A DNA stretch of 64,000 nucleotides from assembly GCA_020445605.1 (NCBI GenBank), contig JAGRGH010000049.1, positions 186,001 through 250,000 of the forward strand. The letters are read 5' to 3'. This document shows positions 1 through 64,000 of the stretch, one piece after another. This DNA is from Chromatiales bacterium. GTDB taxonomy: Bacteria; Pseudomonadota; Gammaproteobacteria; JAGRGH01. Position 1 is the stretch's first letter. Each line of letters begins with the position of its first letter. The notes beneath the pieces were generated by a model that worked only from the letters and a program-made list of their open reading frames with translations, made no database searches and had not been told where the DNA came from. Made by a program: the position numbers and the translations under genes.

Positions 1-744
1 GCCGTGCTGGCGGGCTGCGGCTCCGCGCCGCGTCGAGATTCCATCCCGGCGACATCCGCCACGCAGACGACGCGCTATTCGACCCCGCCGACGCACTACG
101 TCGTGCGCACCGGCGACACCCTCTACAACATCGCCTGGCGCTATGGGCTCGACTACAAGACCGTCGCTGCGCTCAATGCCATCGCTGCGCCCTACACGAT
201 CTTTCCCGGACAGCGGCTGCGTCTGCTGCCAAATGCCGCGGAGAAGCCTCGCGGGCGCCGCGTTGCATCGGTGAAGCAGCCGCCACAGCCGACCCCGGCG
301 CCGCGTCCAAAGATTCAGAAATCCGCACCGAGACCGCCCGCTCCGTTGCCAAAATCCGCCCCGATTTCCAGCCCGCTGCGTTGGCAGTGGCCGATCAGCG
401 GAACGGTCATCGAAGGCTACGATCCGCGCGACGCCGAGCGAAAGGGCATGCGAATCCGCGGCAGCGAGAACCAGCAGGTTTTCGCGGCCGCGACCGGCAT
501 GGTCGTCTACAGTGGCACCGGCCTGGTCGGTTACGGTCGGGTGGTGATCATCAAACATGACGAGACCTGGCTCAGCGCCTACGGATTCAACAAGCGTCTG
601 CTGGTGCGCGAAGGCGACCGCGTGCAACAGGGCAAAGCGATCGCGGAACTCGGCGCGAGCGGCGATCGACCCGCGATGCTGCATTTCGAAATCCGGCGTA
701 ACGGTCAGCCGGTCGACCCTCAGCAGTTGTTGCCCCGCCGCTGA
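1..744 (+). CDS. nlpD: NlpD-like LysM/LytM lipoprotein, 5' end outside the window
   Basis: Envelope lipoprotein; its relatives activate septal amidase AmiC during cell separation. The visible part opens on a lipobox (L-A-G-C), so only the start of the lipoprotein signal is missing. A LysM peptidoglycan-binding domain lies at about residues 32-78, followed by a Pro-rich linker and a C-terminal LytM/M23 fold at about 125-245. The M23 zinc ligands are absent: the usual HxxxD region reads IRGSENQ, and the final HxH has become M-L-H. The domain is therefore probably a non-catalytic activator, as in E. coli NlpD. It stands 174 bp ahead of rpoS, the classical nlpD-rpoS order; in relatives part of rpoS transcription starts inside nlpD. 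Confidence 0.88.
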   Translation, partial: AVLAGCGSAPRRDSIPATSATQTTRYSTPPTHYVVRTGDTLYNIAWRYGLDYKTVAALNAIAAPYTIFPGQRLRLLPNAAEKPRGRRVASVKQPPQPTPAPRPKIQKSAPRPPAPLPKSAPISSPLRWQWPISGTVIEGYDPRDAERKGMRIRGSENQQVFAAATGMVVYSGTGLVGYGRVVIIKHDETWLSAYGFNKRLLVREGDRVQQGKAIAELGASGDRPAMLHFEIRRNGQPVDPQQLLPRR

Positions 745-918
745 TCCGCGGCATAGCAACGCGCGTATGGCTGACTTGCGCGCTGGTAAAAAAATCGAAT
801 TCGACCGCCTTGACAACGCACGCGCATTGTCGCAACAAACGGCGTACACTGTGCTCGCATAAACACGCGGCGTCGACAGGCGACCACGAGCGAAAAGCCA
901 CCGAACGGAGACCGTGCA

Positions 919-1956
919 ATGCGTGCGAGCGACCGCATCGTCGAAGACGATTCGCCCGATCACGAAGATTCCGACTTTCACGAAGAATTCGAGGCTGCCG
1001 ACGCGGCCGATGACGAAGACGCCGATTCCAAGGCCGACGCCCAGGAAGACAGCAGCAACGACGACGACGATGACGATGACGACGCGGAACCCGTCGTCTA
1101 TGAAGCCGGCACAATCCCCTCCTCCCAGCTCGATGCCACCCGCCTGTATCTCGCCGAGATCGGCCATTCCGAGCTTCTGACGCCCGAAGAAGAGCGCTAC
1201 TACGCACGCAAGGCGCAGCGCGGCGAAGAGGCCGCGCGCAAGCGCATGATCGAGTGCAATCTGCGGCTGGTCGTGAAGATCGCGCGGCGCTATGTCAATC
1301 GCGGGTTGCCGCTGCTGGACCTCATCGAGGAAGGCAACCTGGGTCTGATCCGCGCGGTCGAGAAATTCGATCCCGAACGCGGTTTTCGCTTTTCGACCTA
1401 CGCGACCTGGTGGATTCGTCAGACGATCGAGCGTGGACTGATGAACCAGACGCGTACGATCCGGCTGCCGATCCATATCGTCAAGGAGATCAACATCTAC
1501 CTGCGCGCGGTTCGTCAGCTGTCGCAGACCAGCGACCGCGAACCGACCAGCGAGGATGTCGCCATCCTGCTGGACAAGCCGATCGAGGACGTCAAGCGGA
1601 TGATCGGCCTGACCGAACCAATCGCCTCGGTCGACTCGCCGTACTCGAAGGATTCCGACAAGCCGCTGCTGGATTCAATCGCCGACACCTCGTCGGTCGA
1701 TCCGGAGGACGAGGTCCAGGACATGCACCTGCATGCCAACCTGGACCACTGGCTGGGGCAGTTGTCCGAAAAGCAGCGCGCCGTGGTTGAACGCCGATTT
1801 GGCCTGGGTGGGCATGACAACGCCACGCTCGAAAGCGTGGCCTCGGAACTCGGCGTGACCCGCGAGCGTGTACGCCAGATCCAGATGGACGCACTCAAGC
1901 GCCTGCGGCGCATCCTCGAACGCGAGGGGTACTCCGGCGACGCCCTGTTCCGTTGA
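919..1956 (+). CDS. rpoS: RNA polymerase sigma factor RpoS
   Basis: General stress and stationary-phase sigma factor, 345 aa (E. coli 330). The first ~60 residues are strongly acidic and include a run of eight Asp. Sigma-70 regions follow: region 1.2 at about 70-100, region 2 with [16 protein letters not shown] at about 155-170, region 3, and region 4 with the [13 protein letters not shown] helix-turn-helix near residue 310. ATG 919 is preceded by GGAGA with 7-nt spacing. A TACACT hexamer at 845-850 could be a -10 element, but no well-spaced -35 is visible. The stop codon runs directly into a repeat whose first hairpin and T-tract would terminate this transcript. Confidence 0.96.
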
Positions 1957-2104
1957 TCCGGCGTTCTACCGCCCGACAACACGAGACAGGCAATCCCTCC
2001 CAATCGTCACCACGCAGGTGGTCGGGCTTGCATAGGCAACCGAAAGCCAAGCTGTTCGCTTGTCACGTCGAAAAGGCCATGGATGGGCCTTTTTGAACAA
2101 CCCG
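1957..2104 (-). repeat. Five-hairpin repeat, family A, copy 1 (reverse, degenerate)
   Basis: Reverse-oriented, diverged copy of the A element. It keeps the terminal hairpin AAAAGGCC-ATGGATG-GGCCTTTT plus an extra T (2071-2094), which reads as a rho-independent terminator for rpoS. It also keeps the third hairpin as ACCAC-N4-GTGGT, where other copies have AACAC-N4-GTGTT; both sides of the stem have changed together. The outer end is GGGTTGTTCAAA when read on the minus strand. The rpoS-proximal end is eroded. Confidence 0.7.
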
Positions 2105-2170
2105 CAAAGCGCCTCGCCGCTTTGCGGCCAAATCGAATCCTTTTTTCTCCGATTGAATTTTCAACCGCTA

Positions 2171-2320
2171 GGGAAGCTCTGATCCATCCATCCCGGGTTG
2201 CCCGAGCGTCGAAAACGAAAAAGTGCGATTTTTCGTTTTCTTTAATTTTTTACGTCTTACACCTGTTGAAAATGGCAGCACTTTCCTTGTCATGTGAAGA
2301 TCTGAGTCGTTCAGAGCTCA
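2171..2320 (+). repeat. Five-hairpin repeat, family B, copy 1
   Basis: Begins with GGGAAGCTCTGAT and contains the A/T-rich bidirectional hairpin GAAAACGAAAAA-GTGCGA-TTTTTCGTTTTC (2211-2240, 12-bp stem). The third and fourth hairpins have decayed on one arm. The element ends near TCAGAGCTC. Confidence 0.72.
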
Positions 2321-2567
2321 TGGCGATCCAATAGGGTTACCGATCTATCGAATACGGGTAGCGAAACCACACGGGCCGCAGGAGAGCCCCGCTAGTGCCA
2401 CCTCAAGTGGGCTGACCCGGCGCAGCCGCTGGAACAAGACACCAACGCTTGAATGACGTGGCTTCGCCTGTACAACGGCGAGGCGTTCCACCCACCCAGT
2501 CAAACTGCGATCAAAGCCACCATCCGGCTCCTTGCCGGCGCAAACATTTCTGCTTGCGTAAAGTAAT

Positions 2568-2586
2568 GCGAATCGTTAGTATTCGC
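2568..2586. promoter_or_regulatory. Fur-like operator upstream of the LbtU-like porin
   Basis: 19-bp dyad GCGAAT-N7-ATTCGC with perfect 6-bp arms, about 130 bp before the porin ATG. It has the Fur-box length and a G+C-shifted form of the GATAAT/ATTATC pattern. Its first 15 positions match the site before bfd (6688-6706) except for one base. Assignment to Fur is inferred. Confidence 0.55.
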
Positions 2587-2716
2587 TTCACGGACGATTA
2601 GTCCACCCTTCGCCAGCCAGCTTCTCGCCAGCCAGCAAATGGGCCGCCTTGGGCACGCGAATCAGTTTCGCAAGCCTCGGGGGCCCGCATTCCTTTGGCA
2701 GACGAGATTGAAAAAT

Positions 2717-3946
2717 ATGAGACTCGGATACTCTGCGGCGGCGTGCGCCGTGGTACTGGCTGCCTCGGGGCCGATTTCGGCTTCCGAGCTTATCGAGGCG
2801 CGCATGGCACGGATCGAGGCGCATCTGGCGCACATGCAGAACCGGCTGAAACAGCAGGATGAAACCATCCGCGCGCAACAGGCCATCATTGCCGAGCAGC
2901 GCGCGACCATCGAGAAGGCCACCGCGCGAACCGACGCCATCGAGGCGCGCGTTGCCCAACCGGAGCCTGAACGCGCCGACGGCAGCGCATGGTATGAACG
3001 CGTTGCGATTTCCGGCGTGGTCGAAGTCGAGGCCGGAACCACCTCCCCCTATACCGGAGACCGGGAATCCGATCTGACCCTGGCGACGTTTGAACTGGCG
3101 GTCGCCGCGAAGATCACCGACCTGGTGTCGGCCGGTGGCAGCCTGCTCTATGAGGAAGGCGATACCCCGCTCGAGGTCGACACCGCATGGGTGACGCTTG
3201 GCAACAGCGAGGAAGGTCCATGGTCAGTCACCGCCGGACAGATCTACGTGCCATTCGGCGTCTATGAAACCAAGCTGCTGTCCGACCCCCTGACACTCGA
3301 GCTCGGTGAAACCCGTGAGACGGCTGTGCAGGGCGGCACGGTCTCGGGGCCATTCAACGCGGCGTTGTACCTGTTCAACGGCGACAACGAACACAACGGG
3401 CGCAACCGCATTGCCAGCTGGGGCGTGAGCGGCGGATTCTCCCAGGGAGATGATGACGTCGGTTACAGCCTTGGACTCGGTTACATCAGTGATCTCGGTG
3501 ATTCGGACAGCCTGCAGGGCGTGATCGCCGATTACCTCGGCAGCAACGACACGGATCGGGTCGGCGCCTGGACCGCGAGTGCCGCAGCGCAGTTCGGCGC
3601 GTTTACGGTGATCGGCGAATATCTGACCGCCAGTGAATCCTTCGAGGCTGCGGCCGTTCCGTGGAAGGCGGGCGGCGCCAGGCCGTCGGCCTGGAACATC
3701 GAGGCCGGTTATGGTTTTGAGCTGATGGGTCGGGAGGCGACGGTGGCGGTCGGTTATCAGGGCACGCGCGAGGCGCTGGCACTGGAACTGCCGCGCCAGC
3801 GTCTGCTTACGGCGGTTTCGGTCGGGGTCTACGACGGTACGACGCTGTCGTTCGAGTGGGCGCATGACACGGACTACGACACCGGCGACGGCGGCACCGG
3901 CGAATCCGCGAACACCCTGACCGCGCAGCTCGCGGTCGAGTTCTGA
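2717..3946 (+). CDS. LbtU-family siderophore porin-like outer-membrane protein
   Basis: Predicted outer-membrane beta-barrel of 409 aa. It has a signal peptide (to about residue 22, ISASE), then a charged coiled coil at about 25-75 (repeats of EARMARIEAHLAHMQNRLKQ type), then a barrel of alternating aromatic/glycine strands ending in the terminal Phe typical of outer-membrane proteins (AVEF). This plan matches the LbtU siderophore porin of Legionella. An upstream ATG at 2639 is in frame, but it would put 26 polar residues before the signal peptide, so ATG 2717 was chosen. The imelysin gene follows 31 bp later, suggesting a two-gene iron operon behind the Fur-like site. The substrate is not known. 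Confidence 0.7.
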   Translation: MRLGYSAAACAVVLAASGPISASELIEARMARIEAHLAHMQNRLKQQDETIRAQQAIIAEQRATIEKATARTDAIEARVAQPEPERADGSAWYERVAISGVVEVEAGTTSPYTGDRESDLTLATFELAVAAKITDLVSAGGSLLYEEGDTPLEVDTAWVTLGNSEEGPWSVTAGQIYVPFGVYETKLLSDPLTLELGETRETAVQGGTVSGPFNAALYLFNGDNEHNGRNRIASWGVSGGFSQGDDDVGYSLGLGYISDLGDSDSLQGVIADYLGSNDTDRVGAWTASAAAQFGAFTVIGEYLTASESFEAAAVPWKAGGARPSAWNIEAGYGFELMGREATVAVGYQGTREALALELPRQRLLTAVSVGVYDGTTLSFEWAHDTDYDTGDGGTGESANTLTAQLAVEF

Positions 3947-3977
3947 TTGCACTGCATCGAAACGAAGGAAACAGACC

Positions 3978-5237
3978 ATGAAACGAGTCCTGCTTCTCGC
4001 CGGCGCGCTGGCCGTGTCCGGACCTGCCGTCGCCGCGATAGACGCACGTGCCGTGCTGAATCACTACGCCGATCTCGCGCATGCGATGTACGACGACTCG
4101 CTGATCGGGGCACACGGTCTGCGGGTGGCGGTCGAACGCCTGGTGGCCGAGCCAAGCACGGCGAATCTACAGTCCGCACGCGAGGCCTGGAAGGCGGCAC
4201 GTGTGCCCTACCAGCAGACCGAGGCCTTTCGCTTCGGCAATGCCATCGTTGACGACTGGGAAGGCAAGGTCAACGCGTGGCCGCTCGACGAGGGATTGAT
4301 CGACTATGTGGCAACTGCGTATGGCGAGGAATCCGATGAAAACCCCTATTACCGGGCCAACGTCATCGCCAATCCGCGGCTGGTGCTCTCGGGGCGGACA
4401 ATCGACGCGCGCGAGATCACCCCGGAGCTGATCTCCGACACTCTGCACGAGGTGGACGAGATCGAGGCCAACGTGGCGACCGGCTACCACGCGATCGAAT
4501 TCCTGCTCTGGGGGCAGGACCTGAACGGCACCGGGTCCGGCGCGGGAAACCGGCCGGAGACCGATTTCGACCCGAAGCGGTGCACGGGCGGTCACTGCGA
4601 ACGTCGTGCCGCCTACCTGCGTGCCGCCACGAGTCTGCTGGTCAGTGATCTCGAATGGATCGTTGCGCAGTGGTCACAGGGCGGTCCGGCGCGTGACTCC
4701 CTGCTGGGTGCGGGCGCCGACCAGGGGCTCGCGACGATCTTCAAGGGGATGGGCAGTCTCTCGTACGGTGAACTCGCCGGCGAACGCATGAAGCTCGGGC
4801 TCATGCTGCACGACCCCGAAGAGGAACATGACTGCTTCAGCGACAACACACACTGGTCACACTTCTACGACGCGCTTGGTATCCGCAACGTCTACACGGG
4901 GCGCTACGTGCGTGCCGACGGTTCGACCCTTGCCGGCCCGGCGGTTGCCGATCTGGTTGCCGCACGGGACGCAAAGATCGATGCCGATCTGCGCGCGCGG
5001 CTGGAGGCGACACAGGCGCGCATGCAGATCCTGGTCGACAGCGCCGAGCGCGACGGGGTCGCCTACGATCAGCTGATCGGCGCCGAAAACCTGGCCGGGA
5101 ATGCCAAGGTTCGCGATGCCATCGACGCCCTGCTCGCGCAGACCAAGGCCATCGAACGCGCGGTTTCCGTCCTCGGACTGGATGCGATCGCGTTCGAGGG
5201 TTCCGACAGCCTCGATGCGCCGGATACCGTCAAATAA
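3978..5237 (+). CDS. Imelysin-family periplasmic iron-regulated protein (IrpA-like)
   Basis: 419 aa with a signal peptide cut after about residue 19 (GPAVA-A). Imelysin/peptidase M75 fold; the family motif GxHxxE is intact as GYHAIE at 169-174, and the second conserved block HDCFSDNTHWS lies near 290. Family members are iron-regulated periplasmic or surface proteins linked to iron uptake; peptidase activity is doubtful. The RBS AAGGAAA precedes ATG 3978. It is downstream of the LbtU-like porin, and a second imelysin lies at 8680. Its stop codon is followed at once by a reverse B repeat. Confidence 0.85.
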   Translation: MKRVLLLAGALAVSGPAVAAIDARAVLNHYADLAHAMYDDSLIGAHGLRVAVERLVAEPSTANLQSAREAWKAARVPYQQTEAFRFGNAIVDDWEGKVNAWPLDEGLIDYVATAYGEESDENPYYRANVIANPRLVLSGRTIDAREITPELISDTLHEVDEIEANVATGYHAIEFLLWGQDLNGTGSGAGNRPETDFDPKRCTGGHCERRAAYLRAATSLLVSDLEWIVAQWSQGGPARDSLLGAGADQGLATIFKGMGSLSYGELAGERMKLGLMLHDPEEEHDCFSDNTHWSHFYDALGIRNVYTGRYVRADGSTLAGPAVADLVAARDAKIDADLRARLEATQARMQILVDSAERDGVAYDQLIGAENLAGNAKVRDAIDALLAQTKAIERAVSVLGLDAIAFEGSDSLDAPDTVK

Positions 5238-5240
5238 GGC

Positions 5241-5390
5241 CTGATTGCATCAGGATCGCCCGCGGCACATGGACGTGCCGCCATTTTCAACGGATGTAAG
5301 CCGTTGAAAATGAGAGAAAAAGGAAAATCGCACTTTTTTCGTTTTCGCTGCTCTGGCAATCCTTCGACGGATTGATCAGGGCTTCCGTAG
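5241..5390 (-). repeat. Five-hairpin repeat, family B, copy 2 (reverse)
   Basis: Complete reverse copy at a convergent junction. In + strand order it has CCTGAT-TGC-ATCAGG, then GCGGCAC-ATGGAC-GTGCCGC, then CATTTTCAACGG-ATGTAAG-CCGTTGAAAATG (12-bp perfect stem, 5282-5312), then the A/T-rich hairpin region, then CAATCC-N5-GGATTG. Compared with copy 5 the stems carry paired changes (GTGGCAC/GTGCCAC there, GCGGCAC/GTGCCGC here). Confidence 0.8.
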
Positions 5391-5552
5391 CAGGTTGTTG
5401 AAAAAGGCCCATCCATGGCCTGTTCAACATCGCAACCGAAGAGCGCGGTTTTCGGTCGCTCACGAACATCAGCCACTTGCGTGTCCGGGTTTCGGGCGAG
5501 ACATCCCTGTCTCGCGATATCAGCCTGTTGAAACGAGATTTTCGACAGCCTG
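5391..5552 (+). repeat. Five-hairpin repeat, family A, copy 2
   Basis: 162 bp from CAGGTTGTTGAAA to TTTTCGACAGCCTG. Hairpins include AAAGGCC/GGCC, ACCGAA-GAGCGCGGT-TTTCGGT, and CGAGAC-ATCCCT-GTCTCG (5497-5514). It abuts B copy 2 directly, so the whole 5241-5552 junction between the imelysin and bfr genes is repeat. Confidence 0.8.
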
Positions 5553-5564
5553 CCAAGCAAAATG

Positions 5565-5579
5565 CCGGGGCGACCCCGG
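5565..5579 (-). terminator. Hairpin downstream of bfr
   Basis: CCGGGG-CGA-CCCCGG, 8 bp beyond the bfr stop. On the minus strand it is followed by CATTTTG. The U-tract is short, so termination is plausible but not certain. Confidence 0.4.
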
Positions 5580-5586
5580 TCCATGA

Positions 5587-6054
5587 CTACATCTGGGACT
5601 GCAAGTAGTTTTTCAGCCCGATCTTTTCGATCAGGCCGAGCTGCTTCTCCAGCCAGTAGGTGTGATCTTCCTCGGTGTCGTCGAGGAGCTTTTCGAGGAC
5701 TTCGCGACTCTGGTAGTCGTGCTCCTGTTCGCAGACCTTGATGGCATGCCGCAGTTCGGCGACGACCTGACACTCGACCGCCAGATCGTTGCGCAGCATT
5801 TCTTCCACATCCTTGCCGACGTTCAGGGCGCGGGGTTCGGCGAGGTCCGGTTTCCCCTCAAGAAACAGGATCCGCTGGATCAGCCGGTCGGCATGCTGAG
5901 TTTCCTCTTCCATCTCGTGGATCGTGTGCTCGCTGAGCTTTGTGAGCCCCCAATCGTCGTACATGCGCGCATGCGTAAAGTACTGGTCGCGCGCCGCCAG
6001 TTCACCGGTGAGGAGCTTCTGTAGCTGTTTCAGAACCTTGTTGTTGCCTTTCAT
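5587..6054 (-). CDS. bfr: Bacterioferritin, ferroxidase-type subunit lacking the haem Met
   Basis: Cytoplasmic iron-storage subunit, 155 aa, the normal Bfr length. The di-iron ferroxidase ligands are all present by alignment to E. coli Bfr: E18, E51, H54, E94, and the E-x-x-H pair near 127-130 (EEDH). The haem ligand Met52 is replaced by Thr (E51-T52-Q53-H54), so this subunit should oxidise iron but not pair to make the haem site. ATG 6054 has GAGGGG upstream. It lies 12 bp after the second bfr, which has the opposite defect; together they should form a mixed 24-mer. Confidence 0.92.
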
Positions 6055-6066
6055 GGTTGCGCCCCT

Positions 6067-6531
6067 CTAGATCTGCGCTTGCAGGTAATTTTCGATGCCG
6101 CTGTGTTCGATCAGCCAGAGCTGGGATTCGAGCCAGTCGATCTGCTCTTCGGTGTGTTCCAGTAGGTCTTCCAGCAAATCGCGGCTGACGTAGTCGGAAG
6201 CGCCTTCGCTGAGGCCGACGGCGTCGACGAGCTGCCGTCGCAGATCGGTGCCGAGCTTGAGATCGGCGGACAGGATTTCCGCCGCGTTCTCGCCGATCAG
6301 GAGCTTGCCCAAGTCCTGGAGGTTGGGCAGGCCTTCGAGAAACAGCACCCGTTCGATCAGATCGTCGGCGGCCTTCATGGCCCGGATCGAGTGTTTGTAT
6401 TCGGCCTCGTTGAGCTTCTCCAGCCCCCAGTTCTTCAGCATGCGGGCATGCAGAAAGTACTGATTGATGGCCGTGAGCTGATTTTTCAGCGCCAAGTTGA
6501 GCGCCGAGACCACTTGCGGATCGGATTTCAT
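6067..6531 (-). CDS. bfr: Bacterioferritin, haem-type subunit without ferroxidase centre
   Basis: 154-aa bacterioferritin paralogue starting at ATG 6531 (RBS GAGGTGG, 3 nt spacing; a longer upstream frame lacks Bfr similarity). The haem ligand Met52 is kept (A51-M52-K53-A54), but every ferroxidase ligand is lost: Q18, A51, A54, G94, and T-E-E-Q in place of E-x-x-H at 127-130. Such a subunit can bind haem at the dimer interface but cannot oxidise iron at a di-iron site. It is the first gene of the bfr operon, divergent from bfd across a region with FNR-type and Fur-like sites. Confidence 0.92.
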   Translation of the reverse strand: MKSDPQVVSALNLALKNQLTAINQYFLHARMLKNWGLEKLNEAEYKHSIRAMKAADDLIERVLFLEGLPNLQDLGKLLIGENAAEILSADLKLGTDLRRQLVDAVGLSEGASDYVSRDLLEDLLEHTEEQIDWLESQLWLIEHSGIENYLQAQI

Positions 6532-6660
6532 TTTCCACCTCGCGATGAATCGGAAAGTGCACCGGGGCTGGCGATCCGAAACAGGCGGAGTGGCTGGGCC
6601 CAAAAGTGTGTTCGCAACCAAATTATTGCAGATGTGCCGCCCCCTTTTTTGTTGGCGACG

Positions 6661-6674
6661 TTGACCTGGGTCAA
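6661..6674. promoter_or_regulatory. FNR/ANR-type site between bfr and bfd
   Basis: TTGACCTGGGTCAA, the core of an 18-bp palindrome at 6659-6676 (CGTTGACC-TG-GGTCAACG). It has the TTGAY-N4-RTCAA form bound by FNR/ANR/DNR regulators and lies 130 bp before the bfr start and 76 bp before bfd. Confidence 0.5.
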
Positions 6675-6687
6675 CGTAACAGCTATT

Positions 6688-6706
6688 GCGAATCGTTCGT
6701 ATCTCG
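6688..6706. promoter_or_regulatory. Fur-like site upstream of bfd
   Basis: GCGAATCGTTCGTATCTCG, 44 bp before the bfd ATG. Its first 15 bases equal those of the site at 2568-2586 except one, while the right arm is weaker. Fur repression of bfd is common in proteobacteria, which supports the reading. Confidence 0.5.
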
Positions 6707-6749
6707 TATACGATGCCTCCCCAACGTGTCTGCCGAAGGCTGGCCCACC

Positions 6750-6956
6750 ATGTATGTGTGCATTTGCAATCGGATTACCGACCGGGACATCCGACGCGCC
6801 GTCAGCCAGGGCGCTGTCTCGATGTCGAGCCTGTGCGCCCAGCTCGAGATCGCCAAAAACTGCGGGCGTTGCGCCGAGTGCGCCTGCAATATCCTGAACG
6901 AGGAACTGCAGGCACAATGGTCGATAACGGGCGCCGCAATGCTGGCCAGTGCCTGA
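6750..6956 (+). CDS. bfd: Bacterioferritin-associated ferredoxin
   Basis: 68-aa [2Fe-2S] protein that reduces Bfr-bound iron so it can be released. Cysteine ligands C4-x-C6 (YVCICNRITD) and C-x2-C near residues 38-41 (NCGRC) match the BFD-like [2Fe-2S] domain. It is transcribed away from the two bfr genes, with a Fur-like site directly upstream, so storage and release are oppositely placed around one control region. Confidence 0.9.
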   Translation: MYVCICNRITDRDIRRAVSQGAVSMSSLCAQLEIAKNCGRCAECACNILNEELQAQWSITGAAMLASA

Positions 6957-7134
6957 GCCCCGCGGACTCGAGATCACCGGCTCGGTCAACAGATCCGTGC
7001 TCGCCTGGCTCCAGCGACACCCCCGGGTATTGCACTGGTTCCTGCGCCGGTCCAATGCGGCGCTTGAGAGCCGCCGCGCGCGACGTTCCCGCAATCTCCG
7101 CGAGCTGTTCGCCCGGACCACGCTTCGGAACTAG
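6949..7134 (+). CDS. Possible small basic protein after bfd
   Basis: GTG-started frame of 61 aa overlapping the bfd stop by 8 nt. It is Arg-rich (17 Arg) with an aromatic segment (LAWLQRHPRVLHWFL) and no recognised domain. Translational coupling to bfd is possible, but a chance GC-rich frame cannot be excluded. Confidence 0.3.
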   Translation: MPEPRGLEITGSVNRSVLAWLQRHPRVLHWFLRRSNAALESRRARRSRNLRELFARTTLRN

Positions 7135-7218
7135 CTGCCTCGCGCGTTCTCGCTTCTGATTGCGCCGGATTCGACCGGCTCCGGACTCCGCCCGCCCAAC
7201 GTTCTGGTCCGCTCAAAG

Positions 7219-8679
7219 ATGAATCTCTTCAAACCCACTGCAACGGCGACGGCGCTCGGACTGATCGTGATCCTGCTCAGTCCGCCGGGGCTGTCGACGA
7301 CGGATTTCACCCGCGCCGAACCAGGCGAGGCACGGCCGGGCGGCGACACGACGCATGCCAAGCAGCTGAACAAGGATGCGTTCTCGCACGCCTCGGCGAA
7401 CATGAGCTTCGAACGCGAGCTCGACTTCAAGATCGGCAACGGGTTCTTCAAGCGGCTGTGGGTCAGCGCGCCGTCGTCGACCCAGGCCGCGGACGGGCTC
7501 GGTCCGATCTACAACGCCCGCTCCTGCCAGCGCTGTCACCTGAAGGACGGCCGCGGCCATCCGCCGGAAGGCGTGGACGACAATGCCGTTTCGATGTTTC
7601 TGCGTCTGAGCGTGCCACCGCGCAATGACGAACAACGGCAGCGCTTGGCCGAACATCAGGCGAAATTCATTCCCGAACCGACCTATGGCGCGCAGTTGCA
7701 GGATTTTGCGATTGCCGGGCATGCCGCCGAAGGCCGCATGCAGATCGAATACTCAACGGAAACGCTGCAATTCGCCGACGGGAGCGTGGCTGAATTGCGC
7801 AAACCGGCCTACTCGGTGGCGGACCCGGCCTACGGCCCGCTCGACCCGCAGGTGATGCTTTCGCCACGCATCGCGCCGCAGATGGTCGGTCTGGGGCTGC
7901 TTGAGGCCATTCCGGCCGAAGCGATTCTTGCGCTCGCCGACCCGGACGACACCAACGACGACGGCATCTCCGGGCGCGCAAACCGCGTCTGGAGCCTTGC
8001 CGAGCAACGCGTGATGCTTGGCCGCTTCGGCTGGAAGGCCGGCGAACCCAGCGTCGACGAACAGTCCCAGGGCGCGTTCGCCGGCGATATCGGAATCTCC
8101 GTGCCGCTGCATCCGGCCGGCGCGGGGGAATGCACCGCGCGACAGACTGCATGTCAGGACGCACCCAATGGCAACAGCGAGCAATATCACGGGCTGGAAG
8201 CGGACTCGACCATTACCGATCTGGTCGGCTTCTACTCCCGCAACCTCGCGGTACCGGGCCGCCGCGATGTCGACGATCCCGAAGTCCTCGCCGGCAAGCG
8301 GCTGTTCTACGAGACCGGCTGCACCGGCTGTCATCATCCGCAGTTCAAGACCGCCGCATTGCCCGACCGGCCCGAGCAGTCCAGCCAGCTGATCTGGCCG
8401 TACACGGATCTGCTGCTGCACGACATGGGCGAGGGTCTGGCCGACCACCGGCCCGAGGGCGAGGCGAGCGGCCGCGAATGGCGTACCGCGCCGCTATGGG
8501 GAATCGGACTCACGCCGGTGGTCAACGGTCACAGCTACTACCTGCACGACGGACGCGCACGAAACCTGCTTGAGGCCATTCTCTGGCACGGCGGCGAAGC
8601 CGAAAAGCAGCGTGATGCGGTACTGCGCATGTCTGAACTCGAGCGTGGTCGCCTGCTGCGATTCGTGGAGTCCCTGTAG
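7219..8679 (+). CDS. Di-haem oxidoreductase (DHOR, putative periplasmic peroxidase/thiol oxidoreductase)
   Basis: 486-aa exported c-type cytochrome with a hydrophobic signal at about 8-25. Two haem-binding CxxCH motifs are present: CQRCH at 103-107 and CTGCH at 368-372, the hallmark spacing of the DHOR family. In Pseudomonas and related bacteria this gene is flanked by imelysin and DUF1513 genes, as here, and the set is iron-regulated; the reaction is not established. It is followed directly by imelysin 2 (stop and ATG adjacent) and DUF1513 (overlap), a three-gene operon, probably with bfd. Confidence 0.85.
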   Translation: MNLFKPTATATALGLIVILLSPPGLSTTDFTRAEPGEARPGGDTTHAKQLNKDAFSHASANMSFERELDFKIGNGFFKRLWVSAPSSTQAADGLGPIYNARSCQRCHLKDGRGHPPEGVDDNAVSMFLRLSVPPRNDEQRQRLAEHQAKFIPEPTYGAQLQDFAIAGHAAEGRMQIEYSTETLQFADGSVAELRKPAYSVADPAYGPLDPQVMLSPRIAPQMVGLGLLEAIPAEAILALADPDDTNDDGISGRANRVWSLAEQRVMLGRFGWKAGEPSVDEQSQGAFAGDIGISVPLHPAGAGECTARQTACQDAPNGNSEQYHGLEADSTITDLVGFYSRNLAVPGRRDVDDPEVLAGKRLFYETGCTGCHHPQFKTAALPDRPEQSSQLIWPYTDLLLHDMGEGLADHRPEGEASGREWRTAPLWGIGLTPVVNGHSYYLHDGRARNLLEAILWHGGEAEKQRDAVLRMSELERGRLLRFVESL

Positions 8680-9753
8680 ATGAACGCGACGACGCGCGTG
8701 ATCATCACCCTCGCGCTGCTGGCACTGGCGCCGGCGGCCAGACCGAACAGCACGCTGAGTCCCGACCTTGCGCTGGTCGACCGGCACATCGTCCCGGGTT
8801 ATCAACGGCTTGCCGGGGCGACCGCACGGTTGGCCGAGCGCTCGGGACGTTTCTGTGCAGCCACGAACGAAGCAGAACTGCAGGCCCTGCGCGCCGACTA
8901 CCACGCCGCCGCCGACGCCTGGCAGTCGATCCAGCACGTTCGCATCGGCCCCGTCGAGCTGTACACGCGCCGGTACCGTTTCGAAATGTGGCCCGACCGA
9001 AAAAATGTGCTCAGCCGGCATCTCCTGGCTCTGCTGGCCACGCGCGATGAGGCCGCATTGCAGACCGAGCGCTTCGCCCGCGCAAGTGTCGCGGTGCAGG
9101 GCTTCCCGGCGCTGGAACGCCTGCTGTACCCGGGTGACGAAGTACTTTCGGAGTTCGGCCCCGATGAGGCCGGACGCTATCGCTGCCGGGTGCTGAACGC
9201 CATTACGGCCAATCTGCACGGGATGGCCAGCGAAATCGTGGTGGAGTGGACCTCCGGCGAGGACAGCCATCGCGGCCTCGTCGCCGCTGCGGCGAAGGGC
9301 AACCGCTTCTACGCCGATGGCCGGGATGTCAGCGGAAAACTGCTCGGCAGCCTGAATACGGCCCTGCTGTTCATGATCGAGGACAAACTTGGCAAGCCGC
9401 TCGGCGAATCGATCGAATCGGCCGCACCGAAACGGACTGAATCCTGGCGCAGCCAACGCTCGGCTCGCGACCTGATCCTGAATCTCGACGCCGTTGCCGA
9501 GCTGTACCGGGCGCGCTTCGCCCCGCATCTGGACGCGGCGTTGAACGGGCGCATGGAGCTGGAGATCGAGCGCGCCTCATCGCGGCTTCGCGCCGTCGAA
9601 ATGCCGCTGTTCAAGGCCGTGTCTGACGCCGGTCAGCGCGTTTACCTCGACGACGCGCGAGGCGCCCTGGGCGCGATGCGTGAGCTGGTCGCGGGTCCGA
9701 TTGCGACCGCACTCGATCTTGCCATGGGATTCAACGCCCGCGATGGCGATTAG
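8680..9753 (+). CDS. Second imelysin-family protein
   Basis: 357-aa imelysin-domain protein with an N-terminal signal (about 1-22). In place of GxHxxE it has GFPALE at 141-146, so the conserved His is Pro while the Glu stays. This is the second, shorter imelysin usually paired with DHOR and DUF1513, and the pair may form a complex with the di-haem protein in the periplasm (inference). The start codon abuts the DHOR stop, and the 3' end overlaps the DUF1513 start by 11 nt. Confidence 0.82.
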   Translation: MNATTRVIITLALLALAPAARPNSTLSPDLALVDRHIVPGYQRLAGATARLAERSGRFCAATNEAELQALRADYHAAADAWQSIQHVRIGPVELYTRRYRFEMWPDRKNVLSRHLLALLATRDEAALQTERFARASVAVQGFPALERLLYPGDEVLSEFGPDEAGRYRCRVLNAITANLHGMASEIVVEWTSGEDSHRGLVAAAAKGNRFYADGRDVSGKLLGSLNTALLFMIEDKLGKPLGESIESAAPKRTESWRSQRSARDLILNLDAVAELYRARFAPHLDAALNGRMELEIERASSRLRAVEMPLFKAVSDAGQRVYLDDARGALGAMRELVAGPIATALDLAMGFNARDGD

Positions 9754-10840
9754 TCGGCGTTCCCTGCTCGGCGCCGGCCTGGGGAGTTTTCTGGTTGGAC
9801 CGCTGAGCGCGTTCGGCGGCGCCGGATCGTATCGATTCGCCTGCGGCACCGACCGGGCCGAACAACACTGGTTTGTTGCCATCGAAAGCTCGGGCGAACC
9901 GGGGATCATCATCGCGCTGCCGGCGCGTGGACATGGCTTCGGCGTACGTCCTGGCGGTGATGAAGTTGTCGTTTTTTCACGGCGACCCGGCACTTTCATG
10001 AGTGTGGTCGACCTCCGGACGCGTGCGGTGGTCCGCACGATCGAATCCCCGCCGGGCCGACACTTTTACGGGCATGGTGTTTTCGATCCGCCCGGGCGCC
10101 ATCTGTTTGCCAGCGAAAATGCCTACGAGACCGGCGATGGCGTAATCGGCATCTACGACGCCACGGACGACTTCCGGCGACTCGGCGAGTTTCCCAGCCA
10201 CGGCATCGGACCGCACGAAGTCGCCTTGCTTGCCGACGGCCGCACACTGGTCGTGGCCAATGGCGGGATCCGCACGCATCCCGAAACCGGGCGCACCAAG
10301 CTGAATCTCGACAGCATGGATCCGAGCCTGACGTATCTGGCGGTCGACGACGGCAGCCTGCTCGGCGCATGGCGGCCACCGTCCCCGTGGCATCAACTGA
10401 GCCTGCGCCATCTTGCGGTCACGCCCGGCGACCGGGTCACCGTGGTCGCGCAATACGAGGGTCCGGCGAACCGTCATCCGCCGCTGGTCGCCTTTCATGC
10501 CGGTGAGGAAGCGCTCGATCTGCGCCCGATTCCGCCCGGAATGTCGCAAAGTCTGAGGAACTATTGCGGAGGCGTGTGCGCGGACCGCTCCGGGCGCTGG
10601 CTCGCGGTCAGCGCGCCGCGTGGCAACCGCGTGCTGTTCTGGTCGGCCGCGCAGCGTGAATGCCTGGACGCGATCGAGGCGACCGACGCCTGCGGGCTGT
10701 GCGCGGGCGACAGCGACGGCGAATTCATCGTGAGCGCCGGAACCGGCACCTTAGTAGAGGCGAATATCGCCGTGGGCGGAGCGACCAGTTCGGAACTTCG
10801 CAAACCGGTCGGTCTGCGCTGGGACAATCACATGGCATAG
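9743..10840 (+). CDS. DUF1513 protein with Tat-type signal
   Basis: 365 aa. It starts with MAISRRSLLGAG, a twin-arginine export motif, followed by a predicted beta-propeller-like DUF1513 domain (repeated D-G-R and G-H segments, e.g. FYGHGVFDP and GPHEVALLADGRTL). Function unknown; the family travels with imelysin and DHOR genes in iron loci. ATG 9743 lies inside the imelysin-2 end, giving coupled translation. Tat export would suit a cofactor- or metal-containing protein. A truncated B repeat begins 7 bp after the stop. Confidence 0.82.
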   Translation: MAISRRSLLGAGLGSFLVGPLSAFGGAGSYRFACGTDRAEQHWFVAIESSGEPGIIIALPARGHGFGVRPGGDEVVVFSRRPGTFMSVVDLRTRAVVRTIESPPGRHFYGHGVFDPPGRHLFASENAYETGDGVIGIYDATDDFRRLGEFPSHGIGPHEVALLADGRTLVVANGGIRTHPETGRTKLNLDSMDPSLTYLAVDDGSLLGAWRPPSPWHQLSLRHLAVTPGDRVTVVAQYEGPANRHPPLVAFHAGEEALDLRPIPPGMSQSLRNYCGGVCADRSGRWLAVSAPRGNRVLFWSAAQRECLDAIEATDACGLCAGDSDGEFIVSAGTGTLVEANIAVGGATSSELRKPVGLRWDNHMA

Positions 10841-10847
10841 CAGGCCG

Positions 10848-10935
10848 CCGGGGAAACTCTGATTGAATCAGGGATTCGAGCGGCACACGGAGCTAACGCC
10901 GCTTTCGACGGCTACAAGCCGTTGAAGAATCGACC
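10848..10935 (-). repeat. Five-hairpin repeat, family B, copy 3 (reverse, truncated)
   Basis: Starts with the B end GGGAAACTCTGATTGAATC, continues with a degenerate CGGCAC hairpin and ends within the third hairpin TTCGACGG-CTACAAG-CCGTTGAA. The A/T-rich hairpin and the far end are missing. It fills the convergent junction between DUF1513 and DUF302. Confidence 0.7.
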
Positions 10936-10940
10936 CGTCA

Positions 10941-11402
10941 TCACCAGGCAACAACCTCTTCAATGATCTCCGCGAGCAGCGCCGCGATCGGCTCCACGAC
11001 CGGATCGCCTGCATAAGGTCTTGGAATCGACAGGTACACCCGCCCGGGTTCCGTGGTCAGCGTATAGATCGCGACGGAATACGGACACAGCACGATGTTG
11101 TGCGGATTCGACTCGACCAGCCGGTACGACAGGTCGGATTTGCAGAACAGCACGATCTCCGCTTCGTCATAGATGCGCCGAGTCGCACCGACCGCCTCGG
11201 CCGTGCGGTCGAGCATCGTCGCGGCGTGCGAGACATAGCTCACGACCAGCCCGCGCGCGGCAATCGCCTGATTCAGGGTGTCCCTGGTCTCGGCGAAGCT
11301 TGCGGTCTTCGACCACACCAGGGCGGGCCCATTCGGTTCGCCGTCCGCCTGGCTGGTCGCTGCGGCACACAAGGCCAGCAGAAAGATTAGAACCCGTTGC
11401 AT
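10941..11402 (-). CDS. DUF302-family exported protein
   Basis: 153 aa from ATG 11402 (AGGAG upstream; a longer in-frame start adds six residues). Signal peptide MQRVLIFLLALCAAATSQA, then a DUF302-like domain with the usual NP-x-N/H-x-x-x-LCPYSVAIY block. DUF302 proteins are small periplasmic or cytoplasmic proteins of unknown role, sometimes near redox genes. It is 94 bp downstream of the GGDEF gene on the same strand and may be co-transcribed. Confidence 0.75.
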   Translation of the reverse strand: MQRVLIFLLALCAAATSQADGEPNGPALVWSKTASFAETRDTLNQAIAARGLVVSYVSHAATMLDRTAEAVGATRRIYDEAEIVLFCKSDLSYRLVESNPHNIVLCPYSVAIYTLTTEPGRVYLSIPRPYAGDPVVEPIAALLAEIIEEVVAW

Positions 11403-11496
11403 TTCTCGGTACTCCTGCATTCAAAACCGAAATCTCACGCTCGACGCAACCGACCTCCAGCACGTTGCCGCCGACAACCCACGAACACGCGCCGCG

Positions 11497-14037
11497 TCAG
11501 GCGACGTTCGCCCTGCTCTCCACCGGTTTGCCGGCGGCGGCACCCAGCGCCCAGCCCACGCCAAGGCCACCGAGCAGATCGAGGGTCGTCTTGGATTCCA
11601 CCCCCGTGGCGATGCACTGGCCCGGTCCGGCGCAAAGCCCGCGCAGCCAGTGCGTCGCCTGGGTGCGCGTCGCGGGATCGGTCAGCAACTCGGTCCACTG
11701 CGACTCGATCCGCACGAAGTCGAACGGCCAATGGGTATCGCCACCAACGATTCGCAGCCAGCTCGGCGCCGGCGAATCGAGCAGCAGTCGATAGCCGCGC
11801 GCGTGCAGGCGATCAAACCGTTCGCGGTCCGGATTGCCCGCGCGTTCGAGGTCGACCGCCGCCAGCCCGATGATCAGCCGTCGCCGGTCGAACGCATGGT
11901 GGCGTTCCAGATCGTCCAGGGTGTCGAGCAGTTCATCGCGCAGGAACAGGTCCACGCCGATGCCGACAATGAACGAGCGCTCGCGATCGGTGCCAGCGGC
12001 AAGTTGCCGGAAGGCCTGATCGAGCAGCCACTTGTCCAGCATGGTGCGCAGACCGTAGCGCACCGCGGCGCTGAGCAGCAGATCCGCGCTGGCCACGCCG
12101 CCGTCGTAGACCAGCCCAGGCGTCAGATCGAACAGGTCCGGTCCGTTCGGATCGAACAGCGGCCGCGCCGGCGCCAGCCAAGTGCGCAGACGCTGGTCGC
12201 TGATCGCCGCCCGCAGTTCGGTTGCCCAGCGTAGTCCGCCGGAGGTGCCCGAGCCGTGTTCGGCGCTGGCGCGTGCGACGCAAATTCCGGTGCTCTTCAG
12301 CGACTTTGCCTCGTAGCAGGCGTTGTCCGCGCGCGCGACGACATCCTGCGTGGAGTCGTCCGGGCCAAAGGTCGCGATCCCGATGCTGACGCCCAGGGCG
12401 ATCGAGCGCCCTTCCTCGACGTAGCGGAAGTCCCGCACGCGCTCGCGAATCCGCTGCGCGAGCGACAGTGCGTCGTGTTCCGGTGCGGCTGGCAGCAGGA
12501 TCGCGAACTCGTCCCCGCCCATGCGCGCGAACAGCGCCTGGGCGGGGACGATTGTCGCCACCGACTGCGCGATCTCGCGCAGCACCCGATCGCCGACCCG
12601 GTGACCCATGCTGTCATTGATGAACTTGAACTGATCGAGGTCGAGGTACAGCAGCGCATGCATGCCACTGTCCTTGTCCACGCGCAGATCGCGCATCCGG
12701 TCGTGAAACGCGCGGCGGTTCGCCAGCCCGGTCAGCGTGTCGTGATAAGCGAGGTAGCGAAGTCGGTCGAGCAGCGCGAGTTCCCGGCTGCGGTCGTGCA
12801 GCACCACGACCACGCCAAGGCCGCTGCCGTCCGCGTCCAGAATCGGCGTGGCCTGAATCCTGACGGGCGTGTGCCGGCCCTGATGATGAATGAGCTGGGC
12901 GTGTTCGATCCGCTGCGGCTCGCGCAGACCCAGCCAGCGCTCCACGCCGACCTCGCTGCGAAAATGCAGCACACTGCCGATCGGCTGCCCGACGATGCGC
13001 TCAGGCGGCTGACCGATCAGGGCTTCTGCCGCCGAGCTGACGAAGGCCAGCCGCCCGTGTTCATCGCTGACGAACACCGCCTCTCCAAGCGAGCGCAGCG
13101 TGATCAGTGCGCGGCGTTGCAGATCGCCAAACTCGCGCTGTGCGTCACTGCGTTCGCGCGTGACGACCGCGAGCAGATAACCGACGGCTGCGGTCACGCC
13201 GATGAACGAGATGCGTACGATTGCCTCGATCTGTCCTGTGTTGCCGGCGCTGTAGTCATGCGCCAGCACGACCGTGGCGAGCACGACGGCCGCAAGGGCC
13301 GCGCCGGCGACGCCGCCATAGAGCGCGACAAAGATCAGTAGTGGCGTGAGCAGAAAGAAAAACTGCTCGGCGACGGTGTCCGGCAGTGACCACATCACGA
13401 CTGCGCCGGCACCGAGCACGGCGATGCCGACGGCAACCCGTGCCCATGATGCGCAGCGACGCGAATCACGCCCGAGCAGATAGACCAGCAGCGGTGCGAC
13501 GATCAGGATGCCCATCGCATCGCCCAGCCACCAGGTCACGGCGGCCGCGGTGAAGCGCTGGGCCGCAACCAGGTCCAGGCCCACCAGTGTCGTCACGCCG
13601 ATCAGCGCCGAAAGAACCGGTGGTATCGCCGCGCCGGCCACGATGAACGCCAGCACGTCGCGCGGATGTTCGAACGGTACGGCGGCCTTCAGGCGCGTGA
13701 GCAGTGCCGTCGCCAAACCGGCCTCGACGAGCTGCGCCATGCCGCCGATGACGCCGGCGAGCACCGGCTGCCCGAGTGACCAGGCGATCGCGAACTCGCC
13801 GATCAGGATCACCGGAACAAACCGCAGACCGAAACACCAGATCAGCGCAAAACCCAGTCCCGCCGACGGCCATAGCGGCGATAGTCCGCCGGTATGCACC
13901 TGTGCGAGCAGGCCAAGACGCGCGAGGCCGTAATACGCGACCGCGAGCGCCAGCACTGCCGGCGCCCACACCAGCGGGTGTGACGACTCAAGCCAAGACG
14001 CAATGCCGCCTGATGTTCGTCCCTGTGTTTCTGTCAT
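11497..14037 (-). CDS. MASE1-PAS-GGDEF diguanylate cyclase with degenerate EAL domain
   Basis: 846-aa membrane signalling protein. Order: MASE1 sensor of about 8 membrane segments (residues ~17-300), PAS domain (~320-425), GGDEF domain (~435-600) with an intact active-site GGDEF, then a C-terminal EAL-fold region (~610-840). The EAL motif and its metal/catalytic residues are not seen (the region reads LFDLTPGLVYDGG), so it should make but not cleave c-di-GMP. No RxxD product-inhibition site stands before GGDEF. ATG 14037 has GGAAAGG upstream; a longer reading frame to 14124 lacks an RBS. Confidence 0.85.
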   Translation of the reverse strand: MTETQGRTSGGIASWLESSHPLVWAPAVLALAVAYYGLARLGLLAQVHTGGLSPLWPSAGLGFALIWCFGLRFVPVILIGEFAIAWSLGQPVLAGVIGGMAQLVEAGLATALLTRLKAAVPFEHPRDVLAFIVAGAAIPPVLSALIGVTTLVGLDLVAAQRFTAAAVTWWLGDAMGILIVAPLLVYLLGRDSRRCASWARVAVGIAVLGAGAVVMWSLPDTVAEQFFFLLTPLLIFVALYGGVAGAALAAVVLATVVLAHDYSAGNTGQIEAIVRISFIGVTAAVGYLLAVVTRERSDAQREFGDLQRRALITLRSLGEAVFVSDEHGRLAFVSSAAEALIGQPPERIVGQPIGSVLHFRSEVGVERWLGLREPQRIEHAQLIHHQGRHTPVRIQATPILDADGSGLGVVVVLHDRSRELALLDRLRYLAYHDTLTGLANRRAFHDRMRDLRVDKDSGMHALLYLDLDQFKFINDSMGHRVGDRVLREIAQSVATIVPAQALFARMGGDEFAILLPAAPEHDALSLAQRIRERVRDFRYVEEGRSIALGVSIGIATFGPDDSTQDVVARADNACYEAKSLKSTGICVARASAEHGSGTSGGLRWATELRAAISDQRLRTWLAPARPLFDPNGPDLFDLTPGLVYDGGVASADLLLSAAVRYGLRTMLDKWLLDQAFRQLAAGTDRERSFIVGIGVDLFLRDELLDTLDDLERHHAFDRRRLIIGLAAVDLERAGNPDRERFDRLHARGYRLLLDSPAPSWLRIVGGDTHWPFDFVRIESQWTELLTDPATRTQATHWLRGLCAGPGQCIATGVESKTTLDLLGGLGVGWALGAAAGKPVESRANVA

Positions 14038-14120
14038 CGAACCTTTCCGCCGTTGTTGCTGCGGCCTCAGTCGTCCTGCATAGCGCGTTCCGCGACAGAT
14101 GTCCAGCCGCCGTGCGGCGA

Positions 14121-14146
14121 TCACGCTTCCCGCGCGGGAAGCGTGA
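14121..14146. promoter_or_regulatory. 26-bp perfect palindrome in a divergent promoter region
   Basis: Perfect inverted repeat with 13-bp arms (TCACGCTTCCCGC and its complement, no spacer) between the GGDEF gene and the divergent membrane-protein gene. It could be an operator or a cruciform/hairpin; no T-tract follows. A TACACT hexamer lies at about 14202, ahead of the + strand gene. Confidence 0.45.
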
Positions 14147-14238
14147 GCGACCTATCAACCGTTCGCCTGAATGCGGGCGGATCGGACCGGCAGGCGCGTA
14201 GTACACTGCCGGCGCCGTTCTTTCCGGGGGCGCGCGCC

Positions 14239-14868
14239 TTGCCCAATCCCAACGCACGACGACTGCTCGCCGAACGCCTCGCCGCGATTTCCGCGAAACC
14301 ACTGATGGCAGTCGCGCTGCTTGCCATCGTCGCGACCGCACTGCTGGCGAACCACATGAACGGCTTCGATCGCGCGCTCAAGCGCGGACGACTCGAAGCC
14401 GGCATCGTGCAGATGGAACTGGCGTTTACGACCGAACGCGCGGTCGCGCTGGCACGCGACTGGGTCGGCTTGCGCGCCGCCGTTCCACCGCAGCCCGGGG
14501 CGATGGGCTGGCAGTGCGCGGGCCTGAACAACGGGATCGAGTGCGCGCGGGCTTCGCTGCGCTGGGACTGGCTGCTGATCGTCCTCTACGCCTCAACGCT
14601 GATCCTGGTCTTCGCGGCGGGCCTGCGCCTGCGCGGGATCGCGCCGTCGGAACGCCATCTGTCATGGATGCGTCTGCCGGTACTGGCCGGTCTTGCCGAT
14701 ATTGTCGAGAACGTGCTGATGGTCGCCCTGCTGACCGGCGCGCTCTCGGCCGGGGCCGTCGCGGCGATGGGGGCGTTCGCGGTCGTCAAGTTCACGCTGA
14801 TCGCGGTCTACCTCGTGGGTATGGCGTACTTCCTGACGCGCCGGTCCTCGCAGCGCCAGGCCCTCTGA
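14239..14868 (+). CDS. Hypothetical multi-pass membrane protein
   Basis: 209 aa if started at TTG 14239, which follows GGGGG at a good distance; no ATG lies nearby until 14305. About four membrane segments are visible (PLMAVALLAIVATALLA; WLLIVLYASTLILVFAAG; VLAGLADIVENVLMVALL; FAVVKFTLIAVYLVGMAYF). No family recognised. It ends 10 bp before the photolyase start, so the two probably share a transcript. Confidence 0.6.
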   Translation: MPNPNARRLLAERLAAISAKPLMAVALLAIVATALLANHMNGFDRALKRGRLEAGIVQMELAFTTERAVALARDWVGLRAAVPPQPGAMGWQCAGLNNGIECARASLRWDWLLIVLYASTLILVFAAGLRLRGIAPSERHLSWMRLPVLAGLADIVENVLMVALLTGALSAGAVAAMGAFAVVKFTLIAVYLVGMAYFLTRRSSQRQAL

Positions 14869-14878
14869 CGCGCCTGTC

Positions 14879-16324
14879 ATGACCAAACGTGTCGCAATCG
14901 TCTGGTTCCGCAACGATCTGCGCCTGACCGACAACCCCGCACTGACCGCGGCCGCCGCAACGGTCGATGCGATCCTGCCCGTATACGTGCATCAGCCGAC
15001 CGAGCACGGCGCCTGGGCGCCCGGCGCCGCATCGCGCTGGTGGCTGCACCACAGCCTCACGGCGCTGGATGCCGCACTGCGCGAGCACGGCAACGCGCTG
15101 TGCGTGCTGCGCGGCCCGACGCTGACGGCGCTAGAGTCGCTGATCGAGGCGCACAGCGTGGTGGCCGTGCATTGGAACCGCGTCTACGAACCGGCGCTGA
15201 TCGAGCGCGACAAGCTCGTCAAACAGGCCTTGCGGGCACGTGGGGTCGAGGTTCACTCGCACAATGCCTCCCTGCTGCACGAGCCCTGGGGACTGCTCAA
15301 GGCCGACGGCAGCGCGTACCGCGTGTTCAGCGCGTACTGGAAGGCCGCCCTGCGCAAGGGCGTCGATCTGCCGCCGGCCGCGGCGCCGCGCCATCTTCAG
15401 ACCCTCGCGAAGCCACCGGCTGGCGTGGCGCTGGCATCACTCGAACTGCTGCCACGCATGCCCTGGGATGCCGGGCTGGCCGCGCGCTGGGCGCCCGGTG
15501 AACGCGGCGCGGAAGACGTCCTCGGGCGGTTTTTCGCCGCGGGCTTCTCCGGTTATGCACAGGGTCGCGACCATCCGGCCCGGGCGCTCACCTCGCGGCT
15601 GTCGCCACACCTGCATTTCGGCGAAATCGGGCCTCGGCGCGTGATCGCGGCTCTGCGCGCGCATGAGGCCGGGGCGCCGACCGGGGCCACTCCCAACGTC
15701 GAGCGGTTTCTGGCCGAAATTGGCTGGCGTGAGTTTGCCCATCACCTGCTCTATCACTTCGCGCATACGCCGCAGGCGCCGCTCGACCCCCGCTTCGCCG
15801 CGTTTCCCTGGACCGGCGGCGCGACGGATCGCGAGGTCTGGGCGCGCGGACGGACCGGAATACCGATCGTCGACGCCGGCATGCGTGAGCTGTGGGAGAC
15901 CGGCTGGATGCACAATCGCGTGCGCATGATCGTCGCCTCGTTCCTGACCAAGAATCTGCTGATCGACTGGCGCGAGGGCGCGCGCTGGTTCTGGGACACC
16001 CTGGTCGACGCCGATCTCGCAAACAACACCCTGGGCTGGCAATGGACCGCCGGCTGCGGCGCGGATGCCGCGCCGTATTTCCGCGTGTTCAATCCCGTTC
16101 TGCAGGGCCGGAAGTTCGACGCGAACGGTGACTACGTGCGCCGCTTTGTGCCGGAGCTGCGCCGTCTGCCGACCCGACATGTCCACGCGCCCTGGCAGGC
16201 GCCCGCGGCTGAACTCGCGCAGGCCGGCGTTCGGCTGGGCGAAACCTATCCGCGAGCGATCGTGGACCTGAAGGCGACGCGTGAACGCGCCCTCGCCGTC
16301 TGGGCCGCGCTGCGTGCAGATTGA
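14879..16324 (+). CDS. phrB: Deoxyribodipyrimidine photolyase
   Basis: 481-aa FAD-dependent light-driven repair enzyme for cyclobutane pyrimidine dimers. The N-terminal antenna domain starts with VAIVWFRNDLRLTDNPAL. The FAD-binding helical domain includes RLSPHLHFGEIG (~240), WREFAHHLLYHF (~285), WMHNRVRMIVASFLTKNLL (~345) and DADLANNTLGWQWTAGCGAD (~380). Length is normal for class I CPD photolyases. Both domains and the electron-transfer Trp region look intact. Confidence 0.95.
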   Translation: MTKRVAIVWFRNDLRLTDNPALTAAAATVDAILPVYVHQPTEHGAWAPGAASRWWLHHSLTALDAALREHGNALCVLRGPTLTALESLIEAHSVVAVHWNRVYEPALIERDKLVKQALRARGVEVHSHNASLLHEPWGLLKADGSAYRVFSAYWKAALRKGVDLPPAAAPRHLQTLAKPPAGVALASLELLPRMPWDAGLAARWAPGERGAEDVLGRFFAAGFSGYAQGRDHPARALTSRLSPHLHFGEIGPRRVIAALRAHEAGAPTGATPNVERFLAEIGWREFAHHLLYHFAHTPQAPLDPRFAAFPWTGGATDREVWARGRTGIPIVDAGMRELWETGWMHNRVRMIVASFLTKNLLIDWREGARWFWDTLVDADLANNTLGWQWTAGCGADAAPYFRVFNPVLQGRKFDANGDYVRRFVPELRRLPTRHVHAPWQAPAAELAQAGVRLGETYPRAIVDLKATRERALAVWAALRAD

Positions 16325-16384
16325 CTCACGTCATGCCCTGCCCTGTTTCGGTACATCCGACGCATCGCCATGATAAAATTGAGG

Positions 16385-16407
16385 AAACTCCGAAACGTTC
16401 CGAGTTT
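16385..16407. promoter_or_regulatory. Imperfect palindrome upstream of RND efflux genes
   Basis: Arms AAACTC and GAGTTT enclose a near-symmetric CGAAACGTTCC core, about 90 bp before the adaptor ATG and just after a TAAAAT hexamer that could be a -10. The size and symmetry fit a TetR-type operator, but no regulator gene lies next to it. Confidence 0.35.
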
Positions 16408-16496
16408 GTAGAACGACAACGACTGCGTAGCTCCGCATGGGCATGCATTTTTCACGTACCAGGCGGCCGATTTCCTTCCAACGAGGTGACAGACCC

Positions 16497-17633
16497 ATGA
16501 CCCGGAGCCGAACCTTCTCGACCCTCGTGGCGTTGGCACTTGCGGCGTCGGCCGCGGCCAGTGCGCAGGAGCCCGCTGCCAGCACCGAGGTGATCACCGT
16601 GCAGGCGGCCAAGATCGGCGGCACCGTCACCGTGGGCGGCACGGTATTGCCCGAGAAGATCGTGAACCTGTCCGCGCAGATTCCTGGCGAGGTCGAGCAG
16701 CTGGCCGGACTCGAGGGCGACGCCTTCAAGGCCGGCGACGTGCTGATCGTGCTGGATACCGACACGCTGATGGCCAAGCGCAAGGCCGCGGTGGCCGGCT
16801 ACAACAGCGCCCTCGCGGGTCATCAGAACGCCGTCGTCCAGTTCAACCGCGAGGTGCAGACACCCAACTCACAGGCCAATGCCATGACCGGCGGCATGCC
16901 CGGCATGTTCAGCATGTTCACCGACCCGATGCGCAGCATGATGGGCCAGGGCAACCCGACCTACGAGCGGCACTCGAACCTGGTTGGTCAGGGCACGCAG
17001 ATCCAGGTCGCCCGCGACCAGATCGCGCAGGCCGAGGCCGCGATCCGCGAAGTCGACGAGGCGATCGAGAACGCCGCCAGCAAGGCGCCGTTCGATGGCG
17101 TGATCGTCAAGAAGATGGTCGAGGTCGGCGACATCGTGCAGCCCGGCATGCCGCTGCTGTCGTTCGCGGACACCAACAAGATGCAGATCCAGGTCGAGAT
17201 GCCGAGCCGCCTGATCAGTGCGATCAGACAGGGCGACCAGGTCCAGGCCCGTCTGGACCGTGGACGCGGCACGCTGACCGCGACCGTTTCGCGCATCTTT
17301 CCAATGGCCGAACAGGGCGGCCATACGACCACCGTGAAGTTCGATCTGCCGGACGAGTCCGGCGCGGTGTCCGGCATGTATGCCGAGGTCCAGATCCCCG
17401 ACCCGTCGGAATACGCGCAGGACATGGCCGTGGTTCCGGATTCCGCCATCGTCTGGCGCGGCAGCCTGCCGGCGGTGTTCCTGGTCGGCGACGACGGCGC
17501 GCTGTCCATGAAGGTCGTCCGTATCGGCGAGCGTGCCGCCAGTGGCAAGGTCAGCATCATTTCGGGGCTCAAGGTCGGCGATCGCATACTCGCGCAACCG
17601 GGTGCCTCGACCCGTTCCGGGCCGCAAGGCTGA
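16497..17633 (+). CDS. RND efflux periplasmic adaptor (membrane-fusion protein)
   Basis: 378 aa from ATG 16497 (RBS GAGGTGA), with a signal peptide ending near SAAASA-Q. It has a lipoyl/barrel-sandwich half (EQLAGLEGDAFKAGDVLIVLD), a hairpin region that is unusually Met/Gly-rich (~120-145, TGGMPGMFSMFTDPMRSMMG), a second barrel half (APFDGVIVKKMVEVGDIVQPG) and beta-barrel domains. It should link the following permease to a TolC-type channel; no TolC gene is adjacent. The Met-rich stretch could be a metal-binding loop (inference). Confidence 0.85.
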   Translation: MTRSRTFSTLVALALAASAAASAQEPAASTEVITVQAAKIGGTVTVGGTVLPEKIVNLSAQIPGEVEQLAGLEGDAFKAGDVLIVLDTDTLMAKRKAAVAGYNSALAGHQNAVVQFNREVQTPNSQANAMTGGMPGMFSMFTDPMRSMMGQGNPTYERHSNLVGQGTQIQVARDQIAQAEAAIREVDEAIENAASKAPFDGVIVKKMVEVGDIVQPGMPLLSFADTNKMQIQVEMPSRLISAIRQGDQVQARLDRGRGTLTATVSRIFPMAEQGGHTTTVKFDLPDESGAVSGMYAEVQIPDPSEYAQDMAVVPDSAIVWRGSLPAVFLVGDDGALSMKVVRIGERAASGKVSIISGLKVGDRILAQPGASTRSGPQG

Positions 17634-17769
17634 TCCGCACCGCCGTTCTGCCGTGCTCTCGCGGCATCGAGCCGGCCCTGAGCTTTCACTGCGGCCCGCG
17701 CCTGCGCGCCGCCCCACCCGTACGCTCCCCTGCGGCGGGTACCTATAACGACAATCGGGTGTACAGCGC

Positions 17770-20700
17770 ATGACCATCGCGAACCAACAAGACATCCTCA
17801 CGCGCGAAAATCTCGGCTTCGCCGGCAAGCTGGCGGACTCGTTCATTCATTCGCCGCTCTCGCCGATGCTGTTCATCGCGTTCATGCTGATCGGGTTCTA
17901 CGGTCTGTATGCCACGCCACGTCAGGAAGACCCGCAGATCGAAGTGCCGATGATCGACATCATGCTGCGCATGCCCGGGGCATCGTCGCAGGAGGTGTCG
18001 CGGCTCGTGGTCAGCCCGCTGGAGCGTCTGGTCAGCGAGATTCCCGGCGTCAAGCACGTCTACTCGGTCAGCGACGAGGAGATGGGCATCATCACGCTGG
18101 AGTTCCATGTCGGCGAGAAGATCGAATCCGCGATCGTTCTGACACACAACAAGGTGCAGTCCAACCTCGATCACATTCCGCCGGGCGTGGAGATGCCCCT
18201 CATCAAGTCCAAAGAGATCGATGACGTCCCGGCCGTAACGCTGACTCTGTGGTCACAGGAACAGGACGACGCCGTATTGCGCACGCTGGCCGTCAGTGTC
18301 ATGCAGCGCCTGACGGCCCTGCCGAAGACCGGCAACGCGTTCGTCTCCGGTGGTCGCGCCGAGCAGGTGCGTGTGGATGTGTTCCCGGAACGCCTGTCCG
18401 GGTACGGCATCTCCATGGGCCATATCGCCAAGACCATCGAGGGCTTCAACTCCGAACAGACCGTCGGTGGCATCGAACAGGGTGGCCGCTACTTCTGGGT
18501 GGAAACTGGCACCTTCTTGAATTCAGCCGCGGATTTCGGCCGCCTGGTCGTCGGCATGAACAACGGCCGGCCCGTGTACCTGCGCGATGTGGCCGAGATC
18601 ACATCCGGTCCGGAGGAGCCGCGCCAGTCCGTCAACCACTTCAGTGGTCCTGCCAGCGACGGGCCGGACGTTTACGCCGCACCTGCCGTGACCATCGCCA
18701 TCGCCAAGCAGCATGGCGCGAATGGAGTGGAAGTCGTTCGCAGCGTGCTGGCCGAGGTCGAGCGGCTGAAAGGTTCGCTGATTCCCGACGACGTGCACGT
18801 GGAAGTCACCCGCGACTACGGCAAGACCGCGAACGACAAGGTCAACGACCTGTTGTTCAAGCTCGTCGTCGCGACCGCGGCCGTCACTGTGCTGGTATGG
18901 CTGTCGCTGGGCTTCCGCCCGGCCATCGTCGTTCTGCTGAACATCCCGGTCGTTCTGGTCGTGACCGTTTTTATCGCGATGCTGATGGGCTACACGATCG
19001 ATCGCGTCAGCCTGTTCGCGCTGATCTTTTCGATCGGGTTCCTGGTCGACAATGCGATCGTCATCGTGGAGAACATCTACGCGCGCTGGCTGCGCGCGAA
19101 CAACACGAGCACCGAAATCGCCATCGATGCGGTGCGCGAGGTCGGCAACCCCACCGTATTGGCAACCTATACGGTCGTCGCTGCGCTCCTGCCCATGGGT
19201 TTCGTGCGCGGGATGATGGGGCCGTACATGGAGCCCATCCCGGCACTGGGTTCCGTCGCGATGGTGTTCTCGCTGATCGCCGCGGTGATCTTCGCGCCCT
19301 GGCTCGCCATGCGCATGATTCCGCCGATGAAATCGCTGCACAAGATGCACGAGCGCGATCAGAAGATCGACAACGCGCTGGAAGGGTTCTACCAGAAGGT
19401 CATCGGCCGGCTCGCCAACGACGCCAAGGCCGGCTGGATTTTCATGATCGGCCTGATTCTGGCGTTCGCACTCACGATCCTGATGTTCTTCACCTATGCG
19501 GTGACGGTGAAGATGCTGCCGTTCGACAACAAGGCGGAGTTCAGTCTGGTGGTGGACATGCCGGATGGCTCGGCGTTGTCCGAGACCGTCAGCGCCCTGT
19601 ACGAAATGGCCGATCAGTTGCGCGAGATGCCCGAAGTCGTCGGCATCCAGACCTACGCCGGCACGGCCAAGCCCTTCGATTTCAACGGCATGGTGCGACA
19701 TTACTACCTGCGCATGTTCCCGTGGCAGGGGGAAGCACAGATTCAGCTGCTCGACAAGGGTGATCGTGACCGTACCAGCCACGACATCGCGGTCGATGCG
19801 CGCAAGCGCCTTGCTCCGATCGCCGAACGCTATGGCGCGGTCCTCACCGTTGCCGAAATGCCGCCCGGTCCGCCGGTGCTGCAAACCGTCGTGGCCGAGG
19901 TGCACGGGCCGGATGCGGCGACACGTGCGCAGGTTGCGCGCGATCTCACGCAGATCTTCAAGGAATCGGATCTGATCGCCGATGTCGACAACTTCATGCG
20001 CGACGGGCTCGAGACCTGGCGTTTCGAGGTCGATCTCGACAAGGCGGCGAATACCGGCGTCACCGTCGAGACCATCAACCAACACCTCGCCATGGCCATG
20101 GGCGAGTTCAAGGTCGGCGACATCAAACAGCCGCTGGTATACGAGCCGACCTACATCCTGTTGCAGGTCCCGCTGGCGCAGCGCTCGAATCTGCAACGGC
20201 TCTCGGACCTGCCCGTCATCACGCCGGACGGGCGTTCCATCCCGCTGGCGCAGCTCGGCCATTTCGTGCGTTCCAAGCGTGATCCGCTGATCTTCCACAA
20301 GGACCTGCGACCCGTGGAGTTCGTCGTCGGCGATGCCGTCGGAAAACTGGCCGCGCCGGTCTACGCGATGTTCGACGTCGAGGATCGCCTGGCCGACTAC
20401 GTTGCGCCGGACGGCGTCAAGCTGGAGAGCTTCTATACCGATGCCCCGCCCACGGATTTCGTATCGGGCTTCGAGTGGTCCGGCGAATGGACCGTGACCT
20501 ACGAAACCTTCCGCGACATGGGGATTGCGTTCGCGGTGGCTCTGGTCGGCATCTACATGCTGGTTGTCTGGCAGTTCGGCAACTTTTCGATCCCGGCCGT
20601 GATCATGGCGCCGATCCCGCTGACCATGCTCGGCATCGTGCCGGGACACTGGCTGCTGAGTGCCGACTTCACTGCAACCTCGATGATCGGCTGGATCGCG

Positions 20701-21129
20701 CTGTCGGGCATCATTGTGCGTAACTCGATCCTGCTGATCGACTTCACAGTGCACCAGGTCGGTCGCGGCACCCCGCTCTACGAAGCCGTGCTGACGGCTG
20801 CGAAGGCCAGAACCCGGCCGATCATGATTACGGCGCTCGCCCTCGTGCTGGGTTCGGCGGTGATCCTCACCGATCCGACCTTCCAGGGCATGGCGATCTC
20901 GCTGCTGTTCGGAGTATTCGTTTCAACCCTGCTGACCCTGATCGTGATTCCGCTGGGCTGCATTTCGCTGGGCGAGCAGGTGTTCCGTCAGTGCGCCTGC
21001 ATGGAGAATCCGCAGGGCTGCGATCCGGAGCGGATCAAAGCGGCCGCGGCGGAAGCAAAGGCCGCGAAGAAGGCACGCCGCAGTCGTCGCAAGGCGAAGC
21101 CGGATTCCGACGCGCCGGCGGCCGAATAG
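17770..21129 (+). CDS. RND efflux permease
   Basis: 1119-aa inner-membrane proton-driven pump, twelve membrane segments in two repeats. It has two large periplasmic loops (PPGVEMPLIKSKEIDDVPAV near 140; MPPGPPVLQTVVAEVHGPD near 700) and ends in a Lys/Ala-rich cytoplasmic tail of about 50 residues, with Cys residues (CACMENPQGC) just before it. TM4 reads FLVDNAIVIVEN, so the usual Asp-Asp relay pair is Asp-Asn. The gene is 136 bp after its adaptor. It is clearly related to the permease at 60150-64000, which keeps Asp-Asp. Substrate unknown. Confidence 0.88.
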   Translation: MTIANQQDILTRENLGFAGKLADSFIHSPLSPMLFIAFMLIGFYGLYATPRQEDPQIEVPMIDIMLRMPGASSQEVSRLVVSPLERLVSEIPGVKHVYSVSDEEMGIITLEFHVGEKIESAIVLTHNKVQSNLDHIPPGVEMPLIKSKEIDDVPAVTLTLWSQEQDDAVLRTLAVSVMQRLTALPKTGNAFVSGGRAEQVRVDVFPERLSGYGISMGHIAKTIEGFNSEQTVGGIEQGGRYFWVETGTFLNSAADFGRLVVGMNNGRPVYLRDVAEITSGPEEPRQSVNHFSGPASDGPDVYAAPAVTIAIAKQHGANGVEVVRSVLAEVERLKGSLIPDDVHVEVTRDYGKTANDKVNDLLFKLVVATAAVTVLVWLSLGFRPAIVVLLNIPVVLVVTVFIAMLMGYTIDRVSLFALIFSIGFLVDNAIVIVENIYARWLRANNTSTEIAIDAVREVGNPTVLATYTVVAALLPMGFVRGMMGPYMEPIPALGSVAMVFSLIAAVIFAPWLAMRMIPPMKSLHKMHERDQKIDNALEGFYQKVIGRLANDAKAGWIFMIGLILAFALTILMFFTYAVTVKMLPFDNKAEFSLVVDMPDGSALSETVSALYEMADQLREMPEVVGIQTYAGTAKPFDFNGMVRHYYLRMFPWQGEAQIQLLDKGDRDRTSHDIAVDARKRLAPIAERYGAVLTVAEMPPGPPVLQTVVAEVHGPDAATRAQVARDLTQIFKESDLIADVDNFMRDGLETWRFEVDLDKAANTGVTVETINQHLAMAMGEFKVGDIKQPLVYEPTYILLQVPLAQRSNLQRLSDLPVITPDGRSIPLAQLGHFVRSKRDPLIFHKDLRPVEFVVGDAVGKLAAPVYAMFDVEDRLADYVAPDGVKLESFYTDAPPTDFVSGFEWSGEWTVTYETFRDMGIAFAVALVGIYMLVVWQFGNFSIPAVIMAPIPLTMLGIVPGHWLLSADFTATSMIGWIALSGIIVRNSILLIDFTVHQVGRGTPLYEAVLTAAKARTRPIMITALALVLGSAVILTDPTFQGMAISLLFGVFVSTLLTLIVIPLGCISLGEQVFRQCACMENPQGCDPERIKAAAAEAKAAKKARRSRRKAKPDSDAPAAE

Positions 21130-21169
21130 CACCACCGATCCGACCGGCTGAAACTGGGGTAACCTGCGG

Positions 21170-21679
21170 ATGTATGTCGATGCCCTGACTGTCGGCGCAC
21201 TGGTGCTGATCGGCTCGGTGATCGCGATCATGTACGGTGCGTCGCGCAAGTCACAGGCCGAGGCGCAAAAGCGGATCGAGGAACTCGAAGGCCGGGTCAG
21301 CAACATCTCGGCAACGGCGTTCCGGCCGACCAAGAGCATGCGCGAACTGTGCATCGCCGTGCACCGGCTGTTCCCGAACGCCGTCGCCTGGGTGGACTTC
21401 CAGATCGTCGACGAGGGGAACGGCGCCTTCCTCTCGGAATGGTTTTTGCCGGCGCCGAAACCCAGCGCGGACCAGCTCCGCGCGGCACTCGCCGACTACA
21501 AGGCCGAGGAAGACAGCACCGAGTATCACGACGCGCGTCTTTCCGAATATCCGTCGATCGGCGACCAACTCGATGCGCTGTACAAGGCCCGCCAGGGCGA
21601 CGCCACCGAACTGCGCGAGATCGACGCCCGTATCCACGCGACGAAAAACCGGCACCCCAAGCCCGGCGGTTCCTGCTGA
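21170..21679 (+). CDS. Membrane-anchored protein with phage-tail-like (XkdW-type) C-terminus
   Basis: 169 aa: one N-terminal membrane helix ([19 protein letters not shown]), a short coiled coil ([18 protein letters not shown]), a middle domain starting [19 protein letters not shown], and a C-terminal segment with [16 protein letters not shown] and a closing HPKPG. The last part resembles the short C-terminal domain of some phage tail proteins (YPS-x-x-x-QLD-x-LY ... PKP). No other phage genes are nearby. It is 84 bp before the protease-rimK genes and may share their transcript. Role unknown. Confidence 0.6.
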
Positions 21680-21762
21680 ATTCGACGCAGCGCAACAGAG
21701 CGGATCGCGCGCCGGAAAGGGGCGCGGATTCCAGACGCGAGAGAAGCGTATCCGGGCATGGC

Positions 21763-22179
21763 GTGCTTGGCTGGCGCGAGTGGCTTGCCCTGCCCGCCCT
21801 CGGCATCGAACGTATCAAGGCCAAAGTCGATACGGGGGCCCGCACCTCCGCGCTGCACGCGTTTTATGTAGAACGCTATGAGACGCCGAATGGGCCACGC
21901 GTGCGATTCGGCGTACACCCGGATCAGCGCGATAGGTCAATCGAACGCCACTGCGATGTCGCACTGCTCGACGAACGAATGGTCACCGATTCCGGCGGCC
22001 ATGCGGAACTGCGTGCGGTGATCCTTACAACCGTCACAATCGGTGTGAACACGCACGAGATCGAACTCACCCTTACGAACCGGGATACAATGCGCTTTCG
22101 CATGCTGCTGGGACGAACGGCGATCCGCCATCGTTATTTCGTCGATCCCGGCCGTTCCTACCTGATCACGCCGGCGTAG
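21763..22179 (+). CDS. Retropepsin-like zinc/aspartic protease of the rim cluster (RimB-like)
   Basis: 138 aa, DUF785 / ATP-dependent zinc protease family. The characteristic [13 protein letters not shown] (Asp-Thr-Gly of retropepsins) is at about 20-32, with [17 protein letters not shown] at the end. GTG 21763 is the first possible start in frame. In Pseudomonas the homologue RimB acts with RimK on glutamate tails of ribosomal protein S6. It lies 24 bp before rimK. Confidence 0.85.
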
Positions 22180-22203
22180 CCGGCCGGACCCCAAGGGCTC
22201 CCA

Positions 22204-23105
<902 letters not shown>

Positions 23106-23109
<4 letters not shown>

Positions 23110-24149
23110 CACGAATCGCATTTGAGATTGGCGACGCAGCGGTCGCGCCGGGCGAACGGGCGCGGCTGGCCATACCGGTTTCAGAACTCTACACACACAC
23201 GCCGGTTACCCTGCCCGTCTATGTGATGCACGGGCGCCGCCACGGACCGGTGGTGTTTGTCAGTGGCGCGGTCCACGGTGACGAAATCAACGGCGTCGAG
23301 ATCATTCGCCGCCTGGTGCGCCTGCCGCTGCTTGACCGCCTGCGCGGGACCCTGATCGCGGTGCCGATCGTCAACGTGTTCGGCTTCGAAAACCGCTCGC
23401 GCTACCTGCCGGACCGGCGCGATCTCAACCGGTCCCTGCCCGGCTCCGAGACCGGATCGCTGGCCGGGCGGCTTGGGCACGCATTCTTCGACACCGTGGT
23501 GCGCCAGGCCACGCTCGGCATCGACCTGCATACCGCCGCGCAGCACCGCGACAACCTTCCACAAATTCGCGCCGACCTGGAAAACCCGCAGCTGCTCGAG
23601 CTCGCCAGCGTGTTCGGCACGCCGGTGATGGTGCACAGCGGTTTCATTGAAGGTTCACTGCGCAAGGCCGCGGCCGACCACGGAATTGCGGTCATGGTCT
23701 ACGAGGCGGGCGAGGCGCTGCGCTTCGACGAGATGTCGATCCGGATCGGCGTGCGCGGCATCGTGCATGTGCTGCGTGCGATGGAGATGCTGCCGACGCG
23801 CAAGCAGCCAAAGCTGCGACGTCCCACGCTGCTGCGTTCGACGACCTGGGTGCGGGCCGGCAACAGTGGCATCCTGCGCGCAACGGTCCGTCTCGGCGCA
23901 GCCGTGCGGCGCAACGACCTGCTCGGGCTGATTGCCGATCCGTTCGGTGAGACTGAGACCCGCGTGGTTGCGCCCGCGTCCGGTGTGGTGATCGGCCGCA
24001 CGAACCTGCCGCTGGTCTATGGCGGCGAGGCGCTGTTCCACATCGGCCGCACCCAGAATGCCGACGCCATTCAGCAGCGCATCGGCGCCATGCAGTCGGC
24101 GATCGAGGAACCCGCGCCGGAATTGCCCGAGGAACCCCCCATCGTTTGA
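23106..24149 (+). CDS. Succinylglutamate desuccinylase/aspartoacylase-family hydrolase
   Basis: 347-aa zinc carboxypeptidase-like amidohydrolase. Ligand motif [11 protein letters not shown] at about 55-65 (HxxE) and the third ligand in GIDLHTA near 140; RDLNRSLPG provides the substrate-arginine region. The TTG 23106 start overlaps the rimK stop (TTGA), with GAGGG upstream. This gene is often found next to rimK; it probably acts on a glutamyl or N-acyl amino-acid substrate linked to that pathway, but the true substrate is not known. An A repeat begins just after its stop. Confidence 0.85.
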
Positions 24150-24156
24150 GCTCTTA

Positions 24157-24319
24157 GCCGGTTGTTGAAAAAGGCCCATCCATGGCCTTTTTGACATCGA
24201 AACCGAAAAGCGTGGTTGTCGGTTGCTCTAGAAAATCAAACACTTGCGTGTTCGACTTTCGGGCGAGACGTCCCTGTCTCGCGATACCAGGCTGTTGAAG
24301 TGAGAATTTCAACAGCCTG
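24157..24319 (+). repeat. Five-hairpin repeat, family A, copy 3 (best preserved)
   Basis: 163 bp. H1 AAAAAGGCC-N7-GGCCTTTTT (24168-24192), a bidirectional terminator shape. H2 AACCGA...TCGGTT (about 24200-24223). H3 AACAC-TTGC-GTGTT. H4 CGAGAC-GTCCCT-GTCTCG (24264-24281). H5 CAGGCTGTTGAA-N8-TTCAACAGCCTG (24288-24319, 12-bp perfect stem). The ends form an inverted repeat (CGGTTGTTGAAA / TTTCAACAGCCTG). It fills the convergent junction between the aspartoacylase-like and acylphosphatase genes. Confidence 0.88.
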
Positions 24320-24352
24320 TCAGGGAGCCTCCTAGCCAGCCGGGCCGGACCG

Positions 24353-24634
24353 TCAGTCGGTTGTGAACCGCTCGGGCGAAACAAGATCCACGGGGCGGCA
24401 AACCACCTGATCCGCCCGCGCATGAGGCGGTCCGGTCCAGAGCCATTCGCACAGCGCATCAACGGCGTCGGCAGTACCGCAGGCGAGCACCTCGACCCGC
24501 CCGTCGGGCAGGTTGCGGGCATGTCCGCTCACACCGAGACGCAGCGCCTCGCGCCGGGTGCTGGCGCGATAGAAGACCCCCTGCACCCGACCCGAAACCA
24601 GACAGCACCGACAGATGCGATCGGCCGTGGTCAC
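24353..24634 (-). CDS. acyP: Acylphosphatase
   Basis: 93-aa hydrolase of acyl phosphates. The signature GRVQGVFYRASTRREA at about 15-30 carries the catalytic Arg, and NLPDGRVEV at about 41-49 carries the catalytic Asn. It is slightly Cys-rich near the N-terminus (CRCCL). The start codon overlaps the stop of the adaptor gene (4 nt), so it is the last gene of the tlpA-tolC operon. Confidence 0.92.
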   Translation of the reverse strand: MTTADRICRCCLVSGRVQGVFYRASTRREALRLGVSGHARNLPDGRVEVLACGTADAVDALCEWLWTGPPHARADQVVCRPVDLVSPERFTTD

Positions 24635-25410
24635 GGCCCCAGATCGACGATGGCGTTCTGGCCTGCGCGCAGCAGCGCATCACCTGGAGCGAATTCGACG
24701 ACCAGCGCATAGCGCTGTCCGTTGTCGGCAATCGGTTCCAGACCGATCTCGCTGACCGCGCCGCGGAACGTCCGTTCGCCGATGCGCACCGTTGCCGGCA
24801 TCCCGATGCGCGCGCGTGCCGCCTGTGTGCCGTCCACGGCCGCGACGGCGCGCATGCGGTCCTTGGCAGCCACGATTGCCAGCGGTTCGCTGCGCAGGCG
24901 CGAGACGATGGTCTGGCCCGGGGCAACCTTTACTGCCAACACCCTGGCGCTGTATGGCGCACGCAGTTCCGCGTATTCGAGATCGAGTTGCGCGCGATCA
25001 CGATCCGCCTCGGCCTTTCGCAGTTCGGCAGTGGTCTTCGCAAGGCCCACTTCCGCGATCTGCAGGTCATGCATGGCCAGGACCGCGCGATCGAACAGCT
25101 CACGGGCCCGGTCGAGTTCGCGCTGCGCCTCCTCGGCGACCGGCTTGAGCCGCTCGACCTCGGCTGTCGCAGCCGCCAGCGTGGCCTCGAACCCACGAGC
25201 GTCGAGTCGAACCAGGGGCGCACCGGCCGCAGCCTCATCTCCGGCGCGGACCAACACCTCGCGTACGACGCCCGAAACCGGCGTTCCGAGTTCCGTGCGC
25301 GCGGCCCACTGCAACTGCGCCGGCAGCTCGGCCGACCGCACGTTGGCTGCGCCTAGACTCAGGGCCAGCGCAGCGAGCGTGCATGAGATGCGGGAACCGA
25401 TTGTTGTCAT
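24631..25410 (-). CDS. Short periplasmic adaptor (membrane-fusion protein)
   Basis: 259 aa, shorter than standard RND adaptors (350-400). Signal peptide to about residue 27 (NVRSA-E), a barrel-sandwich hybrid half ([22 protein letters not shown]), an alpha-helical hairpin (~80-140), the second half ([21 protein letters not shown]) and a beta-barrel ending at the C-terminus. The membrane-proximal domain is reduced. It overlaps tolC and acyP by 4 nt. No inner-membrane permease is encoded in this operon. Confidence 0.85.
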
Positions 25411-26765
25411 TGCCTTGCCTCCGAAAACGCCGCGGGATCCGGCGCCTGACCAACCAGGGCGTCCAGACGCGCCCAGTTCATGGCGAGCTCGAATTCGGCC
25501 TGTGCCTGTTTCAGCCGCGCGGCCGAGATCTGTGTCATGGCGGTGCCCAGATTGGGCCGCACCTCGAGTTCGTACATTGCGCGTGCACGGTCCAGCGCGG
25601 CTTCGCGATACTGTGCCTCTAGATTCGCCTCGCGCAGTTGCTGCTGGGCGTTGTCCAGCGCGAGCCAGAGGTCGAGCGCCTGATTGCCGACCTCGAGTTC
25701 GGCCAGCGCAAGTTCGGCCCGCGTCGCCGCGAGCTGTGCCTGCGCGGCACCGATGCGTGCATCGCCCGCGCCACCGTCCCAGAGCGGCAGCGCAAATTCG
25801 AGCCCGATGCGCGCCCGATCACGCCCGCCGAGCAGTCGATCATACCCATAGGCCTCGGCAACGCCGGTGACCGTCAAACCGCGGTCGGCGCGCGCGGCTT
25901 CAAGGCCTCGCTCGGCGGCATCCACCCGCGCCCGCAGCCGTGCGAGGCGCGTATTGCCGTCGAGTGCGCGGCTGCGCCAGGGTTCGAACTCGCCGCGTTC
26001 GCGCTTGATCCAAGCCCCCAAGTCGGGCCGCAGCAATTCCGCCGGAAGCTGTCCGGGCCGGTTCAGCAGCGTTGCCAGGCGTGTTCTCGTTGCGCGTCGG
26101 GCTGCGTCCGCGGCGAATCGCTGGCGGCGCACAGACTCGAAATTGGATTCGGCCTCAAGCACATCGACGTCGGCGACGAAGTTCAGGCTGCGCTGCTGCT
26201 GGATGCGGTCGAAACGCACGAAGGCGTTGGCCATCGCTTCGTTTTCGCGCGCATAGGCGAGATCGGCCTCGATCACGTCGAGAAACGCACGCAGCACCGC
26301 CAGCAGATGCGCGCTGCGACGCTCCCCAAGCGCCTTCTCGCTGGCTTGCACCGTGGCCAGTGCGCCATCGACGCGCGACTTCGACACGCCGCCGTCGTAG
26401 AGCGATTTGCGCAGCACGATGCCGGCCTGATGATCGGCGTTGCTCTGGTCCGTTGCTACATCCGGCGGGTCGACCCAACGCAAGGCCGCCGTGGCGTTGA
26501 TCGTCGCGGCTGAGGCGGATCGGGCGAGCGCCACATTGGCGCTGGCGAGATCGCGCTCGGCTTCGGCTACAAGGAGTGTCGGGCTGTTCTGCACGGCCAG
26601 ACGCAGTGCCTCGTCGAGCCTGAGCGGATCCGGCAGGGGCTCCAGCGCCAAACACAATGCCGGGAGAACCGCGAAGGCCTTGATTGCAAGGGCACGCAGA
26701 ACCCGTGGCCCTTGACCCGCCCAGCGAAACCCCACCGGATGCATGATCGGCGCGTAACGAAGCAT
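25407..26765 (-). CDS. TolC-family outer-membrane efflux protein
   Basis: About 452 aa from ATG 26765 (ATG 26744 is an alternative). A hydrophobic signal ([19 protein letters not shown]) is followed by two TolC repeats of long helices, e.g. [21 protein letters not shown] at the first repeat start and [14 protein letters not shown] at the second. It should give the outer-membrane channel for the adjacent short adaptor and perhaps for RND pumps elsewhere. The gene lies 13 bp after the SoxW-like gene. Confidence 0.85.
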
Positions 26766-26778
26766 CCTCGTCACCGAG

Positions 26779-27339
26779 CTACTGCGCCTGCGCCGATTTG
26801 GGCTGCATGCGCTCGCGTTTGTACTGGTTGAAATTCGTCGTCTTGTGGGCCCCGCTGACCACGAACTCACCAAGCAGCATGAACTCCTCCTTGCTGGAGG
26901 TGGCCCCGGTGAATCGCTCGATGCGGTTGCCGTCGAGATCGAAGAACGCAAAAACCGGTGTGGCCCGCACCCGGTTCAGCTTGAACGCGAAATCTTTCTC
27001 GAGCACCGGCTGGCCGGTGAAGTCGGTGATCGTCACATCACCCTCGACATCGACCTGGAACGCCAGAAAATGCTGCCGAAAGTAGTCCTGTACATCGGGC
27101 TGATTCAGGATCGTGGTCTTCATCCGGTGACAGTACGGACATTCCTCCTGCTGGAACATCAGCAGGATGCCGAGCTTGCCCTGCTCGCGTGCCACCGCGA
27201 GTTCCTCGTGAAAATCGCCGAGGCTCTGGCTGAAGAAATGCGTGAGCGGATCGCGCGCGTTCGTTGTCGCGGCCTGCACGGACATTGCAGCGAGCGCAAT
27301 GCAGATCGCTGCAACATGCAACCTGGCGGTGATGATCAT
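26779..27339 (-). CDS. Thioredoxin-fold periplasmic protein (SoxW-like)
   Basis: 186 aa with a signal peptide (to about residue 23). Thioredoxin fold with active site CPYCH near residue 67 ([13 protein letters not shown]) and the cis-Pro loop [11 protein letters not shown]. It resembles SoxW and DsbD-partner thioredoxins that reduce exported cysteine proteins. It overlaps the TlpA stop by 4 nt; two thiol-redox proteins thus head an efflux-type operon. Confidence 0.85.
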
Positions 27340-27848
27340 GGTGTCGTCTTCGCAGTGGTGTTGGTGGATGGTTCAGACGCCGCGATGAACTCTTCGAGCA
27401 GCTTGGCGGTTACCGGTCCGATCTGCCGCGCGACCAGCCGGCCCTGCGGGTTCACGATGTAGGTGCTGGGCAGGCCATGGATGCGCCCGAGTTCGGTCTC
27501 GCCGCGCGGGCGATCGCGCAGGATGGGAAAACTCAGGAACTGGTCATCGGCCCACTTCTTCAGTTTTTCCGTCGCGATGTCCTCCATGTTCAGGCCGAGC
27601 ACGACGGCGTTTGTGTCCTTGTGATTGTTGTAGAAGACCTCGAGTTCCGGCATTTCCTCCAGGCACGGCGGACACCAGGTCGCCCAGTAGTTGACGATCA
27701 CCCACCGTCCCCGATAGTCGGACAGCGAGTGATCCCGACCATCGAGGTCTTTCAGGGTGAATTCCGGCCAGATGCCGTCGCGTGCGGCGGCTGAACCGGA
27801 AATCAGCAGGCAGAAAAGCAAAAAAATGTATCTACGCACTTTGAACAC
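27336..27848 (-). CDS. TlpA/ResA-like periplasmic thiol-disulfide oxidoreductase
   Basis: 170 aa: signal anchor (YIFLLFCLLISGSAAA), thioredoxin fold with WATWCPPCLEEMPEL active site at about 55-69 and cis-Pro segment HGLPSTYIVNPQG. The acidic residue after the CxxC is typical of TlpA/ResA-type reductants used in cytochrome c maturation and similar tasks. First gene of the minus-strand operon. Confidence 0.88.
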   Translation of the reverse strand: MFKVRRYIFLLFCLLISGSAAARDGIWPEFTLKDLDGRDHSLSDYRGRWVIVNYWATWCPPCLEEMPELEVFYNNHKDTNAVVLGLNMEDIATEKLKKWADDQFLSFPILRDRPRGETELGRIHGLPSTYIVNPQGRLVARQIGPVTAKLLEEFIAASEPSTNTTAKTTP

Positions 27849-28279
27849 CTGGACGCTCCCACGGCGACCCCGGCAGGATGGCCACCGGGCGCTGGCGAGT
27901 CAGCTGCCGGGCGAAAAATCATAGCGTTGCCCCTGCAACGACGCATCATTTTTTCGGGAACGCTGATCCGGCGATCCCGGCCCAGTAACAGCGGCGATAA
28001 CGAAAGATGCGGTTTGATGTTCACCCGGATTGTCGGCGGCTCGCCGCTGACAACAGCGATGGCGCACCGGTGTGCCGCAGGCATTGCAGTTTGCAGCCGT
28101 TGCGACAATCAGACGTTTGAACCGTCCGGCGGCTGGGGGTTCCCGTTGGGCGCTCCGGGCGCGGGCAAAATCGGGCCGCACGGTATATCCTTGAATCGAT
28201 AAGCGCGCCCTCCGGACGCTGGAGGATCCTGCCGGCCGGTCGTGCAACGACCGCACCGGCGCCTGAAACGCGAGCAGAC
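27849..28279. other. 431-bp divergent intergenic region
   Basis: Between tlpA (minus) and the 612-aa gene (plus). Apart from an imperfect inverted repeat TTGTCGGCGG-CTCG-CCGCTGACAA (28031-28054, one mismatch) and a TATATC hexamer near 28183 that might serve a + strand promoter, nothing recognisable is seen; no convincing small gene. Confidence 0.4.
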
Positions 28280-30118
28280 ATGGCTGTGAGTTCTATGCAC
28301 GACCTTCCCGACCTGCCGGAACTGCCCGACACCGAGGACTCCGAGATCGTCGCCATTGCGGGCTGCGGCGGCCTTACACAACGACTGACCGTGGCCAACG
28401 CCAAGTCGGCCTCGGCGATCCAGTGGGCCGGGCGCCTGCCGCGTATTCCGGCCGATTCCGGCGCCGAGTCCGATCCGCTCGAGGTGCTTGCCCGCCTTGG
28501 TCTGACGGTGTTTCTGCACAACCGGCAGTCGATGCCCGGTCGCCTGCGCCGCACGACACTGAACAGCCTGCGGCTTGCCGTCCAGGCAGTGCGCGCGGAC
28601 ATCGCAAGCGACGAGGCCGAGCACGACAATGGGGCAAACTCGGCGCGCTACCTCAGCCTCGCGCGGCGCGCGGCGCATGAACTCGGCCTGGGCTACAAGG
28701 CGCTGGCGATCGAGTTCTGTGCCGCCGACAGCGAAGAAAGCGCCGCGGCCCGGCTCGAATCGGTTGCCAATGCCATTGAGCAGCTGGTCCAGGAGCTGTT
28801 CCTGGCCTGGGAGGACTACAGCGAGGCCCCGGCGCATGTCTGGACCGAGGCCTGTGCCCTTTATCGTGAGGCCGAGCGTCAGGGCTTCGAAACCGTTCCG
28901 ATCGAAACCGGCAAGGGAGCGAACCGTCCCCGTACCAGCGTGCAGAAGCGTTTTCTGACCCTGGCGATGCTGCGCCTGGCCGATCCGTATCACATGCCGC
29001 GCGGGGAACTCGCGCAAGTGCTGCGCTATCTCGATCGCTGGGTCGAAGACGTCATTCTGTTGCCGACGAGTGGGCTCGCCGCGGCGCCGAGCCGGTTCTA
29101 TGTCGCCCTTGACCGCGATCAGCCGCCCCACCCCAGCACCGAGTTCAAACTCGAGGAGCCCGGCGAAAACTGGCGTGTGATCGAAACCCGCGGACTCCTG
29201 GATCGCATCGCCGGGCACATTGATCAGCTCGTGCGTGACCGCGATATCTCCGATGCCTGGCGGCCCGATGGTTCCCGCCGCGAGGCCGTCCAGATCCTGC
29301 GCCGCATGCTGTTTTCCTGGCATCGAACCCCACGCGCACGCGCGGCACGTGCGCCCGAACGTGCCGCCGCCCGGGTCGCCTTCGGCCTCGCCGCCGCGCA
29401 TGCGCGGCTGTCACGAACCTTCGCCCCGCTGCGCAGCTCCGCGTTCGACGTGGACTATCCGCTCGACGACGACGATGCGTTGATTCCGATGACCGGCGAT
29501 CTGAACCTCGTCCACGTCGAGTCGGCGAACGCGAACGCCAGCGGCATCACCCTGATGGTGCCCGCCGAACATGTCGAGCATGTCAGCCTGGCCGTGGGCA
29601 CCATCGTTGCCGTCGAAACGGCCAGCGTAGAGGATCATGCGCCGGTACGGGTCGGCATCGTGCGCTGGATGAATGCCGGCGAGCGTGGATCGGTACGCGC
29701 CGGCGTGCAGTATCTGCCTCGCTGCACGCGACCGGTTGTTGCGTGGTCTGCCGCCGCCAGCCCGGATCGCGCGGTGACCCGGCTTGGCGTCTGGTGTGCC
29801 GTCGCGCGCGAAGCGGGTCGCGAGGTTCGAACCGCGCTCGTGCTGGAACGCGGGCTGTACGACTATGGCAGCGATCTGATCGTGATCAGCACCGAACGCA
29901 ATGCCGGACGCGTGCGCATGGACAAGCTGATCGAATCCACGCCGGCGGTCGAGCGCTTTTTCTGCACGGTGCTGGATGAGGGCAATACCGACAGTCTGGA
30001 TCTCGATTCCGCGAGTCGCAGCCGGCTGCTCGATACGCTCTATGGCACGCTCGACCCGGATGTCGATGCGGACGCCGAGTCGGTCGACAAATCCCGCTCC
30101 GGCGACAAGCCGGATTGA
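28280..30118 (+). CDS. Unknown 612-aa cytoplasmic protein, possible PilZ-like C-terminal region
   Basis: No signal or membrane segment. The N-terminal ~330 residues are helical and Ala/Leu/Arg-rich. From about 410 to 485 there is a beta-rich stretch (GITLMVPAEHVEHVSLAVGT ... VGIVRWMNAGERGSVRAGVQYL) that looks like a degenerate PilZ barrel, but the RxxxR and DxSxxG c-di-GMP motifs are not clear. The C-terminus is acidic. ATG 28280 and ATG 28295 are both possible starts. The 3' end overlaps the yihY-like gene on the other strand by 79 bp. Confidence 0.65.
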   Translation: MAVSSMHDLPDLPELPDTEDSEIVAIAGCGGLTQRLTVANAKSASAIQWAGRLPRIPADSGAESDPLEVLARLGLTVFLHNRQSMPGRLRRTTLNSLRLAVQAVRADIASDEAEHDNGANSARYLSLARRAAHELGLGYKALAIEFCAADSEESAAARLESVANAIEQLVQELFLAWEDYSEAPAHVWTEACALYREAERQGFETVPIETGKGANRPRTSVQKRFLTLAMLRLADPYHMPRGELAQVLRYLDRWVEDVILLPTSGLAAAPSRFYVALDRDQPPHPSTEFKLEEPGENWRVIETRGLLDRIAGHIDQLVRDRDISDAWRPDGSRREAVQILRRMLFSWHRTPRARAARAPERAAARVAFGLAAAHARLSRTFAPLRSSAFDVDYPLDDDDALIPMTGDLNLVHVESANANASGITLMVPAEHVEHVSLAVGTIVAVETASVEDHAPVRVGIVRWMNAGERGSVRAGVQYLPRCTRPVVAWSAAASPDRAVTRLGVWCAVAREAGREVRTALVLERGLYDYGSDLIVISTERNAGRVRMDKLIESTPAVERFFCTVLDEGNTDSLDLDSASRSRLLDTLYGTLDPDVDADAESVDKSRSGDKPD

Positions 30119-31350
30119 ACCCCCAGCTGCACACCTGACAGCACGTCGGCCACCGGCAGGGACAGGCGGTCCCGGACGGCCGTCCTTGCGTGCGTGACGG
30201 CATCCGCGGCCAGCGGATGCCCCGCCAGTCGATCCACGTCCGGCAGTGGCCGATACAGCGACTCCACCAGTTCGGCCAGCGGCGTCTCCTCCAGGCGCCG
30301 TGCCAGCGTCCAGCGTTCGTCGGCGGTGCGGTGAATCCACGCGTGAGCGGCAAGCCGCGCCAGGACCTCGGTGAGGTCGGCATCGGAAACCGCCGCCTGC
30401 GGGTTCAGCTCAAGCGTCGTGAGCGCCCCGCCCCGGTTCTGCGCGGCGTGCAGACGTTCGAGCACCAGCAATGCCGTCGCGAGTTCCGGGGGGCCGTTCG
30501 GCAGTCCGGTGCGGCGGCTCATGAGCGCGCCCGTGAACTCCGCACCGATCAGCGCGATGACCCAGGACAGGTACACCCAGATCAGAAACACCGGAATGGT
30601 CGCGAGCGCGCCATAGATCGCCTGATAGGTGGGAAACGTCGTCACATACCAGCCGAACAGCCGCTTGGCGAGTTCGAACAGCAGACCCGCCACGAGACCG
30701 CCGGCAAGTGCGTGGCGCATGGGTACACGGCGGTTCGGCACCACCACATACAGCAACGCGAACCCGAGCGTGGAGAACACCAGCGGCGCGATCGCCAGCA
30801 GGCGTGCGCGACCGCCGATCGTGGCGGCGGCCTGATCGACCAACGGCGTCGCGAGCAGATAGGAACTGACGACGATGCTCACCCCCATGAGCACCGGCCC
30901 GAGGCTGAGGATCGACCAGTAGACGAGAAAACTGGCCACCGCCGAGCGCCGGCCGTGCACGTGAAAGATTCGGCTCAACGCGCGGTCGATGGTCGCCATC
31001 AGCAGCACCGCCGTCACGAGCAGGAACACGATGCCGGCGACGGTGAGCGCTTTCGCGTTGCTGACAAAATCCTGCAGGTAGTCGCGCAGCACATCGCCCG
31101 ACGCCGGCACGAAGTTCTGAAACAGGAATTCCTGAATCTCGGTGCTGAATCGCTCGAACACCGGAAAGGCCGTCAGGCTGGTCAGCGTGACGGCCATCAG
31201 CGGTACCAGGGCCAGCAATGTCGTGTAGGTCAGTGCGGCGGCCGAACTCAGGCAGTCGTCGGAAAAGAACCGCCGCACGACGTGCGCAAGCACGGAAAAT
31301 CGTGCGCCGGCCGGCCGCTGCGGCGGGTTTATACTTTCAGGTTCTGACAT
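30040..31350 (-). CDS. YihY/BrkB-family inner-membrane protein with winged-helix-like tail
   Basis: 436 aa from ATG 31350. The first ~285 residues are the YihY/BrkB membrane domain with about six helices (LTYTTLLALVPLMAVTLT; VAGIVFLLVTAVLLMATI; GALATIPVFLIWVYLSWVIALIGAEF). About 150 further residues form a soluble region (LNPQAAVSDADLTEVLARLAAHAWI) resembling a winged helix, as in the long form of the family. The old ribonuclease BN assignment is wrong for this family; function unknown. Divergent from arsC with a 35-bp gap. Confidence 0.85.
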   Translation of the reverse strand: MSEPESINPPQRPAGARFSVLAHVVRRFFSDDCLSSAAALTYTTLLALVPLMAVTLTSLTAFPVFERFSTEIQEFLFQNFVPASGDVLRDYLQDFVSNAKALTVAGIVFLLVTAVLLMATIDRALSRIFHVHGRRSAVASFLVYWSILSLGPVLMGVSIVVSSYLLATPLVDQAAATIGGRARLLAIAPLVFSTLGFALLYVVVPNRRVPMRHALAGGLVAGLLFELAKRLFGWYVTTFPTYQAIYGALATIPVFLIWVYLSWVIALIGAEFTGALMSRRTGLPNGPPELATALLVLERLHAAQNRGGALTTLELNPQAAVSDADLTEVLARLAAHAWIHRTADERWTLARRLEETPLAELVESLYRPLPDVDRLAGHPLAADAVTHARTAVRDRLSLPVADVLSGVQLGVQSGLSPERDLSTDSASASTSGSSVP

Positions 31351-31385
31351 CCAGCTGACGATCCGCGACTGACCGAGGCACGACC

Positions 31386-33037
<1,652 letters not shown>

Positions 33038-33048
<11 letters not shown>

Positions 33049-33199
33049 AAAAGGCTCGTCCATGGGCTTTTCAACGTCACAACCGAAAAGCGTGGTTTTC
33101 GGTTGCTCACAAAAATCAAACACTTGCATGTTCGAACTTCGGGCGAGCCGTCCCTGTCTCGCGTTATCAGACTGCTGAAATGAGAATTTCAACAGCCTG
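33038..33199 (+). repeat. Five-hairpin repeat, family A, copy 4
   Basis: 162 bp from CAGGTCGTTGAAA to TTTCAACAGCCTG. H1 GTTGAAAA/TTTTCAAC, H2 AACCGAAAA-GCGTGG-TTTTCGGTT (33081-33104, 9-bp stem), H4 CGAGCC-GTCCCT-GTCTCG, H5 CTGAAATGAGAATTTCA-type. Its left end contains the hda stop codon, and a short B-type start (GGAAGCTCT) precedes it inside hda. Confidence 0.85.
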
Positions 33200-33203
33200 C
33201 CAA

Positions 33204-33243
33204 GGAAGCGCTGATCAATCCGTCCCGGATTGATCAGGGATTC
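33204..33243 (+). repeat. Family B repeat fragment
   Basis: Only the first hairpin of B: CTGATCAATCCG-TCC-CGGATTGATCAG (33211-33237, 12-bp perfect stem) after GGAAGCG. With the B-type bases at 33028-33036 it flanks the A element, as if A had been placed inside B. Confidence 0.65.
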
Positions 33244-33257
33244 ACCAGATGGTCCGG

Positions 33258-33830
33258 TTAACGTCGGCCGTCGTCGGTGCCGGCGCGCACGGCGCTGAGC
33301 GCCCGGTAGCCCCAGATCAGCACATAGCTCACGCCGCTGACGATGGTCGTTGCGGCGACGATCCAGATGCCGCGTTCCAGCCAGATCGGCGCGATGATCC
33401 CGAATCCGGCGTGCGCGACCACCGCGAGTACCAGCACGATCTGCGTGAAGGTATTGAGTTTGCTCACCGCCAGCGGCGTCATGTCGACTGCGGCGATGCG
33501 AAAGTAGTAGCTCACCGCGCCGATGACGATCACGACATCGCGCACGATGACGGCGGTGACCAGCCAGATCGGCAGCCAGCCCAGCACGCCAAGTGCGATG
33601 TAGGCGGATACCAGCAGCACCTTGTCCGCCAGCGGGTCGAGCACCGTGCCCAGCCGTGACTGCCAGCCGTAGCGCTTGGCCAGAAAGCCATCCAGCGCAT
33701 CACTGACGCCGGCGAGCGCGAACAGCGCCAGCGCGCCGCTGTAGTACTGGTTCAACAGGCACCACACCACTGGTCCGACGAGCAACAGCCGTCCGAACGT
33801 GATGTAGTTCGGAAGATCGTGGGCCTTCAA
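33258..33830 (-). CDS. CDP-alcohol phosphatidyltransferase (PgsA-like)
   Basis: 190-aa inner-membrane enzyme with about four to five helices. The CDP-alcohol signature is present as SDALDGFLAKRYGWQSRLGT-x2-DPLADK at about 43-70; the usual Arg of the DGxxAR core is Lys. It transfers a phosphatidyl group from CDP-diacylglycerol to a polyol, possibly glycerol-3-phosphate. It overlaps the DUF2066 stop by 4 nt, the usual hda / CDP-alcohol transferase / DUF2066 / purM neighbourhood. Confidence 0.87.
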   Translation of the reverse strand: MKAHDLPNYITFGRLLLVGPVVWCLLNQYYSGALALFALAGVSDALDGFLAKRYGWQSRLGTVLDPLADKVLLVSAYIALGVLGWLPIWLVTAVIVRDVVIVIGAVSYYFRIAAVDMTPLAVSKLNTFTQIVLVLAVVAHAGFGIIAPIWLERGIWIVAATTIVSGVSYVLIWGYRALSAVRAGTDDGRR

Positions 33831-34897
33831 CGCTGATAGCGGAAGTAGAGGCGCGAGGGCGCGGTTTCGGTGCCCGGCGATGCCGTATCCACGACAGGCG
33901 CCTGAACCTGAAGCCGCCGCTGTAACTTCAGTGTCTGTTCAAGTGCGTTGCGCCCGCCGGTGAACTCGACCGCGTAACGCAGTCGTTCGCCGTCCGCGTA
34001 CACGGGCCGGAACGCACGAACACCGGCCAGCGATTCGACCAGCGTATTGATCGCGGCAAAGTCATCCAGCGATTTGACGCCATCGAATTCGATCTCGGCG
34101 TTCTCCACGGTCAATGAGCTGGCCAGCGGTGCGAACCGCGCCGCGAGCGTTTCGGCCGTGGTGGCGATGCCCTGGGTCAGCAGCGCACCGAGGTCGTAAC
34201 CCGCGTGGTCCCAGACCGCCGGGTTGTCACCCTGCAGTAAGGTCCAGCGGGTGCGGAAACGCGCGCCGTCGCGTTCGATGCGCACGCTCAGGATGGCGTT
34301 CGGCGCATACCGGGTGGAGGCGTTGCCGATCGGCTCGGCGAAACCGCCCCACAGGTCGGCCAGCGCGAGCGAGGCACGATCCTCGACGTCGTTGAGCGGC
34401 CAGATCAGCGGCACGCCGCGCGCGTCGGCCGCCGCCTCGATGACGGCCGTGGCCTCGACATCGAGTTCGCGGTCGAACCAGCGCCGGCCGCCGCCGGTTT
34501 CGACGCCGATCCACACCAGCACGTCCGGGCGCGTCAGGCCCCAGACCGGAATTCCGAGTTCGGCAAGCCGGCGCTCCAGCGCGGCCGGATCGAAGCGGAC
34601 CTCGATCAGGCGCTGGGGTGTGTCGCCCGGGGCACCCTCGCGCCACAGGAACCGGTAGGCGCTGACCAAGTCCGCGACCGCCGCACGCATCGATGCCAGG
34701 CTCTCGGCCGGCACCTCGCGACCCGTCAGGCGCAGAACCACCTGATCGAGCGCGGCGCCGAGCGCCGCCGTGCGCGCCTCGCGCGAATCGTCGGCGACTT
34801 CGGCCCTGGCGACATGGGCATTGGCAATCTCGCTGGCCTCGGCGCGCAGACCGGGCAGCATCAGGATCACGACTGCAAAAAGGCGTCGCAGGGACAC
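33827..34897 (-). CDS. DUF2066 exported protein
   Basis: 356 aa with a signal peptide (MSLRRLFAVVILMLPGLRAEA) and a DUF2066 domain across most of the rest (ALDQVVLRLTGREV near 50; RFDPAALERRLAELGIPVWG near 100). Function unknown; conserved next to purM and the CDP-alcohol transferase in Gammaproteobacteria. Divergent from purM. Confidence 0.85.
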   Translation of the reverse strand: MSLRRLFAVVILMLPGLRAEASEIANAHVARAEVADDSREARTAALGAALDQVVLRLTGREVPAESLASMRAAVADLVSAYRFLWREGAPGDTPQRLIEVRFDPAALERRLAELGIPVWGLTRPDVLVWIGVETGGGRRWFDRELDVEATAVIEAAADARGVPLIWPLNDVEDRASLALADLWGGFAEPIGNASTRYAPNAILSVRIERDGARFRTRWTLLQGDNPAVWDHAGYDLGALLTQGIATTAETLAARFAPLASSLTVENAEIEFDGVKSLDDFAAINTLVESLAGVRAFRPVYADGERLRYAVEFTGGRNALEQTLKLQRRLQVQAPVVDTASPGTETAPSRLYFRYQR

Positions 34898-35024
34898 GGT
34901 GGGTTTTGGTTGGAAGAATCAGGCAGAACCAGTCGGCGGCGTACGATAGCACAGCGCTCGCGCAATCCTCGGGCCGCGGCGCAAGCGCTGGTAGAATCGC
35001 CCCCCTCTCCCGCGGAGCCCTCTC

Positions 35025-36071
35025 ATGGCCACGGACCCGAAGTCCAGCAAACTCAGTTATCGCGACGCCGGCGTCGACATCGACGCGGGCGGTGAACTCG
35101 TCGACCGGATCGGCCCGGCGGCCGAGCGCACGCGGCGTCCCGAGGTGCTCGGCGGACTCGGCGGATTTGGCAGCCTGTTCCGGGTGCCAATCGAACGCTA
35201 TCGCGAGCCGGTGCTGGTGTCGGGCACCGACGGTGTCGGCACCAAGCTGCGACTGGCGATCGAACTGGACCGCCACGATACGATCGGCATCGATCTGGTA
35301 GCGATGTGCGCCAACGACATCGTCGTATCGGGCGCCGAGCCGCTGTTCTTCCTCGACTACTTCGCGACCGGGCGTCTGAATGTCGCGCAGGGCGCGGCCA
35401 TCGTCGAGGGCATTGCAAAGGGCTGTGAGCTTTCCGGCATGTCGCTGGTTGGAGGAGAAACGGCCGAGATGCCCGGCATGTACGCGCCGGGCGACTACGA
35501 TCTGGCGGGGTTCGCCGTCGGCATCGTCGAGCGCGCACGCATCATCGACGGCCAGGCGGTGCGGGTCGGCGATGCGATCATCGCGCTGGCGTCGAGCGGC
35601 GCGCATTCGAACGGCTATTCGCTGGTTCGCAAGGTCGTCGAGCGCAGCGGCGTGGCGCTGGATTCGCCATTTGAATCGTCCACGCTCGGCGCTGCATTGC
35701 TCGCGCCGACGCGGATCTACGTGCGCGCGGTGCGTGCGCTCGCCGAAGTGGTGCCCGTGCATGCCCTTGCACACATCACCGGCGGTGGCATTGTCGAGAA
35801 CCTGCCGCGGGTGTTGCCCGACGGCGTCCGCGCGCGGATTGACTCGAGCAGCTGGCAACGGCCCGCGGTGTTCGACTGGCTCCAGCACAACGGCAACATC
35901 GACGACGCCGAGATGTGGCGCACCTTCAACTGCGGCGTCGGCATGCTCGTGGTCGTGCCCGCGGATGCCGTCACCAAGGCGCTGGCGGTGCTCGATCGCC
36001 ATGGCGAAACGGCCTGGGTCGCTGGCGCGATCGAACCGGGTGACGGACCGGCGCACGTGCATCTGGCATGA
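35025..36071 (+). CDS. purM: Phosphoribosylformylglycinamidine cyclo-ligase
   Basis: 348-aa purine biosynthesis enzyme (FGAM to AIR, ATP-dependent). Conserved motifs: [13 protein letters not shown] at the start, [12 protein letters not shown] near 70, [18 protein letters not shown] near 95-112, [11 protein letters not shown] near 144, [15 protein letters not shown] near 250. GGAG precedes ATG 35025. Overlaps purN by 4 nt. Confidence 0.96.
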
Positions 36072-36715
36072 GTTCCGCCGCGCGCGTCGTCGTACTCATC
36101 TCGGGGCGTGGCAGCAACCTGAAGGCGCTGATCGATCAGAGCGCGCTGTTCGGCAGCTATTCGGTCGTGGGCGTGCTCAGCGACCGGGCCAATGCGGCCG
36201 GACTCGAACATGCGTACGCCGCGGGCTGTTCCACGATGCCCGTGCCGCGTAGCGACGGCGAATCGCGCGAAGCCTACGAGGAGCGCCTGATGTTCGCGGT
36301 CGACGCCTGGCGACCCGACATCGTGGCCCTGGCGGGCTTCATGCGCGTGCTCGGCGACGCCTTCGTTGCCCGGTATGCGGGCCGGCTCGTCAACATCCAC
36401 CCTTCCCTGCTGCCGAACTTTCCCGGCCTGGATACGCATCGGCGCGCGATCGAGGCCGGCGAGCACGAGCACGGCGCGAGTGTGCACTACGTCGCGAGCG
36501 AGGTAGATGCGGGACCGGTGATCGCGCAGGTCGCGCTCCCTATTGAAGCCGAGGACGATGCGACGGTGCTCGCCGCGCGGGTTTTGCATGAGGAACATCG
36601 TCTGTACCCGACCGTGCTGGACTGGCTGGCCCGCGGCTGGGTGCGACTGCACGAGGGTCGAGTCTGGTTCGGCAGTGCTCCGCTGGCGACGCCGGTGCGA
36701 CTGGCGAGCACGTGA
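36068..36715 (+). CDS. purN: Phosphoribosylglycinamide formyltransferase
   Basis: 215-aa enzyme that formylates GAR using 10-formyl-tetrahydrofolate. N-terminal [11 protein letters not shown], catalytic region [20 protein letters not shown] (Asn, His near 105-108) and [16 protein letters not shown] with the catalytic Asp. Coupled to purM and to the DUF3108 gene by 4-nt overlaps. Confidence 0.96.
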
Positions 36716-37428
36716 AGCGCGCAACGATCCACGCGCTGCTGATCTGTGCAGCGTGCCTGAGCGGCGACGTCGCGCAGGCGGTCGATCCGGTTTCCTACCG
36801 CGCGGAATATCAGCTGGTCTGGGCCGGACAGGTCGTCGGCGAGGCGCATCTGGAGGCCCGCTACGATGCCGCCGGCGGTTACGAATTCGGCGCCGAGTCG
36901 CAGGCCGTGGGCATGTGGCGATGGCTGCGCGACGACCGCATCGTCGAGACCAGCAGCGGACATTTTGATGCACAGGGTCTGCACCCTGCGCACTATGTCT
37001 ATCAGCATCAGGTGGGCGAAAACGACAAACGTCATGTGGAGCTGTTTTTCGACCGCGATGCACAGAGCGTTTCCAATCGTGTCGCAGGCGATGAATGGAC
37101 GATGAGCATTCCGCCCGGCACGCTCGACAAGGCCAGCCTGCAGATCGCGGTGATTGACGGGTTGCGCGAGGGCAAGCGCAGCCAGACGTTCAACGTCGCC
37201 GACGGCGGCCGACTGAAACAGTACCGGTTTGACGTGGTCCAGGACGCCCTGCTCGATACGCCGCTGGGCCGACTGGACACGGTGGTCGTCGAACGGCGCA
37301 AGGGCACGCGCGCGGTGGACGTGGTGCTGTGGTGTGCGCCGGCGCTGAATTATCTGCCGGTGCGAATCGAGCGACGCCACCAGATTCTCGGCGGCGTCAT
37401 GGAACTGGTCGCGCTGAAAACTCTATAG
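36712..37428 (+). CDS. DUF3108 exported protein
   Basis: 238 aa from GTG 36712, overlapping purN. Signal peptide to about residue 23 (GDVAQA), then a DUF3108 beta-rich domain (SYRAEYQLVWAGQVVGEAHLEA; TPLGRLDTVVVERRKG). Conserved after purN in Gammaproteobacteria; role unknown, presumably periplasmic or outer-membrane-associated. A B repeat starts at the base after its stop codon. Confidence 0.85.
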   Translation: MKRATIHALLICAACLSGDVAQAVDPVSYRAEYQLVWAGQVVGEAHLEARYDAAGGYEFGAESQAVGMWRWLRDDRIVETSSGHFDAQGLHPAHYVYQHQVGENDKRHVELFFDRDAQSVSNRVAGDEWTMSIPPGTLDKASLQIAVIDGLREGKRSQTFNVADGGRLKQYRFDVVQDALLDTPLGRLDTVVVERRKGTRAVDVVLWCAPALNYLPVRIERRHQILGGVMELVALKTL

Positions 37429-37579
37429 GGAAGCTCTGATTAATCCATTCTGGATTAACAGAGCGACGAAAACGAAAAAGCGCGGTTTTTCGTTTTCTTA
37501 CATTTTCAATGGCTTACGCACATTGAAAATGGTGGCACGTCCCTGTGCCACGGGAAACTCTGAATTGATCAGAGTTTCC
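37429..37579 (+). repeat. Five-hairpin repeat, family B, copy 5 (best preserved)
   Basis: 151 bp made entirely of five adjacent hairpins. H1 GCTCTG-A-TTAATCC / GGATTAA-CAGAGC with one bulge (37433-37464). H2 GAAAACGAAAAA-GCGCGG-TTTTTCGTTTTC (37468-37497). H3 CATTTTCAATG-N9-CATTGAAAATG (37501-37531). H4 GTGGCAC-GTCCCT-GTGCCAC (37532-37551). H5 GGAAACTCTGA-ATTGA-TCAGAGTTTCC (37553-37579). The ends are inverted (GGAAGCTCTGAT vs GGAAACTCTGA). Convergent junction DUF3108/norB. Confidence 0.9.
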
Positions 37580-37632
37580 ATAGCAACGAACAGGCTACAC
37601 CGGCGATCCGGGGTCTGCGGACCAGCCCCGGC

Positions 37633-37665
37633 CAAAAAAAACGGGGCCCGCACTCGCTGGGCCCC
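37633..37665 (-). terminator. Rho-independent terminator for the nor genes
   Basis: On the minus strand GGGGCCC-N9-GGGCCCC (37665-37643) is followed by G and eight T (37641-37634): a strong GC stem with a U-tract, about 160 bp beyond the norB stop. Confidence 0.85.
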
Positions 37666-37712
37666 GCCAACCCCGGCCATCGATGGAGCCATGCCCTCAG
37701 GCTCCTGGAACC

Positions 37713-37794
37713 TTGGCTCTGATCAATCCGTCATGGATCGTCAAGCCGGCACTTCCGTGTGCCGCGGCGCACTCCGAGTTGGTCAGAGTTCTCC
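37713..37794 (+). repeat. Family B repeat, degenerate copy 6
   Basis: CTCTGATCAATCCG start, a weak GGCAC-N-GTGCC hairpin, and a GAGTTGGTCAGAGTTCTCC end. The two A/T-rich hairpins (H2, H3) are deleted. It lies between the nor terminator and the norB stop. Confidence 0.6.
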
Positions 37795-37822
37795 GCACAA
37801 AAGACCATCGATTGCGTCCGGT

Positions 37823-39280
37823 CTATACCTTGGCGGCGGCCTCGGCATCGGCGAGGCCTCGTGCCTCGCGGCGTTCGCTTGCGCCGATGGTCAATAGATC
37901 CCACACCAGCAACAGATAACCGGCGAACGTCACCCAGCCGAAGATCTGCCGCCACCACATCGCCTGCGTGAACCAGGGATGATTCTGACCGGCGAAATAA
38001 CCGGCCCAGGTCGACCCTTCAATCGCCCGTTCCACGAATGATTGTTCGTATCCGGCGATGAGCAGCGCGACCGTCATGCCGATCACCCCGATGTTCAGCA
38101 AGGCCAGCGCCCACTTCCATTTCCAGCCGTTGTCGGCGAGTCCGCCGGACATCCAAACATTCCCGCGCCACTGCTGCATCGCAAAGTAGAAGAATGCGAT
38201 GTTGATGGTGGCGTAGGCGCCGAAAAATGCCAGGTGACCATGCGAGGCCGACCACTGCGTGCCGTGGGTGTACAGGTTGATCTGCGGCAGCGTGTGCATG
38301 AAGCCCCAGACCCCCGCGCCAAAGAAATTACCGAACGCGTGGGCGATGAGCCAGGCGAGCGCCGGATGGTTCGCATTCCTGAACTTGTGCACGCCCGAGT
38401 CGTAGACCGCATGCACGACCATCGCGACCAGCGGTATCGGTTCCAGCGCGGAGAAGAACCCGCCGATGCTGAACCAGTATTCCGGCGTGCCGATCCAGAA
38501 GTAGTGATGTCCGAGCCCGAGGATGCCCGAACCGAACATCAGCGCGACTTCGATGTACAGCCAGGTCTGGACGATGCGCCGACGCGCGCCCAGCGTCTTC
38601 ATCAGTCCCCAGGCCATGATGCAGCCGACCAGCACCTCCCAGGTCGCCTCCACCCAGAGGTGGATGACCCACCACCACCAGTACTGATCGATGGAGATGT
38701 TCGGCGTGTAGAACATGCCGGCCAGATACAGGCCGGCCAGGGCGACCAGGTCCAGCGTCAGCACGCCGGAGATGCCGCTGAATCGCCCCTTCATGAACGT
38801 TCCGGCCACGTTATAGAAGAAGACGAGCATGACGACCACGATGCCGATGTCGGCCCAGCGCGGCGCCTCGATGTATTCGCGTCCCTCGTTGATCAGCCAC
38901 AGGGTCTGGTCGGTCCCAGGTCCCCATTGCACGAACAGATACACGAGCACGACCACGGTCACCGCAAGGGTCAGCACCCAGAACGCCAGGTTGCCGAGCG
39001 TGAGTCCCGCGACGTCGGTGCCGCTTTCGTCCTCAATGAACCAGTACACGCAGCCCATGAAGCCGTAGAGCATCCATACCACCATGGCGTTGATGTGCAC
39101 CATGCGGTTGACGTTGAAATCCAGAACGCCGTAGAACAGCTCCGGCCTCAGATACTGCAAGCCGGCCAGCAGCCCGAATACGAGCTGCGCACCAAACAGG
39201 ACGATCGCGACCGTGAAGTATTTGATCGCGAGCCGTTGCCCGCCGTTGAGATTCGCGCTGTCGAGTGTGCCGACGCTCAT
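37823..39280 (-). CDS. norB: Cytochrome-c-dependent nitric oxide reductase, catalytic subunit
   Basis: 485-aa haem-copper-superfamily enzyme reducing 2 NO to N2O. Residue numbers match Pseudomonas NorB: Fe-B ligands H207, H258, H259 with E211, the second-sphere E280, and haem ligands H62, H347 and H349. Twelve membrane helices. Glu211 and Glu280 distinguish it from cbb3 oxidase CcoN. It overlaps norC by 4 nt. norQ and norD, usually needed to activate it, are not adjacent. Confidence 0.94.
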   Translation of the reverse strand: MSVGTLDSANLNGGQRLAIKYFTVAIVLFGAQLVFGLLAGLQYLRPELFYGVLDFNVNRMVHINAMVVWMLYGFMGCVYWFIEDESGTDVAGLTLGNLAFWVLTLAVTVVVLVYLFVQWGPGTDQTLWLINEGREYIEAPRWADIGIVVVMLVFFYNVAGTFMKGRFSGISGVLTLDLVALAGLYLAGMFYTPNISIDQYWWWWVIHLWVEATWEVLVGCIMAWGLMKTLGARRRIVQTWLYIEVALMFGSGILGLGHHYFWIGTPEYWFSIGGFFSALEPIPLVAMVVHAVYDSGVHKFRNANHPALAWLIAHAFGNFFGAGVWGFMHTLPQINLYTHGTQWSASHGHLAFFGAYATINIAFFYFAMQQWRGNVWMSGGLADNGWKWKWALALLNIGVIGMTVALLIAGYEQSFVERAIEGSTWAGYFAGQNHPWFTQAMWWRQIFGWVTFAGYLLLVWDLLTIGASERREARGLADAEAAAKV

Positions 39281-39879
39281 GACTCACCCCCTTGCGCAAT
39301 CGGTTTGAAGTTGTACGGAAAACCATTGGTGTCGATCGCCGACATCCACTTGAGAAACGCCACGATGGCCCGCGCCTCGTCCTCGGTGATCTGCATGTTC
39401 GGCATGCGGCGTCCCGAGCCGAAGGTGCGGGCATTGGTGTCGGGATTCATCAGAAACGCGATCATCAACTGTTCGCGCGCCGCCTCCGCGCCCCAGGCCG
39501 GGTCGAGCCATGCCTTGCTGAGATCGGGCGCGTAATACGCGCCGTTGCCGAGCAGCGTATGGCAGTTCATGCAGTTGCGGCCCTGGATGATCTTCTTGCC
39601 GTAGCTGACGAGGGTTTGTGCCTCGTCCTCGCCGAGTTTCTTGCCGAACAACGGCGCGTCGGCCCCGATGACCGGAACCTGAAAATTGCGTTCGGCATCA
39701 AAGCGGTAATCGATGCGCTGGTTGATCACGCTGTAGGCCGGAACCCGCTCGCTGCCGGCCTGAATCTTCGCGAGCGTGTCGTAGGTCAATACGATCAGGA
39801 TCACCGCCATCAGCGCGGTGACCCAGATCGCGATTTTTTTCCAGAAGCCTTCGCCGGCCCACCACGGGGTGTCGCTCAT
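39277..39879 (-). CDS. norC: Nitric oxide reductase cytochrome c subunit
   Basis: 200 aa from ATG 39879 (GAGGAG upstream). One N-terminal membrane anchor (IAIWVTALMAVILIVLTY) and a periplasmic haem c domain with CMNCH at 103-107 and the axial Met in RRMPNMQIT. It passes electrons from soluble cytochromes to NorB. Coupled by 4-nt overlaps to norB downstream and the small membrane protein upstream. Confidence 0.93.
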   Translation of the reverse strand: MSDTPWWAGEGFWKKIAIWVTALMAVILIVLTYDTLAKIQAGSERVPAYSVINQRIDYRFDAERNFQVPVIGADAPLFGKKLGEDEAQTLVSYGKKIIQGRNCMNCHTLLGNGAYYAPDLSKAWLDPAWGAEAAREQLMIAFLMNPDTNARTFGSGRRMPNMQITEDEARAIVAFLKWMSAIDTNGFPYNFKPIAQGGES

Positions 39880-40226
39880 GGGGAACTCCTCATCAGGTGT
39901 TCGTGTTCTGCGTCGTCGTTTCCATCGGCTGCATGCCGGTGCGTGCCTTCGCACAAATGCCATATGCCATGCGGCGCGAGCAGATAGCCGATCAGCATCA
40001 CGCTTACGACCGCGGCCCAGAATCCGGACAGGTGCATCGTCCAGCCGATGACGGCGACGGCGCCGACCAGCCCCGCATAGCTGAGATAGGCGAACGGCAT
40101 CAGGCGTGGTACGCGATGCACACGCGCGTATGCGAACAGCAATGCATACAAAGCGCCCATGACGATCACCATGGCGCTGGCGAAGAATGTGATGACAAAG
40201 TTTTCCAGCGCGACCGGCTCGATCAC
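39876..40226 (-). CDS. Small three-helix membrane protein heading the nor operon
   Basis: 116 aa from GTG 40226, chosen because a strong GGAGGAGG stands 10 nt upstream. Three hydrophobic helices (FVITFFASAMVIVMGALYALLFAY; YLSYAGLVGAVAVIGWTMHL; FWAAVVSVMLIGYLLAP) and a His/Asp-rich tail (CEGTHRHAADGNDDAEHEH). No family recognised. Its tight coupling to norC suggests a role in NOR assembly, iron supply or electron transfer (inference). Confidence 0.75.
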   Translation of the reverse strand: MIEPVALENFVITFFASAMVIVMGALYALLFAYARVHRVPRLMPFAYLSYAGLVGAVAVIGWTMHLSGFWAAVVSVMLIGYLLAPHGIWHLCEGTHRHAADGNDDAEHEHLMRSSP

Positions 40227-40316
40227 GGGCTGGCGCCTCCTCCAGTACAGACTTTGTTCGAGAGCCTCTGACGTGCCCCTGGAGGGAAAGCCTAGGTGCG
40301 CCCCGGTGGCGCATCC

Positions 40317-40330
40317 TTGATTCGCATCAA
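40317..40330. promoter_or_regulatory. FNR/DNR box of the nor operon
   Basis: TTGATTCGCATCAA, a perfect match to TTGAT-N4-ATCAA, 91 bp before the first nor-operon start, a suitable place for a class II activator. A weaker site TTGATCCAAGTCAG follows at 40347-40360, 30 bp away. Confidence 0.75.
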
Positions 40331-40413
40331 GACCACCGTGGTGGGATTGATCCAAGTCAGGCCGAGACCGAATGCATCGGCTCCCGGGCGGTTGGACCGG
40401 AACTAGCGAACAC

Positions 40414-42885
40414 TCACACGGGGAGGGTCGCGGGCGTCACGGGCGATGTGGACGTGCGTGGTGACTGGCGTTGCAGTCGCACCGCGTTTGCGATGACGAC
40501 CAGCGAAGAGAGCGACATGCCCAGCGCCGCCAGCCAGGGGCTAACCAGTCCAGCCGCGGCAGCCGGCAGCATCAGCAGGTTGTAGCCCAGCGCCCAGGCT
40601 AGGTTCTGACGAATCACGCGTTCGGCGCGCCGGGCGATCCCGATGCTCTCTGACAGACTTTCGAGCCCGAGTCCCATCTGGATCGCATCCGCCGAGACTG
40701 CGGCCAGCTGCGTGCCGCTGCCCATGGCGATGGAACCATGGGCACGTGCCAGTGCCGGCGCATCGTTCACCCCGTCGCCGACCATGATCGTGACGGCGCC
40801 GGCCCGGGTCAGGCGGTCGACGTGTTCGAGCTTGGCCTGCGGCGTCAGCCCGCCGTACACCTCGTCGATGCCCAGCGCCGCGCCGAGCGCCTCGGCGACC
40901 GCCGGAGCGTCCCCGCTGAGCATGACCGTGCGCAGGCGGTGCGCGCGCAGCGCGTCGATCAGCGCCGTGGCGCCGGGGCGCGGGGCGTCGTCGAAGCGAA
41001 ATCGCGCCACGACGCCGTTGCCGTCGGCAAGGATCGCCTCGGTATGGCCGCCGTCGGCGTTCGATGGAACACCGCCACCAAGCCCCTGTGCATCCAGCCA
41101 CGTCGCCGCGCCGAGCCAGTAGCGCACACCGTCCACCTGCCCCGAGATTCCGGCGCCCGGCTGGTTGTGCCGCTCAGTCACGGCGAGCGCCGCCCCTTGT
41201 CCGGCAGCCTCAACGATCGCCCGGGCCAGCGGGTGTTCGGAACCGCGTTCCAGCGCCGCGGCGATCGCCGTTGCGCGTGCGCAGTCAACCCCGGCCCGCG
41301 GCACGTCGACATCGATGAGTCGCGGCCGCCCGCGGGTGAGCGTGCCGGTCTTGTCGAAGACGATCGTGTCGGCGCGGGCCAGGGTCTCCAGCAGGCTCGG
41401 GTTCTTGACCAGAAAGCCGGCCGTCGTCAGGCGTCCGATCGCCGCCGTGACGGCCGCCGGCGTGGCCAGCGACAGCGCGCAGGGACAGGCGACGACCAGA
41501 ACGGAAACGGTGACGGCCAGCCAGCGTTCCGGATCGATCCTGAGCCATACGAACGCGACCACCGCGGCCACGGCCACCAGCCCGAACACAAACCAGCCGG
41601 CGATCCGGTCCGCCAGCAGGGCCACCGCGGGGCGTGCATTCTGCGCCTGTTCGAGCATGCGCTGGATGCCGGCCAGAACCGTTTCGTGCCCGGCCCGCTC
41701 GACACCGATGACCAGCGGCTGATCGACGTTGACGCTGCCGGCCACGACCGGGTCGCCGGGCCGCTTGGCCACCGGGCGCGACTCGCCGGTCAGCAGAGAT
41801 TCGTCGACGGCCGAGGCCCCTTCGATCACCCGCCCGTCCGCCGGCAGGGTCGCCCCGGGGCGAATCCGCACGCGGTCGCCCGGCGCGAGTCGCCCCGCGG
41901 CCACGTCGGATTCCGTGCCATCGGCGGCGATCCGGGTGGCGATCATCGGCCGTGCGTACAGCAACCCCTCCCCGGCCTCGATCGAGCGCTTGCGCGCGGC
42001 GAGTTCCAGGTAGCGGGCGCCCAGCAGAAAGAACGTGAACATTGCGACGGAGTCGAAATAGACCGCGCCCTCGCCGCGCCAGGTGTGCCAGACGCTGGCG
42101 GTAAACGCGAGCGCAATGCCCAACGCCACGGGAACATCCATGCCCGCGCGTGCATTGCGCAGGTCCGTGATCGCGCGTTCGAAGAACGGCCGTGCCGAGA
42201 TCAGCAGCACCGGCAGGGTCAGCAGCAGACTGATCCAGGTCATCAGGCCGCGCAGGCCGGGGTCGATGCCCCAGAAATCGCCGCCATACAGACCGATTGC
42301 CAGCATCATCACCTGCATGCCGAACACACCGGCCACACCGAGGCGGCGCAGCTGGGCGCGGCGCTCGTTTTCCAACAGCGCCTGCTGGTGTTCGGGATCG
42401 TAGGGATGGGCGCGATAGCCGATGCGCTCGATTGCGGCGAGGATCTCGCTCAGGCGAATGCGCGTGGGGTCCCAGCGCACCCGCGCGCGATGGGTCGCGT
42501 AGTTCACGCTGACGGCGGTCACGCCCGGCAGGGCCATGACGTGCCGTTCGTTCAGCCACACGCAGGCCGCGCAGGTGATGCCTTCCAGGATCAGTGCCGC
42601 CTCCCGCTCGCCCGCGCCCGGGGCGCTTACGAAGCTGCGCTGTACCTCGGCATCGTCGTAGGCCAGCAGCTCGCGCAGGTGTTCGGGAACGATCTCGGCG
42701 GCGGTCGCCGCCGGGCCGCTCCGGCGCCGGTAGTAATCGCTCATGCCGGCATCGACGATCGCGCGCGCCACCGCCTGGCAGCCGGCGCAGCACATCGGCT
42801 GCGCGACGCCGGCGATGGTCGCGGTCAGGTCGAGGCCCGCCGGAACCGGCTCGCCGCAGTGATAACAGGTCGATGGCGTGGCCAT
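40414..42885 (-). CDS. ccoI: Copper-translocating P-type ATPase for cbb3 oxidase assembly
   Basis: 823 aa from ATG 42885 (an upstream in-frame ATG at 42912 lies in the promoter region). N-terminal Cys-rich segment (CYHCGEPVP; MCCAGC) and a heavy-metal-associated domain (GITCAACVW), eight membrane helices with the CPC ion site (VVACPCALSLATP), phosphorylation motif DKTGTLTRG, SEHPLA and GDGVNDAPALA. The Cys-rich N-terminus marks the FixI/CcoI subgroup, which delivers copper for CcoN. Divergent from the cco operon across an FNR-type site. Confidence 0.92.
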   Translation of the reverse strand: MATPSTCYHCGEPVPAGLDLTATIAGVAQPMCCAGCQAVARAIVDAGMSDYYRRRSGPAATAAEIVPEHLRELLAYDDAEVQRSFVSAPGAGEREAALILEGITCAACVWLNERHVMALPGVTAVSVNYATHRARVRWDPTRIRLSEILAAIERIGYRAHPYDPEHQQALLENERRAQLRRLGVAGVFGMQVMMLAIGLYGGDFWGIDPGLRGLMTWISLLLTLPVLLISARPFFERAITDLRNARAGMDVPVALGIALAFTASVWHTWRGEGAVYFDSVAMFTFFLLGARYLELAARKRSIEAGEGLLYARPMIATRIAADGTESDVAAGRLAPGDRVRIRPGATLPADGRVIEGASAVDESLLTGESRPVAKRPGDPVVAGSVNVDQPLVIGVERAGHETVLAGIQRMLEQAQNARPAVALLADRIAGWFVFGLVAVAAVVAFVWLRIDPERWLAVTVSVLVVACPCALSLATPAAVTAAIGRLTTAGFLVKNPSLLETLARADTIVFDKTGTLTRGRPRLIDVDVPRAGVDCARATAIAAALERGSEHPLARAIVEAAGQGAALAVTERHNQPGAGISGQVDGVRYWLGAATWLDAQGLGGGVPSNADGGHTEAILADGNGVVARFRFDDAPRPGATALIDALRAHRLRTVMLSGDAPAVAEALGAALGIDEVYGGLTPQAKLEHVDRLTRAGAVTIMVGDGVNDAPALARAHGSIAMGSGTQLAAVSADAIQMGLGLESLSESIGIARRAERVIRQNLAWALGYNLLMLPAAAAGLVSPWLAALGMSLSSLVVIANAVRLQRQSPRTSTSPVTPATLPV

Positions 42886-42919
42886 ACTCTCAATACATCC
42901 GAATATTACCAATCGTTAA

Positions 42920-42933
42920 TTGACACAGGTCAA
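42920..42933. promoter_or_regulatory. FNR/ANR-type site between ccoI and the cco operon
   Basis: TTGACACAGGTCAA, centred 41.5 bp upstream of the ccoI ATG and 87 bp upstream of the Yip1 gene. Typical of microaerobic control of cbb3 genes. Confidence 0.65.
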
Positions 42934-43013
42934 TTTCAATCTGTTATGTTGACTGTATCTTTGCGCCAGATTAACCGCGCGCAACAACGCAACGCATCAG
43001 AATTGGGGGGTAC

Positions 43014-43616
43014 ATGGTCCTAAACCACGTTCTGGGTCTGTTTACAAATCCCCGCGCCGAATGGCAGCGCATTCGTGACACCGAATGCACCGTCAGCCAG
43101 TGCATCATGGGACACGTGCTGATCCTCGCGGCCATTCCGCCGATCGCCGGATATATCGGCACCACGCAGGTCGGCTGGACGATCGGCGCCGGCGACCCGG
43201 TCAAGCTCTCCAACACCAGCGCCGGCATGATCGCGATCGCGTATTTCCTCGCGATGGTCATCGGCGTGATGGTCATGGGACGCATGATCGCCTGGATGGC
43301 CGAGACCTACGACGTTAAGGTTGGCTTCAATCGCGCCCTCGCGCTGGCCGCCTACACGGCCACCCCGATCTTCCTGGTCGGCATCTTCCAGCTCTACCCC
43401 GCACTGTGGCTCAACTTCCTGGTCGGGCTGCCGGCGCTCGCCTACGTCGTGTTCCTGCTCTACATGGGCGTGCCGGTGATGATGGAGATTCCGGCGGAAC
43501 GCGGGTTTCTGATGTCCAGCGCGATTCTCGCCGTGGGCTTGGTCGGCCTGGTGTCGTTGCTGGCCGCCACCGCGATCCTCTGGGGTCTCGGCTTCGCTCC
43601 CGCGTTTACGAACTGA
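43014..43616 (+). CDS. Yip1-family membrane protein at the head of the cco operon
   Basis: 200 aa, about five membrane helices (CIMGHVLILAAIPPIAGYIG; MIAIAYFLAMVIGVMVMG; LALAAYTATPIFLVGIF; LVGLPALAYVVFLLYMGV; SSAILAVGLVGLVSLLAAT). The N-terminal LGLFTNPRAEWQRIRD is typical of bacterial Yip1/DUF1282 proteins. RBS GGGGGG. Function unknown; its place between the FNR-type site and ccoN suggests shared oxygen control. Confidence 0.8.
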   Translation: MVLNHVLGLFTNPRAEWQRIRDTECTVSQCIMGHVLILAAIPPIAGYIGTTQVGWTIGAGDPVKLSNTSAGMIAIAYFLAMVIGVMVMGRMIAWMAETYDVKVGFNRALALAAYTATPIFLVGIFQLYPALWLNFLVGLPALAYVVFLLYMGVPVMMEIPAERGFLMSSAILAVGLVGLVSLLAATAILWGLGFAPAFTN

Positions 43617-43621
43617 GCCGT

Positions 43622-43658
43622 CCGGACCGCCGCCGCAACACACGGCGGGACGGTCCGG
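43622..43658 (+). promoter_or_regulatory. Strong hairpin between the Yip1 gene and ccoN
   Basis: CCGGACCG + CCGCCG pairs with CGGCGG + CGGTCCGG across a 7-nt loop with a 2-nt bulge. No T-run follows immediately, so it may act as a processing or stability element setting ccoN mRNA levels rather than a terminator. Confidence 0.55.
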
Positions 43659-43708
43659 GTGACGACAGCCTTTCTGGTCTTTATGAACGTTAAGCTCCGA
43701 GGTACGGC

Positions 43709-45124
43709 ATGGCCGAAGCAATGACATATAACGACAAAGTCGTGCGCCAGTTCGCGATCATGACGCTGGTGTGGGGCATCGTCGGCATGGCGGTCGGCGT
43801 CTTCATCGCGGCCCAGATGGTCTGGCCGGCGTTGAACTTCGATCTTCCGTGGTTCAGTTTCGGACGCCTGCGTCCCCTGCACACAAACGCCGTCATTTTT
43901 GCGTTTGGCGGGTCGGCGCTGTTCGCGACGTCCTACTACATCGTGCAGCGCACCTGCCATGTCCCGCTCTTCGCGGGCGGGCTCGCGGCGTTCACGTTCT
44001 GGGGCTGGCAGCTCATCATCGTGCTCGCGGCTGTCTCGCTGCCGCTCGGAATCACGACTTCCAAGGAATACGCCGAGCTGGAATGGCCGATCGACCTGCT
44101 GATCACAATCGTCTGGGTGTCCTATGCGATTGTCTTTTTCGGCACGATTGCGAAGCGCCGCGTCGAGCACATCTACGTCGCGAATTGGTTCTTCGGCGGA
44201 TTCATCGTCGTCGTGGCCATGCTGCATGTCGTCAACAGCGCTGCGATCCCGGTCAACTGGCTGAAATCGTATTCGGTCTATGCCGGGGTCCAGGACGCCA
44301 TGGTGCAGTGGTGGTACGGCCATAACGCGGTGGGCTTCTTCCTGACCGCCGGCTTCCTCGGCATGATGTATTACCTGATTCCCAAGCAGGCCGATCGCCC
44401 GGTGTATTCGTATCGCCTGTCGGTCGTGCACTTCTGGGCGCTGGTATTCACCTACATCTGGGCCGGCCCGCATCATCTGCTGTACACCGCGCTGCCGAAC
44501 TGGGCGCAGTCGCTGGGCATGGTGATGTCGCTGGTGCTGCTCGCACCAAGCTGGGGCGGCATGATCAACGGCATCATGACCCTGTCCGGCGCATGGGAAA
44601 AACTGCGCAAGGACCCGATCCTGAAGTTCCTGATCGTGTCGGTTTCCTTCTACGGCATGGCGACGTTCGAGGGCCCGATGATGTCCATCAAGACGGTCAA
44701 CTCGCTGTCGCACTACACCGACTGGACGATCGGGCACGTACATGCCGGCGCACTGGGCTGGAACGGGTTTATCTCGATTGGCGCCCTGTACTACCTGATT
44801 CCAAAGCTGTTCAACAAGCCTTTGTACTCGATGAAACTCGTCGAGACGCACTTCTGGATCGGCACCATCGGCATCGTGCTGTACATCTCGGCGATGTGGA
44901 TTTCCGGGATCATGCAGGGCCTGATGTGGCGCGCCGTGAACGAGGACGGCACACTGACCTACAGCTTCGTGGAAAGCGTCCAGGCCATGCACCCGTTCTA
45001 TCTGATCCGGTTTGTGGGCGGCGCGATCTTCGTCATCGGCCTGCTGCTGATGGCCTACAACGTCGTGAAGACGATTCGCGGTTCGAAACCCGTGCCGGTC
45101 GCCGTCCCGGCTCCGGCGCACTGA
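43709..45124 (+). CDS. ccoN: cbb3-type cytochrome c oxidase catalytic subunit
   Basis: 471-aa haem-copper oxidase subunit I with twelve helices. Haem and copper ligands visible: H58, H205, H255, H256, H343 and H345. It reduces O2 with high affinity and pumps protons. Start ATG 43709, 10 bp before ccoO at the other end. Lacks the NorB-type Glu at the active centre. Confidence 0.96.
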
Positions 45125-45134
45125 GGGGCGGTCC

Positions 45135-45746
45135 ATGGGCATTCAAGCAAAAGTTGAAAAGAACACGGGCCTGCTCCTGATCCTGTCGCTGCTGGTCGCA
45201 GCGGTCGGTGGCGTGGTCCAGATCGTTCCGCTGTTTTTCCAGCACTCGACGACGGAGCCTGTTGAGGGACTGAAACCCTACTCGGCTCTGCAACTGACCG
45301 GCCGCGACATCTATATCCGCGAGGGCTGCTACACCTGTCATTCGCAGATGATCCGGCCGTTCCGGGCGGAGACCGAACGCTACGGGCATTACTCGGTCGC
45401 CGGCGAGTTTGTCTATGACCGTCCGTTCCAGTGGGGCTCCAAGCGCACGGGTCCGGATCTGCACCGGGTCGGTGGTCGCTACTCAGACGACTGGCATCGG
45501 GTTCACATGATCAACCCGCGGGACGTTGTTCCGGAGTCGGTCATGCCGGGCTACCCGTGGCTGGAAACCACGCCGGCAGACGACGGCAGCATCCAGGACA
45601 AGATGCGCACGCTGAACCTGTTGGGTCACGGCTATACCGACGCCGAGATCGCCGCTGCCCCCGGTGACCTGGAAGGCAAGACCGAGATGGACGCGATGAT
45701 CGCGTACCTGCAGGGTCTGGGCACCGCGGTGAAGACGCGTCGCTGA
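45135..45746 (+). CDS. ccoO: cbb3 oxidase mono-haem subunit
   Basis: 203 aa: N-terminal anchor ([23 protein letters not shown]), haem motif CYTCH at 65-69 and the axial Met in ESVMPGYPW. Passes electrons from CcoP to CcoN. Confidence 0.96.
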
Positions 45747-45759
45747 AGCGGCCCGCCCA

Positions 45760-45894
45760 ATGTTCGAACAGTTTCACAGCGTGTGGACCGTGGTGATGCT
45801 CATCACGTTCATCGGAATCGTGTTCTGGGCGTTCAGTCGCCGACGCAAGCAGGATTTCGACAAGGCCGCGCGAATTCCGTTCGAAGACGACTGA
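45760..45894 (+). CDS. ccoQ: cbb3 oxidase small subunit
   Basis: 44 aa, one membrane helix (WTVVMLITFIGIVFWAFS) followed by RRRKQDFDKAARIPFEDD, the standard CcoQ ending. It lies between ccoO and ccoP. CcoQ stabilises the oxidase complex. Confidence 0.92.
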   Translation: MFEQFHSVWTVVMLITFIGIVFWAFSRRRKQDFDKAARIPFEDD

Positions 45895-45936
45895 CTTTAA
45901 CGGCCCGACTGCACCCTTGATCAGGGGAGAATTTCC

Positions 45937-46857
45937 GTGTCTGACTTTACAAGCGATTTCTGGAACTGGTTCATCGCCGGCGTCACCATCGTTTCCTTCA
46001 TCTGGCTGATCTACCTGCTCATTTCGCAGTCGAAGGTCAAGGGGCCGAAAGGCGGTGGCCAGGCTGAGGATATGGGCCACGTCTGGGACGAGGATCTGCG
46101 CGAACTGAACACGCCGCTGCCGAAATGGTGGCTGAACATGTTCTACATCACGATCGTGTTCGGCGTGGTGTACCTCGTGCTGTATCCGGGGCTCGGCACC
46201 TTCGCCGGTGTGCTCGGCTGGACGCAGGAATCGCAGTATCAGGAAGAACTGGCCGACGCGAAGGCCGAATTCGGCCCGGTGTTCGAGCGCTTCACCAAAA
46301 CCCCGCTCGGCCAGCTTGCAAAAGACCCCGCCGCGCAGAAGGCCGGCGCGCGCCTGTACGCCTCGTATTGCGCGGTCTGCCACGGTTCTGACGCGCGCGG
46401 TGCAACGGGATTCCCGAACCTGCGCGATGCCGACTGGCTGTATGGCAGCGACGGCGAGGCGATCCGGACCAGCATCGGCGCGGGCCGCGACGGCGTCATG
46501 CCCGCCTGGGAAGGCGCGCTTGGCGGCGCCGAAGGCGTTGATCAGGTGACGGCTTATCTGCTGACCCTTTCCGGCCGCAAGCCGCAGGGCGAACTGGCCA
46601 ATGCGGACGTCACGCAGGGTCAGATGAAATACGGCATGTTCTGCGCGGGCTGTCACCTGCCCGACGGCTCGGGCAACGCCGCACTGGGCGCGCCGAACCT
46701 GGCCGACGACGTGTGGCTGTATGGTGGTTCGGTCCGGGCGATTCGTGAATCGATCGCCAAGGGACGCGCCGGACGCATGCCGGCGCACAACGAGTTTCTC
46801 GGTACCGACAAGGTCCACGTCCTGAGCGCGTACGTTCTGTCGCTGTCGCAGAAGTGA
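45937..46857 (+). CDS. ccoP: cbb3 oxidase di-haem subunit
   Basis: 306 aa from GTG 45937 (AGGGGAG upstream). Two N-terminal membrane helices, the linker PLPKWWLNMFYIT typical of CcoP, then two haem c domains with CAVCH and CAGCH. Entry point for electrons from soluble cytochrome c. Confidence 0.95.
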   Translation: MSDFTSDFWNWFIAGVTIVSFIWLIYLLISQSKVKGPKGGGQAEDMGHVWDEDLRELNTPLPKWWLNMFYITIVFGVVYLVLYPGLGTFAGVLGWTQESQYQEELADAKAEFGPVFERFTKTPLGQLAKDPAAQKAGARLYASYCAVCHGSDARGATGFPNLRDADWLYGSDGEAIRTSIGAGRDGVMPAWEGALGGAEGVDQVTAYLLTLSGRKPQGELANADVTQGQMKYGMFCAGCHLPDGSGNAALGAPNLADDVWLYGGSVRAIRESIAKGRAGRMPAHNEFLGTDKVHVLSAYVLSLSQK

Positions 46858-47135
46858 TGGACCGCTCGGTTCCCGTCCGTTGTGGCGGAACGCCGGCCCT
46901 CACCACACAGCTGGTTGCCGCCGTGCTCTGGCCATCGTTTCTGGTGGCCGGCGCGGCGACCGGGCTGTTTTTCACGCTGTTCGATCCGCAGATCATGTTC
47001 GCGGATTACGACATCTCGCGCCTCGGAGCTTATAGCCTGGGATTTTTCGCGTTCTGGCTGATCGCGGCCCTCTCCTGCGCCGGTGCGATCTATTTCGCCC
47101 GACCCTGCCCGGGTCCGCAGCGGCGCGGTCGCTGA
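46857..47135 (+). CDS. Small two-helix membrane protein after ccoP
   Basis: 92 aa from ATG 46857, overlapping the ccoP stop (GTG 46854 is an alternative). Two hydrophobic helices (LVAAVLWPSFLVAGAATGLFFTLF; LGAYSLGFFAFWLIAALSCAGAIYF) and a Pro/Arg tail. No family recognised; position suggests a cbb3 assembly or accessory factor (inference). Confidence 0.7.
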   Translation: MDRSVPVRCGGTPALTTQLVAAVLWPSFLVAGAATGLFFTLFDPQIMFADYDISRLGAYSLGFFAFWLIAALSCAGAIYFARPCPGPQRRGR

Positions 47136-47323
47136 GCCAATCGCCGGTCGCCGGTGGCCGTCGGCGAGCGCCGACGGCAGGCCTTCGCATCTCACCATGC
47201 GGTCGCAATCCGACAGTGCTACTGTCTGGCCCTGAAATGCGTTCGTTTGCCGTACGATCGTAGCCGATCGGTACTGGCCCGCCCGGCACTAGTGTCCTGA
47301 ACGAATCTGAAGAGTCCGGCACG

Positions 47324-48736
47324 ATGACTGACCAAGCCAACGCCCAGGTGCTCGACGCCGAGGTCGAGCAGGCCCTCTACGCCAAGCGCGAAAAGATCTA
47401 CCCGCGACAGGTCAGCGGACTGTTCGCGCGCCTGCGGGCACTGGCGGTGATTGCGCTGCTGGGCGGTTATTACTTCGTGCCCTGGCTGCAATGGGGCGGC
47501 CGTCAGGCCGTGCTGTTCGATCTGCCCGCGCGCAAGTTCTACATCCTCGGTGTGGTGATCTGGCCGCAGGACCTGATCTACCTCACGGCGATGCTGATCA
47601 TCTCCGCCCTGTCGCTGTTCTTTTTCACCGCGCTCGCCGGGCGCCTGTGGTGCGGCTATGCCTGTCCGCAGACGGTCTGGACCGAGGCGTTCATGTGGAT
47701 CGAGCGCAAGATCGAGGGCGATCGTGCGAAGCGCATGAAGCTCGACAAGCAGCCCTGGTCATGGAAGAAGCTGTCGATCAAGTCGTCGAAACACGCCGCC
47801 TGGCTGGCCTTCGCACTTTGGACCGGCTTCACGTTCGTGGGCTACTTCACGCCGATCCGCGACCTGGCCGACCGCCTGTTTCCGTATGCCTGGGGTGGCT
47901 GGGAGACGTTCTGGGTGCTGTTCTACTCGTTTGCGACCTATGGCAACGCCGGCTGGCTGCGCGAGCAGGTCTGTATCTACATGTGCCCATATGCGCGCTT
48001 TCAGAGCGCGATGATCGACAAGGACACGCTGATCGTCTCCTACGATGTCGAACGCGGCGAACCACGCGGCGCACGGCGACGCACCGCCGACCTCAAGCAG
48101 GCGAAGCTCGGCCACTGCATTGACTGTTCCATCTGCGTGCAGGTGTGCCCGACCGGAATCGACATCCGCGACGGCCTCCAGTACCAGTGCATCGGCTGCG
48201 CGGCCTGCATCGACGCCTGCGACGAGGTCATGGACAAGATGGGCTATCCGCGTGGTCTCGTGCGCTACACGACCGAGCACGCGCTGGAAGGAAACCCGAC
48301 CAAGATCCTGCGCCTGCGCGTGCTGATCTATGCGGGCATCCTGTTTGCGCTGACCGTCGCCGTGGGCTGGTCGCTGTTCGTGCGCGATACGACGGCACTC
48401 GACGTGATCCGCGATCGCAACTCGCTGTTTCGCGAAACCATGGATGGTCTCATCGAGAACGTCTACACCCTGAAGCTCATCAACAAGGACGCGCACGCCC
48501 ACACCTACCGGGTCAGTGTGCACGGCCTGCCGAACCTGGTGATGAAGACCGATCACGAGACCTCGGAGGTCGCCGCGGGCGAAGTCGTGGAATATCCTGT
48601 GCGGGTACAGGTTGAACCCAATGCACTCAACGAGCGCAGCGTGGATCTGCGCTTCGTGCTGAGCGCGGATGACGATCCTTCCATCCAGATCGTCGAGGAA
48701 GCACGTTTCGTCGGGCCACGGCCGGGCGAGTGGTGA
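47324..48736 (+). CDS. ccoG: cbb3 oxidase accessory polyferredoxin
   Basis: 470 aa. Membrane protein with an N-terminal CGYACPQTVW motif, two 4Fe-4S clusters (CIDCSICVQVCP and CIGCAACIDACDEV) and a C-terminal Ig-like periplasmic domain. CcoG/RdxA reduces copper for delivery to cbb3 oxidase. Separate 188-bp gap before it; followed by ccoH. Confidence 0.94.
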   Translation: MTDQANAQVLDAEVEQALYAKREKIYPRQVSGLFARLRALAVIALLGGYYFVPWLQWGGRQAVLFDLPARKFYILGVVIWPQDLIYLTAMLIISALSLFFFTALAGRLWCGYACPQTVWTEAFMWIERKIEGDRAKRMKLDKQPWSWKKLSIKSSKHAAWLAFALWTGFTFVGYFTPIRDLADRLFPYAWGGWETFWVLFYSFATYGNAGWLREQVCIYMCPYARFQSAMIDKDTLIVSYDVERGEPRGARRRTADLKQAKLGHCIDCSICVQVCPTGIDIRDGLQYQCIGCAACIDACDEVMDKMGYPRGLVRYTTEHALEGNPTKILRLRVLIYAGILFALTVAVGWSLFVRDTTALDVIRDRNSLFRETMDGLIENVYTLKLINKDAHAHTYRVSVHGLPNLVMKTDHETSEVAAGEVVEYPVRVQVEPNALNERSVDLRFVLSADDDPSIQIVEEARFVGPRPGEW

Positions 48737-49254
48737 TGTCGGTGGCTGCTGCAACCATGCCCCGATCCTCGACGCCCTGGTACCGGCAGCCGCTGGTCTG
48801 GCTCGTCGTCGGTATTCCGGCTGCGTCCGTCGTGTTCGGTATCGCGATGCTGATCGTGTCGATCCGAACCTTCGACGCCCCCGTGGTTGACGACTATTAC
48901 AAGCGTGGCAAGGAAATCAATCGCCAGCACGCGCGCGATGCACGCGCCGCCGCGCTGGGCATCGCCGGCGATCTCGCAGCGGAAAATCGCGTGCTGCGGG
49001 TTCGGCTGACCGCGGCAGATATGGACGCCCTGCCCCGCTCGGCGCAGATCACGCTCTGGCATTCCACGCGCAGTGAGCACGATCATGTACTGATCGTCCC
49101 GGCAATCGGTGGCGGCCAATATGAGACACCCCTGCCCGAATTGATTCCGGGTGTTTGGAACGTCGAACTCGCCACGGCCGACTGGCGAATCACCGGGCGC
49201 TGGCAACCCGCGAGCGACGCGGCCATCGAACTGAAGCCGTTCGCCGGGGGCTGA
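48736..49254 (+). CDS. ccoH: FixH/CcoH-family protein
   Basis: 172 aa from ATG 48736, overlapping the ccoG stop by 1 nt. N-terminal membrane helix (PLVWLVVGIPAASVVFGIAMLIVSI), the FixH signature VDDYYKRGKEINR, and a periplasmic beta domain. Needed for stable cbb3 assembly. Confidence 0.9.
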   Translation: MSVAAATMPRSSTPWYRQPLVWLVVGIPAASVVFGIAMLIVSIRTFDAPVVDDYYKRGKEINRQHARDARAAALGIAGDLAAENRVLRVRLTAADMDALPRSAQITLWHSTRSEHDHVLIVPAIGGGQYETPLPELIPGVWNVELATADWRITGRWQPASDAAIELKPFAGG

Positions 49255-49998
49255 ATGGATCCGGTCGCGCTGACCACAGTCGCGCTGTGGCCGGCGTTTC
49301 TGGCGGGCCTGCTCGGTTCCGTGCACTGCCTGGGCATGTGCGGCGGGATTGTCGGTGCATTCACCCTTGGGCTGCCTGCCGGCATTCGCCAATCCTATCC
49401 GCGCCTGCTGCCGTATCTGCTCGGCTACAACGCAGGGCGGCTGCTCAGCTATGTCGTGGCCGGCCTGATCGTCGGCTGGATCGGCGGACGCCTGCTCGGT
49501 GCTGTCGCCGGCGCGCAGTCGCTGCGGGTCGGCGTGACGATCTCCGGTGTGTTCCTGATCGCCCTCGGCCTGTACATCGGCGGCTGGTGGCGGGTGCTGA
49601 TAGGGCTCGAACGCGTTGGCGCCGTGCTCTGGCGGCACGTGGAACCACTCGGGCGGCGCTTTCTGCCACCGCGCTCGCCAATGCAGGCCATCGTGTTGGG
49701 CATGGTCTGGGGCTGGCTGCCCTGCGGGCTGGTCTACAGCACGCTGGTCTGGACGCTCGCCGTTCCAACCGCCGCGGACGGCGCGCAGCTGATGCTGGCG
49801 TTCGGTCTCGGCACGCTGCCCATGCTGCTGATGATGGGCGTAGCGGCCGAGCGGCTCGCACGTTTTGTACGCCAGCCGATTGTGCGCAGCGCCGCGGCAC
49901 TGGTTCTGATCGCGTTCGGCGTGTGGGCGCTGTGGCAGGTCGCCAGCGGTGCGCCGCTGGGCTGTGGCCCGATCGGTTGCCTGAACCCGGCGGTCTGA
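49255..49998 (+). CDS. SafE/TauE-family membrane protein of the cco locus
   Basis: 247 aa, six helices; Cys-containing motif GSVHCLGMCGGIVG at about 20-33 and WGWLPCGLVYSTL near 155 (paired Cys as in CcdA/DsbD-like transporters). Found next to ccoG/ccoH in many proteobacteria; probably a thiol or metal transporter for oxidase maturation (inference). ATG directly abuts the ccoH stop. ccoS is not found next to these genes. Confidence 0.87.
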   Translation: MDPVALTTVALWPAFLAGLLGSVHCLGMCGGIVGAFTLGLPAGIRQSYPRLLPYLLGYNAGRLLSYVVAGLIVGWIGGRLLGAVAGAQSLRVGVTISGVFLIALGLYIGGWWRVLIGLERVGAVLWRHVEPLGRRFLPPRSPMQAIVLGMVWGWLPCGLVYSTLVWTLAVPTAADGAQLMLAFGLGTLPMLLMMGVAAERLARFVRQPIVRSAAALVLIAFGVWALWQVASGAPLGCGPIGCLNPAV

Positions 49999-50079
49999 GT
50001 CGGCCCATGGCGGCACGGGCTTCTTCGGGCCGCGCAATGCGGCAGAATACTTCGCCCATGGAGCCAGCCCTGCCGAATC

Positions 50080-53000
50080 ATGGAATCACGCCCTAAGCGT
50101 CGGTCGCGATCACCTCGCCGTTCAACCGAACAGAGCGTGGATTCCGCGTCCGCGGTCGGCGACCCCGGCGATCACAAGACGCGGCAGCGCAGTCACCGGC
50201 GCCATCGGCATCGGCCGTGGTGGATGCGTCTGCTCGGGCTGGGTCGAAAGCGGCGCGAGCATCATCGGCGGCGTCGCCACCGCCGCGAGAGCGACGAATC
50301 CCAGCCTGATCCGATCGACGCGGACAGCGACGCCGAGATGAGCGAGACCGGCCAAACGGCTGTGGACGCGGCGGCGGAGGTCCATGAGACCAGCCCATCG
50401 ACCCGCGAATCGAGCGACGTCAGCGATTCAGATCACGCAACCACGGGTGAACATCGCTCGCGACGGCATCGTCGACGCCGCCACTCGCGGCACGGTCGGC
50501 GTCGACGTGCCGCGCGGAAGTTCGGCCAGCTCGGCATGCTTGCGCTTGCCGCGGTCGGCATCGGCGCAGTGGTCGCCATTATCATCGGTCTGCGTTTTGG
50601 CCACGACGCCGATCCGCTCACAGTCGCCCGTGCAGCCCACATCCGCGCCGACACGACGATCGCCGTCGAAACACTCAAGGGGCGTCTGCAGACCGCGCCG
50701 GACGATCTCGAGGCGCGCTGGCTGCTGGCGCAGGTCTATCTGGAAAGTGGCGACGGCGCATCGGCGGACAAGGAACTGCGCATCTTCGAGCGGCGTTTCG
50801 GTTCCGGGCCCGTGGAGATCCGTGAAGGTCTGGGGCGCGCGCTGCTGCGGCAGGGACTGTACGACCGGCTGCTGCGCGAGATTCGCCCGCTGCTGGAGGA
50901 CTCGCCACTGGAACGGGCGCGCATCACGTTGCTGCGCTTGTCTGCCCAGCTTGCACTGGGGCGGATTGAGCAGGCGGGATACTCCGCCGACATTATTGAA
51001 CGGCTGCGCGGCACGACCTGGGAGGTGCAGGTCTCGCGTGCGCGCGTCGCGCTGGCCGACGACAAGGCCGAGACCGCACTCGGCCTGCTGCGCGGACTTC
51101 AGGGCGACGACGCCGTTCACCCCGAGGTGTACTTCTTTCGCGGCGAGGCGGAGCGTCGCCTCGGCAGGTTCGAACGTGCGATCGAAGAGTATTCGACGGC
51201 AATCACCCTGGACGGCAGCTATGCGCCCGCGCGCGTGCTGCGCGCGGTGATGCATCTGCGTGCGCATCGTCCGGAACCGGCCCTGACTGACCTGGACAGC
51301 GCGCTGCGCACCGACCGGCGCGATGTCACCGCGCTGGTCATGCAGTCACTGGCACTGCTGACCCTGGGCAACATCGCCGACGCGCGCAAGGTTGCCGAAA
51401 TCGGGCTCGCCATGCAGGCCGACAACGAACACGCAACCGTGCTGATGGCGCTCGCGGAGTTCGCCAGCGGTCTGTACGGGCGCACGCTGAGCCTGCTCGA
51501 CACCTATCGCAAGTTCCATGTCGAGGAGCCCGCGGTCCAGCGCCTCTATGCGATCGCCCAGCTCAAAAGCGGCGATCTCGACGGCGCCACGAAAACACTG
51601 CAAGAAACACTCGCGCTTTACCCGGATGACGAGCAGGCCCTAGCCCTGCTTGGCCATGCCTACCTGAACGCCGGGCGGCTGACCGAGACCACCGAGGCGC
51701 TCGAACGGGTCGTCGCCTTGCGCCCGGAACTGGCGGAGAGCCGCGCCGCACTGGCCACGCGGCTGCTCGATGATGGTCCCGTGGATCTGATCCGCGAGAT
51801 TACCGATACGATGCTCGAACGAGCCGACCTGGATCGCTACGTTCGGGCCCGCGGCCATGCCGACAGCACCCGCCCGCAGCGGCTCGCCGGCGGCGCGGGT
51901 CTGGTGGCGGATGCCGGCAGCGCCGTGCCGGCCTATGCGATCGAACGCACCATCACGATCCTGCGTCAGCTCAACGCAAACGACGATGAGGACATCGAGC
52001 GGGTGTTGCGCAACGAAGCGCTCGCGGACCCGCGGCGTCTGACGGCGATGCTGGCGCTGGTCTACGCGCGCAAGGGTCAGTATTCCGATGCACGAGATGT
52101 CGCGGCGAAGCTGGATGGCGATACGACCACCAGTCCGGCGACGGCGTACCTGGTGGGCGTCATCGAGGCGCGTGCCGGTGACGTGGCGGCGGCACGCAGT
52201 GCGTTTGCCCGCACCGTCCGAGCGAATCCCAACTTCGTCGGCGCCTATGTCGCGCTGGCACGGCTGGCGACGGCCGAAGGCGACTTCGATGCTGCGCGCC
52301 AGCATCTGGAACGCGCGCTGGCGGTGGACGCCAGCGACCCGGCCGCGGCCGTCGCGCTTGCCGAACTCGAATCGGAGCACGGCGATCCGCGCAAGGCGAT
52401 CGCGGTACTGGAACCGGCCTTCCAGGCGGACCCGGGCAATCTGAATGTCGCGCGAGCACTGGTGCAGCACCGTCTCGAGCTTGGCGAAAGCGATCCGGCC
52501 TTCGCAGCGTCTGAAGCGACCTTCAATCAGCGCCCGCGCGAAGCCTCCACCCTGCTCCTGCGTGGGCTTGCCGCGCTGGCGAGCGGGCGCCTGAACAAGG
52601 CCGTTGAAGACCTCGACAATGCGACCAGTCTCGCACCGGCGTCGGCCGCGACACGAGTTGCCTACGCAACGGTGCTCAGCGTGCTCGGCAACGAAAACGC
52701 CGCTGCACGTGAGCTGAGCCACGCAGTGGAACTGGAACCTGGCTTTGTGCCGGCCCGTTTCGCTGAACTCGACCTCGCACTGCGTGATGAGCGGTTTGAT
52801 GATGCGAAGTTGCTGGCGCGCCGGATTGGTCGTCAGTTCAATCAACCGATCGTCGGTGCGCAAGCGCGTGCCGAGGTGGCGCTGGCGACCGGCGATCTCG
52901 ACGCGGCGGAACAGGCTCTGGTCGACGTGCTGGCGGCGGAACCCACGCGGATGCGTTCGGTGGCACTGTTTCGACTGCGCCGCCTGACCGGGCAGCTCGG

Positions 53001-53505
53001 CACCGCCTACGCGCCGCTGGCGCAATGGTTGGCCAGTCATCCGTCGGACAATGACCTTCGCGTCATGCTTGCCGACGCGTATCGCGACGATGGTCATATC
53101 GAGTCAGCGAGCAGCCACTACAGGGACGTGCTTGCGCAGTCGCCGGATCACCTGGGAGCACGACTGGGTCTGGTTGACTTGGAAATCGAACGCGACCCGG
53201 GCGCGGCACTGAACCTGGCACGCGACGCCTATCAGTCCCATCCAGACCGGATCGAGGCGATCGCAGCCTACGGTCGGGCCCAGTATGTCGCGGGTGACTT
53301 GCAGTCCGCGCAGTCGCTGCTGGCGCGGGCGGTGGGGGCGCGACCCTTCCATGCGCCGTATCGGTTTGCGCTCGCGCGCACGGAACTCGCGCTCGGCAAC
53401 CGCGAGAATGCACGCCTGCACCTGCGTCAGTTGCTGTTGGAGCAGCCATGGTTCGAAGCACGCGACGAAGTCGAGAAGAAGCTTGCCGAGGCAGCCGCCG
53501 AATGA
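50080..53505 (+). CDS. Giant membrane-anchored TPR protein with Arg/His/Ser-rich N-terminus
   Basis: 1141 aa. The first ~150 residues are extremely basic and disordered (clusters of R and H) with an acidic island near 70-120; one membrane helix at about 150-170 (LGMLALAAVGIGAVVAIIIGL); then periplasmic TPR repeats to the end (e.g. VYFFRGEAERRLGRFERAIEEY, YVALARLATAEGDFDAARQHLERAL). Probable type II topology with the basic tail in the cytoplasm. Ends by overlapping the next TPR gene. Role unknown; large TPR pairs often serve exopolysaccharide or protein-sorting systems. Confidence 0.8.
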   Translation: MESRPKRRSRSPRRSTEQSVDSASAVGDPGDHKTRQRSHRRHRHRPWWMRLLGLGRKRREHHRRRRHRRESDESQPDPIDADSDAEMSETGQTAVDAAAEVHETSPSTRESSDVSDSDHATTGEHRSRRHRRRRHSRHGRRRRAARKFGQLGMLALAAVGIGAVVAIIIGLRFGHDADPLTVARAAHIRADTTIAVETLKGRLQTAPDDLEARWLLAQVYLESGDGASADKELRIFERRFGSGPVEIREGLGRALLRQGLYDRLLREIRPLLEDSPLERARITLLRLSAQLALGRIEQAGYSADIIERLRGTTWEVQVSRARVALADDKAETALGLLRGLQGDDAVHPEVYFFRGEAERRLGRFERAIEEYSTAITLDGSYAPARVLRAVMHLRAHRPEPALTDLDSALRTDRRDVTALVMQSLALLTLGNIADARKVAEIGLAMQADNEHATVLMALAEFASGLYGRTLSLLDTYRKFHVEEPAVQRLYAIAQLKSGDLDGATKTLQETLALYPDDEQALALLGHAYLNAGRLTETTEALERVVALRPELAESRAALATRLLDDGPVDLIREITDTMLERADLDRYVRARGHADSTRPQRLAGGAGLVADAGSAVPAYAIERTITILRQLNANDDEDIERVLRNEALADPRRLTAMLALVYARKGQYSDARDVAAKLDGDTTTSPATAYLVGVIEARAGDVAAARSAFARTVRANPNFVGAYVALARLATAEGDFDAARQHLERALAVDASDPAAAVALAELESEHGDPRKAIAVLEPAFQADPGNLNVARALVQHRLELGESDPAFAASEATFNQRPREASTLLLRGLAALASGRLNKAVEDLDNATSLAPASAATRVAYATVLSVLGNENAAARELSHAVELEPGFVPARFAELDLALRDERFDDAKLLARRIGRQFNQPIVGAQARAEVALATGDLDAAEQALVDVLAAEPTRMRSVALFRLRRLTGQLGTAYAPLAQWLASHPSDNDLRVMLADAYRDDGHIESASSHYRDVLAQSPDHLGARLGLVDLEIERDPGAALNLARDAYQSHPDRIEAIAAYGRAQYVAGDLQSAQSLLARAVGARPFHAPYRFALARTELALGNRENARLHLRQLLLEQPWFEARDEVEKKLAEAAAE

Positions 53506-56500
53506 TGTGCGCGTCTGGTCTCAGGACGCTCATGGTCATTCTGGTCGCGGGGTCACTCGGCGCATTTGCAGCCCCGGCGCATGCCCTGTTCGGGTTCGGC
53601 GGCAAGGACCCGGCCAAGATCCTTCGCGATGTCGAGGCCGATCGGGCCGCCGGCGATCTGACCACCGCAATCATCGAACTCAAGGACCTGTTGCAGGAGT
53701 TTCCGGATCACGCCGGTGCCCGGCGCACGCTCGCGCTTTCCTATCTGGATGTCGGCGACGGTGCGGCAGCGGAGCAGGAACTCGAAAAGCTGTCGCGGGC
53801 GCTGGGTACCAGCGATGCGGCATTTCAGATCGCGCTCGGTCGTGCCTATGTATTGCAGGAACAGTTTCGGCGGCTGCTGCTCAGAATCGATGCGGATCCG
53901 GGCTTTGCGCCCGCCGACCGCGCCCTGATTCATATCCTGCGCTCGCATGCGAATACCGGACTGGGCGATACCGCTGCCGCACGTGCGGAGATCAACGAAG
54001 CGATCAAGCTTGATCCTGGCAACTGGCAGATCAAGCTCGAGCTGGCCCGCATTTCTCTTCTCGACGGCGATGCGAACGCCGCGGTCAAGCACGTGGAACA
54101 GGTCGGCAACCCGATCGCACAGCTGTTTCCGGTGCGCATGATAGCCGGCGAGGCTTATCAAGCAGCGGGCGATCTCGACAAGGCTCGCCGCGCGTTCGAT
54201 GCGGTCGTGCAACTCGCGCCCGAATACCAGCCTGCGCGTCTGCGCCGCGCCTGGGTCGCGTTGCTTCAGCGCGATACGCGCACGGCGCAGGTCGATCTCG
54301 ACTTTCTGCGTGCGCAGAATGCAGAGCCCATCCTGGTTCGACAGTATCAGGCAGTTGCGCACTATGTGGACGGTCGGTATGCGGAGGCTGAACAGACGCT
54401 GGAGTCTCTGCTGCGTGACAAGCCGAATGAGGCAGCCGCCTCGCTGCTGCTTGGGATGACCCGACTGGAACTGCGTAACTGGTCCGGCGCCTTGGAGCGT
54501 CTCGAACCCTATGTGCGGCAGTTTCCGGACCTGCGTGTGGCGCGCATGGCACTGGCCGAGGCGCTGATCGGCGGCGGACGTGCGGCGGACGCCATCTCGA
54601 TTCTGGAGGATTACCGCAAGTCACACGGCGATGATGCGGAACTGGCAAAGCTCGTTTCGCGTGCGTATGTCACGATCGGCCGCTTGGATGAAACGCTTGC
54701 GGTCATGCGCGACGCGCTCGAGAGCCATCAGGACGATCCAGTGCTGGCCGCCCAGGAGAGCCTTGCAAGAATCGCCTCTGGCGAGGTCAACGAAACGATA
54801 GCGGAGTTGAACGCCCGGATTGTCGCACGGCCCGACGACCTGCCGACCCTGGTCGCGCTGGGGGCCGTACGCCTGCATCGCAAGGAATTTGCACAGGCGC
54901 GCGAACACCTGGAGCGCGCGCTGGTGCAGGCGCCGGAATCGCCGCGGGTACTGTTGCTGATCGCGTTGTCGCACCTCGCCGAATCGCAGGCCGAAACGGC
55001 CGAGACCTATATCGACCGCGCCGCGGGCATGGGCATTGACGTGGTCGCGCCCCGCACGCTGCTGGCGATGCTGTATCTGCACCAGGAGAAACTGGATGCC
55101 GCCGAAGCGCTGATCGCCGGACTGATCGAATCGAGGCCCGGCGAGGCGGGCCTGTACAACCTGCATGGGATCGTGCTTGGCATGCGCCAGAACACCGTGG
55201 GCGCTCGTGCGAAGTTCACGCGCGCGATCGAACTGCAACCGGCGTTGATCCCGGCGTACATCAACCTCGCCAGGCTGGAGATCGATGCGAAACGGCCGGA
55301 CTCCGCGCGTCAGCACTATCTCGCCGCATTGCAGTTCGCCCCGACCGATTCGCAGATCCTGAACCGGCTCGCTGAACTCGATGCGCTGACGGGTCATCCC
55401 GGCGCGGCGCTCGATAGACTTGAGAACATCTGGAAGCGCGACCCTGGCAACCGGGAAGCGGCGCTGCGCTATCTGCGCCTGCTGGTCGCGCGACGGGATC
55501 TAGCCGAGGCCGTACGGGTTGGCAAAGCGGTCGCCGATCGCTTCCCGGACACGGCCGAGGTACAGCGTCTGCTGGCAATCGCCAGCCTGGAACGCGGCGA
55601 GGTTCGCACTGCGCGCGCGGCCTTGGATCGCCTCATCGCGCTCAGCGCCGATCAACCCGATGGCTACTACCTCAAGGCCCGTCTGGAGATTGGCGAGCAG
55701 CACGAGGACCGCGCACGCACGCTGTTGTCAAAGGCGCTGGAACTCGACCCCACCCATGTGCCGGCCGTGGAAGAACTCGCGCGAATCGAGTGGCTGGCCG
55801 GAGCGCGCGATCGGGCACTGGACCTCGCCGTCGACCTGCAACGTCGGCTGCCCGAGCGTGCCGCGGGATTCACGCTGGAGGCCGCATTGCTCATGCAGGG
55901 CGCGCGTCCGCTGGATGCCGCCGCCCGATTCGCTGACGCGATGGATCGCGAACCCACCGCCGCGCTGGCGGTACGCCGTGCGGGTGCGCTTGAGGGCGGC
56001 GGTCGACCAGACGATGCAGTGGCGGTGCTTGATGATTGGCTCACGCGCGAGGCGACCAACGCGCATGTTCGCGAAGCACTGGCCCTGCTTCAGCACCGGC
56101 TGGGCCGCAATGCGGCTGCGATTGCGGGCTACGAGCGGCTGCTTGAAGACCACCCGAAACATCTGGGCGCACTGAACAATCTGGCCTGGCTGTATCACGC
56201 ACAGAAAGACCCGCGTGCCCTGGAGTTTGCCGAGCGCGCGCGTGTCGTGTATCCCGAGCACCCGAGCGTGCTCGACACGCTGGCCTGGATCCTGTTTGAA
56301 ACCGGCGACAAGACCCGTGCGCTCGCGCTGTTGGACAAGGCGGTCGCACTCAGGCCGGACAATGCCGTATTCCGCTATCACCGTGCCGCCGCCCTTGCGC
56401 ATGCCGGGCGCAATGCCGAGGCACGGGCTGAGCTTGAACGTGCACTGCACGACGAGCGCTTCGTCGACGACCGCGTCGCCGCGCAGGCCCTGCTCAGGCA

Positions 56501-56510
56501 ACTGCGCTGA
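53502..56510 (+). CDS. Giant exported TPR protein (PrsT-like)
   Basis: 1002 aa from ATG 53502 (ATGA overlap with the preceding gene). A signal peptide ending near PAHA-L, then TPR repeats throughout (e.g. YINLARLEIDAKRPDSARQHYLAAL, LGALNNLAWLYHAQKDPRALEFAERAR). The layout resembles the PrsT TPR protein of exosortase/PEP-CTERM systems, but no exosortase or PEP-CTERM protein is seen here. Seven bp before the PPTase gene. Confidence 0.8.
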   Translation: MMCASGLRTLMVILVAGSLGAFAAPAHALFGFGGKDPAKILRDVEADRAAGDLTTAIIELKDLLQEFPDHAGARRTLALSYLDVGDGAAAEQELEKLSRALGTSDAAFQIALGRAYVLQEQFRRLLLRIDADPGFAPADRALIHILRSHANTGLGDTAAARAEINEAIKLDPGNWQIKLELARISLLDGDANAAVKHVEQVGNPIAQLFPVRMIAGEAYQAAGDLDKARRAFDAVVQLAPEYQPARLRRAWVALLQRDTRTAQVDLDFLRAQNAEPILVRQYQAVAHYVDGRYAEAEQTLESLLRDKPNEAAASLLLGMTRLELRNWSGALERLEPYVRQFPDLRVARMALAEALIGGGRAADAISILEDYRKSHGDDAELAKLVSRAYVTIGRLDETLAVMRDALESHQDDPVLAAQESLARIASGEVNETIAELNARIVARPDDLPTLVALGAVRLHRKEFAQAREHLERALVQAPESPRVLLLIALSHLAESQAETAETYIDRAAGMGIDVVAPRTLLAMLYLHQEKLDAAEALIAGLIESRPGEAGLYNLHGIVLGMRQNTVGARAKFTRAIELQPALIPAYINLARLEIDAKRPDSARQHYLAALQFAPTDSQILNRLAELDALTGHPGAALDRLENIWKRDPGNREAALRYLRLLVARRDLAEAVRVGKAVADRFPDTAEVQRLLAIASLERGEVRTARAALDRLIALSADQPDGYYLKARLEIGEQHEDRARTLLSKALELDPTHVPAVEELARIEWLAGARDRALDLAVDLQRRLPERAAGFTLEAALLMQGARPLDAAARFADAMDREPTAALAVRRAGALEGGGRPDDAVAVLDDWLTREATNAHVREALALLQHRLGRNAAAIAGYERLLEDHPKHLGALNNLAWLYHAQKDPRALEFAERARVVYPEHPSVLDTLAWILFETGDKTRALALLDKAVALRPDNAVFRYHRAAALAHAGRNAEARAELERALHDERFVDDRVAAQALLRQLR

Positions 56511-56517
56511 TCGACCG

Positions 56518-57183
56518 GTGCAATTGCTGCAATGGCAACCGGGACCGGTTTCGGCCCATCTGCCACGTCCGGGTGACGTGGACGTATGGCGCATCGATTT
56601 CGCCGCGATCGCGGCCGATGCGTCGCTTGCCCTGCTCGACGCCCGCGAACGTGCGAGACTGGAGCGACTGCGCGGCGAGCGACATCGGCAACGCTACTCG
56701 GTGTCGCACGCAGGGCTGCGCAGCGTGCTCTCACGTTACTGCGATCTGCACCCGGAACAGATCGGGTTTCAGTTCGGTCCGCGCGGCAAGCCGGCACTGG
56801 CCGATCATCCAGAGGTTGAATTCAACCTGACCAACAGCGGCGACCTGGCGCTGGTCGCGGTGAGCGCGGTCGCGGTCGGTATCGATCTCGAATGGCTGAA
56901 GCCGCAACGCGAGTTCGTTTCGATTGCCAAGCGCATGTTTACTCCGGAAGCTGCCTCGGCCGTTGCGAGTCTGGCCGGCGATGCGCGCACCGAGCGCTTC
57001 TACCAGGAGTGGACCTGTTTCGAGGCCCGCGTGAAGGCGATCGGCAGCGGACTGTTCGCCGATGAAACGCCGGCCTGGCCAGCGGTCAATTTCACGCCGG
57101 CGGCCGGTGCGGTCGCCGCCGTGGCGATCGAGCATGCCCCTGCCCGCGTTCGCGGTCTGCTGCTCACGGATCGAAACGCATGA
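56518..57183 (+). CDS. 4'-phosphopantetheinyl transferase (Sfp type)
   Basis: 221 aa from GTG 56518. Transfers the phosphopantetheine arm of CoA to a carrier protein. Motifs: FQFGPRGKPAL (~83), LTNSGDLALVAVS, metal-binding GIDLEWLKP (~120) and W-x-x-FEARVKAIGSG (~165-176); the usual WTxKEA is WTCFEA, keeping the Glu. No carrier protein, NRPS or PKS gene lies nearby. Overlaps mtaB by 4 nt. Confidence 0.87.
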   Translation: MQLLQWQPGPVSAHLPRPGDVDVWRIDFAAIAADASLALLDARERARLERLRGERHRQRYSVSHAGLRSVLSRYCDLHPEQIGFQFGPRGKPALADHPEVEFNLTNSGDLALVAVSAVAVGIDLEWLKPQREFVSIAKRMFTPEAASAVASLAGDARTERFYQEWTCFEARVKAIGSGLFADETPAWPAVNFTPAAGAVAAVAIEHAPARVRGLLLTDRNA

Positions 57184-58493
57184 GGGTTCATCTGCGCGCG
57201 CTGGGCTGCCGCCTGAACGAGGCCGAGCTTCAGCAATGGAGCCGTGGCTTTGCGGCCGCGGGCCATGATCTGACGGATGCGGTCGAACAGGCGGACTGGA
57301 TCGTACTGAACACCTGTGCCGTCACCGGCGAGGCCGGTCGGCGTTCGCGACAGTTGATACGACGGGCGCAGCGTGCAAATCCCGACGCGCGCATCGCGGT
57401 CAGCGGCTGTTATTCAAGCCTGGAGCCCGACGTGGTGGCCGCACAGGCGGGTGTCGACCTGGTCGTTCCAAACTCCGAAAAGGACCGGCTCGTCGATCTT
57501 GCGCTGCGCGCATTCGTTGACGCACCGGCGCCGTTGGCGCGTGCCCTGCAATCCGCCGCAGCACCCTATCCGCGTACGCGCACCCGGGCCTTCGTCAAGG
57601 TTCAGGACGGCTGCCGCTATCGCTGCACCTTCTGTACCGTGACGCTGGCCCGCGGCGCGGAACGCAGCCGTGCGCCAGCCGAGATCATCGATGAGATCAA
57701 CGCCGCAGTCGCCGCGGGCGTGCTCGAAGTCGTTCTGACCGGGGTGCATCTGGGCGGCTACCAGTCGCAACGCATCGACCTCGCCGGACTCGTGCAGCGC
57801 ATCCTCAGCGAAACTGACATTGCGCGACTGCGGTTGGGATCCGTGGAGCCGTGGGATATTCCGGATCGACTGTATGCCACGTTGGAAAACCCGCGCTTCA
57901 TGCCGCATCTGCATCTGCCGCTGCAACACGGCACAGACGGGTTGCTGCGCCGCATGGGGCGACGTACGCGCACCAAGGCGTTTCGTGAACTTGCCGCCCG
58001 TCTGCGTGAGGCACGTTCGGGACTGGCGCTGAGCACTGACCTGATCGTCGGCTTTCCAGGCGAAACCGCTGCGCTGGCCGAGCAAAGCCAGGCCTTTGTC
58101 GAGTCGATCGGGTTCGACGACCTGCATGTGTTCCCGTTCTCGCCACGTACGGGTACGGCGGCGGCGGATTTCCCCGAGCGTGTCGAACCGGATATCCGGC
58201 GCGCGCGACTGCGCGCGCTGACGGCACTGGCGGCGAGCCTGCGATCTGCCGCACGTACGCGAGCCATTGGCGCGAGCTTCGATGTGCTCTGGGAAGGCCA
58301 TCGCACGACCACCGCGGATGGCGAGGTCTGGATCACGGGACTCGCGCCGAATTATCTGCGCTGCGCGCTGCGCCTGCCCGCAGCCGATGCAGCGCGGCGT
58401 CTGCGAACGCTCGAGCGCGTGCGCGGGGTGATATCCGATGACGGCGCGGACCGTCTGATCGTGCAGCCGATCTCCATCCCTGACGCCCCGTGA
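57180..58493 (+). CDS. mtaB: tRNA t6A37 methylthiotransferase
   Basis: 437-aa radical-SAM enzyme that converts t6A37 to ms2t6A37 in tRNA. N-terminal cluster Cys in ALGCRLNEAE, NTCAVT and SGCYSS; radical-SAM CRYRCTFC near 143-150; C-terminal TRAM-like region. The CRLNEAE start distinguishes MtaB from MiaB and RimO. Confidence 0.92.
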   Translation: MRVHLRALGCRLNEAELQQWSRGFAAAGHDLTDAVEQADWIVLNTCAVTGEAGRRSRQLIRRAQRANPDARIAVSGCYSSLEPDVVAAQAGVDLVVPNSEKDRLVDLALRAFVDAPAPLARALQSAAAPYPRTRTRAFVKVQDGCRYRCTFCTVTLARGAERSRAPAEIIDEINAAVAAGVLEVVLTGVHLGGYQSQRIDLAGLVQRILSETDIARLRLGSVEPWDIPDRLYATLENPRFMPHLHLPLQHGTDGLLRRMGRRTRTKAFRELAARLREARSGLALSTDLIVGFPGETAALAEQSQAFVESIGFDDLHVFPFSPRTGTAAADFPERVEPDIRRARLRALTALAASLRSAARTRAIGASFDVLWEGHRTTTADGEVWITGLAPNYLRCALRLPAADAARRLRTLERVRGVISDDGADRLIVQPISIPDAP

Positions 58494-58918
58494 ACGAGCG
58501 GCAGCGCGACCTGTTTCTGTGGCAGTGGTCGCGGCGACGGCGGCGTGGACGTCGCCGTGTGGGCCTGATCGGCGCACTGCTCGGCGCGCTCGGCGGACTG
58601 GTGTTCGCGCTGATGCTCGGCGCGGACACTTCGGGCACGTCGAGCCGTGGCGGCGCTGATCTTCTCGCGCAGATGCGTTCCGGCGGCGCACTTCTGTTGA
58701 CTTCGGTGACCGTGTTCGCCGCGCTGGCCTGGGCGCTGGCGGACCGAACCTTCGCGCGATTCGAGGGCATGTATCAGGGGATGTTGGCCGGGGGCGCCGA
58801 GCCGCCGGCTCACAAGCCGCAATTACGGCGCGGTGAGCGCTGGCCGGCCGTCCTAGTCGGGGTCACGATGGCGCTTCTGGCCGGGACCATCCTTGCCCTG
58901 ATCATCGCCTTCGGCTGA
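58490..58918 (+). CDS. Hypothetical membrane protein
   Basis: 142 aa from GTG 58490, overlapping mtaB. Basic start (WSRRRRRGRRR), three hydrophobic helices (LIGALLGALGGLVFALMLG; GALLLTSVTVFAALAWAL; AVLVGVTMALLAGTILALIIAF). No family recognised. Last gene of the TPR operon. Confidence 0.65.
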   Translation: MNERQRDLFLWQWSRRRRRGRRRVGLIGALLGALGGLVFALMLGADTSGTSSRGGADLLAQMRSGGALLLTSVTVFAALAWALADRTFARFEGMYQGMLAGGAEPPAHKPQLRRGERWPAVLVGVTMALLAGTILALIIAFG

Positions 58919-58945
58919 CGGCCTGACAGACCGAGAGTGGGCCTG

Positions 58946-59070
58946 TCGGCGAAGACCATTGCCGATCTGTACAAGGATCGCCAAGGGGCTTTTCTTCAAG
59001 GCGCTCAAACCGAACCTGAAGATCCGCGTCTTCGTAGGCAACTCAGCGAACGCCGTGCTCACGCAGCTCC
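58946..59070 (+). pseudogene. Remnant of an IS4-family transposase C-terminus
   Basis: Two frames give consecutive pieces of the usual DDE transposase end: SAKTIADLYKDR (58946-58981), then after a frame change and loss of about four residues GLFFKALKPNLKIRVFVG followed by NSANAVLTQL. The YKDR-W-x-x-E-x-FFK catalytic region is broken (the W-x-x-E part is missing). No inverted repeats are seen, and similarity stops after TQL. Confidence 0.75.
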
Positions 59071-59135
59071 ATCGTCAGCTGGCGGTCGCTGCGCAACTTA
59101 AACCCAACGGCCTCCGCGATACCCGGGGCGGTTCA

Positions 59136-59726
59136 CTAGTAGGGCATGGAGCTGAATGGATTGAGCAGCGGATCGTGGATCGGGTCCAGCGTGTAGCCGT
59201 CCGTGGGCATCGGACCATAGGGGTAGGTGGCCGGATAACCGTTCATGCTGCCCCATGGGTTCGCGGGCGGCGGCTGGCCGCCGGCGGCGCCATAAGGATC
59301 CGACGGCGCCGGTGGCGGGCTCGGTGGCGTCCACGCAGGCGTTACTGCGGACGCATGACCCGGCCATGGGCTGGCGGTCGGTTGCCGGGCCTTCTCGGCT
59401 TCGCGGCGCTTTTTCACCTCGTCACGAAACACGTAGACCTTCGGGTCCAGCGCCGACGGCATGTCGCCCTCGACCGAATCGCGAAAGATCCAGCGCGGCC
59501 CTTCCGGCGGTTTGGGCGGTGCCAGGGTTGAAAATGCCGGTGGAGGGGGCGGTGGTGGTGGAGCCGGCGGCGGCGCCAATCCGTAGGCATGGCTCCACGG
59601 CGAGACCGTGCCTGAGCCTGTGGCCGGCGCTGGAACCGATCGATCCCAATCTGCGGCGAATGCCGGCAGGCCCGTCAGCGCGGCGGCCAGCGCAATCGAT
59701 CGGCAGTCAGCGAAGCAGTTGGGCAC
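59136..59726 (-). CDS. Proline-rich exported protein
   Basis: 196 aa from GTG 59726, overlapping the preceding gene by 20 nt. Signal peptide-like start (IALAAALTGLPAFA-A), then Pro-rich stretches (eight prolines in a row near 60), a short charged segment (WIFRDSVEGDMPSALDPKVYVFRDEVKKRREAEKAR) and a Pro/Gly/Tyr-rich C-terminus. No family recognised. Third gene of an RND operon. Confidence 0.65.
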   Translation of the reverse strand: MPNCFADCRSIALAAALTGLPAFAADWDRSVPAPATGSGTVSPWSHAYGLAPPPAPPPPPPPPAFSTLAPPKPPEGPRWIFRDSVEGDMPSALDPKVYVFRDEVKKRREAEKARQPTASPWPGHASAVTPAWTPPSPPPAPSDPYGAAGGQPPPANPWGSMNGYPATYPYGPMPTDGYTLDPIHDPLLNPFSSMPY

Positions 59727-60153
59727 GGTCTTCTGGCGGTCCTGGCAGCATGAGACCTTCGGCCGGCTCGTCGAAAGGGAGAAAACCCATCGCCGCCGGG
59801 GATTCTGGGGCCTGATTATAGAACCCGGGTTCGGTGTTGGTCAGTCGGCGCGCGTGCTCAGGCGGCGCGGGAAGCTCCGCGGGGCGCTCCCAACCATACG
59901 AACCTGAATCATCGTAGAGGTTCAAATCGGCCGGCGGGTACAGCGGCGCAAGCGATGCCCGACTTGGTGGTCGCGGCGGCAGCGGCAGCCCGTAGGGACC
60001 GGGGGGCGGCGGATAGGGATGCAGCATTTCGACGTCGGCCGGTTCATCCGCCCGATAGACGAATTCCGGGTTGCCTGCCGCACTGCCGCGCGCGTTCACG
60101 AGCACGGCAGCGCCCAGCGCAACGGCCAGGATCGTGGCGGGCCTGGAGATCAT
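59707..60153 (-). CDS. Proline-rich exported protein
   Basis: 148 aa starting MISRPATILAVALGAAVLVNARGSAAG, a signal peptide, then Pro/Tyr-rich sequence (HPYPPPPGPYGLPLPPRPP) with acidic residues. ATG overlaps the RND stop by 4 nt. No family recognised; composition is like the following gene, so the two may be related. Confidence 0.65.
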   Translation of the reverse strand: MISRPATILAVALGAAVLVNARGSAAGNPEFVYRADEPADVEMLHPYPPPPGPYGLPLPPRPPSRASLAPLYPPADLNLYDDSGSYGWERPAELPAPPEHARRLTNTEPGFYNQAPESPAAMGFLPFDEPAEGLMLPGPPEDRAQLLR

Positions 60154-63100
60154 CCGCTCGACGGGCCGCCGTCGTCGTCCAACTCCGTTTTCAAACGAAT
60201 GCCGCGACGACTTCCGCCCTTTCGCACCGGAACCGTCGGTCGCCGAGCGACCTGTGATTTCACCGCCGCTGGCCGTACGGGTGCCGGCGTCGTGGCGGCG
60301 GCCGTAACAGCCGGCGGCGTTGTGCCTTGTTTGGCACTCGCCTTCGTCGGGACGGCTTTTGCCGCTGCCCGGGGCTGCGGCCGCACGGCAGCCGGTTTCG
60401 CCGGCTCGGTGCCGGAGCGTCGCGCCACGGCCGTTGGACGCGGAGCCTCGCCGCGCGGTGCCGCTGTCTGGACCGGCGCCGGTCTTGGCGTGCCCTGAGT
60501 TTCGGGTGACGACGACGAAGCCGCCGCACCGCCCGCTGCGGGCGCGCTACCGATGGGCGCGGGCTTCGGCGCAGGCGGCTGGGCCGGGCGCGGCTGTGCG
60601 GAAACGGGCGGCGGCGCAATCGGGTGTGGCGCCCGCGGCACGGGCGGATGCGGTGGTACGCCGCCGGCCGGGGGCGTGCCGCCGGCACCGGGTACCGTGC
60701 GCGCCTTCGGTTTGCGCCAGCGCGCAATCAGGCTACGAATGGATTCCATGGCCAGCATGCCGAGGGCGCGAACGATGTAGTAGGTCCAGCTGATCACCGT
60801 GATCAGTTTCGACCACAGGCTGACCCATAGCGGCGTGCCGGCCGCGGCCGCCGGCCGCGGTTCAGTTGCCGGACGCGCCGGCGCCGCAGATGCGTCCGAA
60901 GTGACCGGCGCAACGGTGCCGACAACCTCGTACATCGCGTACTTGGCCTTCACACAGCCCAATGGAACAACGATCAGGGTCAGCATCGTCGATACGACGA
61001 CGCCGGCCATGAGCGAGATTGCCATGCCCTGGAAGATCGGATCGGTCAGGATCACGAAGGCACCGCCCACCAGTGCAAAGGCGGTGATGAGAATCGGGCG
61101 CGTACGCGTCTTGCAGGACTCGACCACGGAATCTTTCAGCGTCGCGCCTCGACGCATTGCATTGATGGAGAAATCCACCAACAGGATGGAGTTGCGCACG
61201 ATGATGCCGGCGAGCGCTATCCAGCCGATCATCGATGTCGCCGTGAACTCCGCGCCAAACACATAGTGGCCCGGAATGATGCCGAGCAGGGTCAACGGAA
61301 TCGGCGCCATGATCACGGCGGGAATGCGGAAGTTGCCGAATTCCATGACGACGAGGAAATAGATCAACATCAGCGCGACCATGAACGCCGCGCCCATGTC
61401 GCGGAAGGTCTCGTAGGTGACGGTCCACTCCCCGGTCCATTCGATGAACGATTGCGTGTCGTTCTTTGGCACGTTGAAGTCCAGCCAGTAGGCGGCGTCA
61501 CCGAGTGCGACGCCATCCGGCGTCCGGTAGCCGTCCTCGCGCATGAGGTCCTGGACCTGGAACATGCCATAGACCGGCGCGGCGAGATCGCCGGCGACGT
61601 CGCCCACGACATACTCGACCGCGCGCAGATCCTTGTGGAACAACGTCGCGTCCTGCTGCGCGCGCACGAAGCGTCCGAGTTCGGCGAGCGGTACCGTGGG
61701 TCCACCCGAGGTCGGAATCGGCAGCTGGTTCAGGCGCGAAATCTCCGAACGTGTCGCGAGCGGCACCTGGATCACGATATTGATCGGCTCGTTGACGCTG
61801 CCCTGCTTCACATCGCCAAGACTGAAGCCACCGAGCGCCATGGCCAGATTGCGGTTGATGGTCTCCACCGAAATTCCACGGCGAACGGCCTTCTCGGTGT
61901 CGACTTCAAAACGCCAGTAGTCGTAGGGCTCCGACATATAGTTGTCGGCATCGACAATGTTCGGGGCGCGCTCGAAATAGCCGGTGACCTCGGTGGCGAC
62001 CTTGCGCCGGACGTGGTCACTCGGCCCGTGGATATCGGCGACAACCGATTGCAGCACGGGCGGGCCGGGCGGCATCTCGACAACGGCGATTCGCGCGCCC
62101 AGTTGCTGCGCCATCGGTGTGAGCAGTTCGCGAGCGGCCTCGGCGATCTCGTGACTGGACCGGTCACGCTCGGCGCGATGCAGCAACTGCACCTGCACCT
62201 CGCCCTGCCAGGGCTGCTCGCGCAGGTAGTAGTGACGGACCATGCCGTTGAAGTCGAACGGCCGCGGGACGCCCACATAGGTCTGCACGGCCGTGACTTC
62301 CGGAAAATCCCGCAGGGTTGCCGCGAACTGATAGGCAAGGTTCGCCGTGACCGGTAGCGAAGTGCCTTCAGGAAAGTCGATCGTGACGCTGAACTCGGGC
62401 TTGTTATCCAGCGGCAGCATCTTCACCTTGACGGCCTTGACGTAGAACATCGTGCATGCAAGCGCGAACAATGCCCACAGGACCAGGTTGAACATCCGGC
62501 GTTTCTTTGGATGATCGATCAGCGGCACCAGCACCCGCTCGTAGATGCGGCCGAGCCGCTCCGCTTCGCGCGCCTCGCGCTCGTGCGCGACGGTCAGATA
62601 ACTCATGCGCGGGCGCAGCGCGCCGTGATGCGCCAGATACGGCACGAACATGAACGCCGCGAACAGCGACAGGATCATCGCGACGATGCCGAGTGCCGGA
62701 ATCGGCTCCATGTACGGCCCCATCATGCCGCTGACGAATCCCATCGGCAGCAGGGCTGCGACCACGGTGAAGGTCGCGAGAATCGTCGGGTTGCCGACCT
62801 CGCGCACCGCGTCCACGGCGACATCGATGTCGGTATTCGTGTCGTGCAGCCAGCGGCGGTAGATGTTCTCGACCACGACGATCGCATCGTCAACCAGGAT
62901 GCCGATGGCGAAAATCAGCGCGAACAGCGATACACGATCGATGGTGTAGTTCATCACGAAGGCCGCGAACACGGTCATCAGGATGACGACCGGGATCACC
63001 ATGAACACGACCAGGGCGGGACGCACGGCGCGGAACGCCCCCACCACCAGCAACACGACGGCGCCGGTTGCGATGAACAGTTTCAGGATCAGACCGTTGA

Positions 63101-64000
63101 CCTTGTCACGCGCCGTTTCGCCGTAGTTGCGGGTGACTGAAACACCCACGTCACTGGTCAGCAAGCCGCCTTCCAGCACCTCCACCTTGGCGATGATGTC
63201 CTCGGCGACCTGCACGCCATTGGTGCCCTTCTTCTTGGCAACGGCGATCGTGACGGCCGGCGCCCCGTCGGCGAGATCGATACCGGCGTCAGCCCTGCCG
63301 GTGAAATAGTTGACGATCTGGCTGGCGTCCTCCGGGCGCTGGCGAACGTTCGCCACGTCGCGGACGTAGACCGGAGAACCGTTGTGGCTGCCGACGATGA
63401 GTCGGGAGACTTCATCGGCGCCGCGCAGAAACGAACCTGTGGTGACGGTCAGTCGCGAACCGCCGGCCTCCACTCCGCCGGCACTTTGTTCGACGTTCGC
63501 TGAACGGATGGTCTGCGCCACCTGATCCAGGCTGATGCCGAACCCGGCCAGCCGATCCGGCGCGACCTCGACGACCACCTGCTCGCGCCGGCCGCCGACG
63601 ACAAAGCCGTTGCCCGTCTCTGGAATCTCCTTTATCTTCTGCAGCACCTCGAATGCAAGGATGCGCAGCTGGCCATCGTCGACCTCCGGCTGTCCGTCGC
63701 CATTGACGTCACGGCCCCACAGCGTGATGTTGACGATCGGCACATCGTCGATACCCTTGGCCTTGACCAGCGGTGGGTCCACGCCGGGTGGAACGATGTC
63801 CATGTTGGAATCGAGCTTGTCATTGATCTTGACGAGCGAGTCTTCCATCTGCTCGCCGACTTCAAACTGCACCGTCACCACGCCCTGTCCGCGTTGGCTT
63901 GCGGAGTAGACGTGTTCAACGCCGGGAATCTCGAACAGGATTCGCTCCAGCGGTTCCACCGCCAGGCTTTCAACCTGCTGCGCCGGGGCGCCGGGGTACG
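60150..64000 (-). CDS. RND efflux permease with long Pro/Ala-rich C-terminal tail (5' end outside the window)
   Basis: At least 1282 aa are visible and the frame stays open at the window edge, so the N-terminal first helix is missing. RND motifs include PLERILFEIPGVEHVYSAS and PPGPPVLQSVVADIHGP; TM4 ILVDDAIVVVEN keeps both relay Asp. After the last helix comes a tail of about 230 residues, nearly all Pro, Ala, Arg and Lys, ending DDDGGPSSG. Such a tail is not a normal part of RND pumps. It is related to the permease at 17770 and is followed by two Pro-rich exported proteins in one operon. Confidence 0.85.
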   Translation of the reverse strand, partial: YPGAPAQQVESLAVEPLERILFEIPGVEHVYSASQRGQGVVTVQFEVGEQMEDSLVKINDKLDSNMDIVPPGVDPPLVKAKGIDDVPIVNITLWGRDVNGDGQPEVDDGQLRILAFEVLQKIKEIPETGNGFVVGGRREQVVVEVAPDRLAGFGISLDQVAQTIRSANVEQSAGGVEAGGSRLTVTTGSFLRGADEVSRLIVGSHNGSPVYVRDVANVRQRPEDASQIVNYFTGRADAGIDLADGAPAVTIAVAKKKGTNGVQVAEDIIAKVEVLEGGLLTSDVGVSVTRNYGETARDKVNGLILKLFIATGAVVLLVVGAFRAVRPALVVFMVIPVVILMTVFAAFVMNYTIDRVSLFALIFAIGILVDDAIVVVENIYRRWLHDTNTDIDVAVDAVREVGNPTILATFTVVAALLPMGFVSGMMGPYMEPIPALGIVAMILSLFAAFMFVPYLAHHGALRPRMSYLTVAHEREAREAERLGRIYERVLVPLIDHPKKRRMFNLVLWALFALACTMFYVKAVKVKMLPLDNKPEFSVTIDFPEGTSLPVTANLAYQFAATLRDFPEVTAVQTYVGVPRPFDFNGMVRHYYLREQPWQGEVQVQLLHRAERDRSSHEIAEAARELLTPMAQQLGARIAVVEMPPGPPVLQSVVADIHGPSDHVRRKVATEVTGYFERAPNIVDADNYMSEPYDYWRFEVDTEKAVRRGISVETINRNLAMALGGFSLGDVKQGSVNEPINIVIQVPLATRSEISRLNQLPIPTSGGPTVPLAELGRFVRAQQDATLFHKDLRAVEYVVGDVAGDLAAPVYGMFQVQDLMREDGYRTPDGVALGDAAYWLDFNVPKNDTQSFIEWTGEWTVTYETFRDMGAAFMVALMLIYFLVVMEFGNFRIPAVIMAPIPLTLLGIIPGHYVFGAEFTATSMIGWIALAGIIVRNSILLVDFSINAMRRGATLKDSVVESCKTRTRPILITAFALVGGAFVILTDPIFQGMAISLMAGVVVSTMLTLIVVPLGCVKAKYAMYEVVGTVAPVTSDASAAPARPATEPRPAAAAGTPLWVSLWSKLITVISWTYYIVRALGMLAMESIRSLIARWRKPKARTVPGAGGTPPAGGVPPHPPVPRAPHPIAPPPVSAQPRPAQPPAPKPAPIGSAPAAGGAAASSSSPETQGTPRPAPVQTAAPRGEAPRPTAVARRSGTEPAKPAAVRPQPRAAAKAVPTKASAKQGTTPPAVTAAATTPAPVRPAAVKSQVARRPTVPVRKGGSRRGIRLKTELDDDGGPSSG

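Follow-up and report, generated by a model that had tools for sequence, protein, structure and literature searches.

The window, i.e. the whole 64,000-nucleotide stretch of DNA that was analyzed, contains copies of two families of short hairpin-bearing repeats, A and B. Its features are listed in Table 1. The sequence-only reading had described family A as elements of 162–163 bp with inverted ends and five hairpins, located at four places. The copy placed at 24157–24319 is real, with exact borders at 24158 and 24319 (162 bp) and the flanks TTAG/TCAG, and all five hairpins were found in it. Two of the other places also hold full copies, whereas the fourth is a badly decayed copy on the minus strand from which one recognizable end is missing. 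For the alignment of family A, the four window places were combined with 30 copies from the genome to which the window belongs. The terminal inverted repeats were present, and the length was 161–163 bp in 29 of the 30 genome copies; 29 B copies measured 150–152 bp.

Table 1. Features of the repeat families A and B in the window
Feature	Position	Strand	Basis
Left target-site duplication TTAG (YTAR)	24154–24157		Left/right agreement test on A copies
Left terminal inverted repeat CCGGTTGTTGAAA (family consensus CAGGTTGTTGAAA)	24158–24170	+	Alignment of A copies
Hairpin H1; minus-strand loop AUGGAU (24178–24183), ANGGAN hexaloop, C-G closing	24165–24194	−	ANGGAN in 32/32 A copies
Hairpin H2; plus-strand loop GCGTGG (GYG triloop, bulged purine)	24201–24224	−	Covariation, loop counts
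Hairpin H3; plus-strand loop near CACTTGCG	24231–24260	−	Covariation, wobble counts
Hairpin H4; 7-bp stem, minus-strand loop AGGGAC (24270–24275) = C-ANGGAN-G	24263–24282	−	31/32 A copies
Hairpin H5; includes right terminal inverted repeat	24288–24319		Alignment of A copies
Right terminal inverted repeat TTTCAACAGCCTG	24307–24319	−	Alignment of A copies
Right target-site duplication TCAG, one change from TTAG	24320–24323		
Second A copy	5391–5552	+	
Third A copy, flanks CTAA/CCAA	33038–33199	+	Apparently inside B-type end
Decayed A copy, one end lost	1957–2104	−	
Family B element, flanks ATAG/ATAG, same five-hairpin plan, ends GGAAGCTCTGAT/ATCAGAGTTTCC	37429–37579	+	
Decayed B core	2210–2297	+	B-core model, 64.5 bits
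B core, reverse orientation	5260–5347	−	B-core model, 92.9 bits

Several further observations were made at these loci. At 33025–33245 of the window, the third A copy lies within an apparent B-type end (GGAAGCTCT/GGAAGCGCTGATCAATCCGTCCCGGATTGATCAGGG), which looks like a nested insertion. Elsewhere in the same genome, the right flank of locus L045, which adjoins a B copy, contains a palindrome of about 36 bp that consists solely of the two A-type ends (CTAACAGGTTGTTGAAAAGTGAATTTCAACAGCCTG). Large inverted repeats of about 70–77% identity at 18890–20745 and 61170–63049 of the window are probably two related genes, and the open reading frame at 60150–63959 encodes an AcrB-type RND pump according to Pfam.

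The window's own genome (G000; 3,364,788 bases on 63 contigs) contains at least 40 copies of family A including the query, counted from the best 40 of 94 candidates. Nearly all of them are full length, and those other than the query share 87–92% identity with the window copy (query, 100%), so that the family cannot be ascribed to chance. Family B occupies at least about 40 places in this genome, and searching with a model restricted to the B core yielded 79 core matches (E ≤ 1e-4). Based on the A matches, the B matches and the B-core matches, the genome probably carries more than 100 elements of the two families together. In three loci of another genome (L031, L032 and L036 of G021), short N runs and deletions lie exactly within hairpins. 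This suggests collapse during short-read assembly, and copy numbers are therefore probably underestimated. In a further genome (G018), head-to-tail H1-H2-H3-H4 arrays without H5 were observed at a spacing of about 121–124 bp (L081, G018:C1:2569150-2569483; L116, G018:C1:1594561-1594767); they look as if recombination had joined the similar arms of H1 and H5.

The tetranucleotides flanking the elements follow the pattern YTAR (CTAG, CTAA, TTAA, TTAG). Identical left and right 4-mers were found in 14 of 30 A copies (4.8 expected from shuffled flanks) and in 14 of 29 B copies (2.9 expected), and none of 20,000 shuffles reached the observed identity in either family. Positions 1 and 4 of the duplication agreed between left and right in 27 of 30 A copies, compared with 14 and 17.7 for shuffled flanks. 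The elements satisfy the criteria for a MITE, namely terminal inverted repeats, a target-site duplication of fixed length, no coding capacity and many dispersed copies. On the evidence of the inverted ends and the 4-bp YTAR duplication, A is classed here as a MITE mobilized by a DDE transposase and not as a REP/Y1 element.

A search of the window's genome with the transposase profile PF01609, the only profile used, gave no match, and its copies may therefore now be stranded. Complete insertion sequences of about 1.1–1.2 kb with GGAANNNCTGANNAA ends and YTAR duplications were found in other element-rich genomes, and two transposases encoded by them belong to the IS5 family (NF033581, E = 2e-97 and 1e-105). 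In five genomes (G261, G124, G090, G021 and G080), the B-type ends and YTAR match IS5-family elements of the same genome. A-type elements have the same YTAR duplication as the B/IS5-type, and no autonomous element with A-type (CAGGNTGTTGAAA) or third-type ends was present among the loci examined. At two loci (L149:1323-2637 and L163:820-2185), IS5-family elements directly abut an element end with YTAR in common between TTCC and GGAA; at these junctions, one of the two elements seems to use the ends of the other as its target.

The common descent of A and B that the sequence-only reading had proposed is supported. A covariance model trained only on hairpins 2–4 of B detected A with 30–47 bits (E down to 4e-8), and intermediates that combine A-type ends with a B-like core exist in two genomes (L039 and L040 of G021; L080 and L128 of G066). 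The hairpin order, the H2 stem-loop and the H4 loop GTCCCT are common to both families, as had been described, and the short H4 stem beneath its 6-nt loop comprises 7 bp in A and in B. The suggestion of a common partner also gained support, because the loops are nearly invariant although the stems have been replaced. At least three end types occur on the core (GGAA.., CAGG.. and GAGGGTGTCGC..), and an end type other than those of A and B, GAGGGTGTCGCAAAAG, was found in G009, G162 and G272. Cores with yet other ends (GGGCACTTCG.. and GGGGACTCCG..) were seen in L293 (G163) and in L291 and L297 (G008), and suggest additional transposase-specific end types. The core is thus conserved while the ends differ, and since they differ, the transposase used presumably differs too.

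Folding of the window copy gave z scores of −7.2 for the minus strand and −5.7 for the plus strand relative to dinucleotide shuffles. In 83 distinct elements, 96.8% of the pair cells held standard pairs, and two-sided (compensatory) change was present in 28 of 30 stem pairs. The covariation score was 0.576, compared with 0.162 (SD 0.007) after shuffling and at most 0.12 when the partner was slid. The alignment used for this analysis had been fitted to the structure; nevertheless, the stems are strong in each single sequence. Non-Watson-Crick cells are expected to favor G·U on the strand that folds. Counted as genome-by-pair events without correction for phylogeny, A·C on the plus strand (G·U on the minus strand) occurred 46 times versus 16 times for G·T on the plus strand, and 19 genomes favored the minus strand versus 2 that favored the plus strand. 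The H3 hairpin of the window copy contains such an A·C mismatch on the plus strand, which is a G·U wobble on the minus strand. Fifteen other genomes pointed more weakly in the same direction (27 versus 18 events, 8 versus 2 genomes), which alone was not significant. The search model rewards plus-strand G·U, and its bias therefore opposes the minus-strand result, making it conservative. Because of the wobble asymmetry, the minus strand is favored as the putative constrained strand.

The sequence-only reading would have been undermined if the shared loops were not conserved within A or B. This was not the case for the H4 loop, which was kept as NTCCNT in 31 of 32 A copies and 27 of 30 B copies. 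Across families, positions 2, 3, 4 and 6 of the plus-strand loop were T (79/79), C (77/79), C (78/79) and T (79/79), and positions 1 and 5 were free. On the minus strand the loop reads C-ANGGAN-G (A 79/79, G 78/79, G 77/79, A 79/79), with a C-G closing pair in 80 of 81 cases. The minus-strand loop of H1 contained GGA in 69 of 79 elements and 28 of 30 genomes, most commonly in the form A(N)GGAN (56/79). Within family A, ANGGAN was present in H1′ of 32/32 and H4′ of 31/32 copies, and changes affected 17 of 128 N positions versus 1 of 256 A/GGA positions (Fisher P = 5e-8). Family B retained ANGGAN in H4′ of 27/30 copies and GGA in H1′ of 27/30, where the first A is often G. The same loops were found on quite different stems in elements from other classes.

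In high-affinity RsmE/CsrA sites, a hexaloop of the form ANGGAX sits immediately on a stem, and a weaker variant does without the N (PMC4005645); the SELEX consensus is RUACARGGAUGU (PMC7652899). The element satisfies the structural definition of a CsrA/RsmA-binding RNA, which calls for at least two sites where an A(N)GGAX loop is placed immediately on a stem. Compared by sequence, H4′ and H1′ match the published CsrA/RsmA hairpin site; binding is inferred from this match, and there are no binding data. The loops of H3 (CTTR) and H2 are likewise conserved, for which CsrA offers no explanation. A shared GCGYGG loop had been assigned to H2. It is indeed shared, but since positions 2 and 6 of this loop covary (T-A/C-G), a better description is a GYG triloop with a T-A or C-G closing pair and a bulged purine. 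This triloop over a bulged purine occurs in all families and has a shape like that of a protein recognition site, which CsrA does not account for. The H2 triloop and the loop of H3 were also considered as partners in a kissing interaction, an idea that was dropped because, compared by eye, they do not covary.

No Rfam family matched the window at gathering scores. The RsmW model (RF02809) aligned over its whole length (positions 1–124 of 124) to minus-strand sequence at three element-bearing loci (L310, 45.6 bits, E = 8.5e-5; L109, E = 7.9e-4; L127, E = 8.6e-4), which represent three element families. The first GGA hairpin of RsmW falls on H4′ and the last on H1′. These scores are below the gathering cut-off (best 45.6 bits versus 52), and only 3 of about 50 element-bearing loci scanned matched, with no match in the window A copy or the other loci. 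RsmW binds RsmA with a Kd of 11.5 nM, antagonizes CsrA in E. coli and derives from the 3′UTR of PA4570 (PMC4950607). Our claim is that the element works like RsmW, with binding inferred, and not that every element belongs to RF02809. On the minus strand of an element in G162 (L138:235-325), the Rfam gyrA RNA motif RF01740 was matched in its entirety (30.7 bits, E = 1.6e-4; gathering cut-off 45), covering H2′ and H1′ together with the GUGAG spacer. It is possible that the gyrA leader of Pseudomonas is related as well.

The genomic context was assessed with home-made gene calls. For 43 elements both neighbors were called, and the flanking genes were convergent in 14, tandem in 28 and divergent in 1. 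No orientation bias of the elements relative to flanking genes was found (16 versus 12 for tandem pairs). Several copies begin only a few bases from a stop codon, in keeping with the presence of TAA/TAG in the YTAR target. Presence of csrA was not associated with the elements (39 of 45 carrier genomes versus 196 of 229 non-carriers) and is therefore not diagnostic. In the phylum sample csrA was found in 31 of 33 carriers, the two exceptions being 69–74% complete. It was not detected in G122 (95% complete) or its relative G237, where the element loops are mostly intact.

Of 274 genomes sampled from the class, 45 contained the core at E ≤ 1e-3, and many of these had 16 copies or more. Sampling across the phylum gave matches at E ≤ 1e-6 in 34 of 398 genomes, and 32 of these 34 lie outside the class. 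Carriers include the Olavius algarvensis Gamma 3 endosymbiont, a Thiotrichales MAG and many groundwater Gammaproteobacteria MAGs; Thioalkalivibrio sp. ALJT was matched by the H4 sequence pattern alone. No element was found in the viral contigs, plasmids and phages searched.

We favor, with a probability of about 0.6, the interpretation that A and B belong to an IS5-type MITE superfamily that carries as its cargo a minus-strand RNA which is RsmW-like and binds CsrA. The mobility signatures, covariation, strand asymmetry, loop constraint and RsmW-like architecture can be read directly from the DNA. A and B would be two families of one short non-autonomous DNA transposon superfamily, whose ends would be acted on in trans by a YTAR-duplicating DDE transposase, an IS5-family enzyme in the case of B-type ends. 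The interior is predicted to encode a structured minus-strand RNA with the order H5′-H4′-H3′-H2′-H1′, in which the A(N)GGAN loops of H4′ and H1′ would sit immediately on their stems, about 90 nt apart. Insertion would take place at or just past stop codons, and the RNA would most likely arise by read-through from a neighboring gene, as has been reported for RsmW; read-through from the upstream gene would yield the minus-strand RNA in about half of the insertions. As part of a 3′UTR or after processing, the RNA may bind a CsrA-type dimer and serve as a 3′UTR tether or a distributed sponge. Expression, CsrA binding, a regulatory effect and a benefit to element or host are inferred. A more far-reaching proposal is that a CsrA/RsmA RNA ligand is itself transposable, an RsmW-like RNA spread through the Proteobacteria on several unrelated transposase-specific ends at dozens to more than 100 copies per genome, with RsmW (and perhaps the gyrA leader) as domesticated single copies. 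This proposal is tentative, and we would give it slightly less than an even chance.

The same elements could be ordinary IS5-type MITEs in which the hairpins aid the DNA, as cruciforms or in single-strand recognition by a transposase or replication factor, with the loops as contacts and RNA irrelevant. The terminal inverted repeats, target-site duplication and IS5 partners agree with this, as do the occurrence in both orientations without strand bias relative to genes and the conservation of the H2 and H3 loops. However, the loops are constant across at least three end types, and the partner therefore does not follow the transposase. Moreover, the pattern of free and fixed loop positions is exactly ANGGAN, and internal hairpins are not known to be required in IS5-type transposition. 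We regard a role confined to DNA as unlikely, while still keeping it in consideration. It is also conceivable that a minus-strand RNA has a partner other than CsrA, for example another RNA-binding protein or a base-pairing target that reads the H1/H4 loops: the minus-strand and loop constraints name no protein, and the csrA-negative genomes G122 and G237 retain the loops. Base pairing, however, would not leave a free position between A and GGA, and both the C-ANGGAN-G geometry and the RsmW match are specific, which leaves only a slim prospect for a different partner.

Template-switch (quasipalindrome) correction is a known mutational process and could keep the stems perfect without any selection for structure. 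The stems are very well paired, as this process would predict, but it does not protect the loops, in which positions 2, 3, 4 and 6 are nonetheless near-invariant and 1 and 5 variable, and it yields no wobble strand asymmetry. A mutational origin of the covariation is already largely refuted by the loop data, and we consider it very improbable. The mobilization of a REP/BIME-type element by a Y1 (RAYT) transposase, a route that the sequence-only reading had suggested checking, would be in line with the hairpins, high copy number and extragenic location. It is contradicted by the terminal inverted repeats, the 4-bp YTAR duplication and the IS5-family partners, and the elements contain no GTAG or CGTC tag, by which REP/RAYT elements are defined at the hairpin base (PMC3733652). 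Hardly any likelihood remains for it.

If the interpretation as transposable carriers of a CsrA-binding RNA holds true, MITEs would have the potential to rewire the CsrA/Rsm regulon or to titrate it. This would link two fields, show where orphan Rsm RNAs such as RsmW came from in evolution, and explain why the repeats retain hairpins with fixed loops. The element may be a mobile CsrA-binding RNA in many Proteobacteria, with binding inferred. No report of a CsrA-binding MITE was found in the literature searched, which left most subscription journals outside its scope. Even with a partner other than CsrA, this is a MITE superfamily with RNA-like covariation in several classes, which goes unrecognized at Rfam's cut-offs and did not turn up in the literature searched.

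Among known systems, RsmW (RF02809) of Pseudomonas aeruginosa shares with the element four hairpins ordered like minus-strand H4′-H3′-H2′-H1′, with GGA loops in the first and last, a length of about 120 nt and a 3′UTR origin. In contrast to the element, it was reported as a single sRNA beside PA4570, and no description of inverted ends, a target duplication or dispersed copies was found for it. TwoAYGGAY RNA (RF01731) also contains two GGA-loop hairpins, proposed as CsrA sites (PMC4333381), but is not described as mobile, and it gave no Rfam match to the elements at any threshold used. In the sponge RNAs RsmX/Y/Z and CsrB/C, A(N)GGAX hairpin loops bind CsrA/RsmA dimers as well; these RNAs are, however, products of single chromosomal genes, have more sites and are not transposons. 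RsmV gave only chance-level matches in the loci scanned. REP elements and REPINs are likewise extragenic high-copy hairpin repeats, but have a GTAG or CGTC tag, a Y1 transposase and no target-site duplication. The QMITEs of Coxiella are MITEs reported to give rise to sRNAs, and differ by duplications of 7–9 bp and terminal inverted repeats of 23–29 bp, with no CsrA loops described in the review (PMC10969869). Like IS5-family MITEs, the elements have inverted ends resembling those of IS5-family elements in the same genome, a YTAR duplication, no gene and a length of 150–163 bp; unlike them, they possess a structured core that is kept by compensatory change in many genomes and on several end types.

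Follow-up and report, generated by a model that had tools for sequence, protein, structure and literature searches.

MITEs mobilised by IS5-type transposases are characterised by terminal inverted repeats, a 4-bp target duplication, the lack of an ORF, many copies and a mobiliser that acts in trans and has matching ends. The ordinary, IS-derived interiors of such elements are lineage-specific. REP/BIME and ERIC are likewise intergenic palindromic repeats that occur in many copies, and REPs consist of one hairpin each, are associated with RAYT transposases and have no terminal inverted repeats or target-site duplications of the kind described below. Correia elements (NEMIS) of Neisseria are MITEs of 100-150 bp with a folded transcript that affects host mRNA (RNase III; PMC10969869). 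The QMITEs, MITEs of the gammaproteobacterium Coxiella burnetii, are comparable in size, and their structured transcripts have been linked to small RNAs (PMC5896051); the duplications of QMITE2 measure 7-9 bp and its ends 23-29 bp, and a link of QMITEs to CsrA is absent from the review that describes these (PMC10969869). Among RNAs, CsrB/CsrC and RsmX/Y/Z/V/W consist of hairpin series with A(N)GGAX loops on C-G-closed stems and are encoded by single chromosomal genes with regulated promoters. RsmZ is 127 nt long, with four stem-loops and a terminator, and CsrA/RsmE recognition follows the rule of an A(N)GGAX loop placed directly on a C-G-closed stem (PMC4005645). The SELEX consensus for CsrA is RUACARGGAUGU (PMC7652899).

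We describe here a repeat that resembles both groups, located in a window of 64,000 bp (the whole stretch of DNA that was analysed) from a gammaproteobacterial draft genome of 3.36 Mb in 63 contigs. It has the mobile traits of IS5-mobilised MITEs, and differs from them in that a conserved five-hairpin RNA is common to elements with different ends. Its ends and host range are other than those of Correia elements, which are not known to form an RNA of five hairpins with GGA loops, and its five hairpins, terminal inverted repeats and target-site duplications set it apart from REP/BIME. It differs from the CsrB/Rsm RNAs in being transposable and dispersed, in having two GGA hairpins and in lacking a recognised promoter. 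Comparison of its copies indicates that these MITEs very probably carry a strand-specific structured RNA.

The original prediction, made from the letters of the window, had described positions 37429-37579 as five back-to-back hairpins. Folding agrees with this, giving five consecutive single hairpins over the 151 bp with a minimum free energy of -74.4 kcal/mol, compared with -33.2 +/- 3.7 kcal/mol for shuffled sequences (0 of 200 as good; z -11). The minus strand, which is taken as the RNA strand on the evidence given below, matches the covariance model with 128.4 bits. The other copies that had been listed in the window are also real (Table 1): two lie in reverse orientation, one of them partial, another retains only an end hairpin and another is internally deleted. 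The target-site duplication ATAG and the presence of the same five-hairpin module in three elements with other ends (type A) had been missed. When copies were sought throughout the source genome, as had been proposed, at least 42 long copies with type B ends were found, at 75-100% identity.

Table 1. Coordinates of the element, its parts and related copies in the window
Feature	Position	Strand	Basis or remark
Complete element, end type B, 151 bp	37429-37579	-	RNA 5' end at 37579; fold, copies, strand asymmetry, covariance-model match
Left target-site duplication ATAG	37425-37428		Direct reading
Right target-site duplication ATAG	37580-37583		Direct reading
Terminal inverted repeat GGAAGCTCTGAT, RNA 3' end	37429-37440	+	Matches IS5-type element ends in other genomes
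Terminal inverted repeat GGAAACTCTGAT, RNA 5' end	37568-37579	-	Inverted counterpart of opposite end
Hairpin H5', first in RNA, end repeat folded on itself	37553-37579	-	Fold; 9/10 pairs change on both sides
Hairpin H4', hexaloop AGGGAC (37539-37544) on C-G pair, candidate CsrA/RsmA-type	37532-37551	-	Fold, loop consensus over 76 sequences, loop counts
Hairpin H3', variable loop, often GNAA-like	37501-37531	-	Fold, covariation
Hairpin H2', CRC loop in most copies	37468-37497	-	Fold, loop counts
Hairpin H1', last in RNA; loop GAA here, GGA in nearly all copies	37433-37464	-	Fold, loop counts
Degenerate full-length copy, end type B	2172-2321	-	Covariance model, 55.1 bits
End type B copy, right end decayed	5234-5386	+	Covariance model; coordinates approximate
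Truncated end type B copy	10852-10962	+	Covariance model, 31.8 bits
Internally deleted end type B copy, without H2'/H3'	37707-37793	-	Covariance model
Fragment with only H1' and its terminal repeat	33204-33243	-	Direct reading, covariance model
Type A element (ends CAGGCTGTTGAAA), same five-hairpin module and loops	24159-24320	-	Covariance model
Type A element, adjoins type B copy 5234-5386	5392-5553	-	Covariance model
Type A element	33039-33198	-	Covariance model

Full-length copies start with GGAAGCTCTGA and finish with TCAGAGTTTCC or close variants, and lie between 4-bp direct repeats; the terminal inverted repeats at the two ends are thus GGAAGCTCTGA and GGAAACTCTGA. Perfect 4-bp duplications flank 86 of 134 full-length copies, compared with 13 when the flanks were shuffled, and 63 of these 86 have the form YTAR (CTAG, TTAA, CTAA, TTAG). 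The element is short (about 150 bp), has no ORF and occurs in the many long copies noted above; a conserved ORF is not possible in it, because the observed turnover of its stems is so high. Genome G145 has eight element matches of identical score. Seven of these copies were read out and are identical over 153 bp, each with its own duplication (TTAA, ATAG, ACAA, AAAA, TTAG), and therefore point to recent transposition in that genome. By these sequence characters, the repeat at 37429-37579 is a MITE.

Insertion sequences of about 1.2 kb with ends like those of the element reside in at least three other genomes that host it. A pattern scan for terminal-repeat pairs flanking a gene, taken alone, returned no complete element, and the partner was identified by intersecting transposase matches with element ends. 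One such IS (loci L169 and L308) is 1171 bp long, carries GGAACCTCTGATTAATT at both ends and is flanked by a 4-bp duplication, ATAA. The partner protein is an IS5-family transposase (NF033581, 349 and 342 bits at a cut-off of 140; also PF01609 and PF05598). In G282, which has 13 IS copies, the element ends in GGAARCGCTGA and the IS in GGAAACGCTGA, with GGAARCGCTGA common to both; in G145 the element end is GGAAGCTCTGAATAAG and the IS end GGATGCTCTGAACAAG. Judged by these two genomes, the ends of the element track those of the resident IS. An autonomous partner with matching ends was thus found in other genomes and not in the source genome, where searches with PF01609 and with the partner protein gave no IS5-type transposase, so that the copies there look stranded, as far as a draft assembly can tell. 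In L326 of G145, beside the IS end that lies far from position 2593, an IS5-type copy sits inside a CRISPR array (repeats CGGTTCATCCCCGCGTGCGCGGGGAACAC).

The agreement with IS5-type ends would also be expected of a decayed insertion sequence, that is, a MITE formed by internal deletion, in which the interior is a neutral leftover. We regard this as very improbable. Element and IS have only about 17 bp of their ends in common, and therefore the interior is not a remnant of an IS of the L169/L308 type. In addition, the interior is common to elements with unrelated ends and covaries across more than 50 family groups, which contradicts neutral decay.

The structure was examined in an alignment of 76 distinct sequences from many hosts. 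Paired cells amounted to 95.8%, compared with 79.7% after shuffling and at most 51% with the partners slid, and double-sided changes were present at 49 of 53 pairs, with 556 double-change cells against 136; the alignment had been fitted to the covariance model, which favours structure, and none of the shuffled or slid controls came close to the observed covariation. When the minus strand of each copy is folded by itself, 123 of 133 distinct copies form exactly five hairpins, and this persists where the stems of H2 and H3 have turned over completely. The paired stem changes that had been quoted from the window (AATG/CATT to AACG/CGTT, and GTGGCAC/GTGCCAC to GCGGCAC/GTGCCGC) are present in the alignments. 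The suggestion of selection on structure made on their account gains support beyond what could be seen in the window, both from the covariation and from an asymmetry of wobble pairs between the strands.

To measure this asymmetry, stems were located by a strand-symmetric finder, and each position was counted a single time per host. The minus strand had 97 G.U pairs and 49 A.C pairs (p = 9e-5), and the excess was replicated in three sets that had not been used before, namely type B elements of other genomes (39:14), elements with other end types (89:39) and type A elements (34:12). The p values for the strand are optimistic, since copies share ancestry, and the agreement across sets is the stronger argument. 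Of the two possible RNAs, that of the minus strand is also the more stable one in 24 of the 25 hosts. The original prediction had read the hairpins on the plus strand; an RNA from that strand was rejected, because A.C mismatches exceed G.U pairs there and the GGA loops are on the minus strand.

The same data bear on a purely DNA-level role, in which the palindromes act as cruciforms or single-stranded DNA bound by transposase or host factors, or are products of quasi-palindrome correction, and there is no RNA function. Hairpin-rich ends are common in mobile DNA, and correction by template switching can yield paired changes without selection. Palindromes of double-stranded DNA and template-switch correction are strand-symmetric and would therefore give equal numbers of G.T and A.C, whereas G.U exceeded A.C on one strand in every set tested and the same strand folded better in nearly all hosts. 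Direct target duplications argue, moreover, against single-strand (HUH) transposition. A DNA-level role is accordingly improbable, and the structured RNA is preferred.

Two of the five loops of this RNA resemble CsrA sites. The H4' loop has the consensus C, A, N, G, G, A, N, G, with C in 74, A in 75, G in 74, G in 74, A in 71 and the final G in 75 of about 76 sequences and both N positions free. Across five sets, GGA is found in 98 of 108 H4' loops and 100 of 108 H1' loops, compared with at most 8 of 106 H3' and 3 of 105 H5' loops, and is rare in H2' loops too. H1' counts from loci L050-L168 are biased, because the pattern used to collect them required GGA, and GGA conservation in H1' was not taken from them; loci found otherwise were used instead, and these have GGA in 29 of 29 H1' loops and ANGGAN in 28 of 29 H4' loops. 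H1' loops carry GGA or A(N)GGAX, with the A less constant than the GGA, and the H1' loop of the copy at 37429-37579 itself has decayed to GAA, which counts against the CsrA reading. The motif of both hairpins is retained across entirely different stems, across end types and in another class. As in the CsrB/Rsm RNAs, there are thus at least two A(N)GGAX loops on C-G-closed stems, and the H4' loop matches both the structural rule and the SELEX consensus, which makes it a candidate CsrA/RsmA-like site. In L284 (G279) and L287 (G375), a 161-bp variant (GGAAGCCCTGAAAA... with CCGCGGCCAGGGACGGCCGCGGG) with 13-14 matches per genome has GGA in H4' and not in H1'.

On the strength of these loops, the element probably encodes a transposable CsrA-binding RNA. 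In such a model, read-through from a neighbouring gene would account for most transcription of the copies, one CsrA/RsmA homodimer would clamp the loops of H4' and H1', with H3' and H2' looped out between them, and the resulting RNA could serve either as a scattered decoy for CsrA or to tether CsrA to a host transcript. The element might gain by a lower cost of insertion, by RNA stability or by control of transposition. Inspection of the element by eye revealed no promoter or terminator of its own. The orientation of both neighbouring genes was the same as that of the copy in 29 cases and opposite in 30. A cis role deduced from gene orientation was rejected for want of a consistent orientation. 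With random orientation, the RNA strand would be transcribed from a part of the copies only, and the lack of a preference favours selection on the element over a host regulatory role.

The strand asymmetry and covariation need only a structured RNA, and could also be those of an ordinary MITE. Its hairpins would then function in RNA stability, processing or insulation, like those of REP, ERIC and Correia elements, and the GGA loops would be retained for some different reason at the RNA level or for a protein other than CsrA. Convergent gaps are favoured over divergent ones (12 vs 1 in the source genome), as would suit such a function. A loop without GGA is conserved as well: H2' keeps CRC in 88 of 105 hairpins, which CsrA does not explain. 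Stability alone, on the other hand, does not explain why A, G, G and A are fixed whereas both N positions and the sequence of the stem vary freely, nor why this holds for two hairpins on one strand, in several end types and in more than one class. We therefore consider the ordinary MITE rather unlikely, and keep CsrA binding as the preferred reading.

The module is widely distributed. The type A family, with ends CAGGCTGTTGAAA, a length of 160-162 bp and YTAR duplications, has 40 copies in the source genome and the same five hairpins and loops as type B, and further end types with the same module were found in other genomes. Among 369 genomes sampled from the class, 77 contained type B matches. 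The module is also present in other classes of the phylum, making at least two proteobacterial classes in all, and ANGGAN loops sit on different stems there. Among the carriers that the pattern scan identified by name are Halothiobacillus sp., Candidatus Thiosymbion oneisti, Chromatiales USCg_Taylor and many groundwater MAGs; viral contigs, plasmids and phages gave no match to the element.

The source genome encodes a CsrA in which Leu4 and Arg44, presumably important residues of the protein, were read directly. In the phylum sample, csrA was present in 44 of 46 element-positive and 176 of 352 element-negative genomes (Fisher p about 2e-10), an association that is confounded by phylogeny because the positives cluster in about ten families, of which one is dominant. 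The two positive genomes without csrA in this sample are 69-74% complete. Of 58 carriers in the class set, 53 had csrA. Some csrA-negative drafts (G143, G113 and G216) carry element copies, and are perhaps incomplete. The co-occurrence agrees with the CsrA idea and does not prove it.

We lean slightly towards a superfamily of transposable elements in at least two proteobacterial classes that has different IS-type ends and encodes a conserved CsrA-binding RNA, such that transposition would seed the genome with scores of CsrA sites and rewire or buffer post-transcriptional control. Known CsrA-titrating RNAs are single regulated genes, and a transposable one, if real, would give selfish DNA a new means of acting on a global regulator. 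Counting types A and B together, the source genome would then hold about 80 elements with at most two CsrA sites apiece, and a function would be assigned to repeats that are widespread among environmental proteobacteria and have no Rfam entry. Binding of CsrA to the repeat RNA offers a direct test.

A known RNA family was rejected, as no Rfam score in the window exceeded its gathering threshold; the weak matches were far below, and the only trace of the CsrB/Rsm clan was RsmV with 14.0 bits against 100. Searches of the open-access literature (subscription papers lie outside it) for links between MITEs and CsrA or RsmA, and for MITEs in Mariprofundus, gave nothing relevant. MITEs and CsrA sponges are each known, and a transposable element that carries a conserved RNA of CsrA type behind different ends was found neither in Rfam nor in that literature. 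The earlier statement that no named element has this design thus holds for the RNA module, with neither an Rfam match nor a paper, and fails for its carrier, a known kind of element, namely a MITE moved by an IS5-type transposase.

Copies also vary in arrangement and length. In L006 (1356-1651) and in L312 and L337 (G145), elements and IS copies are inserted at CTAG/TTAG of another element's end, forming tandem chains. Solo 27-bp H5 hairpins (GGAACCTCTGATCTATTCAGAGGTACC) without the remaining element occur in L189 (1446-1472) and in several places in G037. Length variants are seen in L087 (6011-6212, 202 bp) and L069 (4106-4269), where the extra sequence lies only inside H2 and the other four hairpins are intact.
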